A DNA stretch of 64,000 bases. Origin: Heterostelium album PN500 (lineage: Eukaryota; Evosea; Eumycetozoa; Acytosteliales; Acytosteliaceae). The notes beneath the pieces are model-generated. The model saw only the letters and a program-made list of their open reading frames with translations. It made no database searches and was not told where the DNA came from. This document shows, in pieces, positions 1-64,000 of the stretch (position 1 is the stretch's first letter; the number at the start of each line of letters is the position of its first letter). Both the position numbers and the translations under genes were made by a program. The stretch covers positions 558,001 through 622,000 of the forward strand of contig NW_008805086.1 of NCBI RefSeq assembly GCF_000004825.1, written 5' to 3'.

Positions 1-1500
1 ATCATCATCAATTATTGTGAGCATACAATACATAATCTACTATATCTTGTTTTTGATTTTTTTTTTTTCAAACTAAATTAAATTAATTAAACCCATTAAT
101 CATGTGATTAATAATATCGGGTTTGTGGGGGAATCAAAAAAGAAAGAAAAACACTTCTGATCAATGATATCACAAAAAAGAGAGAGAGAATGAATCTCCA
201 ATTTCTCCTATTCAATTAAAATATATATTTTCATTTAAAATACTATTGTTATAAAATCGATTAGTCGATTTCATTTTATTTTTCTATATATTGTTTTCGT
301 GTGGAAGTTCAACTTTGTTTTTGACAAACTTTAAATATGTTATAAAAATTTTTTATAAACTTATAAAGGTTTAATAAAACTTTTTTCAAAATGGTTTACA
401 TTTGATTTACTCATAAAACAGTTGACCTTTTTGCAAATTTTTAAGATTGGCACACAATATTTAAAAGTTTTTCAAAAAAATGAAAAAAACAAAAAAACCT
501 TTGCCTCCATTTTTTTAAAAAATATTGCAACCAAATTTTAAAAAAATCTAAGTTACATAATTTTTAACAAAAGTCAGTTGGTTGTCACATTCTACAAATC
601 AGTATTAGCATTTTTCAAGTAGTGATAGTAATAGTAGTATAATTAATATATCAGTGCAAGTAGTATAGATAATACCATTAATAGTGTAGTAGTTCGTTAA
701 AATATAGTATTATTAGTAGATATCAAGCAAATAATAACAAAAAGAAATAAACACAAAAACAATTGCAAATCAAACTTACCAACTTAACCATAAATATCCA
801 ATATAGAGTTGGTGTTGATGCAAAAAAAAACAAAACAAAACTCACCACCCACAACATAATAACAACACACCTCAAAACTCAAACACGATTTGATTAATTT
901 AATTTACGATCAGTCAGTGAGAGTGGATATATATAATATTATTTAATAAATCAATACAATTTAAATTAATAAATAAAGAGCAGAGCAAGATAGAAGTCCT
1001 CTTTACATTGATCCCATCTAAATCTTATCAACATAACAACAACAACAACAACATTACCAGCAACAGTAACAATATTTGCAATTAATAGTATAAACTATTT
1101 TATTATACTCTGAAATCTTCAATTCAACAACAATTGTATACATATAAATATAAAATTTAAAAAAAAAACAAAAAAAACAGAAAGTTTACGCTATTTTTTT
1201 TTTTAAAAAAAAATATTGTAGTTTTTGTTGCTTCAAAAAAAAAAAAAAAAAAAAGTTTCATATTATTTTTTTTAAATAATAATAATAATAATAGAACAAA
1301 CAGATAAAACAACTATACAATTCTATAAATAATATTACTATTTAAATCAATCTCAAACTCAATTTACAATTTAAAATTTCTATTTATATATATATATAGT
1401 TGAAAATATATATTTATATATTGTTTATATATATATTTATATATCATATTATAAATAAGAAAAAAAGAAAAAAAAAAAAAAAAACTTAAAAATCAATCAT
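1..1500. other. Gene-free AT-rich leader region
   Basis: No convincing coding frame is seen. The stretch is dominated by A/T homopolymers, ATAT runs around 1380-1450 and CAA/ACA repeats near 1035-1060, which is typical of dictyostelid 5' flanks. It probably holds the promoter, the 5' UTR and perhaps a short first exon of the phosphodiesterase gene that follows, because that gene shows no in-frame ATG at the start of its open frame. Confidence 0.6.
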
Positions 1501-1536
1501 CAAAAACTGGAGTACATAAAATCTTGTTTTGGTTTT

Positions 1537-3060
1537 TTGTTTGGTGTGAGCAATTCATCGACGACGACGCCCGCCGACAACAACGAATCTCAAAACAAAT
1601 CTTCACCAAACAACGACGATATAGCCGAACAACAACATCAAAAAAATAAAAATCAAAATCAACAACAGAACGGTGATTTAAATCCAAAATCACCTGATGT
1701 AAATTTAAATAGTAATAAGAATAACAACAGTAATAATAGTAGCAGCAGCAGTAATAATAGTAGTAGCAGTAATAATAATAATAATAATAATATAAAAGAT
1801 ATGTTTTCAATTGATTTTTCATCTTGGTCAAGGAATAAAGATGAATTGGTAGATTTTTCAGTTTCAATGTTTGAGGAGGTCGGACTCAACAAAGAGTTCA
1901 ACTTGCAGCACGATACACTGGTTTCCTACATCTCAACGGTAAAGACCTTCTACAGAGACAATCCATTCCATTCTTTCTATCATGCCGTCACTGTCACGCA
2001 AATGGTTTTTCTCATGATCTCTCAAACCGAACTTAAAAACTTTTTATCACCTATCGTAAGTGTTACAACAATTTGTTAACAATGTTTATGTTCTTCTTAG
2101 TATAGTATATGACAGACAACCTAACTAACTAACTCAACTCTTGTTTTGTTTATGTTTTTGTTTTTTTTGTTTTTTTTTTTTAAACTAAAGGAAAAACTTT
2201 CATTGTTAATTGCAGCGATATCACACGATTTGGATCATCCAGGTTTGAATAACAGATTCCAAATCAATATTAAATCAGAACTTGCATTGCAGTACGATAA
2301 CAAGTCTGTGCTGGAGAATCATCATTTGTCACAGTGTTTAAGATTACTCAGAGATACCAAGGCCGGTCAATCACTACTCTCCAGTCTGACAGAGGACGAA
2401 AGAGCTATCATCTTTGAAAAAGTTAGAATCATGATTTTGGCCACTGATATGGAGCAACATTTCGCCTATAAACAGAAATTCGATGAACTGATACCTATTT
2501 TCTCGTGGGATAACCAAGAGCATAGAGATTTGTTATTTATAATGTATGTTAACGACAATATTGCTATTTTAAATAGTAGCATGTTCATTCTTTCATTTAT
2601 TAATTAATTATAACCTTTTTTCTTGTTAATTATTATTATCATTGTTTAGGTTATTAAAATCAGCTGATATCTCCAATGAATTAAGATCATTTGAAATTTC
2701 AAACAAGTGGGCCAATGCTTTAATGGAAGAGTTTTTTGCACAGGTAATTACATTTATCTTATTAACAAACTACACGAGTTTGATTTGTCTAATTAGTATA
2801 TTAATATGATCTTCTATTTTTGTTATATTTTTTTATTCATTGCTAATTATTAACAGAGTGATCTCGAAAAAGAGAATAACCTGCCTTTGACACCATTTAT
2901 GTTGAGAGAGAAAGTAGTATTGAATAGCACACAGGTTTCTTTTATCGATAAGTTCCTGTTGCCTTCGTATCAAGCTTTGCAAAACATACTACCATCATTA
3001 GGTGTATATGTAGATAGAATCATTCAAAATAGAAACAACTGGTTGAGCACCGAGCAATGA
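1537..3060 (+). CDS. 3',5'-cyclic nucleotide phosphodiesterase (class I PDEase)
   Basis: Hydrolyses cAMP and/or cGMP; the substrate cannot be told from sequence. Four exons fit: up to 2055, 2191-2543, 2650-2743 and 2857-3060, with GTAAGT, GTATGT and GTAATT donors and frame kept throughout. The spliced frame carries the class I PDE catalytic core: a first His region 'HSFYHAVTVTQ', then the metal-binding 'ISHDLDHPG', then 'LLKSADISNE' spanning the second intron. The N-terminus is Asn/Ser/Gln-rich low complexity, and no membrane segment is visible, so the enzyme is probably cytosolic. That resembles the soluble D. discoideum PDE3-type enzymes more than the membrane or RegA types (inference). The frame is open from about 1459, but its first ATG is at 1801, inside the poly-Asn region. 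The true start is therefore either 1801 or in an unseen upstream exon (possible acceptor AG at 1549-1550). Confidence 0.85.
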
Positions 3061-3667
3061 ACGAACAACAACAACAACTTTCGAAACCAACTTCATACCA
3101 AAAACTTTGCCAAATAGTCAGTCAACCAACCAACCAACCAATCAACCAACAAACTCCAGCCACCAATTATTATTTCATTCAAATGAGATCTAGCCAATTA
3201 AACCATTTATAAATCAACAACAAACAATTTCACTACGAAAAGGATTTGGTCACAAAGTTAACTTTATATCAAAAAGTTGACTGTGTGTTCACAACAATCA
3301 TGCAATCCTAATATAAATCAAAAGCAATACCATTTTGCTTAAGCATCAAACAAGCAAACAAAATCAAATATCAATAGAAAGTAATCAATTAAAACAATCA
3401 AATAGCAACCTTCTAATACAATCTTTCAACAAAACAACAAACAAACAAACAAACAAACAATTATTCACATTTCAAATGTTTATCAACAACAACAACAACA
3501 ATCTTGGTTTTCTTTCTTCGAGAAAAGGGTTGTGCTATGATAACATCATCATCATTTTTTGTACAAGAAGAAATAACTTCAAAATTATTATTATTATTGT
3601 TGTTCAATAAAATAATAAATTATTTGTAAACAAACAATATGATTTAAATGATATTGTAGTATATATT
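3061..3667. other. Intergenic, convergent 3' flanks
   Basis: Region between the PDE stop and the 3' end of the minus-strand histidine kinase. It contains CAA-rich and AAACAAAC repeat stretches (3060-3470), TAT/ATT tracts and several AATAAA-like signals. A frame at 3335-3610 lacks coding character. Probably the two 3' UTRs meet here. Confidence 0.6.
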
Positions 3668-6600
3668 TTATTTATCTTTATTATTCTCCAACGTTTCATT
3701 ATCAATGTGATTAACAAATGCTTGTGATTCATTCAAAGGATAGAAAAAGTGTTTTGGTTCTAAAGTTAATGATAATGATATAGTTAGTTAAATGAAAATA
3801 AATCTGTACTATCTATCTATTTATACATACCTTCTTTAGGTAACCATTTCAAAAGAGTACTCTTAAGTGAATCAATTTTAACTGGTTTTGCCAAGTAATC
3901 ATCCATTCCAGCCATTTTACATTGTTCTTCGGCCGATGGCTTTGAGTTTGCTGTCATTGCGATGATTGGAATTCTCTGGTGTTTCGGCTCTAGCTCTCTT
4001 ATCACCCTGGAGCAGGTGAATCCGTCCATCGAAGGCATCTGGACATCCATTAGAATCAAACTAAACTGACACTCTTGCGTGTTGGTCAGTATCTCAAGAA
4101 CCTTTCTTCCGTTGCATCCCACGATCGGGTAGTAACCAAGTTTATCGAGTTGTCTAACGATCACCTTGATATTGACATCGTTATCCTCGGCAACTAAAAT
4201 ACATCGTTTATCTTTACGCTCGATAGCAACTCCCATTGGATCGTCGATCTTCAAAATGCTACTTCCACTGCTACCACTGCTGATCGTTGCACTCGATGCA
4301 TTCGAGAGTCTTCTAGTGATAGAGTGTATCAGTTTGGTGTATCTAATCGGTTTGAGAAGATACGATGCAATCTGAGGGTGAGCCGACCACGATGACTTGT
4401 AGTCACGTCCGTATATGATCACTCGCTCGGTGGTGACTTGATCCAACATTGACTTTATTGCGGTGGATTGATCCGAGATGATCAATGCATCGAATGGTGC
4501 GTCGGTAGTCTTGGCGTGATTGAACAAGTTCAGTGCAGTCTCCATGTTGTTGGTTTCGATCGATTCGAATTGCACTGTGCTCAGCATCGAGTGGAAAGAC
4601 ATTCTAAGTTTCTGATTGGCTTCGACAACCAAGATCTTCTTTCGATCCTTTGAAAACTGGTTGAATTCAGGGAAGAAGAATTGGTTGGCCGCCGGCACAC
4701 TGCTCGGCAAATAGGCAGGTGCAGCAACCAACAACTTGAGGGAGAACCAAAAACATGAACCTTTTCCTACTTTGCTTTCATAGCTGATGTTTCCGCCCAT
4801 CAAACCGACCAAATCTCTACAAATAGAGAGTCCAAGACCGGTTCCACCGTACTTTCTTGATGAAGATCCATCGACTTGGCTGAAAGGTTGGAACAGCTGT
4901 TCAGAGACAGAGTCCGGTATACCGATTCCTGTATCTTTGACAGAGAATCTAAGTGAAACTTGATCACCTGATTCATATTCTGTCGAGATCTCTAGAACAA
5001 CATGACCAGACTCTGTAAATTTGAGTGCATTATGTACCAAATTGATGAGAACTTGACGGATGAAACGACTGTCACCATAGAGCATTGGAGGTACTGGGGA
5101 CTGTCTTCCAATAATGAAAATTAAATCTATTCCTTTCTTGTTGGCTAGTTCTCCTTGTAGATTGAGCACTTCCTCTACGATGGAGATCAACTCAAACTCG
5201 ACAATCTCCAGGGTCAGCTTGCCAGCTTCGATCTTTGAAAAGTCAAGAATGTCGTTGATCAAATTGATGAGGCCGTCGATCGATCGCTTAATAGTCTCTG
5301 CACTGTCACGTTGATTCGGAGTTAGACCGGAATCCAGGAGCAATTGGGTCATACCTAGAATACCGTGACACGGTGTTCTAAGCTCATGTGAGATGTTTGC
5401 AATGAACTGTGACTTTAGCTTGGTTGCCTTGATAGCAGACTCCTCAGCCTGTCTATATCTCGACAAGTCAAATACAAATGTAATACATTGCTCGTCACTA
5501 CCATCAACCATTGCTGCGGTGATCAAGATCGGTACTTTCTTTCCATTCTTATGGAAATAGGCTTTTTCAATTGGTTGGCACCATCTCTTTGCTTTCAATT
5601 CTTGAAGAGCACGCGCCGAAATTTCAAAGTACTCTGGTGGAGTTATCAACATCCAATCCACCTTACCCTGTTCCAAATCCTGTCTTGAATATCCAATAAT
5701 CGATAGCAATGCATCATTTGCCTACAACGGTTGAACATAACAAAGCAACTTTATTAATATCCAAAAAAAATAGTTTCGTTTGATACAAAGCATTGTACTT
5801 ACATCCATAACTAATCCTTTTAATGTTGAAAACATAACACCTAGTAAAGATAATCTAAATAAAATATTATAGGTATCTCTACACTTTTGGAATGTTTTCA
5901 GGTGTTCCTCTGCTAGTACTATTTTCTTTTGTTCGATCATACTCTCGAATGAACCTGAACTGATGTTATCGAGATCCAGCGAAAGTACGGATTTAGATTG
6001 TTGTTGTTCGTAGAGTTCCTTAAAGTTGTTGTACATTGAATCGAGATTGACTTGTGACTTGACACTGACAATCGATCCCTCGTTCATCAGGTAGCTATGA
6101 GAGATACCGACCCATCCTATGATTCTATTCCTAGTGTCACGCACAGGATTGCCTTTAAACACATAGAGAATATAGTTCTTATCGGGCAAGTAGAACCAGT
6201 AAACGAAATCCAAATGATTGGTTGACATCTTTCGTATAGTGTTGAATTGCTTTTTGAAAATGAGCTGGTTCCTCGGGTGTACAAATAATATGAAATCATC
6301 GAGTGACTGTCCTTCACACTTAAATTCGTTGCTTCCCAGTTTCTTAAAGTGAAACAACTCGCCCGAGAGATCACAACGCCAAACAATAGCTGGAAGTTTC
6401 GCCATTAAATTGGATAGAGTATCGAATTGGTGTCTAACAGCAGGATATATAAAATGTGAAATTGGTAAATTATTATTGTTATTGTTATTTTTTAGTTGGT
6501 TGTTATTATTATTATACAAAAGTTGTTTATCTTCAAAAATAGTTGGTTGTATTGATTTTAGAGTCGGTGAAGTTATTATTCCATTACTGTTTAGATACTG

Positions 6601-7462
6601 TTGGTTTTGTTGTTGTTTGACGTATTCAGGTTCGTCGATTACTTCCTCTATTGATTCGAATATACATGAGCAACCATCTGAGAAAGCTACTACGTTCATG
6701 ATGGCGCGATATTGTTGCTTGGTGACCAGATTGTTCATGATTACATCTTGTTTTATCAGCTTCTTCTCTTCGTATGCAATTTGGATGCATTCCACTACCG
6801 ATTCAAACTGGCGTTGTTCCGCTGCTTCTGCTGATGACGCCGCGCGATAGTTTTCATACGACCGTTTATTGTCAATCGAGATAATAGGATCGAATCTACT
6901 GATGATGAATTTCATGTGGCTGGAAGGACGTCTCGTTGTTCTGAAAGGAGGCGGTGAATTTGTATTGGAAAGAGGTGTAGGAGTAGAGGTGGTTGGCGTG
7001 CTCTGTGTATTTTGATTTGGCGTTGAACTTAATGAAAATGCAGGAATTGGATTGGAAAAAGCAGAGGATGATGACGATAGAGTTGGTGATGTTGTTGTGG
7101 TGGTTGGCATCGATGATGACGATGCCGATGTTAAAATCGGTGATTGTGGAGGTGTTGGCATTCGAATGATAGAATCAATCAGTTGTTCCGATGTACACTC
7201 CAGCTTAGTAGTTATATTGTTATTGGCGATGCCAGAGAATATGAAATCATCGTGATCCTGCTTTATATTGATTAGTAACATTGGAATTTCCAAAACTTGA
7301 ATTAATTTTTGCTGAATTCATCAAATCTGATTGTGAAGCAACACCACCACCAACTCCACTACCACCGATTGACTGCTGATCAGCGACAACACAATCCAAA
7401 TCTGTAATAGTGAATTGTGATATACCATTGATTGTATCATTTGCATCCAATGGATAATCCAT
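3668..7462 (-). CDS. Hybrid sensor histidine kinase with PAS domains and C-terminal receiver
   Basis: A cytosolic-looking two-component phosphorelay kinase of about 1,210 aa with no transmembrane segment. Exons run 7462-5803, 5721-3831 and a small last exon 3759-3668, joined at GTAAG and GTATGT donors. Order: Ser/Thr/Pro-rich N-terminus; a PAS-like region ('LPAIVWRCDLSGELFHFKK'); a second PAS across the first intron ('DANDALLSIIGYSRQDL'); HisKA with phospho-acceptor His in 'FIANISHELRTP' (about 5386-5388); HATPase with N box 'LINLVHNALKF', G1 'DTGIGIP' and G2 'GGTGLGLS'; a degenerate receiver ('ILVVEANQKL'); and an intact receiver ('ILVAEDNDVN', 'LILMDVQMPSMDG', 'YLAKP'). It probably feeds phosphate to an HPt protein such as RdeA (family knowledge). 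It resembles the DokA/Dhk group, but I cannot name the ortholog. Oddity: the first about 70 codons from ATG 7462 and the rest are in different frames (switch between 7318 and 7250), and no plausible intron fits there. Confidence 0.9.
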
Positions 7463-9341
7463 TGTTTGTTTTTTTAAATAAAAATATTAAAAAAAAAATA
7501 TATATATATATATAAATAAAATAACGAACGACTGTTGTTTTGTTTTGTTTTGTTTTTATTACTAAAAATACTAATACAATATATGTATGCTACAATAATA
7601 ATATTATAAAGATAAAGATAAATTTAAAGATATATAAATAATATATATAATATTCGGTTTTGTTTTGTTTTGTTTTTAAAATAAAAAAGAACACTGGTGT
7701 TCTATGGTGGACCTAATGGTAAAACATGTTTGTTTTTTGGTTTGTTTGTAGATTAACTAGTAATTACTCTATTTTATTTTTCGTTAATTTCATTGACACA
7801 TTCAGAATGTTTCATTTCACAATTTGAGGTTGTTCTGTTGGTATCACAAGTTGACTCAACTGTGGTTGTGGCGAGATGAATGATTCTAAACATATGTCTA
7901 GATGGCAGTGGGGGAGGTTCCCCTTTTAAAATCACACAATATATGTTAACGTGGTTGGTTCAAGATGAAACATATCTCAACTAAACCTCCCCCTTTTCAC
8001 TTTTTTTTTGATTATTTATATTTATTTTTTTTTTTTTTTTTGTTTTTTTTTTGTCTGAAAAAATAAATAAAAACCCAACCACAATAAAACTAAAAATCTT
8101 TGGAAGAGAACACCTGTGATGTTATTCTGCCTATGATTTTATTCACCATATACAAAAACCAATGCAAGCCCCAAAAAAAAAAACGAGATATATTAAATTA
8201 TCTTATCAACAAATTGCAAAAAATTTTTTTTATTTAAATAATTATCAACTTTTGTTGTTTTCAATATAATTCTTAACTTCAATCAATCAATATTATATCT
8301 ATTTTTGCAAAAACATAGGGCTTAAATCGATCTAATTTTAGAATGCACATATTATTATCTTTTTAATTTATCAATCATACAAACAAAACTAATAAGTTCA
8401 CAAAAAAAAAAAGAAAGAGAAAACTGCAATTTATTTAAACAAATAGTTGAATAGTAGATTAATTTCATTAGTTGCTTTTTTTAAAGGGAAATGAAATTTT
8501 CAAAGGAGTGGTATAAAAATAAGTATTGATCAAATATTTGAGTTGAGGAATAGTCAAGATAACTGACATGAGTAAAATCATTGGTTTGGTCAAAATTTAA
8601 TATAAAAAAACACACACACAACACACATTTATGAAAAACAATAAATTTGTCAATGTGTGCATTATTTCAAATAGTAGATCTTTTTTTCATTAACTCACTA
8701 TTTCTTATTCTATTTGATTTTAATAGTAATAAAATAGAAGTTGTAGTTGAAATTAAATTTCTTGTTTTACAAATTGACGTCGGAAAGCGAAGTGTATTGA
8801 AATAAACAAAATTAAAAATTTTATTAAACTAAAAAAAGATAATAAATACTGCTAGCAGATTTAAATTAGAATATTAATTTAAATAGTAGTATAATACTAA
8901 TAATAATAAATAAATATAATAATAGTAATCATACATCTTTAGACCTAGTCAGGGAGATATTTTTAATACAATACTATTAAATAATATATATTTGGAATTT
9001 AAAAAGATAAGATTCACATTTTTTTTTTATTTAAATTTAATATTATAATATTTATAACTCGAGTGGTCTTAAAATTTATTGATTAATAAGAAAAATAATA
9101 ATAAATAAAATTATTGTAAATAATAAATTGCTAGTTAGTTATTATTTTAATTATGATTAGTTAAATTAATAAATATATACATTTTTATTTATATTTTTTT
9201 ATAAGTAATAATTTAAAAGATAAAAAAATAAAGAAGGTATAGAAAAAGAAGAAAAGATTGGTATGTTTTTATTTAATATTTATATCCAGGTTTAATAAAA
9301 ATTAATTTCTCATTGCTATTTAGACGAACAGTGTTTGGAGA
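7463..9341. other. 1.9-kb gene-free stretch between divergent histidine kinase and ZIP genes
   Basis: No coding frame. It holds TTTTG repeats (7535-7560, 7655-7675), long A/T runs and, near 7680-8110, a patch of mixed composition with G-rich and C-rich boxes (see 7910-7993). Because the flanking genes are transcribed away from each other, both promoters must lie here. Confidence 0.6.
7910..7993. repeat. Exact 10-nt G/C-rich inverted repeat (GGGGGAGGTT ... AACCTCCCCC)
   Basis: GGGGGAGGTT at 7910-7919 is matched by its exact reverse complement at 7984-7993, with a 64-nt loop. G-rich and C-rich boxes stand out sharply from the surrounding A/T sequence. This could be a G-box-type developmental control element, which dictyostelid promoters often carry as G/T-rich motifs, or the stem of a small structured RNA. 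The sequence cannot decide between these. Confidence 0.35.
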
Positions 9342-10617
9342 ATGACATTGTCAACATTAGATATCAAATTGATATCGATATGTTCATTGTTTACCTTTAG
9401 TTTAATATTTGGTTTGATACCTTATTTCATAAAAAGAAGAAAGAACCAAAGTAAAACGAATGTAGTCCTATCTTTTTGTAATTCTTTTAGTGGTGGTGTT
9501 TTCTTTGGTGCCGGAATGTTACATCTATTTGCTGATTCAACGCTAGGTCTCTATGTATATAGTCAACGATTCAATAATTATCCAATATCGTATTTATCAA
9601 AATATTAAACCATTGTAAACTTTAAACTTTAAACATATTAATATAATCAATTTGTTTATTCCTTTTAAAAATAAAATTATAGTGCATTTTGTTTATGTAT
9701 TGGATTTCTATTTATTTTCTTTTTGGAAATATTTATACATTCACTTTTAAAAAGAATATCAATTAATAAAATCAAAAATAGTAGTAATAGTAATAATAAT
9801 AATAGTAGTAGTAATAATAATAGTAATTATAGTAATAATAATAAAGATAATAGTATAAAAACATCCGATAATTCTACAACAATAATATATTACGATGAAA
9901 ATGAAGCTTTAAATAAGAAACAAATCAATGGTGGTTGTACAGATGATGAAGATCAAGAGTCGCTACTTGGAAATAATATTAATAGCAATAGTACTAGTGA
10001 TGATTACGATGATAATGTTGATAGTAATGGTAGTAGTCATAATCACCACCACCACGACATATCTAGGAAGATGAAGGATAGTTATATACCATATATTTTA
10101 GTGATTGGATTATCAGTACATTCACTATTCGAAGGCATAGCACTTGGTGTTCAAAATACACAAGTTCGAATTCTAGATATATTGGTGGCTATTTTCGCAC
10201 ATAAATTCCTTGCCTCATTTGCATTAGGTGTAAATATTGTACAATCAAAAAGTGATAATACGTATGTACTAGATTAAATTTAATCCTTTTAATCAAAAAA
10301 TAAATATAAAGTACTAACAATTTAAATTAATCACAAATAAATATGTCAATAGATCATTCTTAAAGATATTTACATTAATATTAATATTCTCAATAGCATC
10401 ACCTATTGGATCTATCATTGGATTGTTAGTTTCCAACTTGGATTGTACATTGGCATCGTCGATACTTCAAGGAGTAGCGAGTGGAACGTTTCTCTATATA
10501 TCGGTGATCGAAATCATACCAAGAGAAATCAATCATCAGAGTAAACATCTGGTGTTGAAATCGATATTATTACTCTTTGGTTTTTCGATCATGGCAATCG
10601 TTGCACTCTGGATATAA
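9342..10617 (+). CDS. ZIP-family zinc/iron transporter
   Basis: Membrane importer of Zn2+ or related divalent metals (ZIP/SLC39 family). Exons 9342-9589, 9683-10261 and 10353-10617 give 363 aa with frame kept. N-terminal helices include 'SFSGGVFFGAGMLHLFAD', matching the first conserved ZIP helix with its His. A long variable loop follows, rich in Asn/Ser/Asp and holding a 'HNHHHHD' His cluster, which is typical of ZIP loops between TM3 and TM4 and probably binds metal. The signature TM4 is 'VIGLSVHSLFEGIALGVQ', followed by TM5 'FAHKFLASFALGV' with conserved His-Lys. The last exon has 'LQGVASGTFLYISVIEIIPRE', matching the C-terminal ZIP helices. Plasma or internal membrane location cannot be told. 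Confidence 0.9.
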
Positions 10618-10820
10618 TAAATATTATATATTATGTACATTAAACTAAACTTATCCAATTATAATAAAAATAATCTATCATGATTTTTAAACTAACTAAA
10701 GTCTATTAATAATAATATTATTTATAGTTTTACTATTTTTAAAAGTTTATTTTAAATTATCGCGGCTTGTACAAATTGAAAAAAAAAAAAAAAACTTTTG
10801 ATTCCTTTCTAAACATCTTT

Positions 10821-11877
10821 CTAAACAGGTCCACATCTCATGATTTCAATTGAACCAGCGGTATTTGAGAAACCGATTCTCTTTTTGTTGACTAATCTTA
10901 ACTCTTTCATAATTGCCAACTCACGTAATGTTGACTATAAATGATGGTGATTATATTATTAGTTAGTTATCTTTACTTATATATATTTATAAAATAGTAA
11001 GTATACTTACAACACCTGAACCAATGAAATCATGATTACCGTTGGAATCCCAATCCCAACATTCAATTTTGATTGGTCTCTCCAAGTTACCTCCACACAA
11101 TTGGTAGAGTGACAATGTGATTGGTGCAAACGTTGGATTCTGATTGTCGTGATGAGTCTCTGTTCTGTGAATGACGATCCAATCGCTCGATGAACCACCA
11201 CCACGTTCATCTACATAACCTTGATGTCCTTTGTTTGCATATTGGTTTCTGGGAATGGAGATGGTAAGGAATGGGTCACTCTTTGAGAATACGTCTTTAC
11301 GATCCAATCGACAACCACGGAGATGCAAGAGGTATGGAACGTCCGCTACACCCATTACAGGTGCAACGACACCGACACCAACACCGACACCGATCGACGG
11401 TGTGACAACTGGCATTGGCGCGGCGACACTCATCGGTGCCGACAATCCGTACGATGGGTATGGAGCAGAGACGGCACCGTATGTGTTGTATGGCTGTTGG
11501 TATGCACTGTATGCACTGCTTGTGTAACCGGGATAGGCAACAGGTGGTGCAGCAGTGCTAATAGAGGTGGCAGTGGAGTATGATGTTGTCGAGCTACTGT
11601 AGGGCGATCCATATTGCTGTGGTGGGAGTTGTGAAGGATTATATTGTTGTTGTGGTGGATATTGTTGTTGTGGTGGATATTGTTGTTGTTGTGGTGGGTA
11701 ACCTCCATATCCTTGTTGTGGAGGGTATCCTGTATTCTGTGGTTGCTGTGGAGGATAGTTATATTGTCCCGGTGCACCATATCCTCCTGGCTGTTGTTGT
11801 TGTTGTTGTTGTTTCGCCAAATTAGGTGTTTCCTGTGACGGATAATTATATTGTCCTGGTGCTGGATAGTTTGACAT
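10821..11877 (-). CDS. Pro/Gln/Tyr-rich C2-domain protein
   Basis: Predicted 326 aa in two exons, 11877-11011 and 10934-10821 (GTAAGT donor; the last exon adds 'STLRELAIMKELRLVNKKR' and a short tail ending 'MRCGPV'). The N-terminal half is low complexity, with PPQQ-Y-PPQQ-type repeats and GYPPQQ motifs like those of annexin VII or other Ca-dependent phospholipid-binding proteins. The C-terminal half is one C2 domain of the copine type: 'LHLRGCRLDRKDVFSKSDPFLTISI', then 'NPTFAPITLSLYQLCGG' and 'IECWDWDSNGNHDFIGS', with the Asp residues expected to bind Ca2+. There is no VWA domain, so it is not a full copine. Likely a Ca2+-dependent membrane-binding adaptor (inference). Confidence 0.85.
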
Positions 11878-12502
11878 GTTATGTTCTAAGATCTTTTATA
11901 TCTACCTTTGTTTGGGTAATTTATGATTGTGTGACGATGAAATGATGTATGTGTTTGTTTTATAAAAAAATAAAATAAAAATAAAAATCGATTTATCAAA
12001 AATGTGATTTTAAAAATAAAAAGTATTCACAATATAATGTATATAAATAAAAATAATAAATACAAATATTATTAAAGTTTTAATATACAAATAATATTTA
12101 ATTAATTTTAAATAAAAAAAGAATGAATGATAGAAAACAAAAAAAAATTATAAAAAAAAAAAAACAAGAGGTTGACACAACCAAATTTTGGGTAAAATTG
12201 CAATTTTTTTTTAATCACATTTTTGCACAAGTGAAAGCAACAAAAAATGACACTTTGTATTTTTTTATTTTGGGCTACATCATCTTGAAATATTGGGAAC
12301 AAGATGTTTAGATATTAGACATTCAGAAGTGAACATCTTTTTTTAGTTTATTTAAATTAAAATTTTAGTAAAATGTTTTTATTTATGTTTGTTTTTTTTG
12401 TTTAAATCTGTACATTTGTATTTATTTGTGTTTTGTTGTTGTTTTGTAATATTAAATAAGTATACATTTAATTATTTTTATTATATTTGTATTTTCTTTA
12501 AT
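11878..12502. other. Intergenic AT-rich spacer
   Basis: Only A/T-rich sequence with T and A homopolymers. Short overlapping frames on both strands at 12108-12311 read through poly-A/poly-T and have no coding character. It probably contains the promoter of the C2-domain gene and the 3' flank of the following small gene. Confidence 0.6.
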
Positions 12503-12874
12503 TTAATGTGCAATACTACATTCTAAATCTTTCTTTAAAAAGTTATCGTAGAATTGAGGAGTTAGTTGGTTGTAGATACGATTGGTTTCGAAGAGGATGA
12601 GATGACCACAGTCAGAGAACCCGAATGTTAGGTTCCAATGAGTATCTATTCCATAGAAATCTTTTCCCGGTAATTGTACTTCTAGCATGTAAAGACTACA
12701 CTGTTCATCGGTATGTATTGTTTTTGGCTTGAGTGAATGTCGGTCCAACAATCTAAGAATGTCACGTCGTTCAATATCGAATTCCGAGTTCTTCTCACAC
12801 CAGTCCAATATAGTTTTTTTCAACTCCTTATCACTAGAGATTAACTCCCAATTGATTTTAATTACACGATCCAT
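12503..12874 (-). CDS. Hypothetical 123-aa protein
   Basis: Single-exon gene starting at ATG 12874, with mixed, gene-like codon use (GTC, AAC, TTC, GAC) against an A/T-only flank. The protein begins 'MDRVIKINWELISSDKEL', is soluble, with no signal peptide or membrane helix, and has a central stretch 'HWNLTFGFSDCGHLILFE' that could be beta strands. I recognise no family. It could be a dictyostelid-specific protein or a degenerate member of a small domain family (SMI1/KNR4-like folds have comparable 'G...G.L.LF' strands, but I cannot support that). Confidence 0.7.
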   Translation of the reverse strand: MDRVIKINWELISSDKELKKTILDWCEKNSEFDIERRDILRLLDRHSLKPKTIHTDEQCSLYMLEVQLPGKDFYGIDTHWNLTFGFSDCGHLILFETNRIYNQLTPQFYDNFLKKDLECSIAH

Positions 12875-13252
12875 CTTTTCTATCTACGAATAATAATATT
12901 GTTGTTAAGTTATTGTTTTAAAAAATTAAATTAAATTAATGGTTACTGAATCAATATTTTATAATAATTGGTGATAGCAATAGAAATAATTTATTTTAAT
13001 TTAATTAAATTTAATTTAAAGTGTGAACTATTAATTATTTGCAAAAAAAAAAACCAAGAAATTTCCTGTTTGGGAAGAGAACACGTTATAATTAATTATA
13101 CATAATATGTATGATAATTTTGATTAAATAAATAATCATTTACAATAAAGCATTGGAAACTATTGTAGTAAATATTATGTTTGTAATTTAAATTTTAAAA
13201 AAATAAGGTTAAATATCAAAAAGCTTTTTTCCATTTGATCAATATCAATATC
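12875..13252. other. Intergenic spacer upstream of tRNA-Asp
   Basis: A/T-rich with no coding frame. Just upstream of the tRNA no retroelement or target-site structure is visible. The short 'GGGAAGAGAACACG' patch near 13070 is the only G-rich spot. Confidence 0.55.
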
Positions 13253-13324
13253 TCCCCTTTGGTCTAGTGGTGAGGATTTTCGCCTGTCACGCGAAAGGCC
13301 CGGGTTCAATTCCCGGAAGGGGAG
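13253..13324 (+). tRNA. tRNA-Asp (anticodon GTC)
   Basis: A 72-nt cloverleaf can be drawn by eye. The acceptor stem TCCCCTT pairs with AAGGGGA plus discriminator G. The D-arm is in 'GGTCTAGTGGTGAGGATT' (A box). The anticodon arm is TTCGC-CTGTCAC-GCGAA with anticodon GTC, and the T-arm is 'CCCGGGTTCAATTCCCGG' (B box GGTTCAATTCC). No intron. It stands alone in a GC-poor spacer. Many dictyostelid tRNA genes are targets of tRNA-linked retroelements, but none is inserted within several hundred bases here. Confidence 0.97.
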
Positions 13325-13804
13325 TAAAATTTTATTGGAAACTGGGAGATTTCATTACCGCATGCGGTTAATTGAAAAAACAAAACCAAAAATTAGGGAA
13401 AGATAAATAAATAAAATGTAATTAAACAGATATTAAATATAGGTTAATATACCTGCAATTTGTTGATTGATCATTATTCAACAAATCTTTTTTTGAATAA
13501 AAAAATATTAAATATGTTTAATTTTTTTTGCAAATTTTTTCAAATTTCTCTGTAAAGTTGATTTACGTATTAAAAATAATTTTAAATTGTTTTTTTTTTT
13601 TTATTTTTGTGTGAAGTTGTCGATGAAAAAAATACCAAAAGAGGTAATAATGTGTGTTATTTTATGTATTTTATTTTATTTTATAATTAATTTATTTTCA
13701 TTTATTTACTTGAGAGTTTCATTTACTTAAATTTTATAGATAGAAAACAATAAATAAATAAATAAATAATAAATAATATAGAAAAATAGATATCAATATT
13801 AATA
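13325..13804. other. Intergenic spacer between tRNA and CBS gene
   Basis: T-rich just past the tRNA, as expected for Pol III termination further on (TTTT runs near 13330 and beyond). The rest is A/T-rich, with AAATAAATAAAT repeats just before the CBS-protein start. No coding frame. Confidence 0.55.
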
Positions 13805-14426
13805 ATGGCTAGTAGATTACCAAATGTAACCAATGTATTGGTAAAACATTTAATGACAAAGACAATTTATAGTGTTTCTATGGATTCTACTTTAGATATG
13901 GCATTGAAATGTTTGAATACTCATTCAATTCATAGAATTCCAGTTATTGATGATGATGGTAGGTATTATAGATATATATATATATTTAAAGTTAATATTA
14001 TTTTTTTAATATTTAATAATAATCTTAAATTTTTATACTATCTTAGGAAATCTTAAAGGAATTATTACAGATAGAGATTTAAGATTAGCATGCGATAGTC
14101 CTTTCCTACCAGAATCAAATGAAGAAAGAGTTATGAAACTATCTCAACATAAAGTAATTATATATTTATTTTTTTATTTAATTAATAATTTGAAACTAAT
14201 AGATATCTTATACAATCAAAAATAGGTTTCTCAAGTAATGAAAAACAATCCTTTGACAATTGAAGAGAATTCACCAGTTGTCGATGTTGCTAAATTGCTT
14301 CGTGTTTCTGATGTCGGTGGACTTCCTGTAGTAGATAACAATGGAAAGTTAGTAGGAATGTGCACTCGTTCTGATCTATTGGATCTATTAATTAGAATCT
14401 TAGAACCAGTTCCACCTGCACAATAA
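13805..14426 (+). CDS. Small two-CBS-domain protein
   Basis: 153-aa protein built from three exons: 13805-13958, 14047-14153 and 14226-14426. It is essentially a single Bateman module. CBS 1 reads 'LVKHLMTKTIYSVSMDSTL...HSIHRIPVIDDDG' and crosses the first intron into 'NLKGIITDRDLRLACDSP'. CBS 2 reads 'VSQVMKNNPLTIEENSPV...VGGLPVVDNNGKLVGMCTRSDLL'. Such stand-alone CBS pairs bind adenosine nucleotides (AMP, ATP, SAM) and often act as energy or redox sensors; the ligand here is unknown. There is no signal peptide or other domain, so it is likely cytosolic or organellar. The 'DRDL' and 'TRSDLL' motifs match the nucleotide-contacting S/T-x-x-D type. Confidence 0.9.
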
Positions 14427-14697
14427 AAAAAAATACTATCACCCCAATATTTTTTAAATTTTAATTGTTATTCTTTCATGATGGTCTTCAAACCTATTCT
14501 TATATAGTTTCTACTAAAATTAGATTAAATAATGATTTTAATGTGTAAAAATAGTGTTAATAGTAGTGGTATAACTTAAATTTAATAATTTAAAATTTTA
14601 ATTTTTTTATTATAATTTTTACATCTTTATTTTACTTTTATTACATATTAAATTGTATTGATTATATTATCATTTTTTTAATAGATATAAAATAACT

Positions 14698-14985
14698 ATG
14701 AAAATCTTTTTAACAATTATTTTACTCTTTTTGATATTCAATTTATCATTGACAGCCCAAGGCGAGTCTGCAATTGAATGTCCACAACTTCAAATGCCAG
14801 AGTGTAAAGGCGACCAGGAGTTGGTTTCTAAGAAAGGTGCCGATGGTTGTACCTACTCAGAGTGTGTGCCTTTGGTAAAGCATAGACCATGTCCGCAATA
14901 TAGAATTTCAAAGTGTCCAGAAGGACAAAGAGTACAAACAACTATGGATAGAGGATGTAGTATTGATAAGTGTGTAAAGATATAA
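14698..14985 (+). CDS. Small secreted cysteine-rich protein
   Basis: 95-aa protein with an N-terminal signal peptide ('MKIFLTIILLFLIFNLSLTA', cleavage near residue 20). The mature part has 8 Cys in two similar halves: 'CPQLQMPECKGDQELV...GCTYSECVPL' and 'CPQYRISKCPEGQRVQ...GCSIDKCVKI'. The internal repeat C-P-Q-x4-C-x-x-(D/G)-Q-x(8,9)-G-C-x3-x-C suggests a duplicated disulfide-bonded unit, reminiscent of short Cys-rich extracellular-matrix or Kazal-like units, but I cannot assign a family. Single exon; secreted to matrix or vesicle lumen. Confidence 0.8.
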   Translation: MKIFLTIILLFLIFNLSLTAQGESAIECPQLQMPECKGDQELVSKKGADGCTYSECVPLVKHRPCPQYRISKCPEGQRVQTTMDRGCSIDKCVKI

Positions 14986-15225
14986 ATACAAGTATAAATC
15001 ACCTGTCTTTTATTATCTCAAAACAAACAACAACATTTATTAAATAAAATCATCATTATTATTTTAATCATTCTGTAGATTATTATAATCATTTAAATAT
15101 AAAGATAATGTTTTTACATTTTGTTTTATAAAGGTTTTATGTTATTTTATTTATTCAATAAAGTTTTACAATTATGTAATCGACGTCGTTTGATGAGTGG
15201 ATGAATGATTGATTCGTTTGTTTGT

Positions 15226-16086
15226 TTAAAGATCTCTTTCAAAGTCATAATCTCTTGAGACATTGCAAAAACCTTGGTATCTCAAAGATACAACCAATCC
15301 ACCATTGACATACTCGTAAATACAATCACAGTTGGTTTGAGTGCTCTTCCAAACGAAAGTGAGTGTGGCATTTGGTACTTTCTCAGCGAATGCTTCTTTG
15401 ACCATTTCATCTTTGACACGATTGATGATATTGCCAGAGGTCTTCTCCAATGCATCTAAATACATTCCTGCGAATGATTTTTGGTGGTCTGCATTGAATG
15501 ATTGGAATAACTTCAATGCAACTGCTGGTTCCATCAATGACCATGTTTGTCCGGTTGCTTTTGAGAGGTTGGCCAGGTAAGTGTCGAATCTTGGTTGAAG
15601 TCTGGTCATTTCGAGTGCCACTTCGAATGGATATCCACCAGCACCTGGCAGTGATTCAATGATCTTGAAGTGGGAGGAATTTGGTGAGTTCACTGGACAT
15701 TTGAAGAGGATTGTCATGACTCCGCCATCGAATCTGAGACGATAGTATTCATATTTGTTGGTTTCATCAGTGTCGACTGTGATAATGACCTTCTTGGCAG
15801 AAACGGCATCCAAAAGTGCTTCTTTTCTAAAGGTTGGGTTCTCGCCATTCAAGAATTGTTTGAGAGCATCACGAAGTGCTTCCATCACTTGAGAGTATAA
15901 GAATGTTCCTGGTGCTTCTTTGGAGTAACATGAGAATGTCTTTCCTTCCAAATAGTTTGAGAAACCATCCAAATCGAATTGATATTCCCATTCTTGACCA
16001 ACCAGATCAGCAATTTCCTTTGAGTATTTGGCTAAAGCTGGTTCTTTCTCCTTCAAGTTCTTTCTTGCTACTAATGGGAATGGCAT
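15226..16086 (-). CDS. Unknown 286-aa protein, inverted-repeat copy 1
   Basis: Single-exon gene from ATG 16086 ('MPFPLVARKNLKEKEP'). The frame stays open upstream to 16191, but the upstream stretch is A/T-only and unlike coding sequence, so the inner ATG is preferred. Codons are rich in optimal TTC, AAG and ATC types, suggesting strong expression. The protein is soluble, with no signal peptide or TM and no motif I recognise. Features include 'DLVGQEWEYQFDLDGFSNYLEGK', a basic/acidic mixed middle and a Cys pair 'TNCDCIYEY'. The second copy at 25009-25869 is the same except three residues (Thr/Asn, Ala/Ser and Ala/Glu in the 'RFD.YL.NL' and 'MEP.VAL' stretches). It is paired in both arms with a CBM49 secreted protein. 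Confidence 0.85.
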   Translation of the reverse strand: MPFPLVARKNLKEKEPALAKYSKEIADLVGQEWEYQFDLDGFSNYLEGKTFSCYSKEAPGTFLYSQVMEALRDALKQFLNGENPTFRKEALLDAVSAKKVIITVDTDETNKYEYYRLRFDGGVMTILFKCPVNSPNSSHFKIIESLPGAGGYPFEVALEMTRLQPRFDTYLANLSKATGQTWSLMEPAVALKLFQSFNADHQKSFAGMYLDALEKTSGNIINRVKDEMVKEAFAEKVPNATLTFVWKSTQTNCDCIYEYVNGGLVVSLRYQGFCNVSRDYDFERDL

Positions 16087-16511
16087 TGTTGTTTTATTTG
16101 TTTGATAATAGTTGTTGATATTTAATAAATAATAGATATTATTTGATTTGATTTGTTGTTGTTTTTGAATGAAATAATGTTGATCAATCATTAACTATTT
16201 ATAGTTTATAGGTTTATGAGATATTTGAGCAATACAGTATTACATTCTTTAATCAAGGAATGATAAAAGAATAAAATAAAAATAGAGAATATTATTATTA
16301 CATTATTTCTATCTATTTCTCAGATCTTATAATAAAATAAAGGAATAATTAAATATTATATTTATGTAAAATGAATTGATCATCAAAAAAAAAAGAATTA
16401 TCTTCAAAGAAAAAAAAAAATTTGGTCTCATTTTTGGGTATTTATTTTATAAAAAATATTAGAAATTTAATTTAATTTATTTGAATATTAGAATTCTATT
16501 AACATATTTAT
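16087..16511. other. Spacer inside left inverted-repeat arm
   Basis: Non-coding A/T-rich spacer between the 286-aa gene and the CBM49 gene. It is copied nearly exactly (reverse complement) at 24584-25008, including the A/T homopolymers and the 'GGTCTCATTTTTGGG' block. It must contain the 286-aa gene promoter and the CBM49 3' UTR. Confidence 0.7.
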
Positions 16512-16976
16512 TTAATATTGGAGAGCACGGATGAAAAGATTTGGAGAACGCATTCCACGATCGATGTATCCAAAGACAAATTCTTTACCAGTGGCAATAC
16601 CTTGACCATAGGATGGAAGTGAGAAGAATCCATTGTGATATTCGATGTTCCAAACTGAACTTTGATCACGTGGATCCAAAGTGCAATCGGTTTGAATGGC
16701 GATGTTCTTCAATGTTCTTGGACCATAGTTGAAGACATGGACACGGTATAAAGTGAATGATTGACCATTCTCAACCCAACTACGTTCAATGGTTTGGACG
16801 ATTGCAACATCATGACATTGATCCAACAAAACACAGTGACTGACACCACCTTCACAGATACAAACTTGACCAGCACCACATTTGCTTGAATCACATGTTC
16901 CAACAATGAATGTTGAGTTTACTGCTGATAAACATGTCAAAGCGACAAATAACAATGAGAATAAAGCAATCTTCAT
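16512..16976 (-). CDS. Secreted CBM49 carbohydrate-binding protein, copy 1
   Basis: 154-aa protein: signal peptide 'MKIALFSLLFVALTCLSAVN', a short Cys-rich segment (about residues 27-55, 6 Cys: 'GTCDSSKCGAGQVCIC...CVLLDQC'), then a CBM49 domain. The fold's hallmarks are visible: aromatic 'RSW', 'YRVHVFNYGPRTLKNIAI', 'SSVWNIEY', 'FFSLPSYGQGIATGKEFVFGYI'. CBM49 binds cellulose, and in dictyostelids such proteins sit in the slime sheath, stalk or spore coat (family knowledge). The protein is identical to the copy at 21936-22400 and nearly identical to 24116-24583. The upstream 'TATAAATAGATAATATAAA' next to the start is shared by all copies and probably includes the TATA element. Confidence 0.93.
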   Translation of the reverse strand: MKIALFSLLFVALTCLSAVNSTFIVGTCDSSKCGAGQVCICEGGVSHCVLLDQCHDVAIVQTIERSWVENGQSFTLYRVHVFNYGPRTLKNIAIQTDCTLDPRDQSSVWNIEYHNGFFSLPSYGQGIATGKEFVFGYIDRGMRSPNLFIRALQY

Positions 16977-17530
16977 TTTATATTATCTATTTATAAAACT
17001 ATTTTTACTATAAATATATTATTTTGAATGATTTAAAAGTAATGAAAATCATTGTTTAAATAGATTCTTTAAATGCTTTGGTTCTTCATTACAAACGAAT
17101 ATAGTTTAACTAAATTGTAACCTGTTGATTTGTTTTAATATTAAAAAGATCATTGATATATAATAATGATAGATATTACATCATTTATAATCATATATTA
17201 CAACATTATATTTAATAAAATGATTAATATATCTTTTTTGTTTATATATATGAATAAATTTTGTTTTTTGTAAGCAATTTTAAAATGATTGGATACTGAT
17301 AAAATTTTATTATTTCTTTTTTAAAATGTGGTTGTTCTAAATTTTATTTACTCATATTTAAAACAATTTATTAGTTTACTTTGTCAAATATGTAATACAA
17401 ATTCAAACTTATTTGTAATAAACTTTAAAATATTACTAAAAAATATTATATAAAAAAAAAATGTGTTATAAGAATCCATTCTTTGGTTAAAATATCAGAA
17501 GTAGATTTGAATTTTAGAAAGAAAACAACA
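16977..17530. other. Upstream region of CBM49 copy 1 and inner edge of left repeat arm
   Basis: Non-coding. It repeats (inverted) the promoter region of the other CBM49 copies: 'AATGATTTTCATTAC', the 'ACCAAAGCATTTAAAGAATC' block and the 'CAGGTTACAATTTAGT' block. The repeat match ends near 17450 and the following bases are unique. Confidence 0.6.
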
Positions 17531-18190
17531 ATGCTATCCTTGATACTACCACTTATATCAATTACTACAATTTTAGTAAACAATTTATATCAATTGTACA
17601 CCACTGCAACAACAAGATATTATAAAAGTGCCACCACCAGACACTCACCCTTATATTCTACTTTACTCATTGTCTTACCAAAATTAAAAGTGACATAGAG
17701 AAGGATCATATTGGATGGGACTCTCACTTCAAGACCTGTAAACTTTGCCAACTTTCTGTCGCTCCAAATCCTATTTAGAACAGACTATGGCAGATTGAAC
17801 AAGACTCTTATAATGTTCTTATTGGAAGAGTAAGTTTTAAAAATTTCCAGTTTAATCAGTGCAAAATTTTCCTTTTTATTAATGATTATCTATCTTAACA
17901 GTTTAGAGAAATGTTAAATTTTAAATATAATTCTAATCTTCAAAATTGGAAAATTAAATAGTATTGAATTTGTCACTTTTACAAGAATATACTTCAACCA
18001 TTTTCAACTCATCAAACTACGACGGATCTCAGCTTTAAATTATTTAGCCCCAATTTTTATTATCCAAATCATAGGTATTGATAAAGAGGAATTGTTTCAA
18101 CTTTTATTAATCGTGAAACTTCATTCATTCTTAATGTTAATATCAAATACTAGAGACTTGAGTGCTCTGTCTATTTATAAAACTGTTTAA
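17531..18190 (+). CDS. Uncertain spliced gene or decaying gene
   Basis: A coding-like frame reads '...RRIILDGTLTSRPVNFANFL' up to a GTAAGT donor at 17830, and resumes after an AG at 17960-17961 in phase. It continues through '...IEFVTFTRIYFNHFQ' to '...LSALSIYKTV' and a stop at 18188-18190. Upstream, the same frame from ATG 17531 ('MLSLILPLISITTIL') is interrupted by TAG at 17696-17698. That TAG also ends in AG and fits as the acceptor of a phase-0 intron starting GTAAAC near 17577, so the gene may be intact with three exons or may be a pseudogene. I recognise no family. It begins just beyond the inner edge of the inverted-repeat arm, so its 5' end could have been cut by that rearrangement. 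Confidence 0.4.
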
Positions 18191-18612
18191 ATTATATAAT
18201 CTTAATAATCTTTATTCCAAAATTAATAACTTGTATTGCTCATTTAGTTAATAAAGGAAAGATTTTACAAAAAATAAATGCTTAATCAACATGTGACATC
18301 ATTCTTTAAAATTTATAATTTTAATAAAATTCTTTGATTTTGAAGAGATTTTATTACATTTTTTTTGTTTTTTGCAAAAACCAATAAGATATTATTATTT
18401 TTTATATCTTTTCTTTCACTTTATCAAAACAAGTCAAGAAATCAACTACCTAACCCAGGGAATTATGAACAAATCAAAGAAAAGATAGTGTTTTATATTT
18501 TATTTTTACAAAAAGCATTTACTTTTGTTTTTATTGTAGTTGTATTAATGTGTTGTATAAATATAAAAGAGATAATCAATTATCTTTAAATTAAATTTCA
18601 TCAGAGTAGAAC
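18191..18612. other. Intergenic spacer
   Basis: A/T-rich. An open frame at 18365-18589 starts with a non-ATG codon and consists of Phe/Ile/Leu/Lys-rich sequence expected from random A/T DNA, so I do not call a gene. It probably holds the promoter of the zinc-finger gene. Confidence 0.5.
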
Positions 18613-20102
18613 ATGTTCAGAGATAGATTTACATTGTTTCTAGAGTTGAGAGACAAGTCGAAGCTCGAGAAGAAAGAGAATGACAAACGCGAGTTCACTC
18701 AGTTCATGAGAGAACGTTCGTTCAAAGCCGCGCAAGTAGCTCCTCCTCCGACCGTAACACAATCGTCATTTCCAAACATCTTTTTCAATAAGAAGTCGGT
18801 GCAGCCGCCTGTAGCTAACAACCAGCAGCAGCAGCAACAGCAGCAGCAACAACGTGATAACCTGACAAATAAACCATACTGTTTTACATGTGGTAAAGAG
18901 TTTGGAATATTCACATCAAAGATTGCCTGTGATCTTTGTTTCATTAGTTTCTGCTTGCCGTGTATCACCAAGCTATCGAGTAAAGACATCACAGGTGTCT
19001 TGCGTGAAGGTCAAACCAAGAACTACTGCAGTGGCTGTGTATTCATTGTGAAGCGCGAAGAGAGCAGTCGTCGTCACGAAGCAATGTTACAACAGGCAAG
19101 AGACGATCCACTCTATCAAACCTATTGTGAGATTACACTCGTAAAGAAAGCAATTCATGCTGGAATGCCAAGGTAACAATTATTATTATCTTTTTCAAAG
19201 ATATTTATATAAATCATTTACTAATAATAATATCATTCCATTGCTTTGTTATTTGGTTATTTATGTTTAGTTTCGAATATTTAGCATCTTCAGTAACAGA
19301 TTTTACGAGAGCATCGTCAAAGAATAAGGAAACATTCATCATTGTATATAACGAGGTGTTGAGGAATCAGTCAGAGTTGTCTACGCTATTCAAAGAGTTT
19401 GATAAGTCGTTAAAGATGATCACCAGTATGAAACCTAGACATATGTTGGAAGACATCGTTAGAAACAACATGAAACATATATACGCATTATTTTTACAAC
19501 AGAATCTACCAAAGTTTAAAACAATTCAAAATGTAAATAGCTTATTAACTATATAATATTAAATGATAATTATTAACATTTCTCTTTATTATTATTGTTT
19601 TTATTAGCAAATTTTACATTTAGAAATGAATACAGCAACCAATATATATACAGTTTTATGTAGGAATGCAATAGATAATCAATTGAACAGAGAGTTCTGG
19701 GATAAATATCAAGTTCCATTCCAAAATGCAATTAGAATCTGTAGGAGTGATCTATTCAATGCTACCGTACGATGCGGTGAGGATTGGGAGAAACATAAGA
19801 ATTTAGTAGATAAATCTATTTGTCAAACCGATTCATCTTTTTTAGGTTTAGCTGTAAGTAAATCACTTCTTTTATTTTTATTTTTATAATTATATATATT
19901 AATTTTATTTATTTTATTATAGGATCATCCATCAAAAGAATTCGAAGCAACATTAATAAGAAAGAATGCAGAGCTCATCAAAAAGATGATGGAACAGATA
20001 ACAATGAGAGTGAAACCCGACGAACTAGTTCAATCGAAAGCTGTTCTAAACGAATTACATCAATTATTAACGAATGCCTATAATAAAGGTTTACAATTTT
20101 AA
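18613..20102 (+). CDS. FYVE/B-box-like zinc-finger protein with helical C-terminus
   Basis: 415-aa protein in four exons: 18613-19172, 19271-19532, 19608-19853 and 19923-20102, all in phase. The N-terminus is charged (Lys/Glu/Arg), followed by a poly-Gln run. It then has a Cys-rich domain: 'CFTCGKEFGIFTSKIACDLC', 'FCLPC' and later 'NYCSGC'. This C-x2-C...C-x2-C...C-x2-C...C-x2-C arrangement is FYVE- or related-RING-like; the FYVE basic R+HHC+ motif is not present, so lipid binding is doubtful. The last 230 residues are helical and charged, with no recognised domain. Possibly a trafficking or signalling adaptor (weak inference). It sits alone between repeats and has mixed GC-richer codons in exon 1. 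Confidence 0.8.
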
Positions 20103-21186
<1,084 letters not shown>

Positions 21187-21935
21187 TCACAGCCATCTAA
21201 ATCAATCAATTAATCAATCAAATCGCTTATTTATATAACATCAAAAAGACTATATTAAACAACATAGTTTTTTTTTTTAAACAATCCTCCTAAAGACAAT
21301 CAATCCCACTTCTTATTTTTAATTAATTTTGTAAAATACTTAATAAATGTATATTGCACTATACCTGCAAAGATTTTAAAAAATTCTTTTTATTTTATTT
21401 CGATATTCAGATGTAAAATGTTATCATTACTTGTTTCTCTGATATATCATCATCTATTCAAAGTAATTTATTCTATATATAGATAATTAAAGATTTACAC
21501 TTAATTATTACTAATATATATTTCTAAAATTTATTTCACTAATAAACTATTAAATTGTTTTAAATATGAGTAAATAAAATTTAGAACAACCACATTTTTA
21601 AAAAGAAATAAAAAAAAAATTTAATCTGTATCCAATCATTTTAAAATTGCTTTCAAAAATTGATTTTTTTTTAAAAAAAAAAAAGATATATATTAATCAT
21701 TTTATTAAATATAATGTTATAATATATGATTATAAATGATGTAATATCTAACATTATTATTATGGTCTTTTATTATTAGAAACAAATCAACAGGTTACAA
21801 TTTAGTAACACTATATTCGTTTAATGAAGAACCAAAGCATTTAAAGAATCTATTTAAACAATGATTTTCATTACTTTTAAATCATTCAAAATAATAAATT
21901 TATAGTAAAATAGTTTTATAAATAGATAATATAAA
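21187..21935. other. Intergenic spacer; includes start of third CBM49 repeat
   Basis: The first half is unique A/T-rich 3' flank of the Rac gene. From about 21541 ('AATAAACTATTAAATTGTTT') the sequence matches the spacer before CBM49 copy 3 (from 23723) and, inverted, the left arm. It includes the paired motif 'GTTACAATTTAGTAAC' at 21795-21810. Confidence 0.6.
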
Positions 21936-22403
21936 ATGAAGATTGCTTTATTCTCATTGCTATTTGTCGCTTTGACATGTTTATCAGCAGTAAACTCAAC
22001 ATTCATTGTTGGAACATGTGATTCAAGTAAATGTGGTGCTGGTCAAGTTTGTATCTGTGAAGGTGGTGTCAGTCATTGTGTCTTGTTGGATCAATGTCAT
22101 GATGTTGCAATCGTCCAGACCATTGAACGTAGTTGGGTTGAGAATGGTCAATCATTCACTTTGTACCGTGTCCACGTCTTCAACTATGGTCCAAGAACAT
22201 TGAAGAACATCGCCATTCAAACCGATTGCACTTTGGATCCACGTGATCAAAGTTCAGTCTGGAACATCGAATATCACAATGGATTCTTCTCACTTCCATC
22301 CTATGGTCAAGGTATTGCCACTGGTAAAGAATTTGTCTTTGGATACATCGATCGTGGAATGCGTTCTCCAAATCTCTTCATCCGTGCTCTCCAATATTAA
22401 ATA
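21541..22403. repeat. Third CBM49 duplication unit (direct repeat of ~23723-24586)
   Basis: A direct copy of the promoter plus coding sequence of CBM49 copy 3. Homology begins near 'AATAAACTATTAAATTGTTTTAAATATGAG' and stops right after the CBM49 stop codon. The downstream spacer and 286-aa gene found in the two inverted arms are absent here. Each of the two direct CBM49 copies is preceded by a Rac gene, so the whole Rac-CBM49 pair looks tandemly duplicated. Confidence 0.85.
21936..22400 (+). CDS. Secreted CBM49 carbohydrate-binding protein, copy 2
   Basis: 154-aa secreted protein with the same residues as the minus-strand copy at 16512-16976, differing only at synonymous positions (for example GTC/GTT and AGT/AGC choices). 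Layout: signal peptide of about 20 residues, Cys-rich linker ('CGAGQVCICEGGVSHC'), then the CBM49 fold ('YRVHVFNYGPRTLKNIAI', 'FFSLPSYGQG', 'EFVFGYI'). It lies 750 bp downstream of the canonical Rac gene on the same strand, but with its own TATA-like promoter. Expected role: cellulose binding in matrix, stalk or spore wall (family knowledge). Confidence 0.93.
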   Translation: MKIALFSLLFVALTCLSAVNSTFIVGTCDSSKCGAGQVCICEGGVSHCVLLDQCHDVAIVQTIERSWVENGQSFTLYRVHVFNYGPRTLKNIAIQTDCTLDPRDQSSVWNIEYHNGFFSLPSYGQGIATGKEFVFGYIDRGMRSPNLFIRALQY

Positions 22404-22739
22404 AATATAAATAAAATATTAATTGATTATTATTTTAATAATAGATAAAATATTTGTAAATTGTTTTTTTATTTTTATATATTTTGATCGATTTGTTATG
22501 ATAATTAATTGATTAACAATTAAAGTTAATTAATTACAACTTTAAATTAATTTTAAAAAAGATAAACTTGATAAATATAATTTAATTTGTTCATGATCAC
22601 CATTTTAATAAATCTGCAGCTTCCATGTTTTCAAATGAAATTTTAATTTTTTATTTTAATTTATTTTGTTTCCTAGGATTATAATTGGTTATCACGATCA
22701 TTTTTATTCGCTATATTATCAATAGAAAACGCTTAAACA
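22401..22739. other. Intergenic spacer
   Basis: Unique A/T-rich sequence between CBM49 copy 2 and the diverged Rac gene. Nothing recognisable beyond A/T tracts and TTAATTAATT repeats near 22500-22530. Confidence 0.5.
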
Positions 22740-23461
22740 ATGAGAGTTCCAACATCTAAATGTGTAGTTGTCGGTGATTCTGAAGTTGGTAAGACTTGTC
22801 TTTTAGTTAGTTATACAACGGGTGGAATATTGCCTGATTGTCATATTACAGTATGTATATTAAACATGTTGTTTACATTCATATGTATTGATTTAATTTC
22901 TTTAGGTATTTGATAACTATACTTCAAATTTAAATGTAGATGGTAAACCTTATGCAATTAATCTATGGGATACATATATATCGAATTCCGATACAAACAA
23001 CTTGACAAGACTTACTTATTTTCAAACCGATATCTTTTTATTATGTTTTTCAGTGATATCTCCTTCGTCTTTTGAAAATATATCATCAAAGGTATCGTAT
23101 TTATAAATATATCATTTCTTACATTTAGTTTATTTATATTACATTTCACTTTTAGTGGATTCCAGAACTTAATGAACATCTTTACAATAATGAAACCAAA
23201 CAAAATGTATCGATTATTTTAGTTGGAACTAAAGTTGATTTACGTGATAACGATGAAGTGATCGCACTTCTTAAAACAAAGAATATGCAACCAATAACAT
23301 ATGATCAAGGTCTCAATAAAATGAAAGAAATCAATGCATCTCTATATATAGAGTGTTCAGGACGAACACATACCAATGTTAAAGAATTGTTCGATGAAGT
23401 AGTAAGAAAAACTTTAAAACCGAACCAGAAATCAAAGAAGAAACAATGTTTTATCATGTGA
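22740..23461 (+). CDS. Diverged Rac-like GTPase, switch II motif lost
   Basis: 200-aa Rho/Rac relative in three exons: 22740-22850, 22906-23091 and 23156-23461. Exon 2 is the same length (186 bp) as in the Rac at 20438, so it is a clear tandem paralog. G1 is 'GDSEVGKT' (Ala of GAVGKT changed to Glu), and switch I keeps the key Thr ('HITVFDNYTSN'). The G3/switch II motif DTAGQEEYD is replaced by 'DTYISNSDTNN', so the catalytic Gln and the invariant Gly are gone. G4 'VGTKVD' is intact and G5 is 'ECSGR'. The C-terminus is polybasic with CaaX 'CFIM' (Met, favouring farnesylation), unlike the Leu-ended parent. The frame is intact over all exons, so it is probably expressed, but GTP hydrolysis is likely absent or altered. 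Confidence 0.88.
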
Positions 23462-24115
23462 TACCATCTTAAAATAAGACAATTAAACCTACTTTATAAT
23501 GTAACACTACAGGCCAACAAAACATAACAAAACATATTAAAAGATCAAAAAAAATTGTACAATTACTGTTAAAATAAACAAATTGATTAGTAAATAGTTA
23601 TATTCACTTTTACAAATAAAAAGTTTAAAATGTATTATACATTTTTAATAAATAATATTTTTAGTAATATTTTAAAGTTTATTACAAATAAGTATGAATT
23701 TATTACTTTTTTGACCAACAATAAACTATTAAATTGTTTTAAATATGAGTAAATAAAATTTAGAACAACCACATTTTAAAAAAGTAATAATAAAATATTA
23801 TCTGTATCCAATCATTTTAAAATTGCTTACAAAAAAAAATATATAAACAAAAAAAAGATATATATTAATCATTTTATTAAATATAACGTTGTAATATATG
23901 ATTATAAATGATGTAATATCTATCATTATTATATATCAATGATCTTTTTATTATTAGACACAAATCAACAGGTTACAATTTAGTAACACTATATTCGTTT
24001 GTAATGAAGAATCAAAGCATTTAAAGAATCTATTTAAACAATGACTTTCATTACTTTTAAATCATTCAAAATAATATATTTATAGTAAAATAGTTTTATA
24101 AATAGATAATATAAA
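23462..24115. other. Intergenic spacer entering right repeat arm
   Basis: The first 190 bp are unique 3' flank of the diverged Rac. From about 23652 the sequence matches the left arm (inverted), and from about 23723 also the third CBM49 unit. It carries the CBM49 promoter, with 'GGTTACAATTTAGTAACAC' and 'TATAAATAGATAATATAAA' just before the start codon. Confidence 0.6.
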
Positions 24116-24583
24116 ATGAAGATTGCTTTATTCTCATTGTTATTTGTCGCTTTGACATGTTTATCAGCAGTAAACTCAACATTCATTGTTGGAACATGTG
24201 ATTCAAGCAAATGTGGTGCTGGTCAAGTTTGTATCTGTGAGGGTGGTGTCAGTCATTGTGTTTTGTTGGATCAATGTCATGATGTTGCAATCGTTCAAAC
24301 CATTGAACGTAGTTGGGTTGAGAATGGTCAATCATTCACTTTGTACCGTGTCCATGTCTTCAACTATGGTCCAAGAACATTGAAGATACATCGCTCAATT
24401 CAAACCGATTGCACTTTGGATCCACGTGATCAAAGTTCAGTTTGGAACATCGAATATCACAATGGATTCTTCTCACTTCCATCCTATGGTCAAGGTATTG
24501 CCACTGGTAAAGAATTTGTCTTTGGATACATCGATCGTGGAATGCGTTCTCCAAATCTTTTCATCCGTGCTCTCCAATATTAA
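24116..24583 (+). CDS. Secreted CBM49 carbohydrate-binding protein, copy 3 (155 aa)
   Basis: Same design as the other two copies (signal peptide, Cys-rich linker, CBM49) but with one local change. The stretch 'TLKNIAIQTDC' reads 'TLKIHRSIQTDC', one residue longer, caused by compensating small insertions within about 15 bp that keep the frame. All other residues match. The altered spot is in a predicted beta strand of the CBM49 fold, so binding could be affected. It lies in the right inverted-repeat arm, upstream of the 286-aa gene on the same strand. Confidence 0.92.
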   Translation: MKIALFSLLFVALTCLSAVNSTFIVGTCDSSKCGAGQVCICEGGVSHCVLLDQCHDVAIVQTIERSWVENGQSFTLYRVHVFNYGPRTLKIHRSIQTDCTLDPRDQSSVWNIEYHNGFFSLPSYGQGIATGKEFVFGYIDRGMRSPNLFIRALQY

Positions 24584-25008
24584 ATAAATATGTTAATAGA
24601 ATTCTAATATTCAAATAAATTAAATTAAATTTCTAATATTTTTTATAAAATAAATGCCCAAAAATGAGACCAAATTTTTTTTTTTTCTTTGAAGATAATT
24701 CTTTTTTTTTTGATGATCAATTCATTTTACAAATATTTAATTATTCCTTTATTTTATTATTATGTTAGATCTGAGAAATAGATAGAAATAATGTAATAAT
24801 AATATTCTCTATTTTTATTTTATTCTTTTATCATTCCTTGATTAAAGAATGTAATACTGTATTGCTCAAATATGTTATAAACCTATAAACTATAAATAGT
24901 TAATGATTGATCAACTTATTTCATTCAAAAACAACAAATCAAATCAAATCAAATAATATCTATTATTTATTAAATATCAACAACTATTATCAAACAAATA
25001 AAACAACA
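24584..25008. other. Spacer inside right inverted-repeat arm
   Basis: Non-coding A/T-rich mirror of 16087-16511, nearly identical. It holds the CBM49 3' end and the promoter of the 286-aa gene, including the 'GATTAAAGAATGTAATACTG' block and a CAAATCAAATCAAATCAAA leader. The open frame upstream of ATG 25009 uses a non-ATG start and is A/T-only. Confidence 0.65.
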
Positions 25009-25869
25009 ATGCCATTCCCATTAGTAGCAAGAAAGAACTTGAAGGAGAAAGAACCAGCTTTGGCCAAATACTCAAAGGAAATTGCTGACCTGGTTGGTCA
25101 AGAATGGGAATATCAATTCGATTTAGATGGTTTCTCAAACTATTTGGAAGGAAAGACATTCTCATGTTACTCCAAAGAAGCACCAGGAACATTCTTATAC
25201 TCTCAAGTGATGGAAGCACTTCGTGATGCTCTCAAACAATTCTTGAATGGCGAGAACCCAACCTTTAGAAAAGAAGCACTTTTGGATGCCGTTTCTGCCA
25301 AGAAGGTCATTATCACAGTCGACACTGATGAAACCAACAAATATGAATACTATCGTCTCAGATTCGATGGCGGAGTCATGACAATCCTCTTCAAATGTCC
25401 AGTGAACTCACCAAATTCCTCACACTTCAAGATCATTGAATCACTCCCAGGTGCTGGTGGATATCCATTCGAAGTCGCACTCGAAATGACCAGACTTCAA
25501 CCAAGATTCGACAACTACTTGAGCAACCTCTCAAAAGCAACCGGACAAACATGGTCATTGATGGAACCAGAAGTTGCACTAAAGTTATTCCAATCATTCA
25601 ATGCAGATCACCAAAAATCATTCGCAGGAATGTATTTAGATGCATTGGAGAAGACCTCTGGCAATATCATCAATCGTGTCAAAGATGAAATGGTCAAAGA
25701 AGCATTCGCTGAGAAAGTACCAAATGCCACACTCACTTTCGTTTGGAAGAGCACTCAAACCAACTGTGATTGTATTTACGAGTATGTCAATGGTGGATTG
25801 GTTGTATCTTTGAGATACCAAGGTTTTTGCAATGTCTCAAGAGATTATGACTTTGAAAGAGATCTTTAA
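25009..25869 (+). CDS. Unknown 286-aa protein, inverted-repeat copy 2
   Basis: Nearly identical to the minus-strand gene at 15226-16086 (three residue differences). Start chosen at 'MPFPLVARKNLKEKEP', where codon use turns gene-like (AAC, TTC, GTC). No signal peptide, TM or recognisable catalytic motif. The 'EWEYQFDLDGFSNYLEGK' N-terminal part and the 'SLPGAGGYPFEVALEMTRLQ' middle look like a folded soluble domain. Near-identity of the two proteins, together with nearly identical spacers, argues for a young duplication or ongoing conversion rather than selection alone. Confidence 0.85.
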   Translation: MPFPLVARKNLKEKEPALAKYSKEIADLVGQEWEYQFDLDGFSNYLEGKTFSCYSKEAPGTFLYSQVMEALRDALKQFLNGENPTFRKEALLDAVSAKKVIITVDTDETNKYEYYRLRFDGGVMTILFKCPVNSPNSSHFKIIESLPGAGGYPFEVALEMTRLQPRFDNYLSNLSKATGQTWSLMEPEVALKLFQSFNADHQKSFAGMYLDALEKTSGNIINRVKDEMVKEAFAEKVPNATLTFVWKSTQTNCDCIYEYVNGGLVVSLRYQGFCNVSRDYDFERDL

Positions 25870-26102
25870 ACAAACAAATCAATCATTCATCCACTCATCA
25901 AACGATAGACAAATCAGTCATCAACGTAAAACTTTATTGAATAAATAAAATAAATATAAAACCTTTATAAAACAAAATGATATTCTATTTTTTATTCGAA
26001 TACTTATATAGATTGTACTATTGTTTGAAAAATTCAAATGGATATTTTTACGCATATTGAATAAATCATGAAATGAATTAGATTATTTATTTGACTTTAG
26101 TT

Positions 26103-28274
26103 CTAACCAATTTTATAATTATTGTCTTTAACATAATTGTATACCGTTCTGTATCCCTTTCTATTGGCAAGTGAGGATGAAAGTGAGGAACAGATCTTCT
26201 CGCTCTGAAGTGAACCAAGATATTTTACCATGGGAAATTGTCCAAATTGCAAAGCAAAATCAAATGCTCTATTAATTATATCTTGACTAACAGTTAACTG
26301 AATTCTTTCCAATAAGAACTTAAGAACATCCAATTGTCCACCAGAAGCAACTTTAAAAATGATATCTTTTGTTAACAAATTTGGAAATCGATCATATATG
26401 AAATGATATGATTCAAGACATTTGAAAGGATGTTTAATGGGACCGGTATGGACCAGTTTGAGTTCTTCATATAAATAGGTTGCCATTTCTATATCACCAA
26501 TGTCCAATGCGTTCTTAATTGAATCTGAATGAAATGTGCTGGGTAGGAACTTACGCACTCTACAACCTAACATTCTATCTGCATGCTGATATTTATGTTG
26601 ATACTTTATCAACAACTTGAGCATATCTATATCACCACTTCTGACCACTGGTCTAATATCCAATCGAAACGTTGTTTTGCTTTCGATCAGCAGCTGTTCA
26701 ACGACATCATAGAGACCAATCAACTCGATCCTATTCACATTCAAACAAAGACTCATGATTTCTTCAAGGTCGTTTGGACAAATCCTAATAAGATATCTGA
26801 TCATGTCGATGTGTACATTGGAGAATGCATTCCGAATAATGGATTTATAATTCGTAACTTTGTTACTAACATGTTGGTGAATATACTTGATGAATTCGAA
26901 CTGTTTGTAGCTAGCTGCATAATTAAAGTGAAGAGAATTGATATCACATAGACCAAGTTGGTGAATAGTTTTGAAGGCGTGTAATCTACCGAGTACAATG
27001 ACATCAAGAATCTGGGATGGTCTCTCTATCTTGTAGAATACTTTCATTTCTCTAAACAAGTAATAAATGATCTCTGGGTAGTCATAGTTGAACACTTTGT
27101 TTATCGCTGAGTCAATTACAATTAAAGGATGGGAGAATAGATACTTTACAATATCGATATGTCCAAAACTTGCAGCATTGATCAGTGCAACTTGAAGTTG
27201 ATCTTTTATACTATCGATAAAATTGGCACATAAGAATTGAACCACTGAAAGATGACCGTTTAAAGATGCTTGATTCAATGCTCTACCAGAACAACCTTCA
27301 CTTCTATTTCGAGATAACCATTCTACCGTTTCTAAATGACCATTTGCTGAAGCATTGTTCATCGCTGATCGATCACATCCTTCTGTTCTATTCTCGTGTA
27401 ACCACTTGACTAATTGGATGTTTCCATTGGTTGAAGCATAGATCATAGCTGCTTTCGAACATCCTTCAGTTCGATTCTCATGAAGCCATTTTACATTATC
27501 CAATCTATTGTGTTTTGATGCAAGATCAATCACCTTAAAGCAACTGGTTTGTGATTGATTCCTTGTGAATAACCATTCTAACGTTTCTAAGTCACCATAC
27601 TTTGCAACTGCTGCCACTGTATTATCTGATAGAATAGTGTTGTCTGGAATAAAACCAACTAGATATCTAACTATATCAAACTGCTTTCTACATGCTGCAT
27701 ATTCGATACTGCCAATCCAATCTATTGTTTTAAATTTCGATTGTAAATAGTCGACGATTTCAGTGTCACCATTAGATGCTATAATCTTTATAGTCAATTT
27801 TGATTGGTTTTCATTCAAAAATTGGCTGGACACACTTTTGAGAATTAAGTCTATCGTGGCTATATCTGTATTCTTAATAGCATTAAAAATGGAAGGAATG
27901 ATATCTTGGTCAGTTCTGTTATCCAACAGAAACTTGATGGTCTCTGTGCTACAACGCTCTTGCACTGCAAATGACAATACATCACTGGGCCAACTATCAT
28001 ACCGATATTGGTTTTGTACCACTTTGAGCAAAGGTAAATGATGAACTAATTTACGTATTGGTAAATTGTTGAGTGTAATAAAAGTATCGCCACTCTCCAT
28101 CAAAATAACCAGTTGATCAAAGTACTTATATGAAATTAGCGATTCATATCTTCTCTTTAACGTAGACCATGGGATAGAGTTAATATGCAAATAATTTATA
28201 TATCTAATAAAAGAGAATATCTTTCTCCATATTACTTTGTTATTATAAAATGATAATAATAATTCTTTATTCAT
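26103..28274 (-). CDS. Ankyrin-repeat protein (dictyostelid F-box/ankyrin type family)
   Basis: 723-aa single-exon gene. The N-terminal 50 residues ('NNKVIWRKIFSFIRYINYLH') form the helical head usual in the large dictyostelid ankyrin family. The rest is a run of ankyrin-type units, best seen in four consecutive copies around residues 255-345: 'VKWLHENRTEGCSKAAM', 'VKWLHENRTEGCDRSAM', 'VEWLSRNRSEGCSGRAL', with linkers 'A(S)xNGH(L/I)xxV(V/E)(W/Q)'. These domains mediate protein contacts, and some family members are linked to ubiquitin ligases through F-box-like heads (family knowledge, not shown here). It lies just outside the right repeat arm. Confidence 0.88.
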   Translation of the reverse strand: MNKELLLSFYNNKVIWRKIFSFIRYINYLHINSIPWSTLKRRYESLISYKYFDQLVILMESGDTFITLNNLPIRKLVHHLPLLKVVQNQYRYDSWPSDVLSFAVQERCSTETIKFLLDNRTDQDIIPSIFNAIKNTDIATIDLILKSVSSQFLNENQSKLTIKIIASNGDTEIVDYLQSKFKTIDWIGSIEYAACRKQFDIVRYLVGFIPDNTILSDNTVAAVAKYGDLETLEWLFTRNQSQTSCFKVIDLASKHNRLDNVKWLHENRTEGCSKAAMIYASTNGNIQLVKWLHENRTEGCDRSAMNNASANGHLETVEWLSRNRSEGCSGRALNQASLNGHLSVVQFLCANFIDSIKDQLQVALINAASFGHIDIVKYLFSHPLIVIDSAINKVFNYDYPEIIYYLFREMKVFYKIERPSQILDVIVLGRLHAFKTIHQLGLCDINSLHFNYAASYKQFEFIKYIHQHVSNKVTNYKSIIRNAFSNVHIDMIRYLIRICPNDLEEIMSLCLNVNRIELIGLYDVVEQLLIESKTTFRLDIRPVVRSGDIDMLKLLIKYQHKYQHADRMLGCRVRKFLPSTFHSDSIKNALDIGDIEMATYLYEELKLVHTGPIKHPFKCLESYHFIYDRFPNLLTKDIIFKVASGGQLDVLKFLLERIQLTVSQDIINRAFDFALQFGQFPMVKYLGSLQSEKICSSLSSSLANRKGYRTVYNYVKDNNYKIG

Positions 28275-28393
28275 AACTATCTAGATATAGATATATATAT
28301 ATATTGGAATAAATGGAATTTACAAAAAAAAAAAAAAGTTTGCAAGATATTCTGAATTTTGGACAATTTAACTGGGTGTTTTACCAACGATTA

Positions 28394-31300
28394 TTATTTA
28401 TTCTCAATTGATAATAGTTTTTGTTTTAACTTTAAAAGGGGTAATACAAAACCTTCAGAGGGTGGCAATGTTATACCCAAAATATTATGATTACTATTGT
28501 TATTATTATTATTTTCATTGTTGTTGGTATTATTGCTTGCTACTGGATCTGTTGATGAAGTAGTTATTGGTGTCTGTGTTGTGTTAAAGAAAGTATCTAT
28601 TCTATTCAATATGGTCTGTTTGTTTTCGTTGATGTGTTTGGTGATGATATCTGCAAATACGTGTGGTTTGTTGGAGTGATAGAATAGCAATGCCTCCAAT
28701 GTGAGTAGGTATGCCTCTTCGTTGTAGAGCGATGTATTTCTGATTCCTATTTTCGTGCCAATCTGTGCTTCGTATCCCGCTTCGAGGAAGTACGGTTCTT
28801 TACAACCGAGAATCAGACCTTGGATACTGATTAACACTTGCAAGAGATTCGACAAACCGGGCTGCCAAACTTCGTTTTTGTTGCCGTGCCACGTACCGAG
28901 CAGACTCAGACAAACATTGCCATTGACATAGAGATTGGGATGCAGTTTGAATGTAACGCTGTGATAGAATACCTTGGGTGGAACGAATGGGTATTGATTG
29001 GGCAAATAGATATCGAAAATGAAAACACCGTTCTCGTAGACGGTATCGCCTGGACCGACTATCAGTGCTTGCAACAGATTCATTCTCTCACTGTAGCCCT
29101 TAACGTAGATACCTTTTGGCAATGAAGTTTGCAACAATTTGATTTCCTTGTTGATTGCACTTAAAAATTTAGAAGTCATTGAAACTTTCTCGTTGAAAAA
29201 AGCATGATTATCTATTGATGTCAACAATTCAAATTCACCTCTTTCTTCATTGTTGTCATCAACTTCTACTTCTTCTTCCACTTTACTTGATTCTTCCAAT
29301 ACCTCTTTATCATTAACTTTAACATTATTATTATTATTACTATTATTACTATTACTATTATCTATACTATTACTATTGTTGTTGTTATTATCGTTGATTG
29401 ATAATCCAGCTAATCTTCCAATATCATCTTTATACTTTTTAATATAGTTTAAAACATTTTGAAGGAAACTGTTACCGGTTGTTTGATGCGCTTTGACCAG
29501 TTCATCCTCGTGATCCATCATTCTTCTTGCAACTTTACTGATGTTGGCTTCGTCGTTGATGTCATCTTCGTAGTCAGCAGGATCGTATGCATCCATTGTG
29601 TCGCTATCTTGATCGTCGTCGTCATCCACCTCTTCATCGTCTTGCTCGACGACAGCCAAATCCTGTGGATATAGAGTCTCCTCGCATCCATTGTTCCATC
29701 TGACAACGACCTGACAAGTCTCATTGGATTTACCGATGACCTGTCCAACTACGTCGGCCAATGGATTAATGCTAGCACTGTCTTTTCTCAGTACAAAGTC
29801 GGATTCATCGATATTATCATCTTCAATATACTCTATCAAATAGACCGATACATCCTCCTCCAATTCCACCGGCAACTCACTATCGCTCTTTGACTTCCAA
29901 TAAACTGAGCAAGTACGCTTCTCAGGGTTATACTGTTTGATGACACCCCACTTTGTTTTCTTCTCCTTCTCGGCAGGCTCTACCACATCACCCGGGAAGT
30001 AATCAGTCGATAGATTATCCACGCATGTCAAATCCAACGATGCCTCCAAAGTAACCAAACCATCTTGCCACAATATCTTATATTTTGTCTCTGTATACCA
30101 AACCATTCCACCCTGTTCAACACCTTCTTTATCTAAAATATACATATTAATTTAATTTAACGCAGTTCAAGTTAATATTTGTTGGTAATATTGTTATAGC
30201 CAATAGTACATACCTCTATATAAAACTGATTCACCCATAATAGAATAATCATAATCATCTTTAATTAAAATGACATCTTGTGTCTTTTGTTTTGGATTTG
30301 GTTCATCTGCATCTAAATCCTATTAATTTAAATGATAATGTTAGACAAATATTATATCCAGTAGAATGAAATTCAAATTGATTTAACATACGATATAGAA
30401 ATACCAATTGACATCGACATTGACAGATTTAACATCCATAATCAAACCTTTTCCTCTGACACTATTAACTATTTTACCTTTGCAAACCGATTCATCGTAT
30501 AGACCTTCCACTTTAATCATTTTACTCATTAAGAAATTTCCAACTAAATTTGGATCATCCAATGATTTTATCTTTAATTCAACTCTATCCTTTAATTATT
30601 ATTATTTATGAATAAAATATATATATGTTAATAACAGGATGCTGAATAATGATGATGGATATGATATTTAATGAATAATGGAATATGATTAATTTACCTC
30701 TGTAATACTACCTATAACTTTTGATTCTTGATCCATTACTAATACACCGTATTGATACTCGGTTGGTGGTCTTACATGATCGGTGGTAACGAACCAAGTC
30801 TCGTCAAAGGTTCGGGTTGTGTCGATCAGAGTATTCAGGAATTCAAAGGGTATTACGTGATAGGTCTTTTTCATTGAGAGAACCTTTCCGAGTTGTGCGC
30901 TATCACTCTGATTCCTCTGAACGTTGTCACCGATGTACAGTGTTCGATCGACCATCGTCAACTCGCTAAAGTCCAACTCGAGCAACGATCCATCCGGTTT
31001 CTGAATGAGAACACCACTGACTTGATTCTTGAATTTATAGGTATTGATTGTTTCGTCCATATCAACGAATGAATCACTATCCTCACTGTTTAAACTATCT
31101 TCATTTTCACAATCGTCGCCATCTTCTTCGTCGTCGTCGTCATCTTCATCATCTAACTCTTCATCTTCACTATCTTTATCATCTTTACCATCATCCTCTT
31201 CGTCATCATCATCTAAATTATCATTATCTTCCCAAGATAGTTTAGCAACAACACCAAATTCTTGAGACTGATGAGTAGGATTTATAAATGTAACAATATC

Positions 31301-31478
31301 CTCTTTAAATATATTCTAAAATGATAGATTCATTAGTAAAATAACCATGATGAAACAATTAGGTGATAATTAAAAATAAACATACTCTTTCAACTTTGGT
31401 AGTTTCTGCCTGTTGCTGTTGCTGTTGCTGTGGTTGTATTATTTTCGAAGTTGATGAATTATCATCATTTGTACTCAT
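28394..31478 (-). CDS. UBE2O-type ubiquitin-conjugating enzyme (E2/E3 hybrid)
   Basis: 917-aa protein from five exons: 31478-31386, 31315-30698, 30589-30392, 30319-30214 and 30132-28394, all phases consistent. N-terminal part: poly-Gln, then a very acidic Asp/Glu/Ser tract, then SH3-like beta repeats that resemble the UBE2O CR1/CR2 regions ('YGVVKQYNPEKR'-like and 'GQVIGKSNETCQVVVRW'). A UBC domain fills about residues 660-815, with 'YPFVPPKVFYHS' and active-site Cys near 746 in 'GNVCLSLLGTW', followed by 'WQPGLSNLLQVLISIQGLI'. UBE2O enzymes act as combined E2 and E3, multi-monoubiquitinating orphan or misassembled proteins (family knowledge). Asn-rich low-complexity loops flank the UBC domain. 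Confidence 0.92.
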
Positions 31479-32108
31479 TATTTGTTTATTAAATCTCTGT
31501 TTTTGTTTAATATAAAAAGTGAGATACTACTATTATAATAAAATCAATTGACAATAATTATATATATATAATACTAAACAATATATAAAAATAAGTCTAA
31601 AATCAGTCAACTTTATTTTTTGTTCGTAATTTTTTTTTAAATTTAAATTTCTTATAAAAGTAATTTTTTTTTTAATAAAAAATTTAGATTAAGTTTATAC
31701 AATACCAAATCTTTGGTTGTTTAATAATAAACACTGGTGAAAAAGAATAGGCTAAGCGATCGATTGAAGAGGATCTTTAAGTTCCTGAAATGGCTGTGCT
31801 ACATTAAAGAAGATACAGCCGCTTGGGAGAAGAAGATAACTGTCCATATAGGTATCCTGTCAACGCTATTTATCCAGAAATTGAAGTTTTAATCCATATG
31901 CCTTTGATGTGTATTTATCGATGATAATAAAGTCAATTGAATTTTAAAAATACATGAATATTACAGTGAATTAGCTGTACATTCATCACTAATTAATCAT
32001 CATTCATTATAATCAGACTTGTTTATTCAATAATAATAAACTTTGAATATTTTAAAAACTAATAATACATTTATTTGTTTTGTTTTTTGCTCTGTTAACA
32101 TTTAAGTA
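31479..32108. other. Intergenic, with a GC-richer coding-like patch
   Basis: Most is A/T-rich flank. Between about 31731 and 31892 the composition changes abruptly to coding-like sequence (described separately). The remaining parts show nothing. Confidence 0.5.
31731..31892 (+). pseudogene. Orphan coding-like fragment (53 codons, no ATG)
   Basis: An open frame on the plus strand reads '...NRLSDRLKRIFKFLKWLCYI', then 'KEDTAAWEKKITVHIGILST', and ends at TAA 31890-31892. Base composition and codon use (CTG, GTC, ATC, GCC) are gene-like and unlike both flanks. There is no start codon and no AG acceptor near its left end, so it looks like the 3' remnant of a lost gene or a displaced exon. No family recognised. 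Confidence 0.35.
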
Positions 32109-33773
32109 TTACTTTGGTACTGGAATCTTGTAGGATGACTCATGCTTTGGATCCAATGCGAGAACAAAGTTTACTTTTTTGATTTCCTTAAAACCTTCGC
32201 TGAGTTCTGGTGCCTCGAAATTCTTGTTGTACATGTGATATACCATGGTTGGAACGTGCTTGACATCGAGGGTTCTCTCACGATGATAGTTGTTGTGGTA
32301 GGAGGTTTCACGGTCGGTCTGCATGTGGAAGCAACGCACTTGAACACCGTGTCGCTTGGCGATGTTGATGTACTCCTTACGTGCTGCCTTGGTTGGATTG
32401 GTGTTGTCGATCACCACCGATTTGCCTTGGGAGAGCTGTTCCTCTGCGAACTTCTGAACTTTAGCTTTCACCTTGAGAGTGTCTTGATTGGCCCACGCGT
32501 AGCCAGCGGCAATAAAGTGCTTCTTGGTGAAGGTGCTCTTACCGCTTGCCGGCCAACCGACCATGATTACCAACTCCTGAGTTTTCGAGACGACGGTTTG
32601 GTCGTCGCCTTGCAGCTCTGGACCAGAAGTGGTTGCTTTGGGCACGACGAATTTCGAGTTGATGGCGGTGGTCGGTGCCTCTTTGAGGAAGAACTCTTCG
32701 GGTGTTTTGAAGTCGATATTCGATGCCATGGCGAAACCCTTGTCAGAGGCGGCGAAATCCTTCTTTTTGCCTGGCTTCCAACCGTCTGGACGACCGGCGG
32801 CATCACCGACGTAGAAGGAATTGGCGAGATCGAATTGCACTCCGGTGGTACATTGGTCCTGGAGGAAGTTCCACATCAGTGAGTTTGGCTTACGCCAGGC
32901 ACCGTTGACGTCGCACGCCATGATGGCAATACAAGGGATACCGATCTCCTGGCAGAGATCTTCGATCTTACCGGAGACCTGACTGAACTTGGTCTTGTCG
33001 AATTTACCCTTGACACCGATACCACCTTGATTGGTAATAACGATCACCTGATATCCATCGTCGTGAAGCTGTTTCATCATGGTTGGTACGACTGGATTCC
33101 ACCATTGCCAATCGGTACGAGACTTGGCAAACTTGGCACCGGACTTTGGTTCTACCATTGTGTCATCCATATCGAAAGCGGCAATCTTGGAACGTGAGAT
33201 ATGTTGTTCAAGGAAAAAGTAAGCTTCATCTTTGTGAATGGTCCATTTTCCAAGTGGTTGAGTTGATTTGGCAATGGCTTTTGTTACTTTTGAAACATTT
33301 GATGTTGTTGTTGTTGTGGTAGTTGGTTCTTCTTCTTCTTCTTCTTCTTCTTCTACTTCGGATTCAGATTCTTCTTTCTTTGCTACTGGTTTTTTTGGAG
33401 CGGCAACTGGAATTGCTTTACCAGTGGCAGTTCTTGTTCTCTTTGTTGGTTGAACTGGTTCCTCTTCTTCCTCTGCTTTCTCTGGAAGATCAGCACCATC
33501 TTTTTCCTCTTCCTTCTTTTCTTCTTCCTCTTCTTTTTCTTCGTCTGAATCTGGTTCATAAGCTTTTCTTTTGGGGTTCGCTTGATTCTTCTTTGGAGCC
33601 GGAGCAGCTACTTTCTTGGCAGTGGTATCCGGTGAGGTGGCATCTCCTTGATGCGCCATGATCTCTTTGATCAAATATGCTTTGGTACTCTTTACTTTGA
33701 TACCTAATGTTTTACAGATGTCAGCGACCTGTTTATATAACATATTCTCCAAGGCTTCTTGTTCGTATGCCAT
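32109..33773 (-). CDS. pnkp: Polynucleotide 5'-kinase/3'-phosphatase with N-terminal SAP domain
   Basis: 554-aa single-exon nuclear DNA-repair enzyme that restores 5'-phosphate and 3'-OH ends. Residues about 8-43 ('LYKQVADICKTLGIKVKSTK') form a SAP DNA-binding helix pair. A long acidic Glu/Lys linker with NLS-like 'KKNQANPKRKAYEP' and 'PTKRTRTATGKA' follows (to about 170). Then comes the HAD phosphatase: D201 and D203 in 'AAFDMDDTMVEP', plus 'VIVITNQGGIG'. The kinase part has a P-loop at about 406-414 ('GWPASGKST') and 'VVIDNTNPTKAAR'. Animal PNKP has an N-terminal FHA and plant ZDP has zinc fingers, so the SAP head is a different recruitment module. Its GC-rich optimised codons stand out. 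Confidence 0.93.
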   Translation of the reverse strand: MAYEQEALENMLYKQVADICKTLGIKVKSTKAYLIKEIMAHQGDATSPDTTAKKVAAPAPKKNQANPKRKAYEPDSDEEKEEEEEKKEEEKDGADLPEKAEEEEEPVQPTKRTRTATGKAIPVAAPKKPVAKKEESESEVEEEEEEEEEPTTTTTTTSNVSKVTKAIAKSTQPLGKWTIHKDEAYFFLEQHISRSKIAAFDMDDTMVEPKSGAKFAKSRTDWQWWNPVVPTMMKQLHDDGYQVIVITNQGGIGVKGKFDKTKFSQVSGKIEDLCQEIGIPCIAIMACDVNGAWRKPNSLMWNFLQDQCTTGVQFDLANSFYVGDAAGRPDGWKPGKKKDFAASDKGFAMASNIDFKTPEEFFLKEAPTTAINSKFVVPKATTSGPELQGDDQTVVSKTQELVIMVGWPASGKSTFTKKHFIAAGYAWANQDTLKVKAKVQKFAEEQLSQGKSVVIDNTNPTKAARKEYINIAKRHGVQVRCFHMQTDRETSYHNNYHRERTLDVKHVPTMVYHMYNKNFEAPELSEGFKEIKKVNFVLALDPKHESSYKIPVPK

Positions 33774-34643
33774 TGTTTTTTAATATAGTTTAAAGATCTA
33801 ATATAGAAAATAAGTAATAAGTGGAAAGAATAAAAACTTAAATATTTATATATGTATTGTATTATTATATGATGAATTGAATTAGCAAAGGCAAAAGACC
33901 CAACTTTAAATAAGCTTGGTATAAAATTTATTGCCAATAAATTATTAACATTTATTCGAATTTTTAAAACCAGATGCTTGAATCCCTCATAATCAAAAAA
34001 AATATTTTTCTTAGCAAAATTTGATTAATTTTTGACTTTTTTGGGAATCAGGGGATGTGTGTTAATTTTTTTCAATGATAGTTGTTGTGGCTGTTATTCA
34101 AAAACATTTTTCAAGATATCGCGATGGCGGTTAATAAAAATAAAAAAAAATATCAAACCTTGCCTATATGTATCTACTAAAAAATGCTTTTTTTTTTTTA
34201 TCTAATTTTCATTAAAATCAAACAAGGTTCTTTTATTCTTTAAAAAGAGTTTGGACTCTATTTTTCAATGGGGAAAATGAGTTTTCCAATCTGCATCGGA
34301 GTTCGGAGCAAGCTACAACAAACCCGAGAGATCAAAGAATACAGAGACAGACATATTTATCAATGTTATGAAAGATTCAATCAATTTCTCAAAGATCTTC
34401 AATCAAAAATTGGTGTTCAAAAAATGGTTATTGTAATATGGGAAATTTATATGAGAAAATCAATGATTGGCTGAATTTCTATCGATTTCTTGAATAGAGT
34501 GGATTTTAGCTGGTTGCTAATCTTTAAAACTACGATAAATATAAAATTTTTGGATTTGGAATCAAACACAGCCAATTCCAAAAAAATTGTTTTAATATTT
34601 ATTTATTTATTTACATTTGTAAATTTGAATGTCAAACTAAGTG
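33774..34643. other. Intergenic with a doubtful small ORF
   Basis: A/T-rich promoter region of the kinase/phosphatase gene, then 33960-34260 with short mixed-composition patches ('CGCGATGGCGG' near 34120). It includes the 68-codon frame at 34268-34474. Nothing else is supportable. Confidence 0.5.
34268..34474 (+). CDS. Doubtful 68-aa ORF or gene remnant
   Basis: Begins with a true ATG ('MGKMSFPICIGVRSKLQQTR') and has more balanced codons than its flanks over the first 50 residues ('EIKEYRDRHIYQCYERFN'), after which it becomes A/T-like. No domain, no signal peptide. It may be a small gene, an exon of a lost gene, or chance. Confidence 0.25.
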   Translation: MGKMSFPICIGVRSKLQQTREIKEYRDRHIYQCYERFNQFLKDLQSKIGVQKMVIVIWEIYMRKSMIG

Positions 34644-35192
34644 TTAGAAAGGGCTGTTCAAACCTAAGGAATCAGGAGTACATCGATTTTGTTTGGATAT
34701 GAATCGTTGTTGATTGTTTTTGTTTGGCCAAGATATGACTATGGTATTGCCTCTAACTTGACTGGTTGGATAATTTCTATCGGTGATACGTTCGAGCAAA
34801 CCTAGATCCTTTGCCTTCCAGAATGAAAAGAGTACATTTGGTTTCGTAGGATCAATTGGGAATGACACTGAACTATAATTGATACCACCAGAATGAGGGA
34901 AACCATCTTTATAGCCAGAGTATATCGAATATGCAACGTCTCTATTCAAACGAATTGTTAACATCTTTGTATAGGAATTTACAAGTGTCACCAATGCTAC
35001 TCTAACCATATTATCAGGTTGATCCTTTTTTTTTATTTGTTTAAAACAAAATGTATTAATTATATAAATTTCTTTTTGTTTTAGTATTTATTTTTTTTTA
35101 TTTCTTTTTCTTGTAATTACTTTAAATTTTTCTAATATAGTACCACTTATTTCTTCATTTCCAACAAATATATCTAAAATATTATCATCCAT
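34644..35192 (-). CDS. Hypothetical 151-aa protein, two exons
   Basis: Exons 35192-35121 (24 codons, 'MDDNILDIFVGNEEISGTIL') and 35027-34644 join in phase 0 with a GTAATT donor and a T-rich-to-AG acceptor. The protein is soluble, with a mixed alpha/beta look ('TIRLNRDVAYSIYSGYKDG', 'GNTIVISWPNKNNQQRF') and no signal peptide. I recognise no family. It ends in a polar tail. The neighbouring kinase/phosphatase gene lies 870 bp further along on the same strand, so there is no shared promoter. Confidence 0.7.
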
Positions 35193-35812
35193 ATTCAAGT
35201 TTAGTTAGTCGCGATAAACCAGTTGTGATTGTTTAATGTGGATTGTTGTTGTTGAATAAAATGGAAATCACAAAAATATCAAAATAACATTGTAAAGAAG
35301 TACATTATCAATATATATTGTTGGTGTTTAGGTCAAAGACGATCTCACAGTAACATTATCATAAACAGTAAAAAAATCAATTGAGTGAGAGAATTTAAAA
35401 CTATACAAATAATCTTACTTTATTTGTTTAAAATAATTGTTGTTTACTTGGTTTTTTTTTTTCTTTTTTTTTTTGTGGTTGTTTTTATCTTCTTTTTTTT
35501 TAATTGGTATGTTAGTTGATGATCCAATACTACACTCCTTACATTATTTAAAAAAAAAAATGTAAAATGAAATAAAGTGAGTGGGTATTTTATCATCACT
35601 AATGATTTATTTGTTGAATATTGTAGTTGTTATTGTCATTTTTACTTGTTGTTGATGTTATTGTTGTTTGTTTTTTTATAAGGGTGTTTTTATTGTTGTT
35701 GTTGTTTTTTATTGAGAATGTAAAAGAAAGGAATGAAATACAATAGTTATAATGATAGATAGATTGGATTAGATTGATTATTGAGTTGGATTATTATTAT
35801 GATAATTTGTTA
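35193..35812. other. Intergenic spacer
   Basis: T-rich stretches (35450-35510) and TTG/TTA repeats (35620-35710). No coding frame. It contains the cyclin K 3' UTR and the 5' flank of the 151-aa gene. Confidence 0.55.
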
Positions 35813-37962
35813 TTATCTTCTATCTCTATCCCTGTCTCTGTTGTCGTCTCTTCTGTCTCTAGTGTCTCTGCTATCTCTGTAGTCTCTAGTGTCTCTGCTT
35901 TCTCTACTGTCTCTGTCTCTATTGTCTCGACTATCTCTATGGTCTCTACTGTCTCTGCTATCTCTGTCTCTATCTCTTCGGTCATAGGAAGATCTTCCGT
36001 GTTTTGACGAAGGTGATTGCGCTCTTGTTGGTGAAGGTGATCGTGATCGACTGTAGTTTGATTTATTGTTGTTGCTACTGCTATTGTTGTTGTTGTTGTT
36101 GTACGGTGAATATCGTTTATTGGTGGACGATGATGATGGTGATGGTGAATATTGGTTGCTCGGACCTGGTGACAATGATTGGTGTCTGCCAACTGTTGGC
36201 GATTGATAAGAATTTGGTGTAGGACTTTGATGTTCGACTTTGTTTGTTGTTGCAGTCGATGAAACAGAGTTGCTATTATTTGATTTTGAAGATGATGATG
36301 TTGATGTCGATGATGTTTTCGAAGAAGAAGATGGAGATGCTATTTTCTCTTGTGAATTGTGTTGTTGTTGTTGATGATGATTATTATTTTGTTCTTGTTC
36401 ATTATTATTAGTATTACTATTTGAATTTAATTCATGTGAATTTTGTTGTTGTTGTTTAGATGGTGTTGGTTGTTGTTGTTGTTGCTGCTGCTGTTTTTTA
36501 GGTGATATACTCGAGTTTCCATTGTTATTATTATTATTATTATTATTGTTGTTACCGCTATTACCGTTGTTATTATTATTATTTTGTTGTTGATTTGTAT
36601 TATTAACGTTGTTTTGATCTTTTATCAAAATATTTGAAGTTGATTCGTAGAGATCTAAAATCTGGTTGCTAATATCTTCGAGAACCTCTAGTTTGATGTT
36701 GTAGTTCTCCCACCATTGTTTCTTACCCTCTGAACCTGTGAGAGGATAGCTTAAAAATTTAGATGCAAGGAATACCGATGCATACGAAATGTAATCCGGT
36801 GGATAACGTAGGCAAAGGTTGGTTCTCAAACTATCATTTACAAAATTCCATGCGACTTGACATAGATTTTTACTTCCTACAAAACATCGCGATAACAACA
36901 ACAATATTATTAGAGGTCGTTGCTTTGTCGTTAAATATAATATTATAGCTAGGCTAGTTTAGTTATAATTACCTTGAATCATTTTCATATATTCAAGTAG
37001 ATATTTATAGGGATGTTCGACCGTCAGCTCGAATGCGATTGTGGTCAACAATAAGTGTTCGTTTTGTACTATTTTAGTGGCGAGTTCTCCCACCTCCTTT
37101 TAGTTTGAAAATAGATAGATAGATAGATCTTGTAAGTAAAACTAATAATAGAGTGTATAAATATATGTTTGTAATACTGTACAGGAGAATTTTGTGCAAG
37201 TTCTGAATTCTTATAACGAGCTTTATAAGAATAATATGATACATCAATTAGCTTTCTTGGTTTCTCTTCGACTTTACCTGCTAAAAATAAACATGTTGTA
37301 GCGATAACCTTTAAGATGAACAACAACAACAACAACAACAATAAAAATAAAAAAAACATATTTTATTAATATTAATAAATAATGTTCGGTTTATAGATAT
37401 AAATATATTCATTAACATAAAACCTACAAATCTATCATGATCTTTCAGTTGATGTCGTATAAAGAATCTATGAAAATATGTTGTTGCTGTTGCAATGATA
37501 AGTTGTGATCTAATAATTTATTATTAATAAAATTAAAAAAAAAAAAAGTTAATTAACTACTAACTAATATATATAGAATAAAACGATAGAGTAAACATTC
37601 ACATACAATTTTAATTTTATTCCTAGATCTTGAATGAATGCACAGCTAGCTTGTCGCGATGTGATCTCTGATTTAACATCATCACCATAGTGCTTCTGTA
37701 TCTGTTCTTTGGTAAAGTACCAATGTGCATTCGTATTGTTTTTGAAATCTACGAGTGAACTTGTATTTGTTGTTGTTGCTGCTGCTGTTGCTGCTGCTGT
37801 ACCTGTTCCATTGCTATTGTTATTACTACTACTGTTTTTTTCAATTGTCAAAGAGGATGATGACGATGTTGTTGTTGTCGCAATCGTCGATTGCTGCGAT
37901 GAAGATTGTATATTCGATTGTTGTTGACTGTGGCTATTTGTTGTTGATTGATTAGAATTCAT
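35813..37962 (-). CDS. Cyclin K-like transcriptional cyclin with Arg/Asp/Ser tail
   Basis: 583-aa protein from five exons: 37962-37607, 37509-37428, 37308-37183, 37096-36973 and 36876-35813, all in phase. A Ser/Gln/Thr/Asn-rich head is followed by two cyclin boxes. Box 1 has 'HWYFTKEQIQKHYGDDV', 'LIIATATTYFHRFFIRH' and 'TTCLFLAGKVEEKPRK'. Box 2 has 'QVAWNFVNDSLRTNLCLRYP' and 'WWENYNIKLEVLEDI'. These match cyclin K (and T) rather than cyclin L; cyclin K activates CDK12/CDK13 to phosphorylate the RNA polymerase II tail (family knowledge). After a long Asn/Gln/Ser region the C-terminus is a repetitive Arg-Asp/Arg-Asp-Ser tail, as seen in splicing-linked cyclins and kinases. Confidence 0.92.
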
Positions 37963-38698
37963 CGTTCTATATCATCGGTCGATAAATAACACTCTGTATA
38001 TTAATATAATATAATATATATAAATAATAATAAATTGAACAACAAAAAAAAAAAAAAAAAAACAAAAAATAAAAAAAAACTTGAAAAGAAATAATTAAAA
38101 AAAATAAATAATAAATGTTTAATATTAAGATGATTTCATATAATATAATATAATATAAATAAATAAATTTTATAAATTAAGACTTTTTTTTTATATTTTT
38201 AAATAACAAAATAAATAAATATAACAAATATAAAAGTTATATATGATTTAATATTAAATTTATATATAGTATTAATATAAAAAAAAAATGAAGAGTTTAT
38301 TATTTTTAGATATCTTGTAAATGTAAAGAAAATAAAGTTTCTTCAAGTATACTATAGTATAGTTCAACGATATTTGCTAAACTTGATAGAAAAGTTTCTT
38401 AAAAAAATGTAATGATTGTTGAAAGCGTTTTGATTTTTGTTTGTTGTATACTATTTATTCATAAAAACTGTATATAAATAGAATCAATACTTATAAACAA
38501 CATGTAGCTAAAAAAACAACAAGTTTTTTATTTATTTTCTTTTTTGTTCAGAAATTTTCGGTTAACTTATTTTATTAACTTAAACCATACTCAAAGTTAA
38601 TAATTGTTTTTTTTACTTTTAAAAGTCGAGTTTGGATATTTTATTCTTTATAAAAAAGAAATATTGAAAAATAAGGTATAAAAAATTAAAAGGTAAGG
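37963..38698. other. Intergenic spacer
   Basis: Extremely A/T-rich, with poly-A, TATATA and AATAAATA runs. No frame with coding character. It holds the cyclin K promoter and the 3' flank of the first MFS gene. Confidence 0.6.
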
Positions 38699-40543
38699 TT
38701 AATTTTTGTTTGGAGTAGCATTTTCTACTCGTGATTGATGATATTCAAGCAAAAAGTTATTCCATTCATCGTTTTCCTGCTCTTTCGATACTATTTCGAA
38801 TGGGTTGGCTTTTCTCTTGACAATTCGGAATATTCTACCAAACAGACGTGTCTGTAGAATTTGGTGTGGCACCGCTGGATACAATCGATCGCGGACGGTG
38901 ATCGGTATGATGAACGATACTAACAAGCCAACAAACAGAGTGGCAACCGCCCAGTAAAGATTGGTGGTGTACAATATCGGATCACTTACAGAGTGACCAT
39001 TGTTTTTCAGTGAATCGTAGATACCGGTGAACAGGAATCCACCGAAAACACCGGATAAATTCCAAACCGTGAGGATAATCGCGTGACACGGACTGATGTT
39101 CTTGTTTCCAAATTGGTCGGACAGGAATGCCGGAATCGTTCCAAAGAATCCACCGAAAAACACGTTGAAAACCCACACGAGTATAACGAATGCAATGAAA
39201 ACTCTTTCGACAATGACAACGGCAAACGCCGAGAAAATCAATGTCGACGCTGCCATGATAACAATGAATGTCTGTAGACGACCAATGCGCTCCGATACTG
39301 GACCAGAAATGACACGGCCTACAAGATTGAAAACACCATTGATTGTTATGACAGTGGCGGCATCGCCAGCAGTCTTTCCAAAGATATCTTGTACCAGATT
39401 GGATATACGCGATCCAATGATAAGTCCACCAAATCCATTTGCGAAAAACATAAACAGTATCAACCTGAATTCCTTGGTATGAAGAGCTTTCTTGATGGAC
39501 ATTTTACTCAAATCGGGATCTGCCAACACCGTCACCTCTGACTCAGCTATTGACTTGGTAAATTCCAATTGCTTCTCCTCCTTTTTCAAAAGATCAGATA
39601 TATCTGTTTCGCTACTCTTCTTTAGTACCTCTTCTTTCTCGTTACCAGTGGGCGTGTTTGTATCATCGGCTGCTGCTGCTGCTGCTGTTGTTGATGTCGA
39701 TTTCTTTTCTGGCTGGTAGCCAGGCGGTGGCAATCGAAATAGGAATGCTTGAATCATGAATACAAAAAAGAAGAAACTACCATATACTATGAATGTATTG
39801 ATTAGTCCGACTTTGTTGAGTAACGGTAGTGTTACTTGTGAGAATGAAATAACTCCAGCACTAACTCCACACACGGCAAAACCAGAGGCCAAACCTTTGT
39901 GGTCAGGAAACCACTTTTGTAATGCCGAGACCGGTGCGAGATACAAGAATGCATGTCCTATGCCACAGAACAAACCGTATCCAATATAGATGATTGAAAT
40001 CTGTTTGGTATGTGCACCAAGTGCCATAACGAATTGTCCAAGACTAAATAGTATTCCACCCACCAAAATACCTTTTCTTGGTCCATTTCTTTCCAACCAT
40101 GGTCCAACATATAGATATGTTAAACTATTTATGCACGCTATAGGAAAATTATTAATTACACGAAAACCATTTCATTTTTAAACAAGTTGATTAAAAAATA
40201 GCTTACTCTCTAAATAATAGGCAATAGGTGCTCTTCCTTTGGTTGGATCATCAAAAATATGTTTGTCTATTGGTTTATTGAAAATCGACCAAATCGAACT
40301 AAATCCCAAGCAAAACTGAAGAAAGAATGCACTTGCAAACAGAATCCATCTGTTAAAAGGTATATTGAAGATTAAATACTTTTCATCTTCTATTTGTTTC
40401 TCTGATTTCGGAGATGATTTATCTCTATAATGATATTTCACTAACTTGAAAAGCCATGAATCTATAAAAATAAAAAAAAAAACAATTAATTTTTTTCAGA
40501 CATTTACCCGCCCTTTTTCTTTAAATTTGATCTTACTTTTCAT
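38699..40543 (-). CDS. MFS transporter of the monocarboxylate / oxalate-formate type, paralog A
   Basis: 566-aa, 12-helix major facilitator. Exon 1 is only 7 coding nt (40543-40537, 'MK' plus one base), followed by exon 2 at 40461-40207 and exon 3 at 40137-38699, both introns in phase 1. N-terminal 'IFNIPFNRWILF' starts TM1; the loop 2-3 motif is 'ERNGPRKGILVGG'; 'WFPDHKGLASGFAVCGVSAG' lies in TM4-5. A central cytosolic loop (Ser/Thr/Ala/Lys-rich) precedes 'SERIGRLQTF' in loop 8-9, and the C-tail has 'QTRLFGRIFRIVKRKANPFE'. Substrate unknown; relatives carry monocarboxylates or dicarboxylates. It is the first of four head-to-tail paralogs. Confidence 0.9.
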
Positions 40544-41123
40544 ATTAAATCTAAAATTTATTTTTTAAAAAGATATTATTTTTAATATAAATTTTATTCT
40601 TTGAAAAAGGGAGTTTGTATTTTATAAATATAAGAATTTAATTGTATTTATATTTATATCCATTTTTAAATATTTTTTTTTCTTATTTTTTTAATTTTCT
40701 TTAAATTTTTTAATATAATTTATACTATGTTATCAATAAAGATTATCTATATTAAAATCGATGGATTGATTTGAGAATGCAGAAATTACAAAGTAAAACA
40801 ATAATATTATTAACCAATTGAAAATGTTTAGCAACCCCACTCTATTTTTTACAGTGTTGGTTTTGTCAATTATTCTTAATAATACAATTAAAAAACAGTG
40901 AGTGTACAATTTTTTTTATCCAATAAATTGTTGATTTCTACTTTGCTTTCTAAAAATAAATATTTTGATTAGTGATTGAATAGTTATAATTAATAGATTC
41001 ATAAAGAAAGTTGTATTTAATATTAATTGGATTTTTTTCACCAATCTAAACTAAGAATGAACAAACATTAATATCCGACAGATTTTATTAATTAATAATT
41101 AGTCACCTAATTTTTGATACTAC
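40544..41123. other. Spacer between MFS paralogs A and B
   Basis: A/T-rich, non-coding. Nothing recognised apart from promoter-like T-runs and, near 41050-41110, TTAATTAATAATTAG runs. Confidence 0.5.
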
Positions 41124-42813
41124 TCATTGAGATTCTATTATTGTTGGTGTTACAATTGATACGTTTAAAGTTTCATTATGTTGAATGAAATAGTTATTCC
41201 ATTCCTCATTTTCTTTTTCTTTGCTGACGATTTCAATTGGATTTCTTTTTCTCTTGATAACTCGTATGATTCTACCAAACAATCTTTTTTTTAAAATTTG
41301 TTTGGGTACCGCCGGATACTTTCTATCTCTGACTGTCACCGGAATTAAAAATGATACAACCAATCCAAACGCAACAATTGCTGATAACCAATATAAATTG
41401 GTATTGTAGAGGATTGGATCACTAATTGAATGACCTTTGTCTCTAAGTGAATCGTAGATACCTGTAAACACAAAACCACCTATGAGTCCAGATAGATTCC
41501 ATGTTGCCATACAGACTCCATGTGTAGGAGCAATGTTTTTGTTTCGAAAGATTTCACTTAGGAAAGCTGGCAATGTACCAAAACCGCCACCGTAAGAAAT
41601 TGAGTATATCCATGTAAAGGCAATAAAACCATTGTAGTTTCCATTATTAATAAAATGAGTCATAGTTAAAAAGCACACTAGAGAGAGTGACAGCAGTAAA
41701 TTGAATGTTCTTTTTCTTCCTATCCTTTCAGAGAGAAAGCCAATAAAGCATCTTCCAAAAAGATTGAATGCAGCGTTGATAGTAACAACCATCGTTGCTG
41801 TTTTCGGATTTTTTCCATAGATGTCTTGCACCATATTAGAAAGATGAGAATTAAAGATATGTTCTGACATTTCATTGGCAACGAAGATAATTAGAATCAT
41901 TCTAAACTCATTGCTAAACAATGCTTGGAAAAAGGATACATTCGATGGATTCGGTTCTTTTAGTACTATTTCTTCATTTTGCAAAGTTTCACTTTTAACA
42001 GTCTTAAGTTCAGATCCACTACTCTTAATATCGATCGAATCGATCACTTCAGGTGCTTTTTCTTTGTCACAAGGCGGAGGAAGTCTATATACCAATGATA
42101 GAGCCAGCAGAACACCTCTAAAGACACTACCGAGGACAATGAATGTATATATAAGTCCAAAAGCATGGACCATTGGTAGAACGGCTTGTGCAATTAAAAT
42201 GTTACCTGCACTCACGCTGCAAACAGCAACTCCTGATGCCAGACCTCTATTGTCTGGGAACCACTTTATAAGTGTGGAAATAGGTGATAAATATATAATA
42301 GCATTGCCAACAGCAGAAAAAAAACTATAACCAAAGTATAAAATGAGTATCTGCTTTGTATTCACAGCAATAGCGGCCAAGTAATGACCAATAGCTAAAC
42401 AGATTCCACCAACTATTATACCTTTAGTTGGTCCGTTTCTCTCTAAAAAAGGACCAGCTAAAAGAAAGAAAATAGCATCCATCCCCTCTAAAAAAATAAA
42501 ATAAAAAGAATTATTAATGGTTAAAAAGTAGTACAATAAACAAATTATACTTTACGTTGTATTGAATATACATTTGGTACTCTTCCTTTGTTTTGGTCAC
42601 CATAGATATAGGAATCAATAGGTTTATTGAAAACAGACCAACTATTAATTGAACCCAAAGAACTTTGTACCAAGAATGCACAAGGAAAGAGAATCCATCT
42701 ATTAAAAGGTATATTGAAAATCAAAAACTTATCATTTTCTATTTGTTTTTCTGATCTTTGATATGGTTGATCTCTATAATAATGAGTAATTTTTTTCAAC
42801 CAATTTTTGATCT
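41124..42813 (-). CDS. MFS transporter, paralog B (5' end unresolved)
   Basis: Exon 2 at 42813-42556 and exon 3 at 42487-41124 align with the other paralogs, joined at a GTAAAG donor in the same phase 1 (Gln codon split). Motifs: 'IFNIPFNRWILFPCAF', 'ERNGPTKGIIVGG', 'WFPDNRGLASGVAVCSVSAG', 'SERIGRKRTF' and tail 'KKRLFGRIIRVIKRKRNPIE'. The usual 7-nt first exon with its ATG is not visible: the equivalent upstream spot reads 'CCTTACTAG|GTAAGT' with no ATG, and 'ATGAAGTATGG' does not splice in frame. Either the start is elsewhere or this copy has lost it. The central loop is shorter than in A and D. Confidence 0.8.
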
Positions 42814-43113
42814 CTTGGTAACAAATTAACAAAATTGTTTTTTATCCCATTTAAATTTATATCCATACTTCATTCTTTTTTTTTTATAAACTTACCTAGT
42901 AAGGTACTAAATGATTTAATATAATTAATATTCTAAACTTATACTAAATAAATACATTTTTCATATTTCAAGAAGAACAAAAATTTAATTAATATTTAAA
43001 ATTATATTTAGATTGTTTAAACAAATGAATTTTGTTTTTCTACGTAAAAAAACAATAAAATGAACCCAACCAAGATTTAATTCCATAATCATTTGTAATA
43101 GTGAGATTCAGAT
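42814..43113. other. Spacer between MFS paralogs B and C
   Basis: A/T-rich, including the region where the first exon of paralog B should lie (about 42820-42920). No other signal. Confidence 0.5.
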
Positions 43114-44783
43114 TTATTTATTATTTTTTAATAAAAAGTTGTACCATTCCTCTTTTTCTTTTGTTTTTGAAAGTAATTCAAAAGGGTTTCCTCTTCTCTT
43201 TATTAAACGAAAAACTCTCCCAAATAGTCTTGTCTGAAAGATTTGATTTGGAGCAGCTGGATAATTTCTATCTCTAGTATCTGGCGTAAAGAAACACAAT
43301 ATCCAACCTACAAAAGCTAATGAAAAAAGCCAATAGATATTATAGCTATAGAGAATTGGATCATTGAAAGGATGGGATTTTTTAAGTGAATCATATACCG
43401 CAGTAAATATGAATCCACATAAAACACCGGAAATGCTCCACGCTGCGCTAACAATAGCCAATAAAGTATTTAAGTTTTCTATTCCAAATTTTTCTGTAAG
43501 ATATCCAGCAACTATTCCTTGTGATCCACCAAAATTAACGGCATACAAGAAACTTATAGTACAAAATACTGGTAAATTATTATACTGAATAGCAGCGACC
43601 ATGCCAATCAGGGTTGAAATTGTAAAACTCTGAATTATAATGAATGTCGATTTCCCTCCAATTTTTCCAGAAGTAACTCCATAGATAACTCTACCGAAAA
43701 CATTGCAGGTAGCACATATTGATAGAAATATAGATCCCACTTTCGAGGTTTGATTGAAAATGTCTTGTATCAAATTAGTTAATCTAGAATTGATAGTATT
43801 ACCTGTCAGTCCATTTAAAACAAAAGTTATCAAAATGAAGAAAAAACTTGAACTTAACAAGCTTTCATATAATGTCATTCTGTTGGGAGTTGGTTCAGCT
43901 ACCTCTTTTTGTTGGGAATTATCGATTGGTAACTGATTCATTTCTATTCCTAATGATAGACTTGCTTTATATTCGGGTGGAGGTAGTCTGAATATCCATG
44001 ACAAACCAAAAGAAATGCCAATATATAGCGAGCCAAAAGTAAGAAAAGAATTTACAATACCAATTCTATCAAATAAAGGAAGAGTGGTTAAGGAGAAAAT
44101 AATAGTTCCAGAGGTCGTTCCACAAACCGATAATCCAGATGCGAGACCTCTGTGATCGGGGAACCATTTTTGAAGGGCACATATTGGTATTAAAAATAGA
44201 ATAGCATGACCAATACCACCAAAAACTCCGTATCCAAGATAGACAACAACAATTTGTTTTGTATATAATCCAACTGCAGTACAAAATTGAGCTAAACCAT
44301 AGAAAAAGCCTCCTATTAGTAAACCTATTTTGATATCATTTCTCTCCAGCCATGGACTAACGATAAGTAAAGTTAAACAATCAAAAGTCACTATAATATT
44401 GTTATTATTAATTTTGCAGAAATTTCAATTTTTAGAAATAAGTTAATTTATCTTACTTGCAATATAGTTTGTTATTGGAGCTCTTCCTTTTGTTGGATCT
44501 CCATAGATGTGTTTATCTATTGGCTTGTTCAGGATAGACCATCCCTGTAAACTACCAATACATAAATGAATTAAGAATGCACAGGGAAAAAGAATCCATC
44601 TATTGAAAGGGATATTGAAAATCAATATCTTCTCTCTTTCAATAGTATTCTCTGATCTTTGAAATGAACCTCCTCTAAAGTGATTCTTAACAATACTGAT
44701 AAACCAATTCTCTAATTTATTTAATTTTTGTTAATAAATAATAACTAACTAAATAGCTATTAATAGCTAAATATACCTTTCAT
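43114..44783 (-). CDS. MFS transporter, paralog C
   Basis: 512 aa from exons 44783-44777 (7 nt: ATG AAA G), 44711-44457 and 44390-43114; both introns phase 1 as in paralog A. N-terminal 'IFNIPFNRWILFPCAFL'; loop 2-3 is degenerate ('ERNDIKIGLLIGGFF', with GPRK missing); 'WFPDHRGLASGLSVCGTTSG' is conserved; loop 8-9 is 'SGKIGGKSTF' in place of SERIGR. The short central loop lacks most of the low-complexity insert of A and D. C-tail 'QTRLFGRVFRLIKRRGNPFE'. The altered loop motifs suggest relaxed or changed function. Confidence 0.88.
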
Positions 44784-45036
44784 TCTTGTTTTTTTCAAAT
44801 GAACTTGCGTGTTTACTTTGTATTTCTAAATATACCAAAACATTTTAATTTAATAGTTATTTTAATTAATATTGATAAACTACATTAATATATTTAAATA
44901 AATCTATAACCTTTGTCTAAATAGAAAAGGTTAGAGATAATTAACTTACAATTATTTTTGTATTATTGGAAGTGGGTGATCCAATCAGCTAAAAAATAAA
45001 ATAAAATAAAATCTAAACAGTCATGAATATGAGTAT

Positions 45037-46891
45037 TTATTTTGTTGTTGTTGTTTCCAAGAGAGATTCATTGTATTGAATTACAAAATTATTCCACTCC
45101 TCGTTTTCTTGTTCTTTCGATAGCAGCTCGAATGGCTTACTTTTACGCTTTACTATACGGAATATTCTACCAAACAGACGTGTCTGAAGCAGTTGGTTTG
45201 GCACCTTTGGGAACCTTCTATCTCTAACTGTCACTGGAATGAAGAAAGTTACAATCCAGCTATTAATGACAACCGCTGCCAACCAATAGAAATTGGTATT
45301 GTAAAGAATTGGATCACTGACAGAATAACCTTTCGCTCTGAGAGAATCGTAGATCGCTGTGAAGATGAATCCACCGACAACACCGGAAATGTTCCAACCG
45401 GTGAGAATGACACCGTGACAGGGACTGATATTCTTGCTACCGAACTGATCCGATAGGAATGCAGGGATCGTACCAAAGCCGGCACCGTACACAAAAGTAT
45501 AGGTCCACACCAGAGCCACGAAACCCGAAAAGATCTTCTCAGTGATAATTCTGGTTATGGTGAAAAATACTAGAATCATCATTGTCAAGATGAAAATGAA
45601 CGATTGTTTTCTACCGATTTTCTCAGAGATTATACCAAAAGACAAACGACCAACCAGATTGAAAGCACCATTAATCGTTACCACAGTTGCCGCCGTCTCT
45701 GCACTCTTTCCAAAGATATCTTGCACGAAATTCGAAAGTCGAGAACTAAAGATATGACTTGCAATACCATTCGCCAAAAACATAACAAACATCAAACGGA
45801 ATTCATAACTCGTTAGTGATTCGATAATTGTCAAATCTCCAATAACAGGTTCAACCAATTTCGGCTCTGTTGTTTCTTTTTCTGTGTCATTATTATTGTT
45901 ATCGTTTTGGGGAGTTGGTATAACAGCTTCCTCCGGATCGGAAACTGGTGAGGCTACAACCTCAGCAGCGGCTTTATTATTTTTTGTTGGCGGTTTGTAT
46001 CCGGGTGGTGGAAATCTAAAGAACAGTGCGAGAATAGTCAGCGCGCCAAAGAAAGTGCAACCAAGTACAACAAAAGTATAGACTAGACCGATGTGTTTGG
46101 TCATTGGCAGTATGGCCTGGGAGAATGACATAGTTCCAGCACTCAATCCACAGACCGCGAAACCAGATGCCAGACCTCTGTAATCGGGGAACCATTTCTG
46201 AAGTGAAGACACCGGTGGCAAATAGCACAGTGCAAAACCGAAACCAACACAGATTCCATATCCCACGTATACCACTGCAATCTGTTTGGTATGGACCCCG
46301 ATCGCAGCAAACAAATGACCTGCACCAAATAAAGCTCCTCCAATCATTATACAGTTTTTCGGTCCGTTTCTCTCGATCCATGGTCCACTCAATAACAAAC
46401 CAGCTGAATTAATAATCACTATAATAATTAAAATAATTTATAATTTAAAAAGAAAGAATTTGTTATTTATATTATTATTATTATTACTATTATTGAAAGT
46501 TAAACATACTTGTTAAATAAAAAGTAATTGGAGCTCTTCCTCTTAGTGGATCATTATAGATATATGAATCGATTGGTTTATTAAAGATTGACCAACTAAA
46601 AAATATACCTATACAACATTGCACTAAGAATGTACATGGAAATAGTACCCATCTATTAAAAGGTATATTAAATATGAGATACTTTTCTCTTTCTAATAGT
46701 TTATCTGATCTTTCATATGATTGCTCTCTATAATGGTGTTTAAGTAACCGAATAAAAATATTATCTTTTTTTTGATCTTCACATGATTATGTCAAAAAAA
46801 AACAATTTTAATTTTTTTTGAATTAAAAATTTTTTGTTCTTCTTAGATAGATATTTTTAATAAAAAATTTGTATTACTACTTACCTAACAT
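45037..46891 (-). CDS. MFS transporter, paralog D
   Basis: 547 aa from exons 46891-46885 (7 nt: ATG TTA G), 46764-46510 and 46418-45037, with the same phases as paralogs A and C. Motifs: 'IFNIPFNRWVLFPCTF', 'ERNGPKNCIMIGG', 'WFPDYRGLASGFAVCGLSAG', a Pro/Asn/Ala/Glu-rich central loop, 'SEKIGRKQSF' and tail 'QTRLFGRIFRIVKRKSKPFE'. It is the upstream-most gene of the array, and closest to A in overall motif content. Substrate unknown. Confidence 0.9.
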
Positions 46892-47378
46892 TTATTTTAT
46901 TATTTAAATCCTATGACCAAGAATAGAATGCAATTATCCAATTACCATTTAATATGGAAATAAACATAATTTATAAATTAATTAATTAACATATTTTATC
47001 ATTTTTTTTATTGTGTCTGAAACAAATTTGTATGATTGATATTTGTTGGAATCGGATCATCTAACCTTTAATATGATCAATACATTGATCAAACGAATAA
47101 CACAATTTAATAGAGCGACAAGCTAAACAATACACACTCACCACACACACACACAAAATATATACCCTGATGATTTTAAACTATTTATAGTAAAAACATA
47201 TAAATATTTGCTTAATTAAATATTTTTGAAAAGATACAGTTATATTTATTTGTAAATAATTATTGATTCAAAAATAATTTAATTTATTATGATTAATTTA
47301 AATGAATTGGGATGTGAATAATAATAATTTTTGGATTAATAAATTAATGTAGTGTAAGTGGTTGGCTGTAAAGCGCGT
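46892..47378. other. Spacer upstream of MFS array, with CA-rich patch
   Basis: Mostly A/T. Around 47128-47160 a run of CACTCACCACACACACACACAC appears, which is GT-rich on the transcribed (minus) strand, 240 bp upstream of MFS paralog D. This resembles the G/T-rich G-box elements of dictyostelid developmental promoters, but simple-repeat DNA is an equal explanation. Confidence 0.4.
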
Positions 47379-47765
47379 TTAGAGAGCGTTGACACATTGA
47401 GCATGACCAGCAACAACGACGCATGATTGACCAGATGGACATGGGACGATACCGCAGTTACCGTAGGTGAAACAACCTGGGGAACATGGAACAATACCGC
47501 AGTTACCAGTGACGAAGGCACATGCTTGATCGGCGGAACAGGTTGGGCAGACAGTTGGAGCAACACATTGAGCTTGACCGGCAATGACCAAACATGATTG
47601 ACCAGATGGACATGGAACGATACCACAGTTACCGTAGGTGTAACAGGTTGGGGTGGCATTGATGGTTCCGTAACAGGCTTGGTTGGCTGGGCAACCAGTG
47701 GTGGCACAGGTAGAGGCAGATGCAACAGCAATGCAGATAGCGAGTAAAGCGACGATCTTCAACAT
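47379..47765 (-). CDS. Secreted Cys-rich protein with internal repeats
   Basis: 128 aa: signal peptide 'MLKIVALLAICIAVASA', then a Cys/Gly/Pro-rich chain. A unit of the type 'TYGNCGIVPCPSGQSC' followed by '(L/V)V(I/V)AG(Q/H)AQCV' occurs twice, with a partial third 'TGNCGIVPCSPGCF' between them. The repeated DNA is also near-identical, so repeat expansion is recent. It resembles the small Cys-rich matrix/prestalk proteins common in dictyostelids (general impression, no family proven). Codons are GC-enriched (GGT, GTT, ACC, TGT), consistent with strong expression. Confidence 0.82.
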   Translation of the reverse strand: MLKIVALLAICIAVASASTCATTGCPANQACYGTINATPTCYTYGNCGIVPCPSGQSCLVIAGQAQCVAPTVCPTCSADQACAFVTGNCGIVPCSPGCFTYGNCGIVPCPSGQSCVVVAGHAQCVNAL

Positions 47766-49317
47766 TTTAGAATTGATATTTAGTATAATTGGATAATTAA
47801 AAAATTAATTTAATTGGTATTGTATGTATTTATTTATTGTTATAAATATAAGTATTTGATTTGTTTGGAATGAATTTTGTAATGTTTAAACTTGTCCAAT
47901 TTATAGTAATTTAGAAACCTTTTTGACAATATTATTATTTATTAATTTAATTTTGTTTTTTAATATAGTTTTTGTTTATTTAAGTTTTTAAAGTGGTAAA
48001 CAATCATGGTAATATGTAGCAGGGGTATAAAACATAGCTATAAAACTCAAAACTAGTAATAAAACAGTTTGCAAGTTAAAAATCAACTACACTCTAGTTA
48101 TTCTGTATCTATATAACCTTATATTTCTCAGAATACTGTATCTTTCTTGTTCATATTTTCTGTTTTGAACACCAAAGAGAATGGGGTAAATATGAGTATG
48201 AGTATGTAGAAACTGGGTATCTTTGCAATCAGATTACTCATCACACTAGTGCCCAATCAAATATCGGTAATTGAAATGTGTTATTTAGTCTTGAGTTTTT
48301 ACATTTTTTTATCACCTCTATGATTTTTCATCTGATTGAAAATGTTGATTTTTTTGTTTTGTAATTTTAACAAGAAATTTAGCTCCCCGATTTTTAAATG
48401 AAATTGAATGAATTCCTTTCATTGGTTGATTGAAGCCCGCTTTTGTGGATTTAAAAAATCATTTTGACCCAAACCTATTAATAACAAAGTAAAAGAGTGA
48501 ATTTTGATGTTTTTTCATTTGGAGTCAACAACTTTGAACTTGCAGACCACACCTGCAAATTGCCCAATCATTATCAAAGGCTAATTACTATTGAACAATT
48601 ATGTAATCAAAATAACAATAACAAGGTACACCTATCTAAACGAATTAATTAATAGATTAGATTTTCGTTTGAACAACAATAACAATGTTGCTAACACAAT
48701 GTATTTATTTTATTGAGAACATCAAAATTCAAATTTGGACATAATTAAACCAACTTGACCACACTTCTTGTTTGTTTTGAACATGATTAGGACTTCAAAT
48801 AAAGCAAATTTTAAACACTACACAAATAATTGTATGTTAGTTGTACAGTCAATGAGTTAATAACTTGTTTCGATAGATTTCCCAAAAAAAAAAAACTATT
48901 TTTTTATTAAACTCACTCCACTTAACCTTTAAAATTAAATAGGCATTCATAGATATTTCCAAACTAACTAACTTCTACTTCCATTTTCGATGACAACATA
49001 GTTTGTTTGTTTCCTTGAAGATTTAAGCCATGATTGGTTTCTAAAGAACATTTATTGTCATGGAAATTTATTCTAAAAGAAAAACTATAATCAGTGGTTA
49101 TAAGAAATAATCTCTCGGAATGAATTCCCAAACAAAAGGTGTGGTGTGTGTTCACTCTCTGAGATGATTATAACCCACGTCAAAAAATAAAGATATTTTT
49201 ATCGACTTTATGGTGACTTTTCGTTTAATGCGAAGGTTACAAACTATTTTTTTTTTTTTTTTTATTAAAATTAGATCAGAATAAAATCGACCTAATGATT
49301 GACCAACACATGACGAT

Positions 49318-49420
49318 AATTTATTTGTTATTTTTTTTGTTTATTATTTATTATTCTATTTATTTGAGTGAATTGAATCGATAGTTGAGACACACTAATG
49401 AGGAGGTAGATGGTATCCAC
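49318..49420 (-). pseudogene. Truncated 3' fragment of a MAPEG gene
   Basis: The stretch 'TATTCTATTTATTTGAGT' plus the following 'GAATTGAATCGATAGTTGAG' and 'ACACACTAATGAGGAGG' matches the 3' UTR and last codons of the MAPEG gene at 50413-50877, in the same orientation. Similarity stops after 'GAGGAGG'. Only the 3' tip was copied or survives. Confidence 0.6.
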
Positions 49421-49577
49421 TTTCTACTGCTAACTAATCTATATATTTATCAGCAGTATATCATGAGGAAATGCATGCATTTAGTTTCATTCACTCTAAT
49501 TATACTGTATGTTAAGTTGATGTGCGTAATGTTTTGGATCGGGTGTTGTTCGAAAAGGTAGTGGAATTACACTTTGA

Positions 49578-49619
49578 AATAGGTGCTATGATTTTGTGTT
49601 GGATTCAACACACCCTATT
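49578..49619. repeat. Nested inverted repeat
   Basis: GTGTTG (49596-49601) and CAACAC (49606-49611) pair around a 4-nt GATT loop. An outer AATAGG (49578-49583) pairs with CCTATT (49614-49619). The asymmetric spacing (12 and 2 nt) makes a bulged hairpin. Could be chance. Confidence 0.25.
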
Positions 49620-49979
49620 AGTATTGCACCTTTTAACAACGTAACGTATCGTGAACCATGAACTACATTTATACATCGATGATAACTAAGGATGGTGTAT
49701 AATGAAATAAATAAAACTTAGACAATCTCAAGGCCATTGAAAATAAGGAATCAATTGTGTCCAGGATCATTACAACTAAAGTATTATTAGGTGAAATCTA
49801 CAGCCTTTCTTCTTTGGACTTCGTCAATTGAAAATTTTTTAAAAACGGTGATTACTCGCTCTTTCGAATTCATGCGTATGTATTCCACATCACATATCTA
49901 GATATAAATATATTTATTTATTACTTTCACTTATATAGACATTCGACAGAAAGTAATAAAGATTAATCATCGTTATTAG

Positions 49980-50187
49980 ATCCCAAAAAATGGAGTATTG
50001 GTGAGACAGAGGCATGGTTAGAAGCCTTCTAGGCGAACTACAAAGTTGGCACCGCATTTGACTTTAGCACTTATCACCAAAGGCTCACAACTTGTCATCC
50101 TCGAGAGGTGATTAAATCTATCATTCACCTATGGTTTTGACTTGTATCGTGATATGCAAGATCGCATCAAACAACATCACGATAAAG
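49980..50187 (+). pseudogene. Degenerate coding patch, SAM-domain-like
   Basis: One frame reads 'PKKWSIGETEAWLEAF', a stop, then 'ANYKVGTAFDFS', and a second frame later reads 'FTYGFDLYRDMQDRIKQHHD' up to a GTATGT donor-like site. The W-S...AWLEAF...NY...F spacing resembles the start of a SAM domain. In-frame stops and a frame change mean the piece cannot encode a protein as it stands. Probably a decayed host gene (inference). Confidence 0.35.
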
Positions 50188-50412
50188 GTATGTAAAATAA
50201 TAACAAACAACAACATCATCATCATTTCTCTGTTAAAACTATTACTATAACCCTAGAATCATCATTCTTCAAAGGATCGATCCTATTGATCGTATTTAAT
50301 CACCTCTATAGATAATAATAATTTCAACTTTGAAAATGAACTTTATTTATCTATTAATACACATGATTAATTTGTTATTTTTATTAATTCTATATTTTAT
50401 TTATTATTCTAT

Positions 50413-50877
50413 TTATTTGAGTAAATTGAATCCATAGTAGAGACACGCTACTGAGGAGGCAAAGAGGGTGATAAATGTGAATACAGTTCCCAATACTCTG
50501 GTCGTTCCTACAAAGTTACGGTTTGTAATTCCAGAGATATGAATGACTCTGCTGAATGTGAATGCACCGAGTAGAACCTTTAGACTGAATTTGTCGGCAC
50601 CTTGGAGCTCCAAGAGTGCTGCTAGAATCAACTGGATTGGTACGTATTCAATAAAGTTGGCGTGTGCTCTGACTGCTCCAAGCAATTTATTGTACTTTCT
50701 GACATCGACCTCGTCTCCATCCTTCTTTTTGGCAATCTCCTTGATGAGGTTGTGACTACCATCACCGATCGAGATTTGAAGTCCTCTTCTGTACTTTACG
50801 ACATTCAATGCCAAACCAGTGTAGATAACACCCAAAGCACCTGCAAAAATAGTAGTAATTGGAATACTGATATTCAT
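50413..50877 (-). CDS. MAPEG-family membrane protein, copy 1
   Basis: 154-aa integral membrane protein; start at ATG 50877 ('MNISIPITTIFAGALGVIYT'). Four hydrophobic segments are visible. The family signature is 'VRAHANFIEYVPIQLILAALLE' with its Arg-x-His and Asn. It belongs to the MAPEG superfamily (microsomal GST / leukotriene C4 synthase relatives), in the bacterial-type YecN-like subgroup by length (inference). Likely ER or other endomembrane, using glutathione or lipid substrates. Paralogs follow at 51216-51766 and 52041-52613 on the same strand. Confidence 0.9.
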   Translation of the reverse strand: MNISIPITTIFAGALGVIYTGLALNVVKYRRGLQISIGDGSHNLIKEIAKKKDGDEVDVRKYNKLLGAVRAHANFIEYVPIQLILAALLELQGADKFSLKVLLGAFTFSRVIHISGITNRNFVGTTRVLGTVFTFITLFASSVACLYYGFNLLK

Positions 50878-51215
50878 TTTTTTCAACAAAAAAGTTTAGA
50901 CGAACTAATAAATATAATTTACAATAAATATTTTACAATACAATAATTTAAATAATACAAGTTAAAATATATATTTTATACCAATAAAAATCAATCAAAA
51001 GAAATCGAGTGATCAAAAATTAATTAAGACACCATGATGATTTTTTTTTAAGATTTTTTGCTAAAAACAACAACCTAATAAGGTGATAGAACACGCCAAA
51101 AATATTTCATCATCATGTTCACATTTGCGTCATTGTATAAAAATAATCTTTTTTCTGGTGAGTCAGAGAAGATATAAGATATATGTAACAAGCGTATCGA
51201 ATAATAAGATTAAAT
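50878..51215. other. Spacer between MAPEG copies 1 and 2
   Basis: A/T-rich and non-coding. Nothing recognised; it must hold the copy-1 promoter. Confidence 0.5.
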
Positions 51216-51766
51216 TTATTTTCTGAAGGCAGGGTAGGAAACATAGATGTTGGCAATTGCAGAGATTAAAATAGTTCCAAAGGTCTATAGAAATAAGTGA
51301 GATTGTGATTCGAGAAACAATACAAAGTTAGTTTATTAGTTTTAAATAGAAATATGATACATACAGTAAAAGTACCGATTGGTCTTCCAGCACCAAGGAA
51401 ATTGGATTTGGTAATTCCGGTTGTGTGTAATAATCTGCTCAAAGTGAATACACTAAGTAGAACCTTGAGCTTGAGCTTATCGACACCTTGGAGCTCCAAG
51501 AGTGCAGCTAGGATCAATTGAATTGGTACGTATTCAATAAAGTTGGCATGTGCTCTGACTGCAGACATAAGTTTGTTGAACTTTTTGAAATCGACAGTGG
51601 TTCCTTCCTTTTTGTGGGCAACCTCTCTGAGAAGCTCCAATGAACCGTCTCCAATCAACACACGACTGCCAAATCTAACCTTGACGACATTCAAGTTAAG
51701 TGCGGTATATACAACACCAAGAATACCTGCAAAAGTAGCTGTAACTGGAATACTGATAGTTGACAT
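51216..51766 (-). CDS. MAPEG-family membrane protein, copy 2
   Basis: 156 aa in two exons, 51766-51365 and 51284-51216 (GTATGT donor, phase 0). Starts 'MSTISIPVTATFAGILGVVY', has the signature 'VRAHANFIEYVPIQLILAALLE' and ends 'ISAIANIYVSYPAFRK'. Compared with copy 1 it carries an intron before the last helix, and its basic loop 'KVRFGSRVLIGDGSLELL' differs. Four TM helices expected. Same family role as copy 1; the pair may make different glutathione- or lipid-linked activities, or one may be regulatory. Confidence 0.9.
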
Positions 51767-52040
51767 TTCTTAGAGTATAAATAAACTTATTTTAAATTTC
51801 TAGAAAAAATTGATTAATTGATTGATTGTTAAAGAACTAGATTGTTAATTTAATATAAAGCTGTTTGTGAAGGTGTTGTTTGGAATAAGTATGGGCTGAT
51901 CATTATGATAAAAAAAAAATGTAAAAAAAAAACAATTTAATTTAATTTTTAATTTGGTTTTATTAAAAGTATCTTGAGACCCACCCACTGACGTGGTTCC
52001 ATGATTTAATCAAACTAAAAACAGTTGTTAAACACAATAT

Positions 52041-52613
52041 TTATTGTTTAGAACATATTAGGGGATATGCAATACAAATATTTGCTAAAGAAGAAATAAC
52101 AAGTGTTCCAATAGTACTAAATAGTTTATAAAAAAATAGAAAAGTAAAATATTGTTGATATTAATAAATATATAGTAGTGTGATGACTTAAATAGATATA
52201 ATAGGTATTTACCTTAAAGTACCGATTGGTCTTCCAATTCCTTTTGCATCGGATTTCATTATTCCCAGTGGATGAGCAATTCTACCGATTGTGAAGACAC
52301 AGAGTAATAGTTTGAGTTTAAACTTGTCGACACCTTGGATTTCAAGAATGGCAGCCAATATCAATTGAATTGGTACGTATTCAATAAAGTTGGAGTGAGC
52401 TCTGATTGCTGCTAGAAGCTTTGCGTATTTTCTTGTGTCAATAGATGACCCTTCTTTCTTGTTGGCGATCTCCTTTAGCAGTTCGTTTGTACCGTCACCA
52501 ATTAGAATGCGATATTGAATTCTATATTTTATGACATAAATAAGTAGAGCAGTATATACAAGACCAAGAATTCCTGCAAAGGTTGCTGTAACAGGTAGAT
52601 TTATAAAAGTAGA
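52041..52613 (-). pseudogene. MAPEG copy 3, no start codon visible
   Basis: Exons 52613-52213 and 52116-52041 encode 158 codons in one clean frame: 'STFINLPVTATFAGILGLVY', 'IRAHSNFIEYVPIQLIL' and a last exon '...SLANICIAYPLICSKQ' matching copy 2's 3' exon in position. Where copy 2 has its ATG, this copy reads TAG TCT ACT, so no initiator exists. TAG also forms an AG acceptor, so an unseen upstream exon could supply a start, but no ATG was found in the 100 bp upstream on this strand. Its clean frame suggests recent loss or an alternative first exon. The signature keeps His and Asn but Val is Ile. Confidence 0.7.
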
Positions 52614-53243
52614 CTATTTTTTTTAATTACTATTATAAAATAACTAAAAAAATAGAATAATATATAAGTTTTATAGAAATAAATAAAAATAAAACAAGTG
52701 TACAAATAATATGTTTTGTTTTAAAAGTTAATTATAAGTTAATGGTTAATTTAAAATATCATATTAATAGTTGGTTTGTTCAAATATTCGTAAAGATTGA
52801 TATCACTAATGATCATCTTCATTAAAGTATTCAGTATTATTAAATTTTAATTAATTAATGTAAATATGTGTTTGTGTTTATCTATTTTATTCCAAATATA
52901 TCTTGTGTGATGTTTTTAATTAAGATTTGATTTAAAAAAATATGTGTTTTTTTAAAAGTGTTCTGATTTTTTTTTTTGTTCCACCCTTATATTTTGACAT
53001 TCTGACGGATAGAATCTTCTTTGTAAAAGTATTCACACAAATATATTATTTTTTTAGTTAATGATTCTGTCAGTTGTTGTTAGATAGTTAGTGGGGTTTT
53101 TGTATTTATATTTATCTTTATTTATATATCTTATTTATATATCTGTTGTATTTATTGTATTAGTAGTAATATTAAAGTTTTAAAACGTTGTTGTTCAAAG
53201 TAAGAAGAAAAGTAGATAAAAACATTTCGAAAAAGGAAAAAAG
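52614..53243. other. Spacer, divergent promoters
   Basis: A/T-rich with no gene-like frame. Since MAPEG copy 3 and the secreted gene diverge here, promoter elements for both could be present. A short GC-richer stretch 'CACCCTTATATTTTGACATT' lies near 52985. Confidence 0.5.
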
Positions 53244-53867
53244 ATGAAAATAACCATTATTGTTTTGTTGGTGTTGATCGGTGTTGTGCTGGCACAATCG
53301 AATGATCTGTTTGTTAATTTTCAACCGAGAACCGATTCCGGTTGTCAGGGTGACGTAGCCGGTGTCGGCTATGCTACGTCGATCAACGAGTGTCTCGAGC
53401 TGCCCAGTGAGTCGTACTACTTTATTGTGACGGCGTTGCGTGCCGGCTGGAAGATCTACGACGACTCGACCAAGTGCTCCGGTAACTGGACGGACGACTC
53501 CTACAAGAACGGCACCTGCATCGAGAATCTACAGTTCATTCAGGCGGTAGATCCAACTCCCTATGCCACCATGTTCATCTCGCAGGCACCGATCACACAG
53601 ATCGACAACGCCGCCATCATGGCAATGTATTCCGACGCCAGCTGCGAGTTGGACGCACTCGTTGCCTATTCCTACGCAACCAACGGTACCGAAGTGACAT
53701 CGGACGACTCCACCTCAGTCGCCATCATATGCCAGGGTGATCAGCCAACTTCCGTTGCCTGCGAGAAAGGATGCAGTGGAACCGATTGCTGCAAAACCTA
53801 CGACCTTTCTACCAGTTGTAAAAAGAGTGACAAATATTACATTAAAACAACATGTTATTCACTTTGA
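53244..53867 (+). CDS. Secreted Cys-rich protein, 207 aa
   Basis: Single-exon gene: signal peptide 'MKITIIVLLVLIGVVLAQ', then a mature chain with about 14 Cys, including 'ECLELP', 'TKCSGNWTDDSYKNGTCIENL' (N-glycosylation sequons) and a C-terminal cluster 'CEKGCSGTDCCKTYDLSTSC'. No domain recognised; the build is like dictyostelid secreted matrix or counting-factor-associated proteins (impression only). The coding sequence is strikingly GC-rich (many GCC, GAC, TCC, CTC codons) compared with flanks and with most neighbours. That fits a highly expressed gene under codon selection; transfer is possible but less likely given the signal-peptide style. Confidence 0.85.
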   Translation: MKITIIVLLVLIGVVLAQSNDLFVNFQPRTDSGCQGDVAGVGYATSINECLELPSESYYFIVTALRAGWKIYDDSTKCSGNWTDDSYKNGTCIENLQFIQAVDPTPYATMFISQAPITQIDNAAIMAMYSDASCELDALVAYSYATNGTEVTSDDSTSVAIICQGDQPTSVACEKGCSGTDCCKTYDLSTSCKKSDKYYIKTTCYSL

Positions 53868-54093
53868 GTCAAAAATAGATTAAAAATAAAAAAAGTCAAT
53901 ATGTAAATTTAAAAAAAAAAAAAAAAAGCAATACCCCACAACCACCACGTGTTGATCATGACCATATGTTTTGATTGATCAATAATTACTTTTATTATTA
54001 TTTTATTATCACTATATAATATATAAATAAAATATTAAAAGATAATTACTTTTATTATTTTCTTATCATTATTTATAAATAAAATATTAAAAG

Positions 54094-54845
54094 ATGCAAG
54101 TTAATGAATTTGGATTCAGTGAATCTATAAATATAGATGATGGAAATAATAGTAATGCGAATACTTCATTTCTAAAGAGTACAGCAAAATTACCACATCC
54201 TATAGCAACACTATTTCATATTTTGTTTAAAGTTCTCAGTATAATGTCGTATCTATTTCCATACTTGTTTGGCAATGGTTTCATTATTAGTTTTATATTG
54301 TGTACACTACTATTAAGTTTTGATTTTTGGGCAGTAAAGAATGTTACAGGTAGATTGCTCGTAGGATTGCGTTGGTGGAATGAAGTAAGAGAGGATGGCA
54401 CCAATGAATGGTATTTCGAACAAGCACCATCTGTAATATATCAATACAAACAATTACAATTTAGAATGAATGCTTCCACTTACTTACTTTGTTTATATAT
54501 TTTTAGGAAGTAAAGTACAACTCTACGGAATCAATGATATTTTGGTTATCACTTTATTTTACACCTGTATTATGGCTTTTGTTTTTCCTATCCAGTTTAA
54601 TCTCTTTGAATTTCAATTGGTTGATAAGTATGTCTTTGTTTTAATATTTCGATTCATTTATTTTTAATTAACAAACAACAACAACAACAACAACTATAGT
54701 TACGATTATTGCAATGTCATTAGGTTTAACTAATCTCTATGGATATATAAAATGTGCAAGAGGAAATAACAGTCCGACAGCTAGCTCACTTGCAACATCA
54801 TACATTGGACAAGCAATTCTATCACGTGCCAATTCTTATATTTAA
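54094..54845 (+). CDS. tvp23: TVP23/FAM18 Golgi membrane protein
   Basis: 201 aa from three exons: 54094-54432, 54507-54627 and 54700-54845. The second exon reads in the frame giving 'STESMIFWLSLYFTPVLWLL', not the longer overlapping alternative; this frame restores the family pattern. Signature: 'HPIATLFHILFKVLSIMSYL', then 'LLLSFDFWAVKNVTGRLLVG' and 'RWWNEV', then the paired C-terminal helices and 'LTNLYGYIKCARGN'. TVP23 proteins are conserved four-helix Golgi proteins that help retrograde or trans-Golgi vesicle traffic together with Yip-type proteins (family knowledge). Confidence 0.93.
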
Positions 54846-57800
54846 ATATATAAGTTTTAGTTATATAAACATTTAGAAAAAGAAAAAGAATAACAAACAA
54901 ACAAACAACATTCAAGAGCACAACCAAAAATAATAATAATAATAATATCGCGAACAAATAGCTAACAACAAAAAACAAAAATAACCTAGTTAATGCAATG
55001 CAATAATATCAATGTTAATAATAGAAAGGAGGAGGGATGATGATCAAGTAGTTTACGAATAGTAATGTTAAATATTAAAGATGAAACTTGATTCCGAGTG
55101 TAAATTAAATTATAGAGTAATGTAAATATACATCATAAAAAGAGATCTCTAAATGAGATTCAAGTCATTCATCAGTTCTCCAACCAAATGTAAAAGCTAC
55201 CCACTCTGCCATTATTCATATACACTCATCATTGTCAAACATTGTCAATCAAACATCATCATCATCATCATCAACTCTTTACATTCATCCTTTACACTTT
55301 TTCACAACTTTCGAAAACTAAACAATTGAATTAGATAATTCAGATTGTGGATAAGACATAGATTACAATAAAATACAGATTTAGGAGCTTCTTTATTATT
55401 TGTTTTTCATCAAAAAAGAAAGAAAGCATGAATGAATGAAAGCGATATAGTTAGATAGATACCTTCAATTCATTTCATTATTATATTTTATGATCATTTT
55501 TGTTTTTAATTCTACTTTTTTGTGTTAAATGAAGAGTTTAAATGCAAAAGAAATAGGGAAACTGTAACCCACATTGCACATCACTCAAGTGCATCATCAT
55601 CATTATCATTATCAGTCGGTAGACAGATCTTGTACAAGAAAGGAAATATACAAACCAAAGAAAATAGTACAACAAGAAGTGTTTAATAGTTTTGGTTTGT
55701 TGTTGTTGTTGTTGTTATTGTTGTTGTTGTTTTATTTTAATTTTATTAAAGTCGAAGAATTCAATCATGGGTAATAGTATGATTATCATTAGGATTTTAT
55801 AATAGATCCATCCTGAAAATCATAATGATTGTTAACAACATTTATTGACAACATCATGTTGTATTATAAAACGAAACAAATCAAATACATCATCTCATCT
55901 ACTTAATGTTAATCACCATTCATTCTTATAAGCAAGAGAACAACAACAACAACAACACACATTTTAATATATTGTTTATGACAATTAAGCAAGATCATGT
56001 CGTTTAGAAACTATAGAGTTGGGAATAGGTGAGTGGTGTTGTTAACAGAAGAGACGAGATCTAGTCTGTGGTGTTTGTTTGTTGTTTGGTTTTTTAATTA
56101 AAAATTAAATTAAAATGGTTGTGGGTTGTGGGTTGTTTAAGTGATAAGTGTGTTGTCACATAGATTTATATTAATATGATTTAATAAAACACCATCAACA
56201 ACCACTACTTATTTGTGTATTATAATTTTAAATTTGGTTATGGTTAGTCCATGACCTACCACTCACCATCAGTGATACTCCACTTTAAATGATCAATTAA
56301 AACTGATCAAAAAAAACAACCAACAAGTTCAAAAACATTCACACATTTCACTCACACACACACACATCAGAAAGAAACACAATCAACACTAAATAAAAAT
56401 AAACAAAACAAATAAACAGAACAAGAACAAGAACATAAGAAACAAAAACTAAAAAAACTTATCTTTAAATTTGATAAATCGGTGTTACTCAATTCTACAA
56501 AATGCAGATTCACCAAGTGTAGTAATTTTCTTTTGATTGATTGATTTGTGTCAAAACGGGGTTACCATTTTGGTACTCTCGTATTGTCAGTGTGGGGACG
56601 GTAAATGTCAAACCAAATCTCTAGACATGCCAAGCGTTAAATAAGATACCATTTTCACAGATTAAATTGTCAAAACACACAGTAAGAATTAAACAACACG
56701 ATAACAACCACTATCACTTCAACCACAACCACAACCATTCATTCATCAATCTACCCCAAGTGTAATTTCTACTTTTACTATTAAAACTAAAATCAAACCA
56801 ATCGATCACCATATATATATAGAACAGAATTGAATGAATTCAACTTTTCCATTTCACATTAGAAAAAATAAAAATATACATATATCTATCTCTATTCTCT
56901 AATAATCAACAACAAGCAATAGGCAAGCAATCGATAGTAATAGCTGATTGTTATTATACTACTTTGTTTGGTGTTTATTTTAAATTATAATTTTATTACT
57001 TTTATTCAAAAAGATATTTATTTCACTCAATCTTTTTTTTTTCTTTGACACCTAACTGACTTTGATTCTACATTGTTTCTGTTGTTAGGAAGACGTACGG
57101 ACGGTCCAGACAAACAGACAAACCTACCCCACAAAAGAAAATCAAGAAAAAGAGTATTTGTTGATCAACATTTAAAGTAAGTTTTATTTGGAAACATAGA
57201 TATATCAGAGTGTTGTTGTTGTTGTTTGAAATGGATTGTGTTCCAAGCCAAGCGAACAGTAAATCAACAAATCAATCACCCACACTGCCAGACTAATAAA
57301 TCATAAAACACCCATTTTTGATATCATCCAACATCCGCCATTGATCGATTAATAATGACAATAAATCATCAACAGGCAGATAAGGAAGAAGCAGAAGTGC
57401 TACTGAATGTGTCGAGAATTGTTGTTTGCTTGTGAATTCACATATATAAATTGTAGTCACGTCACCGTAAGAACAGGCGAACAACAACAACAACAAACAA
57501 CCAATTATAAAAATAATTAAAGGTATTGGAGTAGAGGATTTAATAATAATATTAATATAGTAGGAGTAGCAGTCGATGTAGTATTTGAATTTGTTGATTG
57601 ATTTCATGTTTTCATAAAATCCACTACAACTAAAGTTGTTGATCAAATTTATTTATTTATTGATAAAAAACCATCATCATCATCATTATCATCAATCAAT
57701 CATTAATTTTAATTTTAATTAAACTGGTTTTAGTAAAAACACTAATAGGAAATTAAAATCATTTCTACTACTATTTCCAACTGACTTTACTTATACTCTA

Positions 57801-58294
57801 AGTTTATTATTTTATTTAAATTTTGATACACCATCTTCAACATCATCTCATTATAATTGTCAACACAACATTAACAATAACCAAATTGGTAGTTTTTGGT
57901 AAAATTTAGTATCATAAAAAAACTAATAATTTTTGTTTTGTAATCCAGAATACAAACTAAAAAAATCATTATATAATAAAATATTATATCTGAAGATAAC
58001 AATATAAAAATAATATCCACCCAACCAAATAATTTTTAAAATATTTCATCATCAAAATTGTAATGTCTATTATTGATTTAATAAATTTATTTTAAAATAA
58101 TATTAATATCATTTATTATCTTAATCCAGTCCAATCATTACTTTCCTATCTAAATCAATTGATCAAGGCAATAAAAACTAGGATTTATACTTTTTTTTTT
58201 TTTTCCATTTTTATATTTATATTTTATTATTATTATTATTTTTATATTTATAAATATATATAAATTATTTTATTTTTAAAAAAAACACTAAAAA
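54846..58294. other. 3.4-kb gene-free stretch
   Basis: No supported gene. It holds ATC/CAT repeats (55255-55275, 57670-57690), TTG repeats (55700-55730) and CAA runs, plus G/T-rich clusters such as 'GGTTGTGGGTTGTGGGTTG' (56118-56140) and 'GTGTGGGGACGGTAAATG' near 56590. The latter resemble dictyostelid G-box-type elements. A minus-strand frame at 57293-57646 has one hydrophobic segment but no ATG at its start and reads over TTG repeats, so I do not call it. Unusually long for this window; probably a developmental promoter region or undetected non-coding transcripts. Confidence 0.5.
56118..56140. promoter_or_regulatory. G/T-rich repeated box (possible G-box elements)
   Basis: Three tandem GGTTGTG-type units in an otherwise A/T-rich spacer. 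Dictyostelid G-box-binding factor recognises G/T-rich motifs of alternating pattern in cAMP-responsive developmental promoters (established knowledge). The nearest gene downstream starts 2.1 kb away, so assignment is speculative. Confidence 0.25.
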
Positions 58295-60067
58295 ATGTCA
58301 ACTGAAAACGATTTAGAAGCTTATCCAAATGGTAAATAAAAATAATTTGTGATTGTAAACAAAACAAACAACAATAAATTAATAAATAAATATAATATCT
58401 TTTTGTAATTTGTATTATTAGATCCAGAAATAGATTTAGATAATAATTCTGTTACTTTTAGTGCAAAAGACTATCACCATGCGAGCCTATCACCATCGTT
58501 GGCCACTGTTAATAGTGGCGCCACCACCGGTGACAACCAACAACATCACCAAACGCTTCAATTTCAACATCCATATCAACCTACCAATAGCAACAATAGT
58601 AGGTCAATAAATTCTACGACAATAGCTGACAACAACGAATCATTACATTCATGTCTTCAGAATTCCAATATTTCATCTTCCAACCAAACACCGTACGCCG
58701 AATTCTCGACAAAAGCATCGACCGATGAATTTGTACATATGACAGGTAATCCACCTTCAATGTTGGCGCTTTTTGGTCGAATTTTTATGTCCTGGTTGTT
58801 TGGTCTCGTTAATATGATTATTCTTATGCTTTTTAATCCACAGTTTCCAATGCATTTCATTTGGGGTGTGCTATCCGTCGGTTGTCTGATGACTGCCATT
58901 TTCGCCGTAACATGGGCGTCGCTTCTCTTGAAGTTCCGTATCACTTTTCTCATTATATTTACATCGGCCATCTATTGGTTGGGTACACCAATTACATGGC
59001 ATATCCTCTATGCAAGCAATCAGTATCCTCCACCCATTGGAGTATTTACTTGTATCTTCCCATTCGAAGGTGTAATGCTTGTGCTTCTTTGTTTCCTGCT
59101 GCCACGTGTCGTCAGAAATCAAACCGACAACCGAAAGAAAATTGTCGCAGCATACTCATCGCTGATTGCACCGTATCTAAGTTTCGTAAGTGGATTGGTT
59201 TATTTCAGACTCTTCCAGTACTCAACAACCAATGTCGGTAGAATTTTGCTGCCACCAGCTTACACCGTCGTAATGAAGTGTATTCAATTGGGTCTGGATA
59301 TTATTTGTGTGCGTTGTGCTCACTCTGCTTCGAATTTACTGATTATCATTGGTAGAGTCATCGCTTCATACTACTCATTTGCTGTGCTCAGTTATGTACG
59401 TAATCCAGTTGCCATTGTTTCCATTGTTTTCTCAAAGCTAGGATTGCATTTGTTCATGTCGATTTTCATGGTGTTCCCAAAGGTGGAACAAAAAATTACT
59501 GCATGGCTGCCAAGAGGATTGCTCGGTTGGAAGAGCAAATTTGAAAAGGGTGTGATGGAAGACCATGAGAATGACGGTGCCACCCAAGTTGTCATTAGAA
59601 ATGAATTTGACAAGATGATGTTTGAAAGCGATGCCCAGTACTGTAGATTGCATTCCGATGCAACCAATCTTTGGTTCTCAATGTTCTCTGATCTTTTGGC
59701 GATCGTTATGATTTCCACGCTGTACACCATGGGTCGTTTCGGTCCAACCAATTATCACTATAATTTGATGTTCCCATTTGGTCCGTTGGGAGACGATACC
59801 TCCTCAAAGAATTTCAACACATTCCTCAGTTACCTCGGTATCTGTTTTGGTTGTTTGTGCGTAGCTTATTTCGGAATTTGGGTAGTTCTCCATCTAATCA
59901 TAAAGAAATTAGAGATGAGAAAAGTAATGCATTTGGTCTCTGTCAATTGGTATCCAATCAACCATTTCTATGTTATGTGTATTAACTGTATGATGGCTTA
60001 TGTAATTGTAGTCGTAGCACTGATGCCTGATCTATTTTATATACCAGGATTGGATTTATGGAGTTAA
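58295..60067 (+). CDS. Unknown multi-pass membrane protein, family copy 1
   Basis: 560 aa in two exons, 58295-58331 and 58422-60067, phase 1 (Asp split). The N-terminal about 120 residues are polar and Ser/Asn/Gln-rich. Then come about ten hydrophobic segments: 'SWLFGLVNMIILMLFNPQ', 'WGVLSVGCLMTAIFAVTW', 'FLIIFTSAIYWLGTPITW', 'HLIIKKLEMRKVMHLVSV' and others. Short hydrophilic loops carry 'LPRGLLGWKSKFEKG' and 'CRLHSDATNLWFSM'. I recognise no transporter or receptor signature. The next gene (62096) is a clear paralog with the same intron phase and the same motif order, so this is a tandem pair. Confidence 0.85.
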
Positions 60068-62095
60068 ATTAATTAATAATCTTCAAAATAACTTTATCTG
60101 TTTGATTATTAATTATTTTTCTAATATTTAATAATAAAAATAAAAATGTAAATTTTAAAAAGAGAAATTCTAAATAAATATTAAAAATTAATTTATTTAA
60201 AGGATTCTCTGTGTTGATATCATGTATCATGTCATCATTCAAATATATCTTTGATTGGACAATCAATAGTTTATTCTTTGATTCATTTTATTAAAAAAAA
60301 AAAGAATTTTTAGTGATAAAAGTTAAATTTTATGAGGTTTGTGTCCTTCTTACAAATCTATTATTCGGATCAATAAGAATTTCTTTTTAAAATTTAACTA
60401 AGAGTTTTTTTTTTTTAAAACAATTCTCTTGGTTTAACAAATTTGTGTATTTAAAATTGGAATGATTTGAGGAGTGTTTTAAATAAACAAATGTTGTATA
60501 ATCAAAAAAAACAATTTTGTCATTTAAATATTGGTTAGACAATATTTAATGTTTTATACTACTTTTAATTAAAGATTCAACTCTATTTAAGAATTCGATT
60601 TACAAAATAGAGGAGACTACATGTTTCGAAATCAGAAGTCAATAGTACGATCATTGGTTGGTTGAATGTCCAATGCACCAAAGTTAGTACAGGTGATTGA
60701 TTCCTCATGAAATATTTAGTATTAGTGATATACCAATTTACTAATACTCATTGAATTTAATTATAACTCTAAAGATTTTAAATATATCATTTTCTTTTTA
60801 GAAAGATATTAATTAAAGAAAATTTTTTTATTTTAATCTCTAACTATGATTTAATTTATTATTTTAATAAATTGATAAATATTATAAATTTATTTTTTAA
60901 TTATTTAAATGATCATCAAAATCCACAAAAAATAATAATTATATTTGTATGTAAGATACTACTATTCATTTTTGAACATCTCAAAATTGATTATTCATTT
61001 TTAAAAAGTTATATTGTTAAGGGCTATTAACAAATGTTTATTTTTTTAATCAAAATTAAAGTTGAACATACCAATAAATTATAATATATTCGTTATTGGG
61101 TTAATTAAACAAATAAAGGGTGATTAAAATCAAAAAAAATAGTGATTTGATAAAAAAAAATCAAATTTGTGTTTTTTTTTTAACAGATTAATTAAACAAA
61201 TCAATCTTTTTAATAATATCAATCAAATAATAGACCAAGTTACAGCATCTCTTGACTTACTACAAAGTTATTGCAATTTTAGTTATGTAAAATGTTAAAT
61301 CAGATAACTAACTGTGTTTGACATCATCAATCATTTATTCACAAAATAATGATAATTATCATGCTTAATTCATATCAAAACAAAACAAAACAAAACCAAA
61401 ACTCAAACACAAACAATAGATGACATGTGTGAATCAATCATCATTTAAAAAGGTTATTCACTTATTTGGTCTTTAAAAAAAAAAAACCACCATCATCATC
61501 ATAACACACATATTAAATTACTAGTTGAATAGGATTGTTTAATATTTAGAGTTTGATAACTGGTAACAGTGTTGTTGGTTTGCAATTTAGGTTTATAACA
61601 GAGTAGTAGTGGTGGTGGTTTAATCAGTCCGGTTTAATTTAAATGTCCAATGTTTTAAATATGTAGAGGTTTACTTACATTGTCTGTTGGTTTGTTTATT
61701 GGCGAGGTACGGTAAGATATTATGGATACCTACCTACTAGACAGTTGAACAAAGATATAGGGTAGAGTGTGTACAGTAAGAGAAAAGAAGAGGGGGGAGG
61801 GTTAATGATTAGTTTGGTATACCAATCGTTTTATCAATTCATTTGAACATACTGCATTAGCAAGAAATGAATGAATGACCTACTGAATGGAGTACTGCAT
61901 GCCCATTTAGTATCTAATCATTATTACTGATAACTACTTAGATAACAGTAATTCTATCTCTCGTCAAGCAAAGGTATTTCAATTTTAAAGTTTCAATTTA
62001 TGTCATTCTATAACAATATTTAAATTTTAATTACCAAAACCCAATCAATTTGTACTCAATTTATTTCTATAGTTTTCCACATTGGAAATATAATA
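60068..62095. other. 2.0-kb gene-free spacer between membrane-protein paralogs
   Basis: No coding frame. It includes A/T tracts, CCATCATCATCAT repeats (61490), a TGGTGGTGG box (61608) and a G-rich stretch 'AGAAGAGGGGGGAGGGTTAA' (61787-61806). These G/T-rich boxes are candidate regulatory elements for the downstream paralog; nothing proves function. Confidence 0.45.
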
Positions 62096-64000
62096 ATGTC
62101 AGAAAAATCAATGTCATTGGAGGATATCAAAAAAGCTGGTATGTCGTAATATTACTTTTTACATTCATCATAGCTCTTCATTGGTTGATTTATATGTCGT
62201 TCATTACCATTTGCTAATTTCGTTTTCTTCATGTTTAGAGTTGTTGATGCAATATATCGGTCGACTGGAAGATGCGGATCCAGCTACCAACGATCTACAG
62301 CTGTATTATGATTTGTTGGAACAACAGAAAACACTGTCGTCACTGCCATCTACAACTACAGAGTTAGTTACAGATGTAGAACAAATTATCGTTTCTACAA
62401 ACACAGATCAGCTGAATATGCTAGTGTCAGAGAACATCGAAGCTACTTATACATCTAGATATCAAATTGACAACAATTCAACAACATCATCATCATCAAA
62501 TTCATCTTCTCATTCAGAGGAAAAAACTAAAAACAATAACAATCATAACACTGCAACAACTATAAATGTTGTCGAAGACAATACTAATAATAATAATACT
62601 GGAACTACTATTCCAGACAAACAATCTTTATTTGATTACAATCTTCCGACTGAGGATGAAGTAAACGAAATTCCAAATGCATCGTCGCTGAGCGCGAGAA
62701 TATTTTTTTCATGGCTCTTTGGATTGTGTAATATGATTGTGCTCATGTTGTTCAATCCACTCTATCCGATGCATTTTATATGGGGTGTTCTATGTGTTGG
62801 TTGCTGCATGACCGCTATCTTTGCTTTGGCATGGTCCAGTTTGCTCCTAAACTTCAAAGTTACTTTTCTTGTTTTCTTTAGTTCTACGGTCTACTGGATG
62901 GGAACTCCAATAACCTGGCACATACTCTATGTAAATGGCTATTTTCCACCGACAGCCGGAATATTCACGATCATCTTCCCATTTGAAGTATTAAATCTAG
63001 TTTTGTTAACAATGGTTCTTCCAAAGTCAGTTAGAAAACCCAAGGGAGCTACCAAGAGGATTATAGCAGCTTATTGTTCACTCTGGGCACCATATCTAAC
63101 GTTTGTCACTGGAGTTCTCTATCTTCGTCTGTTCCAATTCTCCAATGAAGTTGGTCGTATTCTCTTGCCACCAGTCTATACCATATTAATGAAAGCCGTT
63201 CATTTCAGTCTCGATATTGTATGCATACGTTGCGCTCAGACTGGATCGAATTTATTTATTATCTTGGGTAGAGTTTTGCACTCCTACTACTCGTTTGTAG
63301 TTATCAGTTATGTCAAAGACCCAGTCTCATTGACCTCAATTATTTTCTCAAAGATTGGAGTGTATGTACTGACCGGAATAGCCATGAGGTTTCCGATTAT
63401 CGAAGAAACCTTTGTTAGCTATCTTCCAAAGAATCTGGTGGAGTGGAAACGAAATTTCGAACGTGGAGTGATTTTGGACGATGACGATAAATCCGCTGGA
63501 ACCTCAACACCTGTCATTAGAAATGAATTCGATAGGATGTATGCAGAATATGACAACCGATACAGTAGACTCCATTCCGATGCTACCAATCTTTGGTTCT
63601 CTATGTTTTGTGACTTAATGGGCATTATCTATGTCTATACCATCTTTATTTTTGGTAGATTCGGACCATCGTTCAGACATTATAATCGAATGTTCCCATT
63701 TGGAAGTGATATTGATCCATTATCGCTAGGTAAATTTATGATATTCATGAAATATCTTGCCATAGTATTTGCATCTTTATTAGTTGGATTCATTTTGATA
63801 TGGATCGCTCTAAAATACACAATCAAATTACTGGATCTGAAAAAGGTATTCTTTTTAATTGCTGTTAATTGGTTTCCGATGCGACATTTCTATGTAATGT
63901 CATTTAATTTAATGATGGCGTACGCCATGCTCGTGGTATCTCAAATGCCCGATATTCTTTATATCCCTGGATTTAATTTCTGGGGAGAGGGCACTCAGTA
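62096..64000 (+). CDS. Unknown multi-pass membrane protein, family copy 2 (3' truncated by window end)
   Basis: Exon 1 at 62096-62138 and exon 2 from 62239 onward, splice phase 1 as in copy 1; 601 codons are in the window with no stop. The polar N-terminus (about 190 aa, Ser/Thr/Asn/Glu-rich) differs from copy 1, but the membrane core aligns closely: 'SWLFGLCNMIVLMLFNPLYP', 'WGVLCVGCCMTAIFALAWSS', 'VYWMGTPITWHILYVNG', 'SRLHSDATNLWFSMF' and 'YIPGFNFWGEG'. Copy 1 ends near the equivalent point, so only a short C-terminal tail is missing. Function unknown; likely plasma or internal membrane. Confidence 0.85.

Follow-up and report, generated by a model that had tools for sequence, protein, structure and literature searches.

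A Rac gene with a rewritten switch II beside its canonical tandem copy in Heterostelium album, a candidate GTPase-deficient atypical Rac

On balance, we lean toward the view that the gene at positions 22740-23461 (+) of a window of 64,000 nucleotides (nts) from Heterostelium album PN500 (G000:C25:558001-622000) arose by tandem duplication of a canonical Rac and turned into an atypical, GTPase-deficient Rac with rewired switches, of the same functional kind as the animal proteins Rnd and RhoH. Since the residues at positions 12, 59 and 61 have all been replaced, the protein has very likely lost GTP hydrolysis, and it is with moderate confidence, as judged from sequence comparison, that we regard the gene as functional. 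The source genome comprises 32.9 Mb in 39 contigs; the window is AT-rich (GC content of 2-kb windows, 0.21-0.42) and its gene content is dictyostelid-like.

The gene consists of three exons with an open frame of 200 amino acids (aa) ending with CFIM and a stop codon (Table 1), and the stop or frameshift expected of a pseudogene is absent from the frame. The product matches the Pfam Ras profile over the whole length of the G domain (profile positions 1-161 of 162, 124.6 bits, E = 3.6e-36), and a Rac1 chain was the best hit of the PDB search (E = 2.7e-58) among the 60 of 195 matches listed. The Rho insert between G4 and G5 is present, with NDEVIALLKTKNMQ aligning gap-free to the insert region of Rac1, and exon 3 has a few additional residues (LYNNET) upstream of G4. 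The C-terminus, KSKKKQCFIM, combines a CaaX box with a basic stretch, as in Rho and Rac proteins, and both the trees and the introns place the gene in the Rac subgroup.

Table 1. Positions of the Rac genes and of the surrounding duplications in the window
Feature	Position	Strand	Remarks
Canonical tandem Rac	20438..21186	+	197 aa; introns 20543-20614 and 20801-20883; used as sister and reference
Atypical Rac, exon 1	22740..22850	+	P-loop GDSEVGKT (G12S, A13E); Phe28 lost; last codon ACA, the switch I Thr
Atypical Rac, intron 1	22851..22905	+	55 nt, GTATGT..TTTAG, phase 0; position same as in tandem copy
Atypical Rac, exon 2	22906..23091	+	VFDNY effector loop and Trp56-Asp57-Thr58 kept; G3/switch II DTYISNSDTNNL
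Atypical Rac, intron 2	23092..23155	+	64 nt, GTATCG..TTTTAG, phase 0; position same as in tandem copy
Atypical Rac, exon 3	23156..23461	+	Rho-insert region, G4 TKVD, G5 CSG, basic tail KSKKK, CaaX CFIM, stop TGA
Large inverted duplication	15202-17378 and 23722-25893	- and +	2118/2160 aligned positions identical
Third, partial copy of the duplicated unit	21541-22408	+	

A first-pass annotation had described a Rac with DTYISN in place of DTAGQE, Glu for Ala in the P-loop and an altered prenyl signal ending in Met, in which G1, the switch I Thr, G4 and a full reading frame with clean splice sites remained. The last two points hold, as the 200 codons are open, both introns are of the GT..AG type in phase 0, and TKVD is intact. 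The replacement in G3 is also borne out, but one inserted codon relative to the tandem copy was overlooked, so that the segment reads DTYISNSD. In the P-loop, the Glu is correct (A13E), but G1 is not otherwise intact, since Gly12 is changed to Ser. The switch I Thr does remain, but it was re-sited across intron 1: exon 1 ends with its codon (ACA), which stands opposite the Pro34 codon (CCA) of the tandem copy, whereas the counterpart of the tandem copy's Thr35 codon (ACT, the first of exon 2) is missing. The CaaX box does end in Met, but CFIM is an ordinary CaaX box and not an altered prenyl signal, because Met is the last residue in 6 of the 20 Rac models from this genome. According to the usual CaaX rule, this ending predicts farnesyl in place of geranylgeranyl.

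Further changes were found at conserved positions. Gly60 is also lost, G5 is CSG instead of CSA (A159G), and Phe28 is replaced by Leu according to the DNA alignment (TTC/TTG, adjoining an inserted codon) or by Ile according to the protein alignment. Depending on the placement of the inserted codon in G3, residue 59 is Tyr or Ile and residue 61 is Asn or Ser; residue 12 being Ser, all three positions are substituted, which is the sequence pattern of GTPase-deficient atypical Rho proteins of the Rnd/RhoH type. The features of a classical cycling Rac, DTAGQE with Gly60 and Gln61 and the P-loop Gly12, are lacking. Lys16, Thr17, VFDNY, Trp56, Asp57, Thr58, TKVD and Ser158 are retained, as are Leu67, Leu70 and Tyr72 inside the rewritten switch II segment, and the 17 residues following DTYISNSDTNNL match those of the sister. 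A column was counted as conserved when 11 or more of 13 reference rows agreed (12 genes of the same genome, including L067 and L072, which both lack Gly12 and the former also Gln61, and human Rac1). Of the 77 such columns, 17 of 33 were lost in the P-loop and switches versus 7 of 44 elsewhere (Fisher p = 0.0012).

The canonical Rac sits 1.6 kb upstream on the same strand, and both intron positions are common to the two genes. The exon lengths (atypical/sister) are 111/105, 186/186 and 306/303 nt, differing by 6, 0 and 3 nt, and the intron lengths are 55/72 and 64/83 nt, differing by 17 and 19 nt. Trees built from 21 rows, human Rac1 and 20 genes of the same genome, joined the two genes, the support being 85/76 with all columns and 93/84 once the switch and tail columns were removed; neither branch was starred. 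In a third tree, with two long rows left out, the local order was unresolved at 80 and both genes fell in a starred set of seven Rac rows; the support of the starred seven-row set holding the atypical Rac was 97/98 without the switch and tail columns and 95/98 in the third tree. Over all columns, the highest identity of the atypical Rac was to human Rac1 (53%) and the nearest row by path was L032, with the tandem copy second; without the switch and tail columns, the highest identity was to the sister (62%). Codons were identical at 69 of 101 sites sharing the same amino acid with the sister, compared with 49/100 for L032, 54/99 for L034, 48/91 for L033 and 41/89 for L080, and the alignment of the tandem proteins, 198 columns including gaps, has 108 identical columns. 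The gene is probably the sister of the canonical Rac at 20438-21186, a relation to which the trees give moderate support. The tandem genes are identical over 33 nt in the latter half of exon 2 (23022-23054 versus 20731-20763), which may be a faint hint of local gene conversion.

The tandem Rac pair sits between the arms of the large inverted duplication, which carries a small CBM49 gene whose start resembles a signal peptide as well as a 287-aa ORF that showed no Pfam match at 1e-3, and an extra copy of the CBM49 gene lies between the two Rac genes. When the CBM49 copies at 24113-24580 and 21933-22397 are compared, LKNIAIQTD is altered locally to LKIHRSIQTD in one copy, with the frame open. 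Of 385 aligned positions in the flank copies (21541-21932 and 23720-24112), 366 are identical. A single recent event duplicating the Rac gene together with its flank was considered and rejected, since the Rac proteins share only the 108 identical columns given above; the flank was therefore duplicated more recently, or its copies were homogenised.

Selection was examined using a purpose-written codon model (GY94-type, F3x4) with 7 genes and 189 gap-free codons; all omega (dN/dS) values given here are rough because dS is near saturation. With free branch lengths, omega was 0.13 on the branch of the atypical Rac, and omega = 1 was rejected (2dlnL 21.5); the difference from the other branches (0.076) was not significant (2dlnL 0.5). 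When equal time was imposed on both sister branches, omega was 0.24 for the atypical Rac versus 0.042 for the sister, indicating that the constraint is about 6-fold weaker than on the sister, and omega = 1 was again rejected (2dlnL 19.0); values of 0.1 and 0.5 were approximately 2 log units under the optimum. The region splits of this analysis, like the L033-L035 comparison described below, were picked after the sequences had been seen. Division by region gave 0.28 for the N part (2dlnL 9.1 against omega = 1), 0.078 for the exon 2 end (2dlnL 11.3), 0.26 for all but the exon 2 end (2dlnL 16.7) and 0.60 for exon 3 alone, where omega = 1 was not rejected (2dlnL 2.18). The NG86 method gave dN of 0.398 and dS of 0.944 between the atypical Rac and the sister, and a branch estimate of approximately 0.7 for the atypical Rac when dS was halved and dN was apportioned with L032 as outgroup; this method tends to underestimate dS under biased composition. 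The end branch of the atypical Rac was also longer than that of the sister, 1.01 versus 0.17 over all columns (approximately 6-fold) and 0.57 versus 0.14 without the switch and tail columns (approximately 4-fold), and its GC content at the first codon position was 0.38, compared with 0.46-0.50 in four other Racs.

A test independent of dS counted how many residues of the sister were kept at conserved and at variable positions, conserved meaning at least 10 of 12 reference rows, with L067 and L072, which lack Gly12, among them. Outside the P-loop and switches, 37/43 conserved versus 46/98 variable residues were kept (one-sided p = 7e-6), and the same tendency was observed in the rest of exons 1-2 (19/20 versus 21/31, p = 0.02) and in exon 3 (18/23 versus 25/67, p = 0.0007). 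Within the P-loop and switches, the counts were 16/33 versus 2/10 (p = 0.11). According to these retention counts, the fold is held by selection, and the switches show no significant constraint of the old type. The survival of the frame was addressed by simulating AT-biased neutral drift from the sister (400 runs, substitutions only): the frame was open in 11.5% of runs at 30 substitutions, 4.5% at 40 and 0.7% at 80, and in 0 of 400 at each of 120, 160, 200 and 252. The first-pass statement that the gene is not in plain decay is thus supported by the codon model, residue retention and frame survival, which differ in their assumptions; a dN/dS near 1 along the whole gene, named there among the results that would speak against function, was not obtained, the equal-time value being approximately 0.24 with 1 rejected. 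The label "neofunctionalised or dominant regulatory" goes beyond these results, as constraint is clearly relaxed and exon 3 alone is compatible with a dN/dS of 1. On this sequence evidence, decay along the whole history of the gene is rejected, and the fold was under purifying selection during at least some of that history.

The 20 Rac-like models of the genome were obtained by our own spliced aligner with a score of at least 201, lower-scoring Ras- and Rab-like loci being dropped. They rest on sequence, and the genome searches scored the best candidates only; some Rac genes may be missing because 22 Rac-Rho genes were counted for P. pallidum in the relevant part of PMC8923023. Nine of the 20 models lack Gly12 and eight lack Gln61, the same eight lacking both: the present gene, L033, L035, L038, L067, L068, L069 and L069b. 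L033, L035 and L068 fall in the same seven-row tree set as the atypical Rac, and L038, L067, L069 and L069b outside it. A CaaX box not ending in Leu was found in 6 of the 8 models without the catalytic residues versus 3 of 10 with them, which is not significant (p = 0.15; L071 and L073, which have no CaaX box, were left out). Other rearranged switches were noticed among these models. At L069 (G000:C15, approximately 36-38 kb), two adjoining divergent Racs have DTACTAE and DTSAEGEN instead of DTAGQE, and in L068 (G000:C4, approximately 1.117 Mb) switch II is mostly deleted (SEVGDYD), with an open frame of 193 aa and the CaaX box CEIL.

L033 and L035 (G000:C2, approximately 1.75 and 1.64 Mb) are intronless and near-identical, lie 106 kb apart, and carry G12K, a replaced T35 and effector loop, an insertion in G3 after DT, Q61N and a CaaX box ending in Met. 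They share with the atypical Rac the lack of Gly12 and Gln61, the insertion after DT and the Met ending (their Q61N corresponds to Asn or Ser, depending on the alignment), but in them Gly60 is retained and both Thr35 and the effector loop are missing, the reverse of the atypical Rac, which has introns. They differ from each other by 11 synonymous and 4 amino-acid codon differences, where approximately 80% amino-acid changes are expected under neutrality (p = 1.3e-5), and omega = 1 was rejected on their tips (2dlnL 21.4). Because these two genes are under purifying selection, atypical Racs can be maintained in this genome, which by analogy, though not as proof, supports function of the gene at 22740-23461. 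The appearance of decay in this genome is exemplified by L081 (positions 591-765; G000:C2, approximately 1.637 Mb), a partial, frameshifted relic of an L033-type Rac that matches L033 at 172 of 174 bases, breaks off after this stretch and contains an insertion of one base.

The relaxation described above leaves room for a duplicate that is dying or recently dead, having worked, perhaps weakly, through most of its past, and whose frame is open only since little time has passed. The long branch, the higher omega at equal time, exon 3 with its unrejected omega = 1, the lowered first-position GC and the simulated frames that stay open at 30 and 40 substitutions all fit this explanation, which is nevertheless rather doubtful: the losses cluster in the P-loop and switches rather than being scattered, the splice sites, CaaX box and basic tail are intact with exon lengths off by only 6, 0 and 3 nt, and the relic L081, with its 174-nt match to L033 and its one-base insertion, looks different. 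Substitution of Gly60 in Ras blocks the active conformation. The replaced Gly60, the lengthened switch II, A13E next to the phosphates and the loss of Phe28 could mean that the protein has no productive nucleotide binding and serves purely as a scaffold or GEF trap (a class i pseudoGTPase or dominant-negative, G60-like form). We find this rather unlikely, since a protein that had given up binding would not be expected to retain Lys16, Thr17, the switch I Thr, Asp57, TKxD and Ser158; it overlaps with the maintained non-cycling Rac that we favor and differs from it on nucleotide binding.

Two further explanations concern the rewritten segment itself. That its altered G3 was inherited from an older atypical Rac lineage with the intronless L033 and L035, and is therefore conserved and functional, is a question of origin and compatible with a maintained non-cycling Rac. 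These genes share the loss of G12, the insertion after DT, Q61N and the CaaX Met with the atypical Rac, seven residues are shared with L033 only (with neither the sister nor four reference Racs) versus four with the sister only, and the AU test did not reject a clade of the three genes (p 0.186 after removal of the switch and tail columns; 0.265 over all columns with two long rows left out). It is nonetheless improbable, since two of the trees pair the gene with the tandem copy and the third is unresolved, the tandem copy has the highest share of identical synonymous codons and the same intron positions, the DNA similarity of switch II to L033 is within chance (p 0.17-0.29), and switch I was rebuilt differently in the atypical Rac and in L033/L035. 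An assembly error, an incorrect gene model or a pair of local frameshifts masking a normal DTAGQE is highly improbable. Nothing was found in support of such an artefact: the other two frames score 11 and 11 against the Rac switch II, where the random median is 10 and the frame as read scores 20, aided by the conserved DT and QT ends; the DNA similarity of the segment to the sister is no better than that of shuffles (p 0.84-0.86), and the intron positions agree with those of the sister. A double compensating frameshift as the source of DTYISN was rejected because no out-of-frame similarity was present and the similarity to the sister DNA was not above shuffles.

For a maintained, non-cycling Rac, we infer the nucleotide state, localisation, partners and current expression as follows. 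The protein would still hold guanine nucleotide and Mg2+ through Lys16, Thr17, the switch I Thr, Asp57, TKxD and Ser158, but it would not hydrolyze GTP and would not sense the gamma-phosphate through Gly60. The loss of Phe28 should permit nucleotide exchange without a GEF, that is, loose binding; Phe28 is the position of F28L, and Rac1 F28L is described as fast-cycling in the relevant sections of PMC9029563 and PMC8072805. The CaaX anchor, predicted to be farnesylated, and the basic tail would seat the protein at the membrane, where the Rac effector loop VFDNY and Trp56 may be offered to Rac partners with no need of a GTP cycle. The output might be a constitutive signal or a decoy for effectors or regulators, its level being set by expression and turnover. 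As to the nucleotide state, the loss of Gly60 and A13E might yield a nucleotide-free or misfolded switch rather than a GTP-loaded one. In the pseudoGTPase scheme outlined in PMC5593906, the sequence points to class ii, or to class i if the loss of Gly60 and A13E are fatal to binding.

Positions 12, 59 and 61 mark GTPase-deficient Rho proteins in the portions of PMC9029563, PMC8072805 and PMC13236570 that treat them, and comparison with these proteins is by likeness and not by membership, because the atypical Rac groups with the Racs of its own genome; the trees comprised these and human Rac1. In Rnd1-3/RhoE, all three positions are changed as well, RhoE having Ser12, Ser59 and Asp61 (PMC9029563, in part). 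The Rho fold, effector loop and CaaX box are likewise retained and both are predicted to be non-hydrolysing. Rnd proteins keep Gly60 and a switch II of normal length, whereas the atypical Rac lacks Gly60, has one codon inserted and has lost Phe28. RhoH resembles it in the missing Gly12 and the changed G3/switch II (PMC13236570), and is characterized by the absence of the residues at 12, 59 and 61 and by a CaaX box allowing both farnesylation and geranylgeranylation (PMC8072805), as far as these sources describe it; the atypical Rac differs in that Gly60 is lost, no ITAM-like motif or LFSINE insert was noticed by eye, and the lineage is another. The loss of Phe28 and the looser nucleotide binding expected from it recall RhoU/V and the laboratory mutant Rac1 F28L (PMC9029563, PMC8072805, in part), but fast-cycling Rho GTPases keep Gly12, Ala59 and Gln61, which the atypical Rac does not. 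Dictyostelium RacJ, compared by its description in part of PMC8305917, is a dictyostelid Rac with a divergent switch I, whereas both switches are changed in the atypical Rac, switch II the most. A literature search found no paper treating any three of atypical Rho GTPases, pseudoGTPases, Dictyostelium and Polysphondylium together. As judged from these comparisons, the class of atypical GTPase-deficient Rho proteins is known, and what is unusual here is that Gly60 is also lost; to our knowledge, the joint loss of Gly60, Gln61, Ala59 and Gly12 with a selected G domain is rare among Rho proteins.

The gene bears on whether Rac function requires the gamma-phosphate switch. The adjoining canonical sister lends itself as a control for gene swaps and knockouts, and the host amoeba can be grown and transformed. 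A broader interpretation, which we consider unlikely as it stands, is that the gene provides a membrane-tethered Rac surface whose partner binding is independent of nucleotide, acting as a competitor or constant signal beside its sister, in a lineage that repeatedly made Racs non-cycling. That 8 of the 20 models lack both Gly12 and Gln61 suggests that this dictyostelid lineage evolved non-cycling Rho proteins independently, in parallel to Rnd and RhoH.
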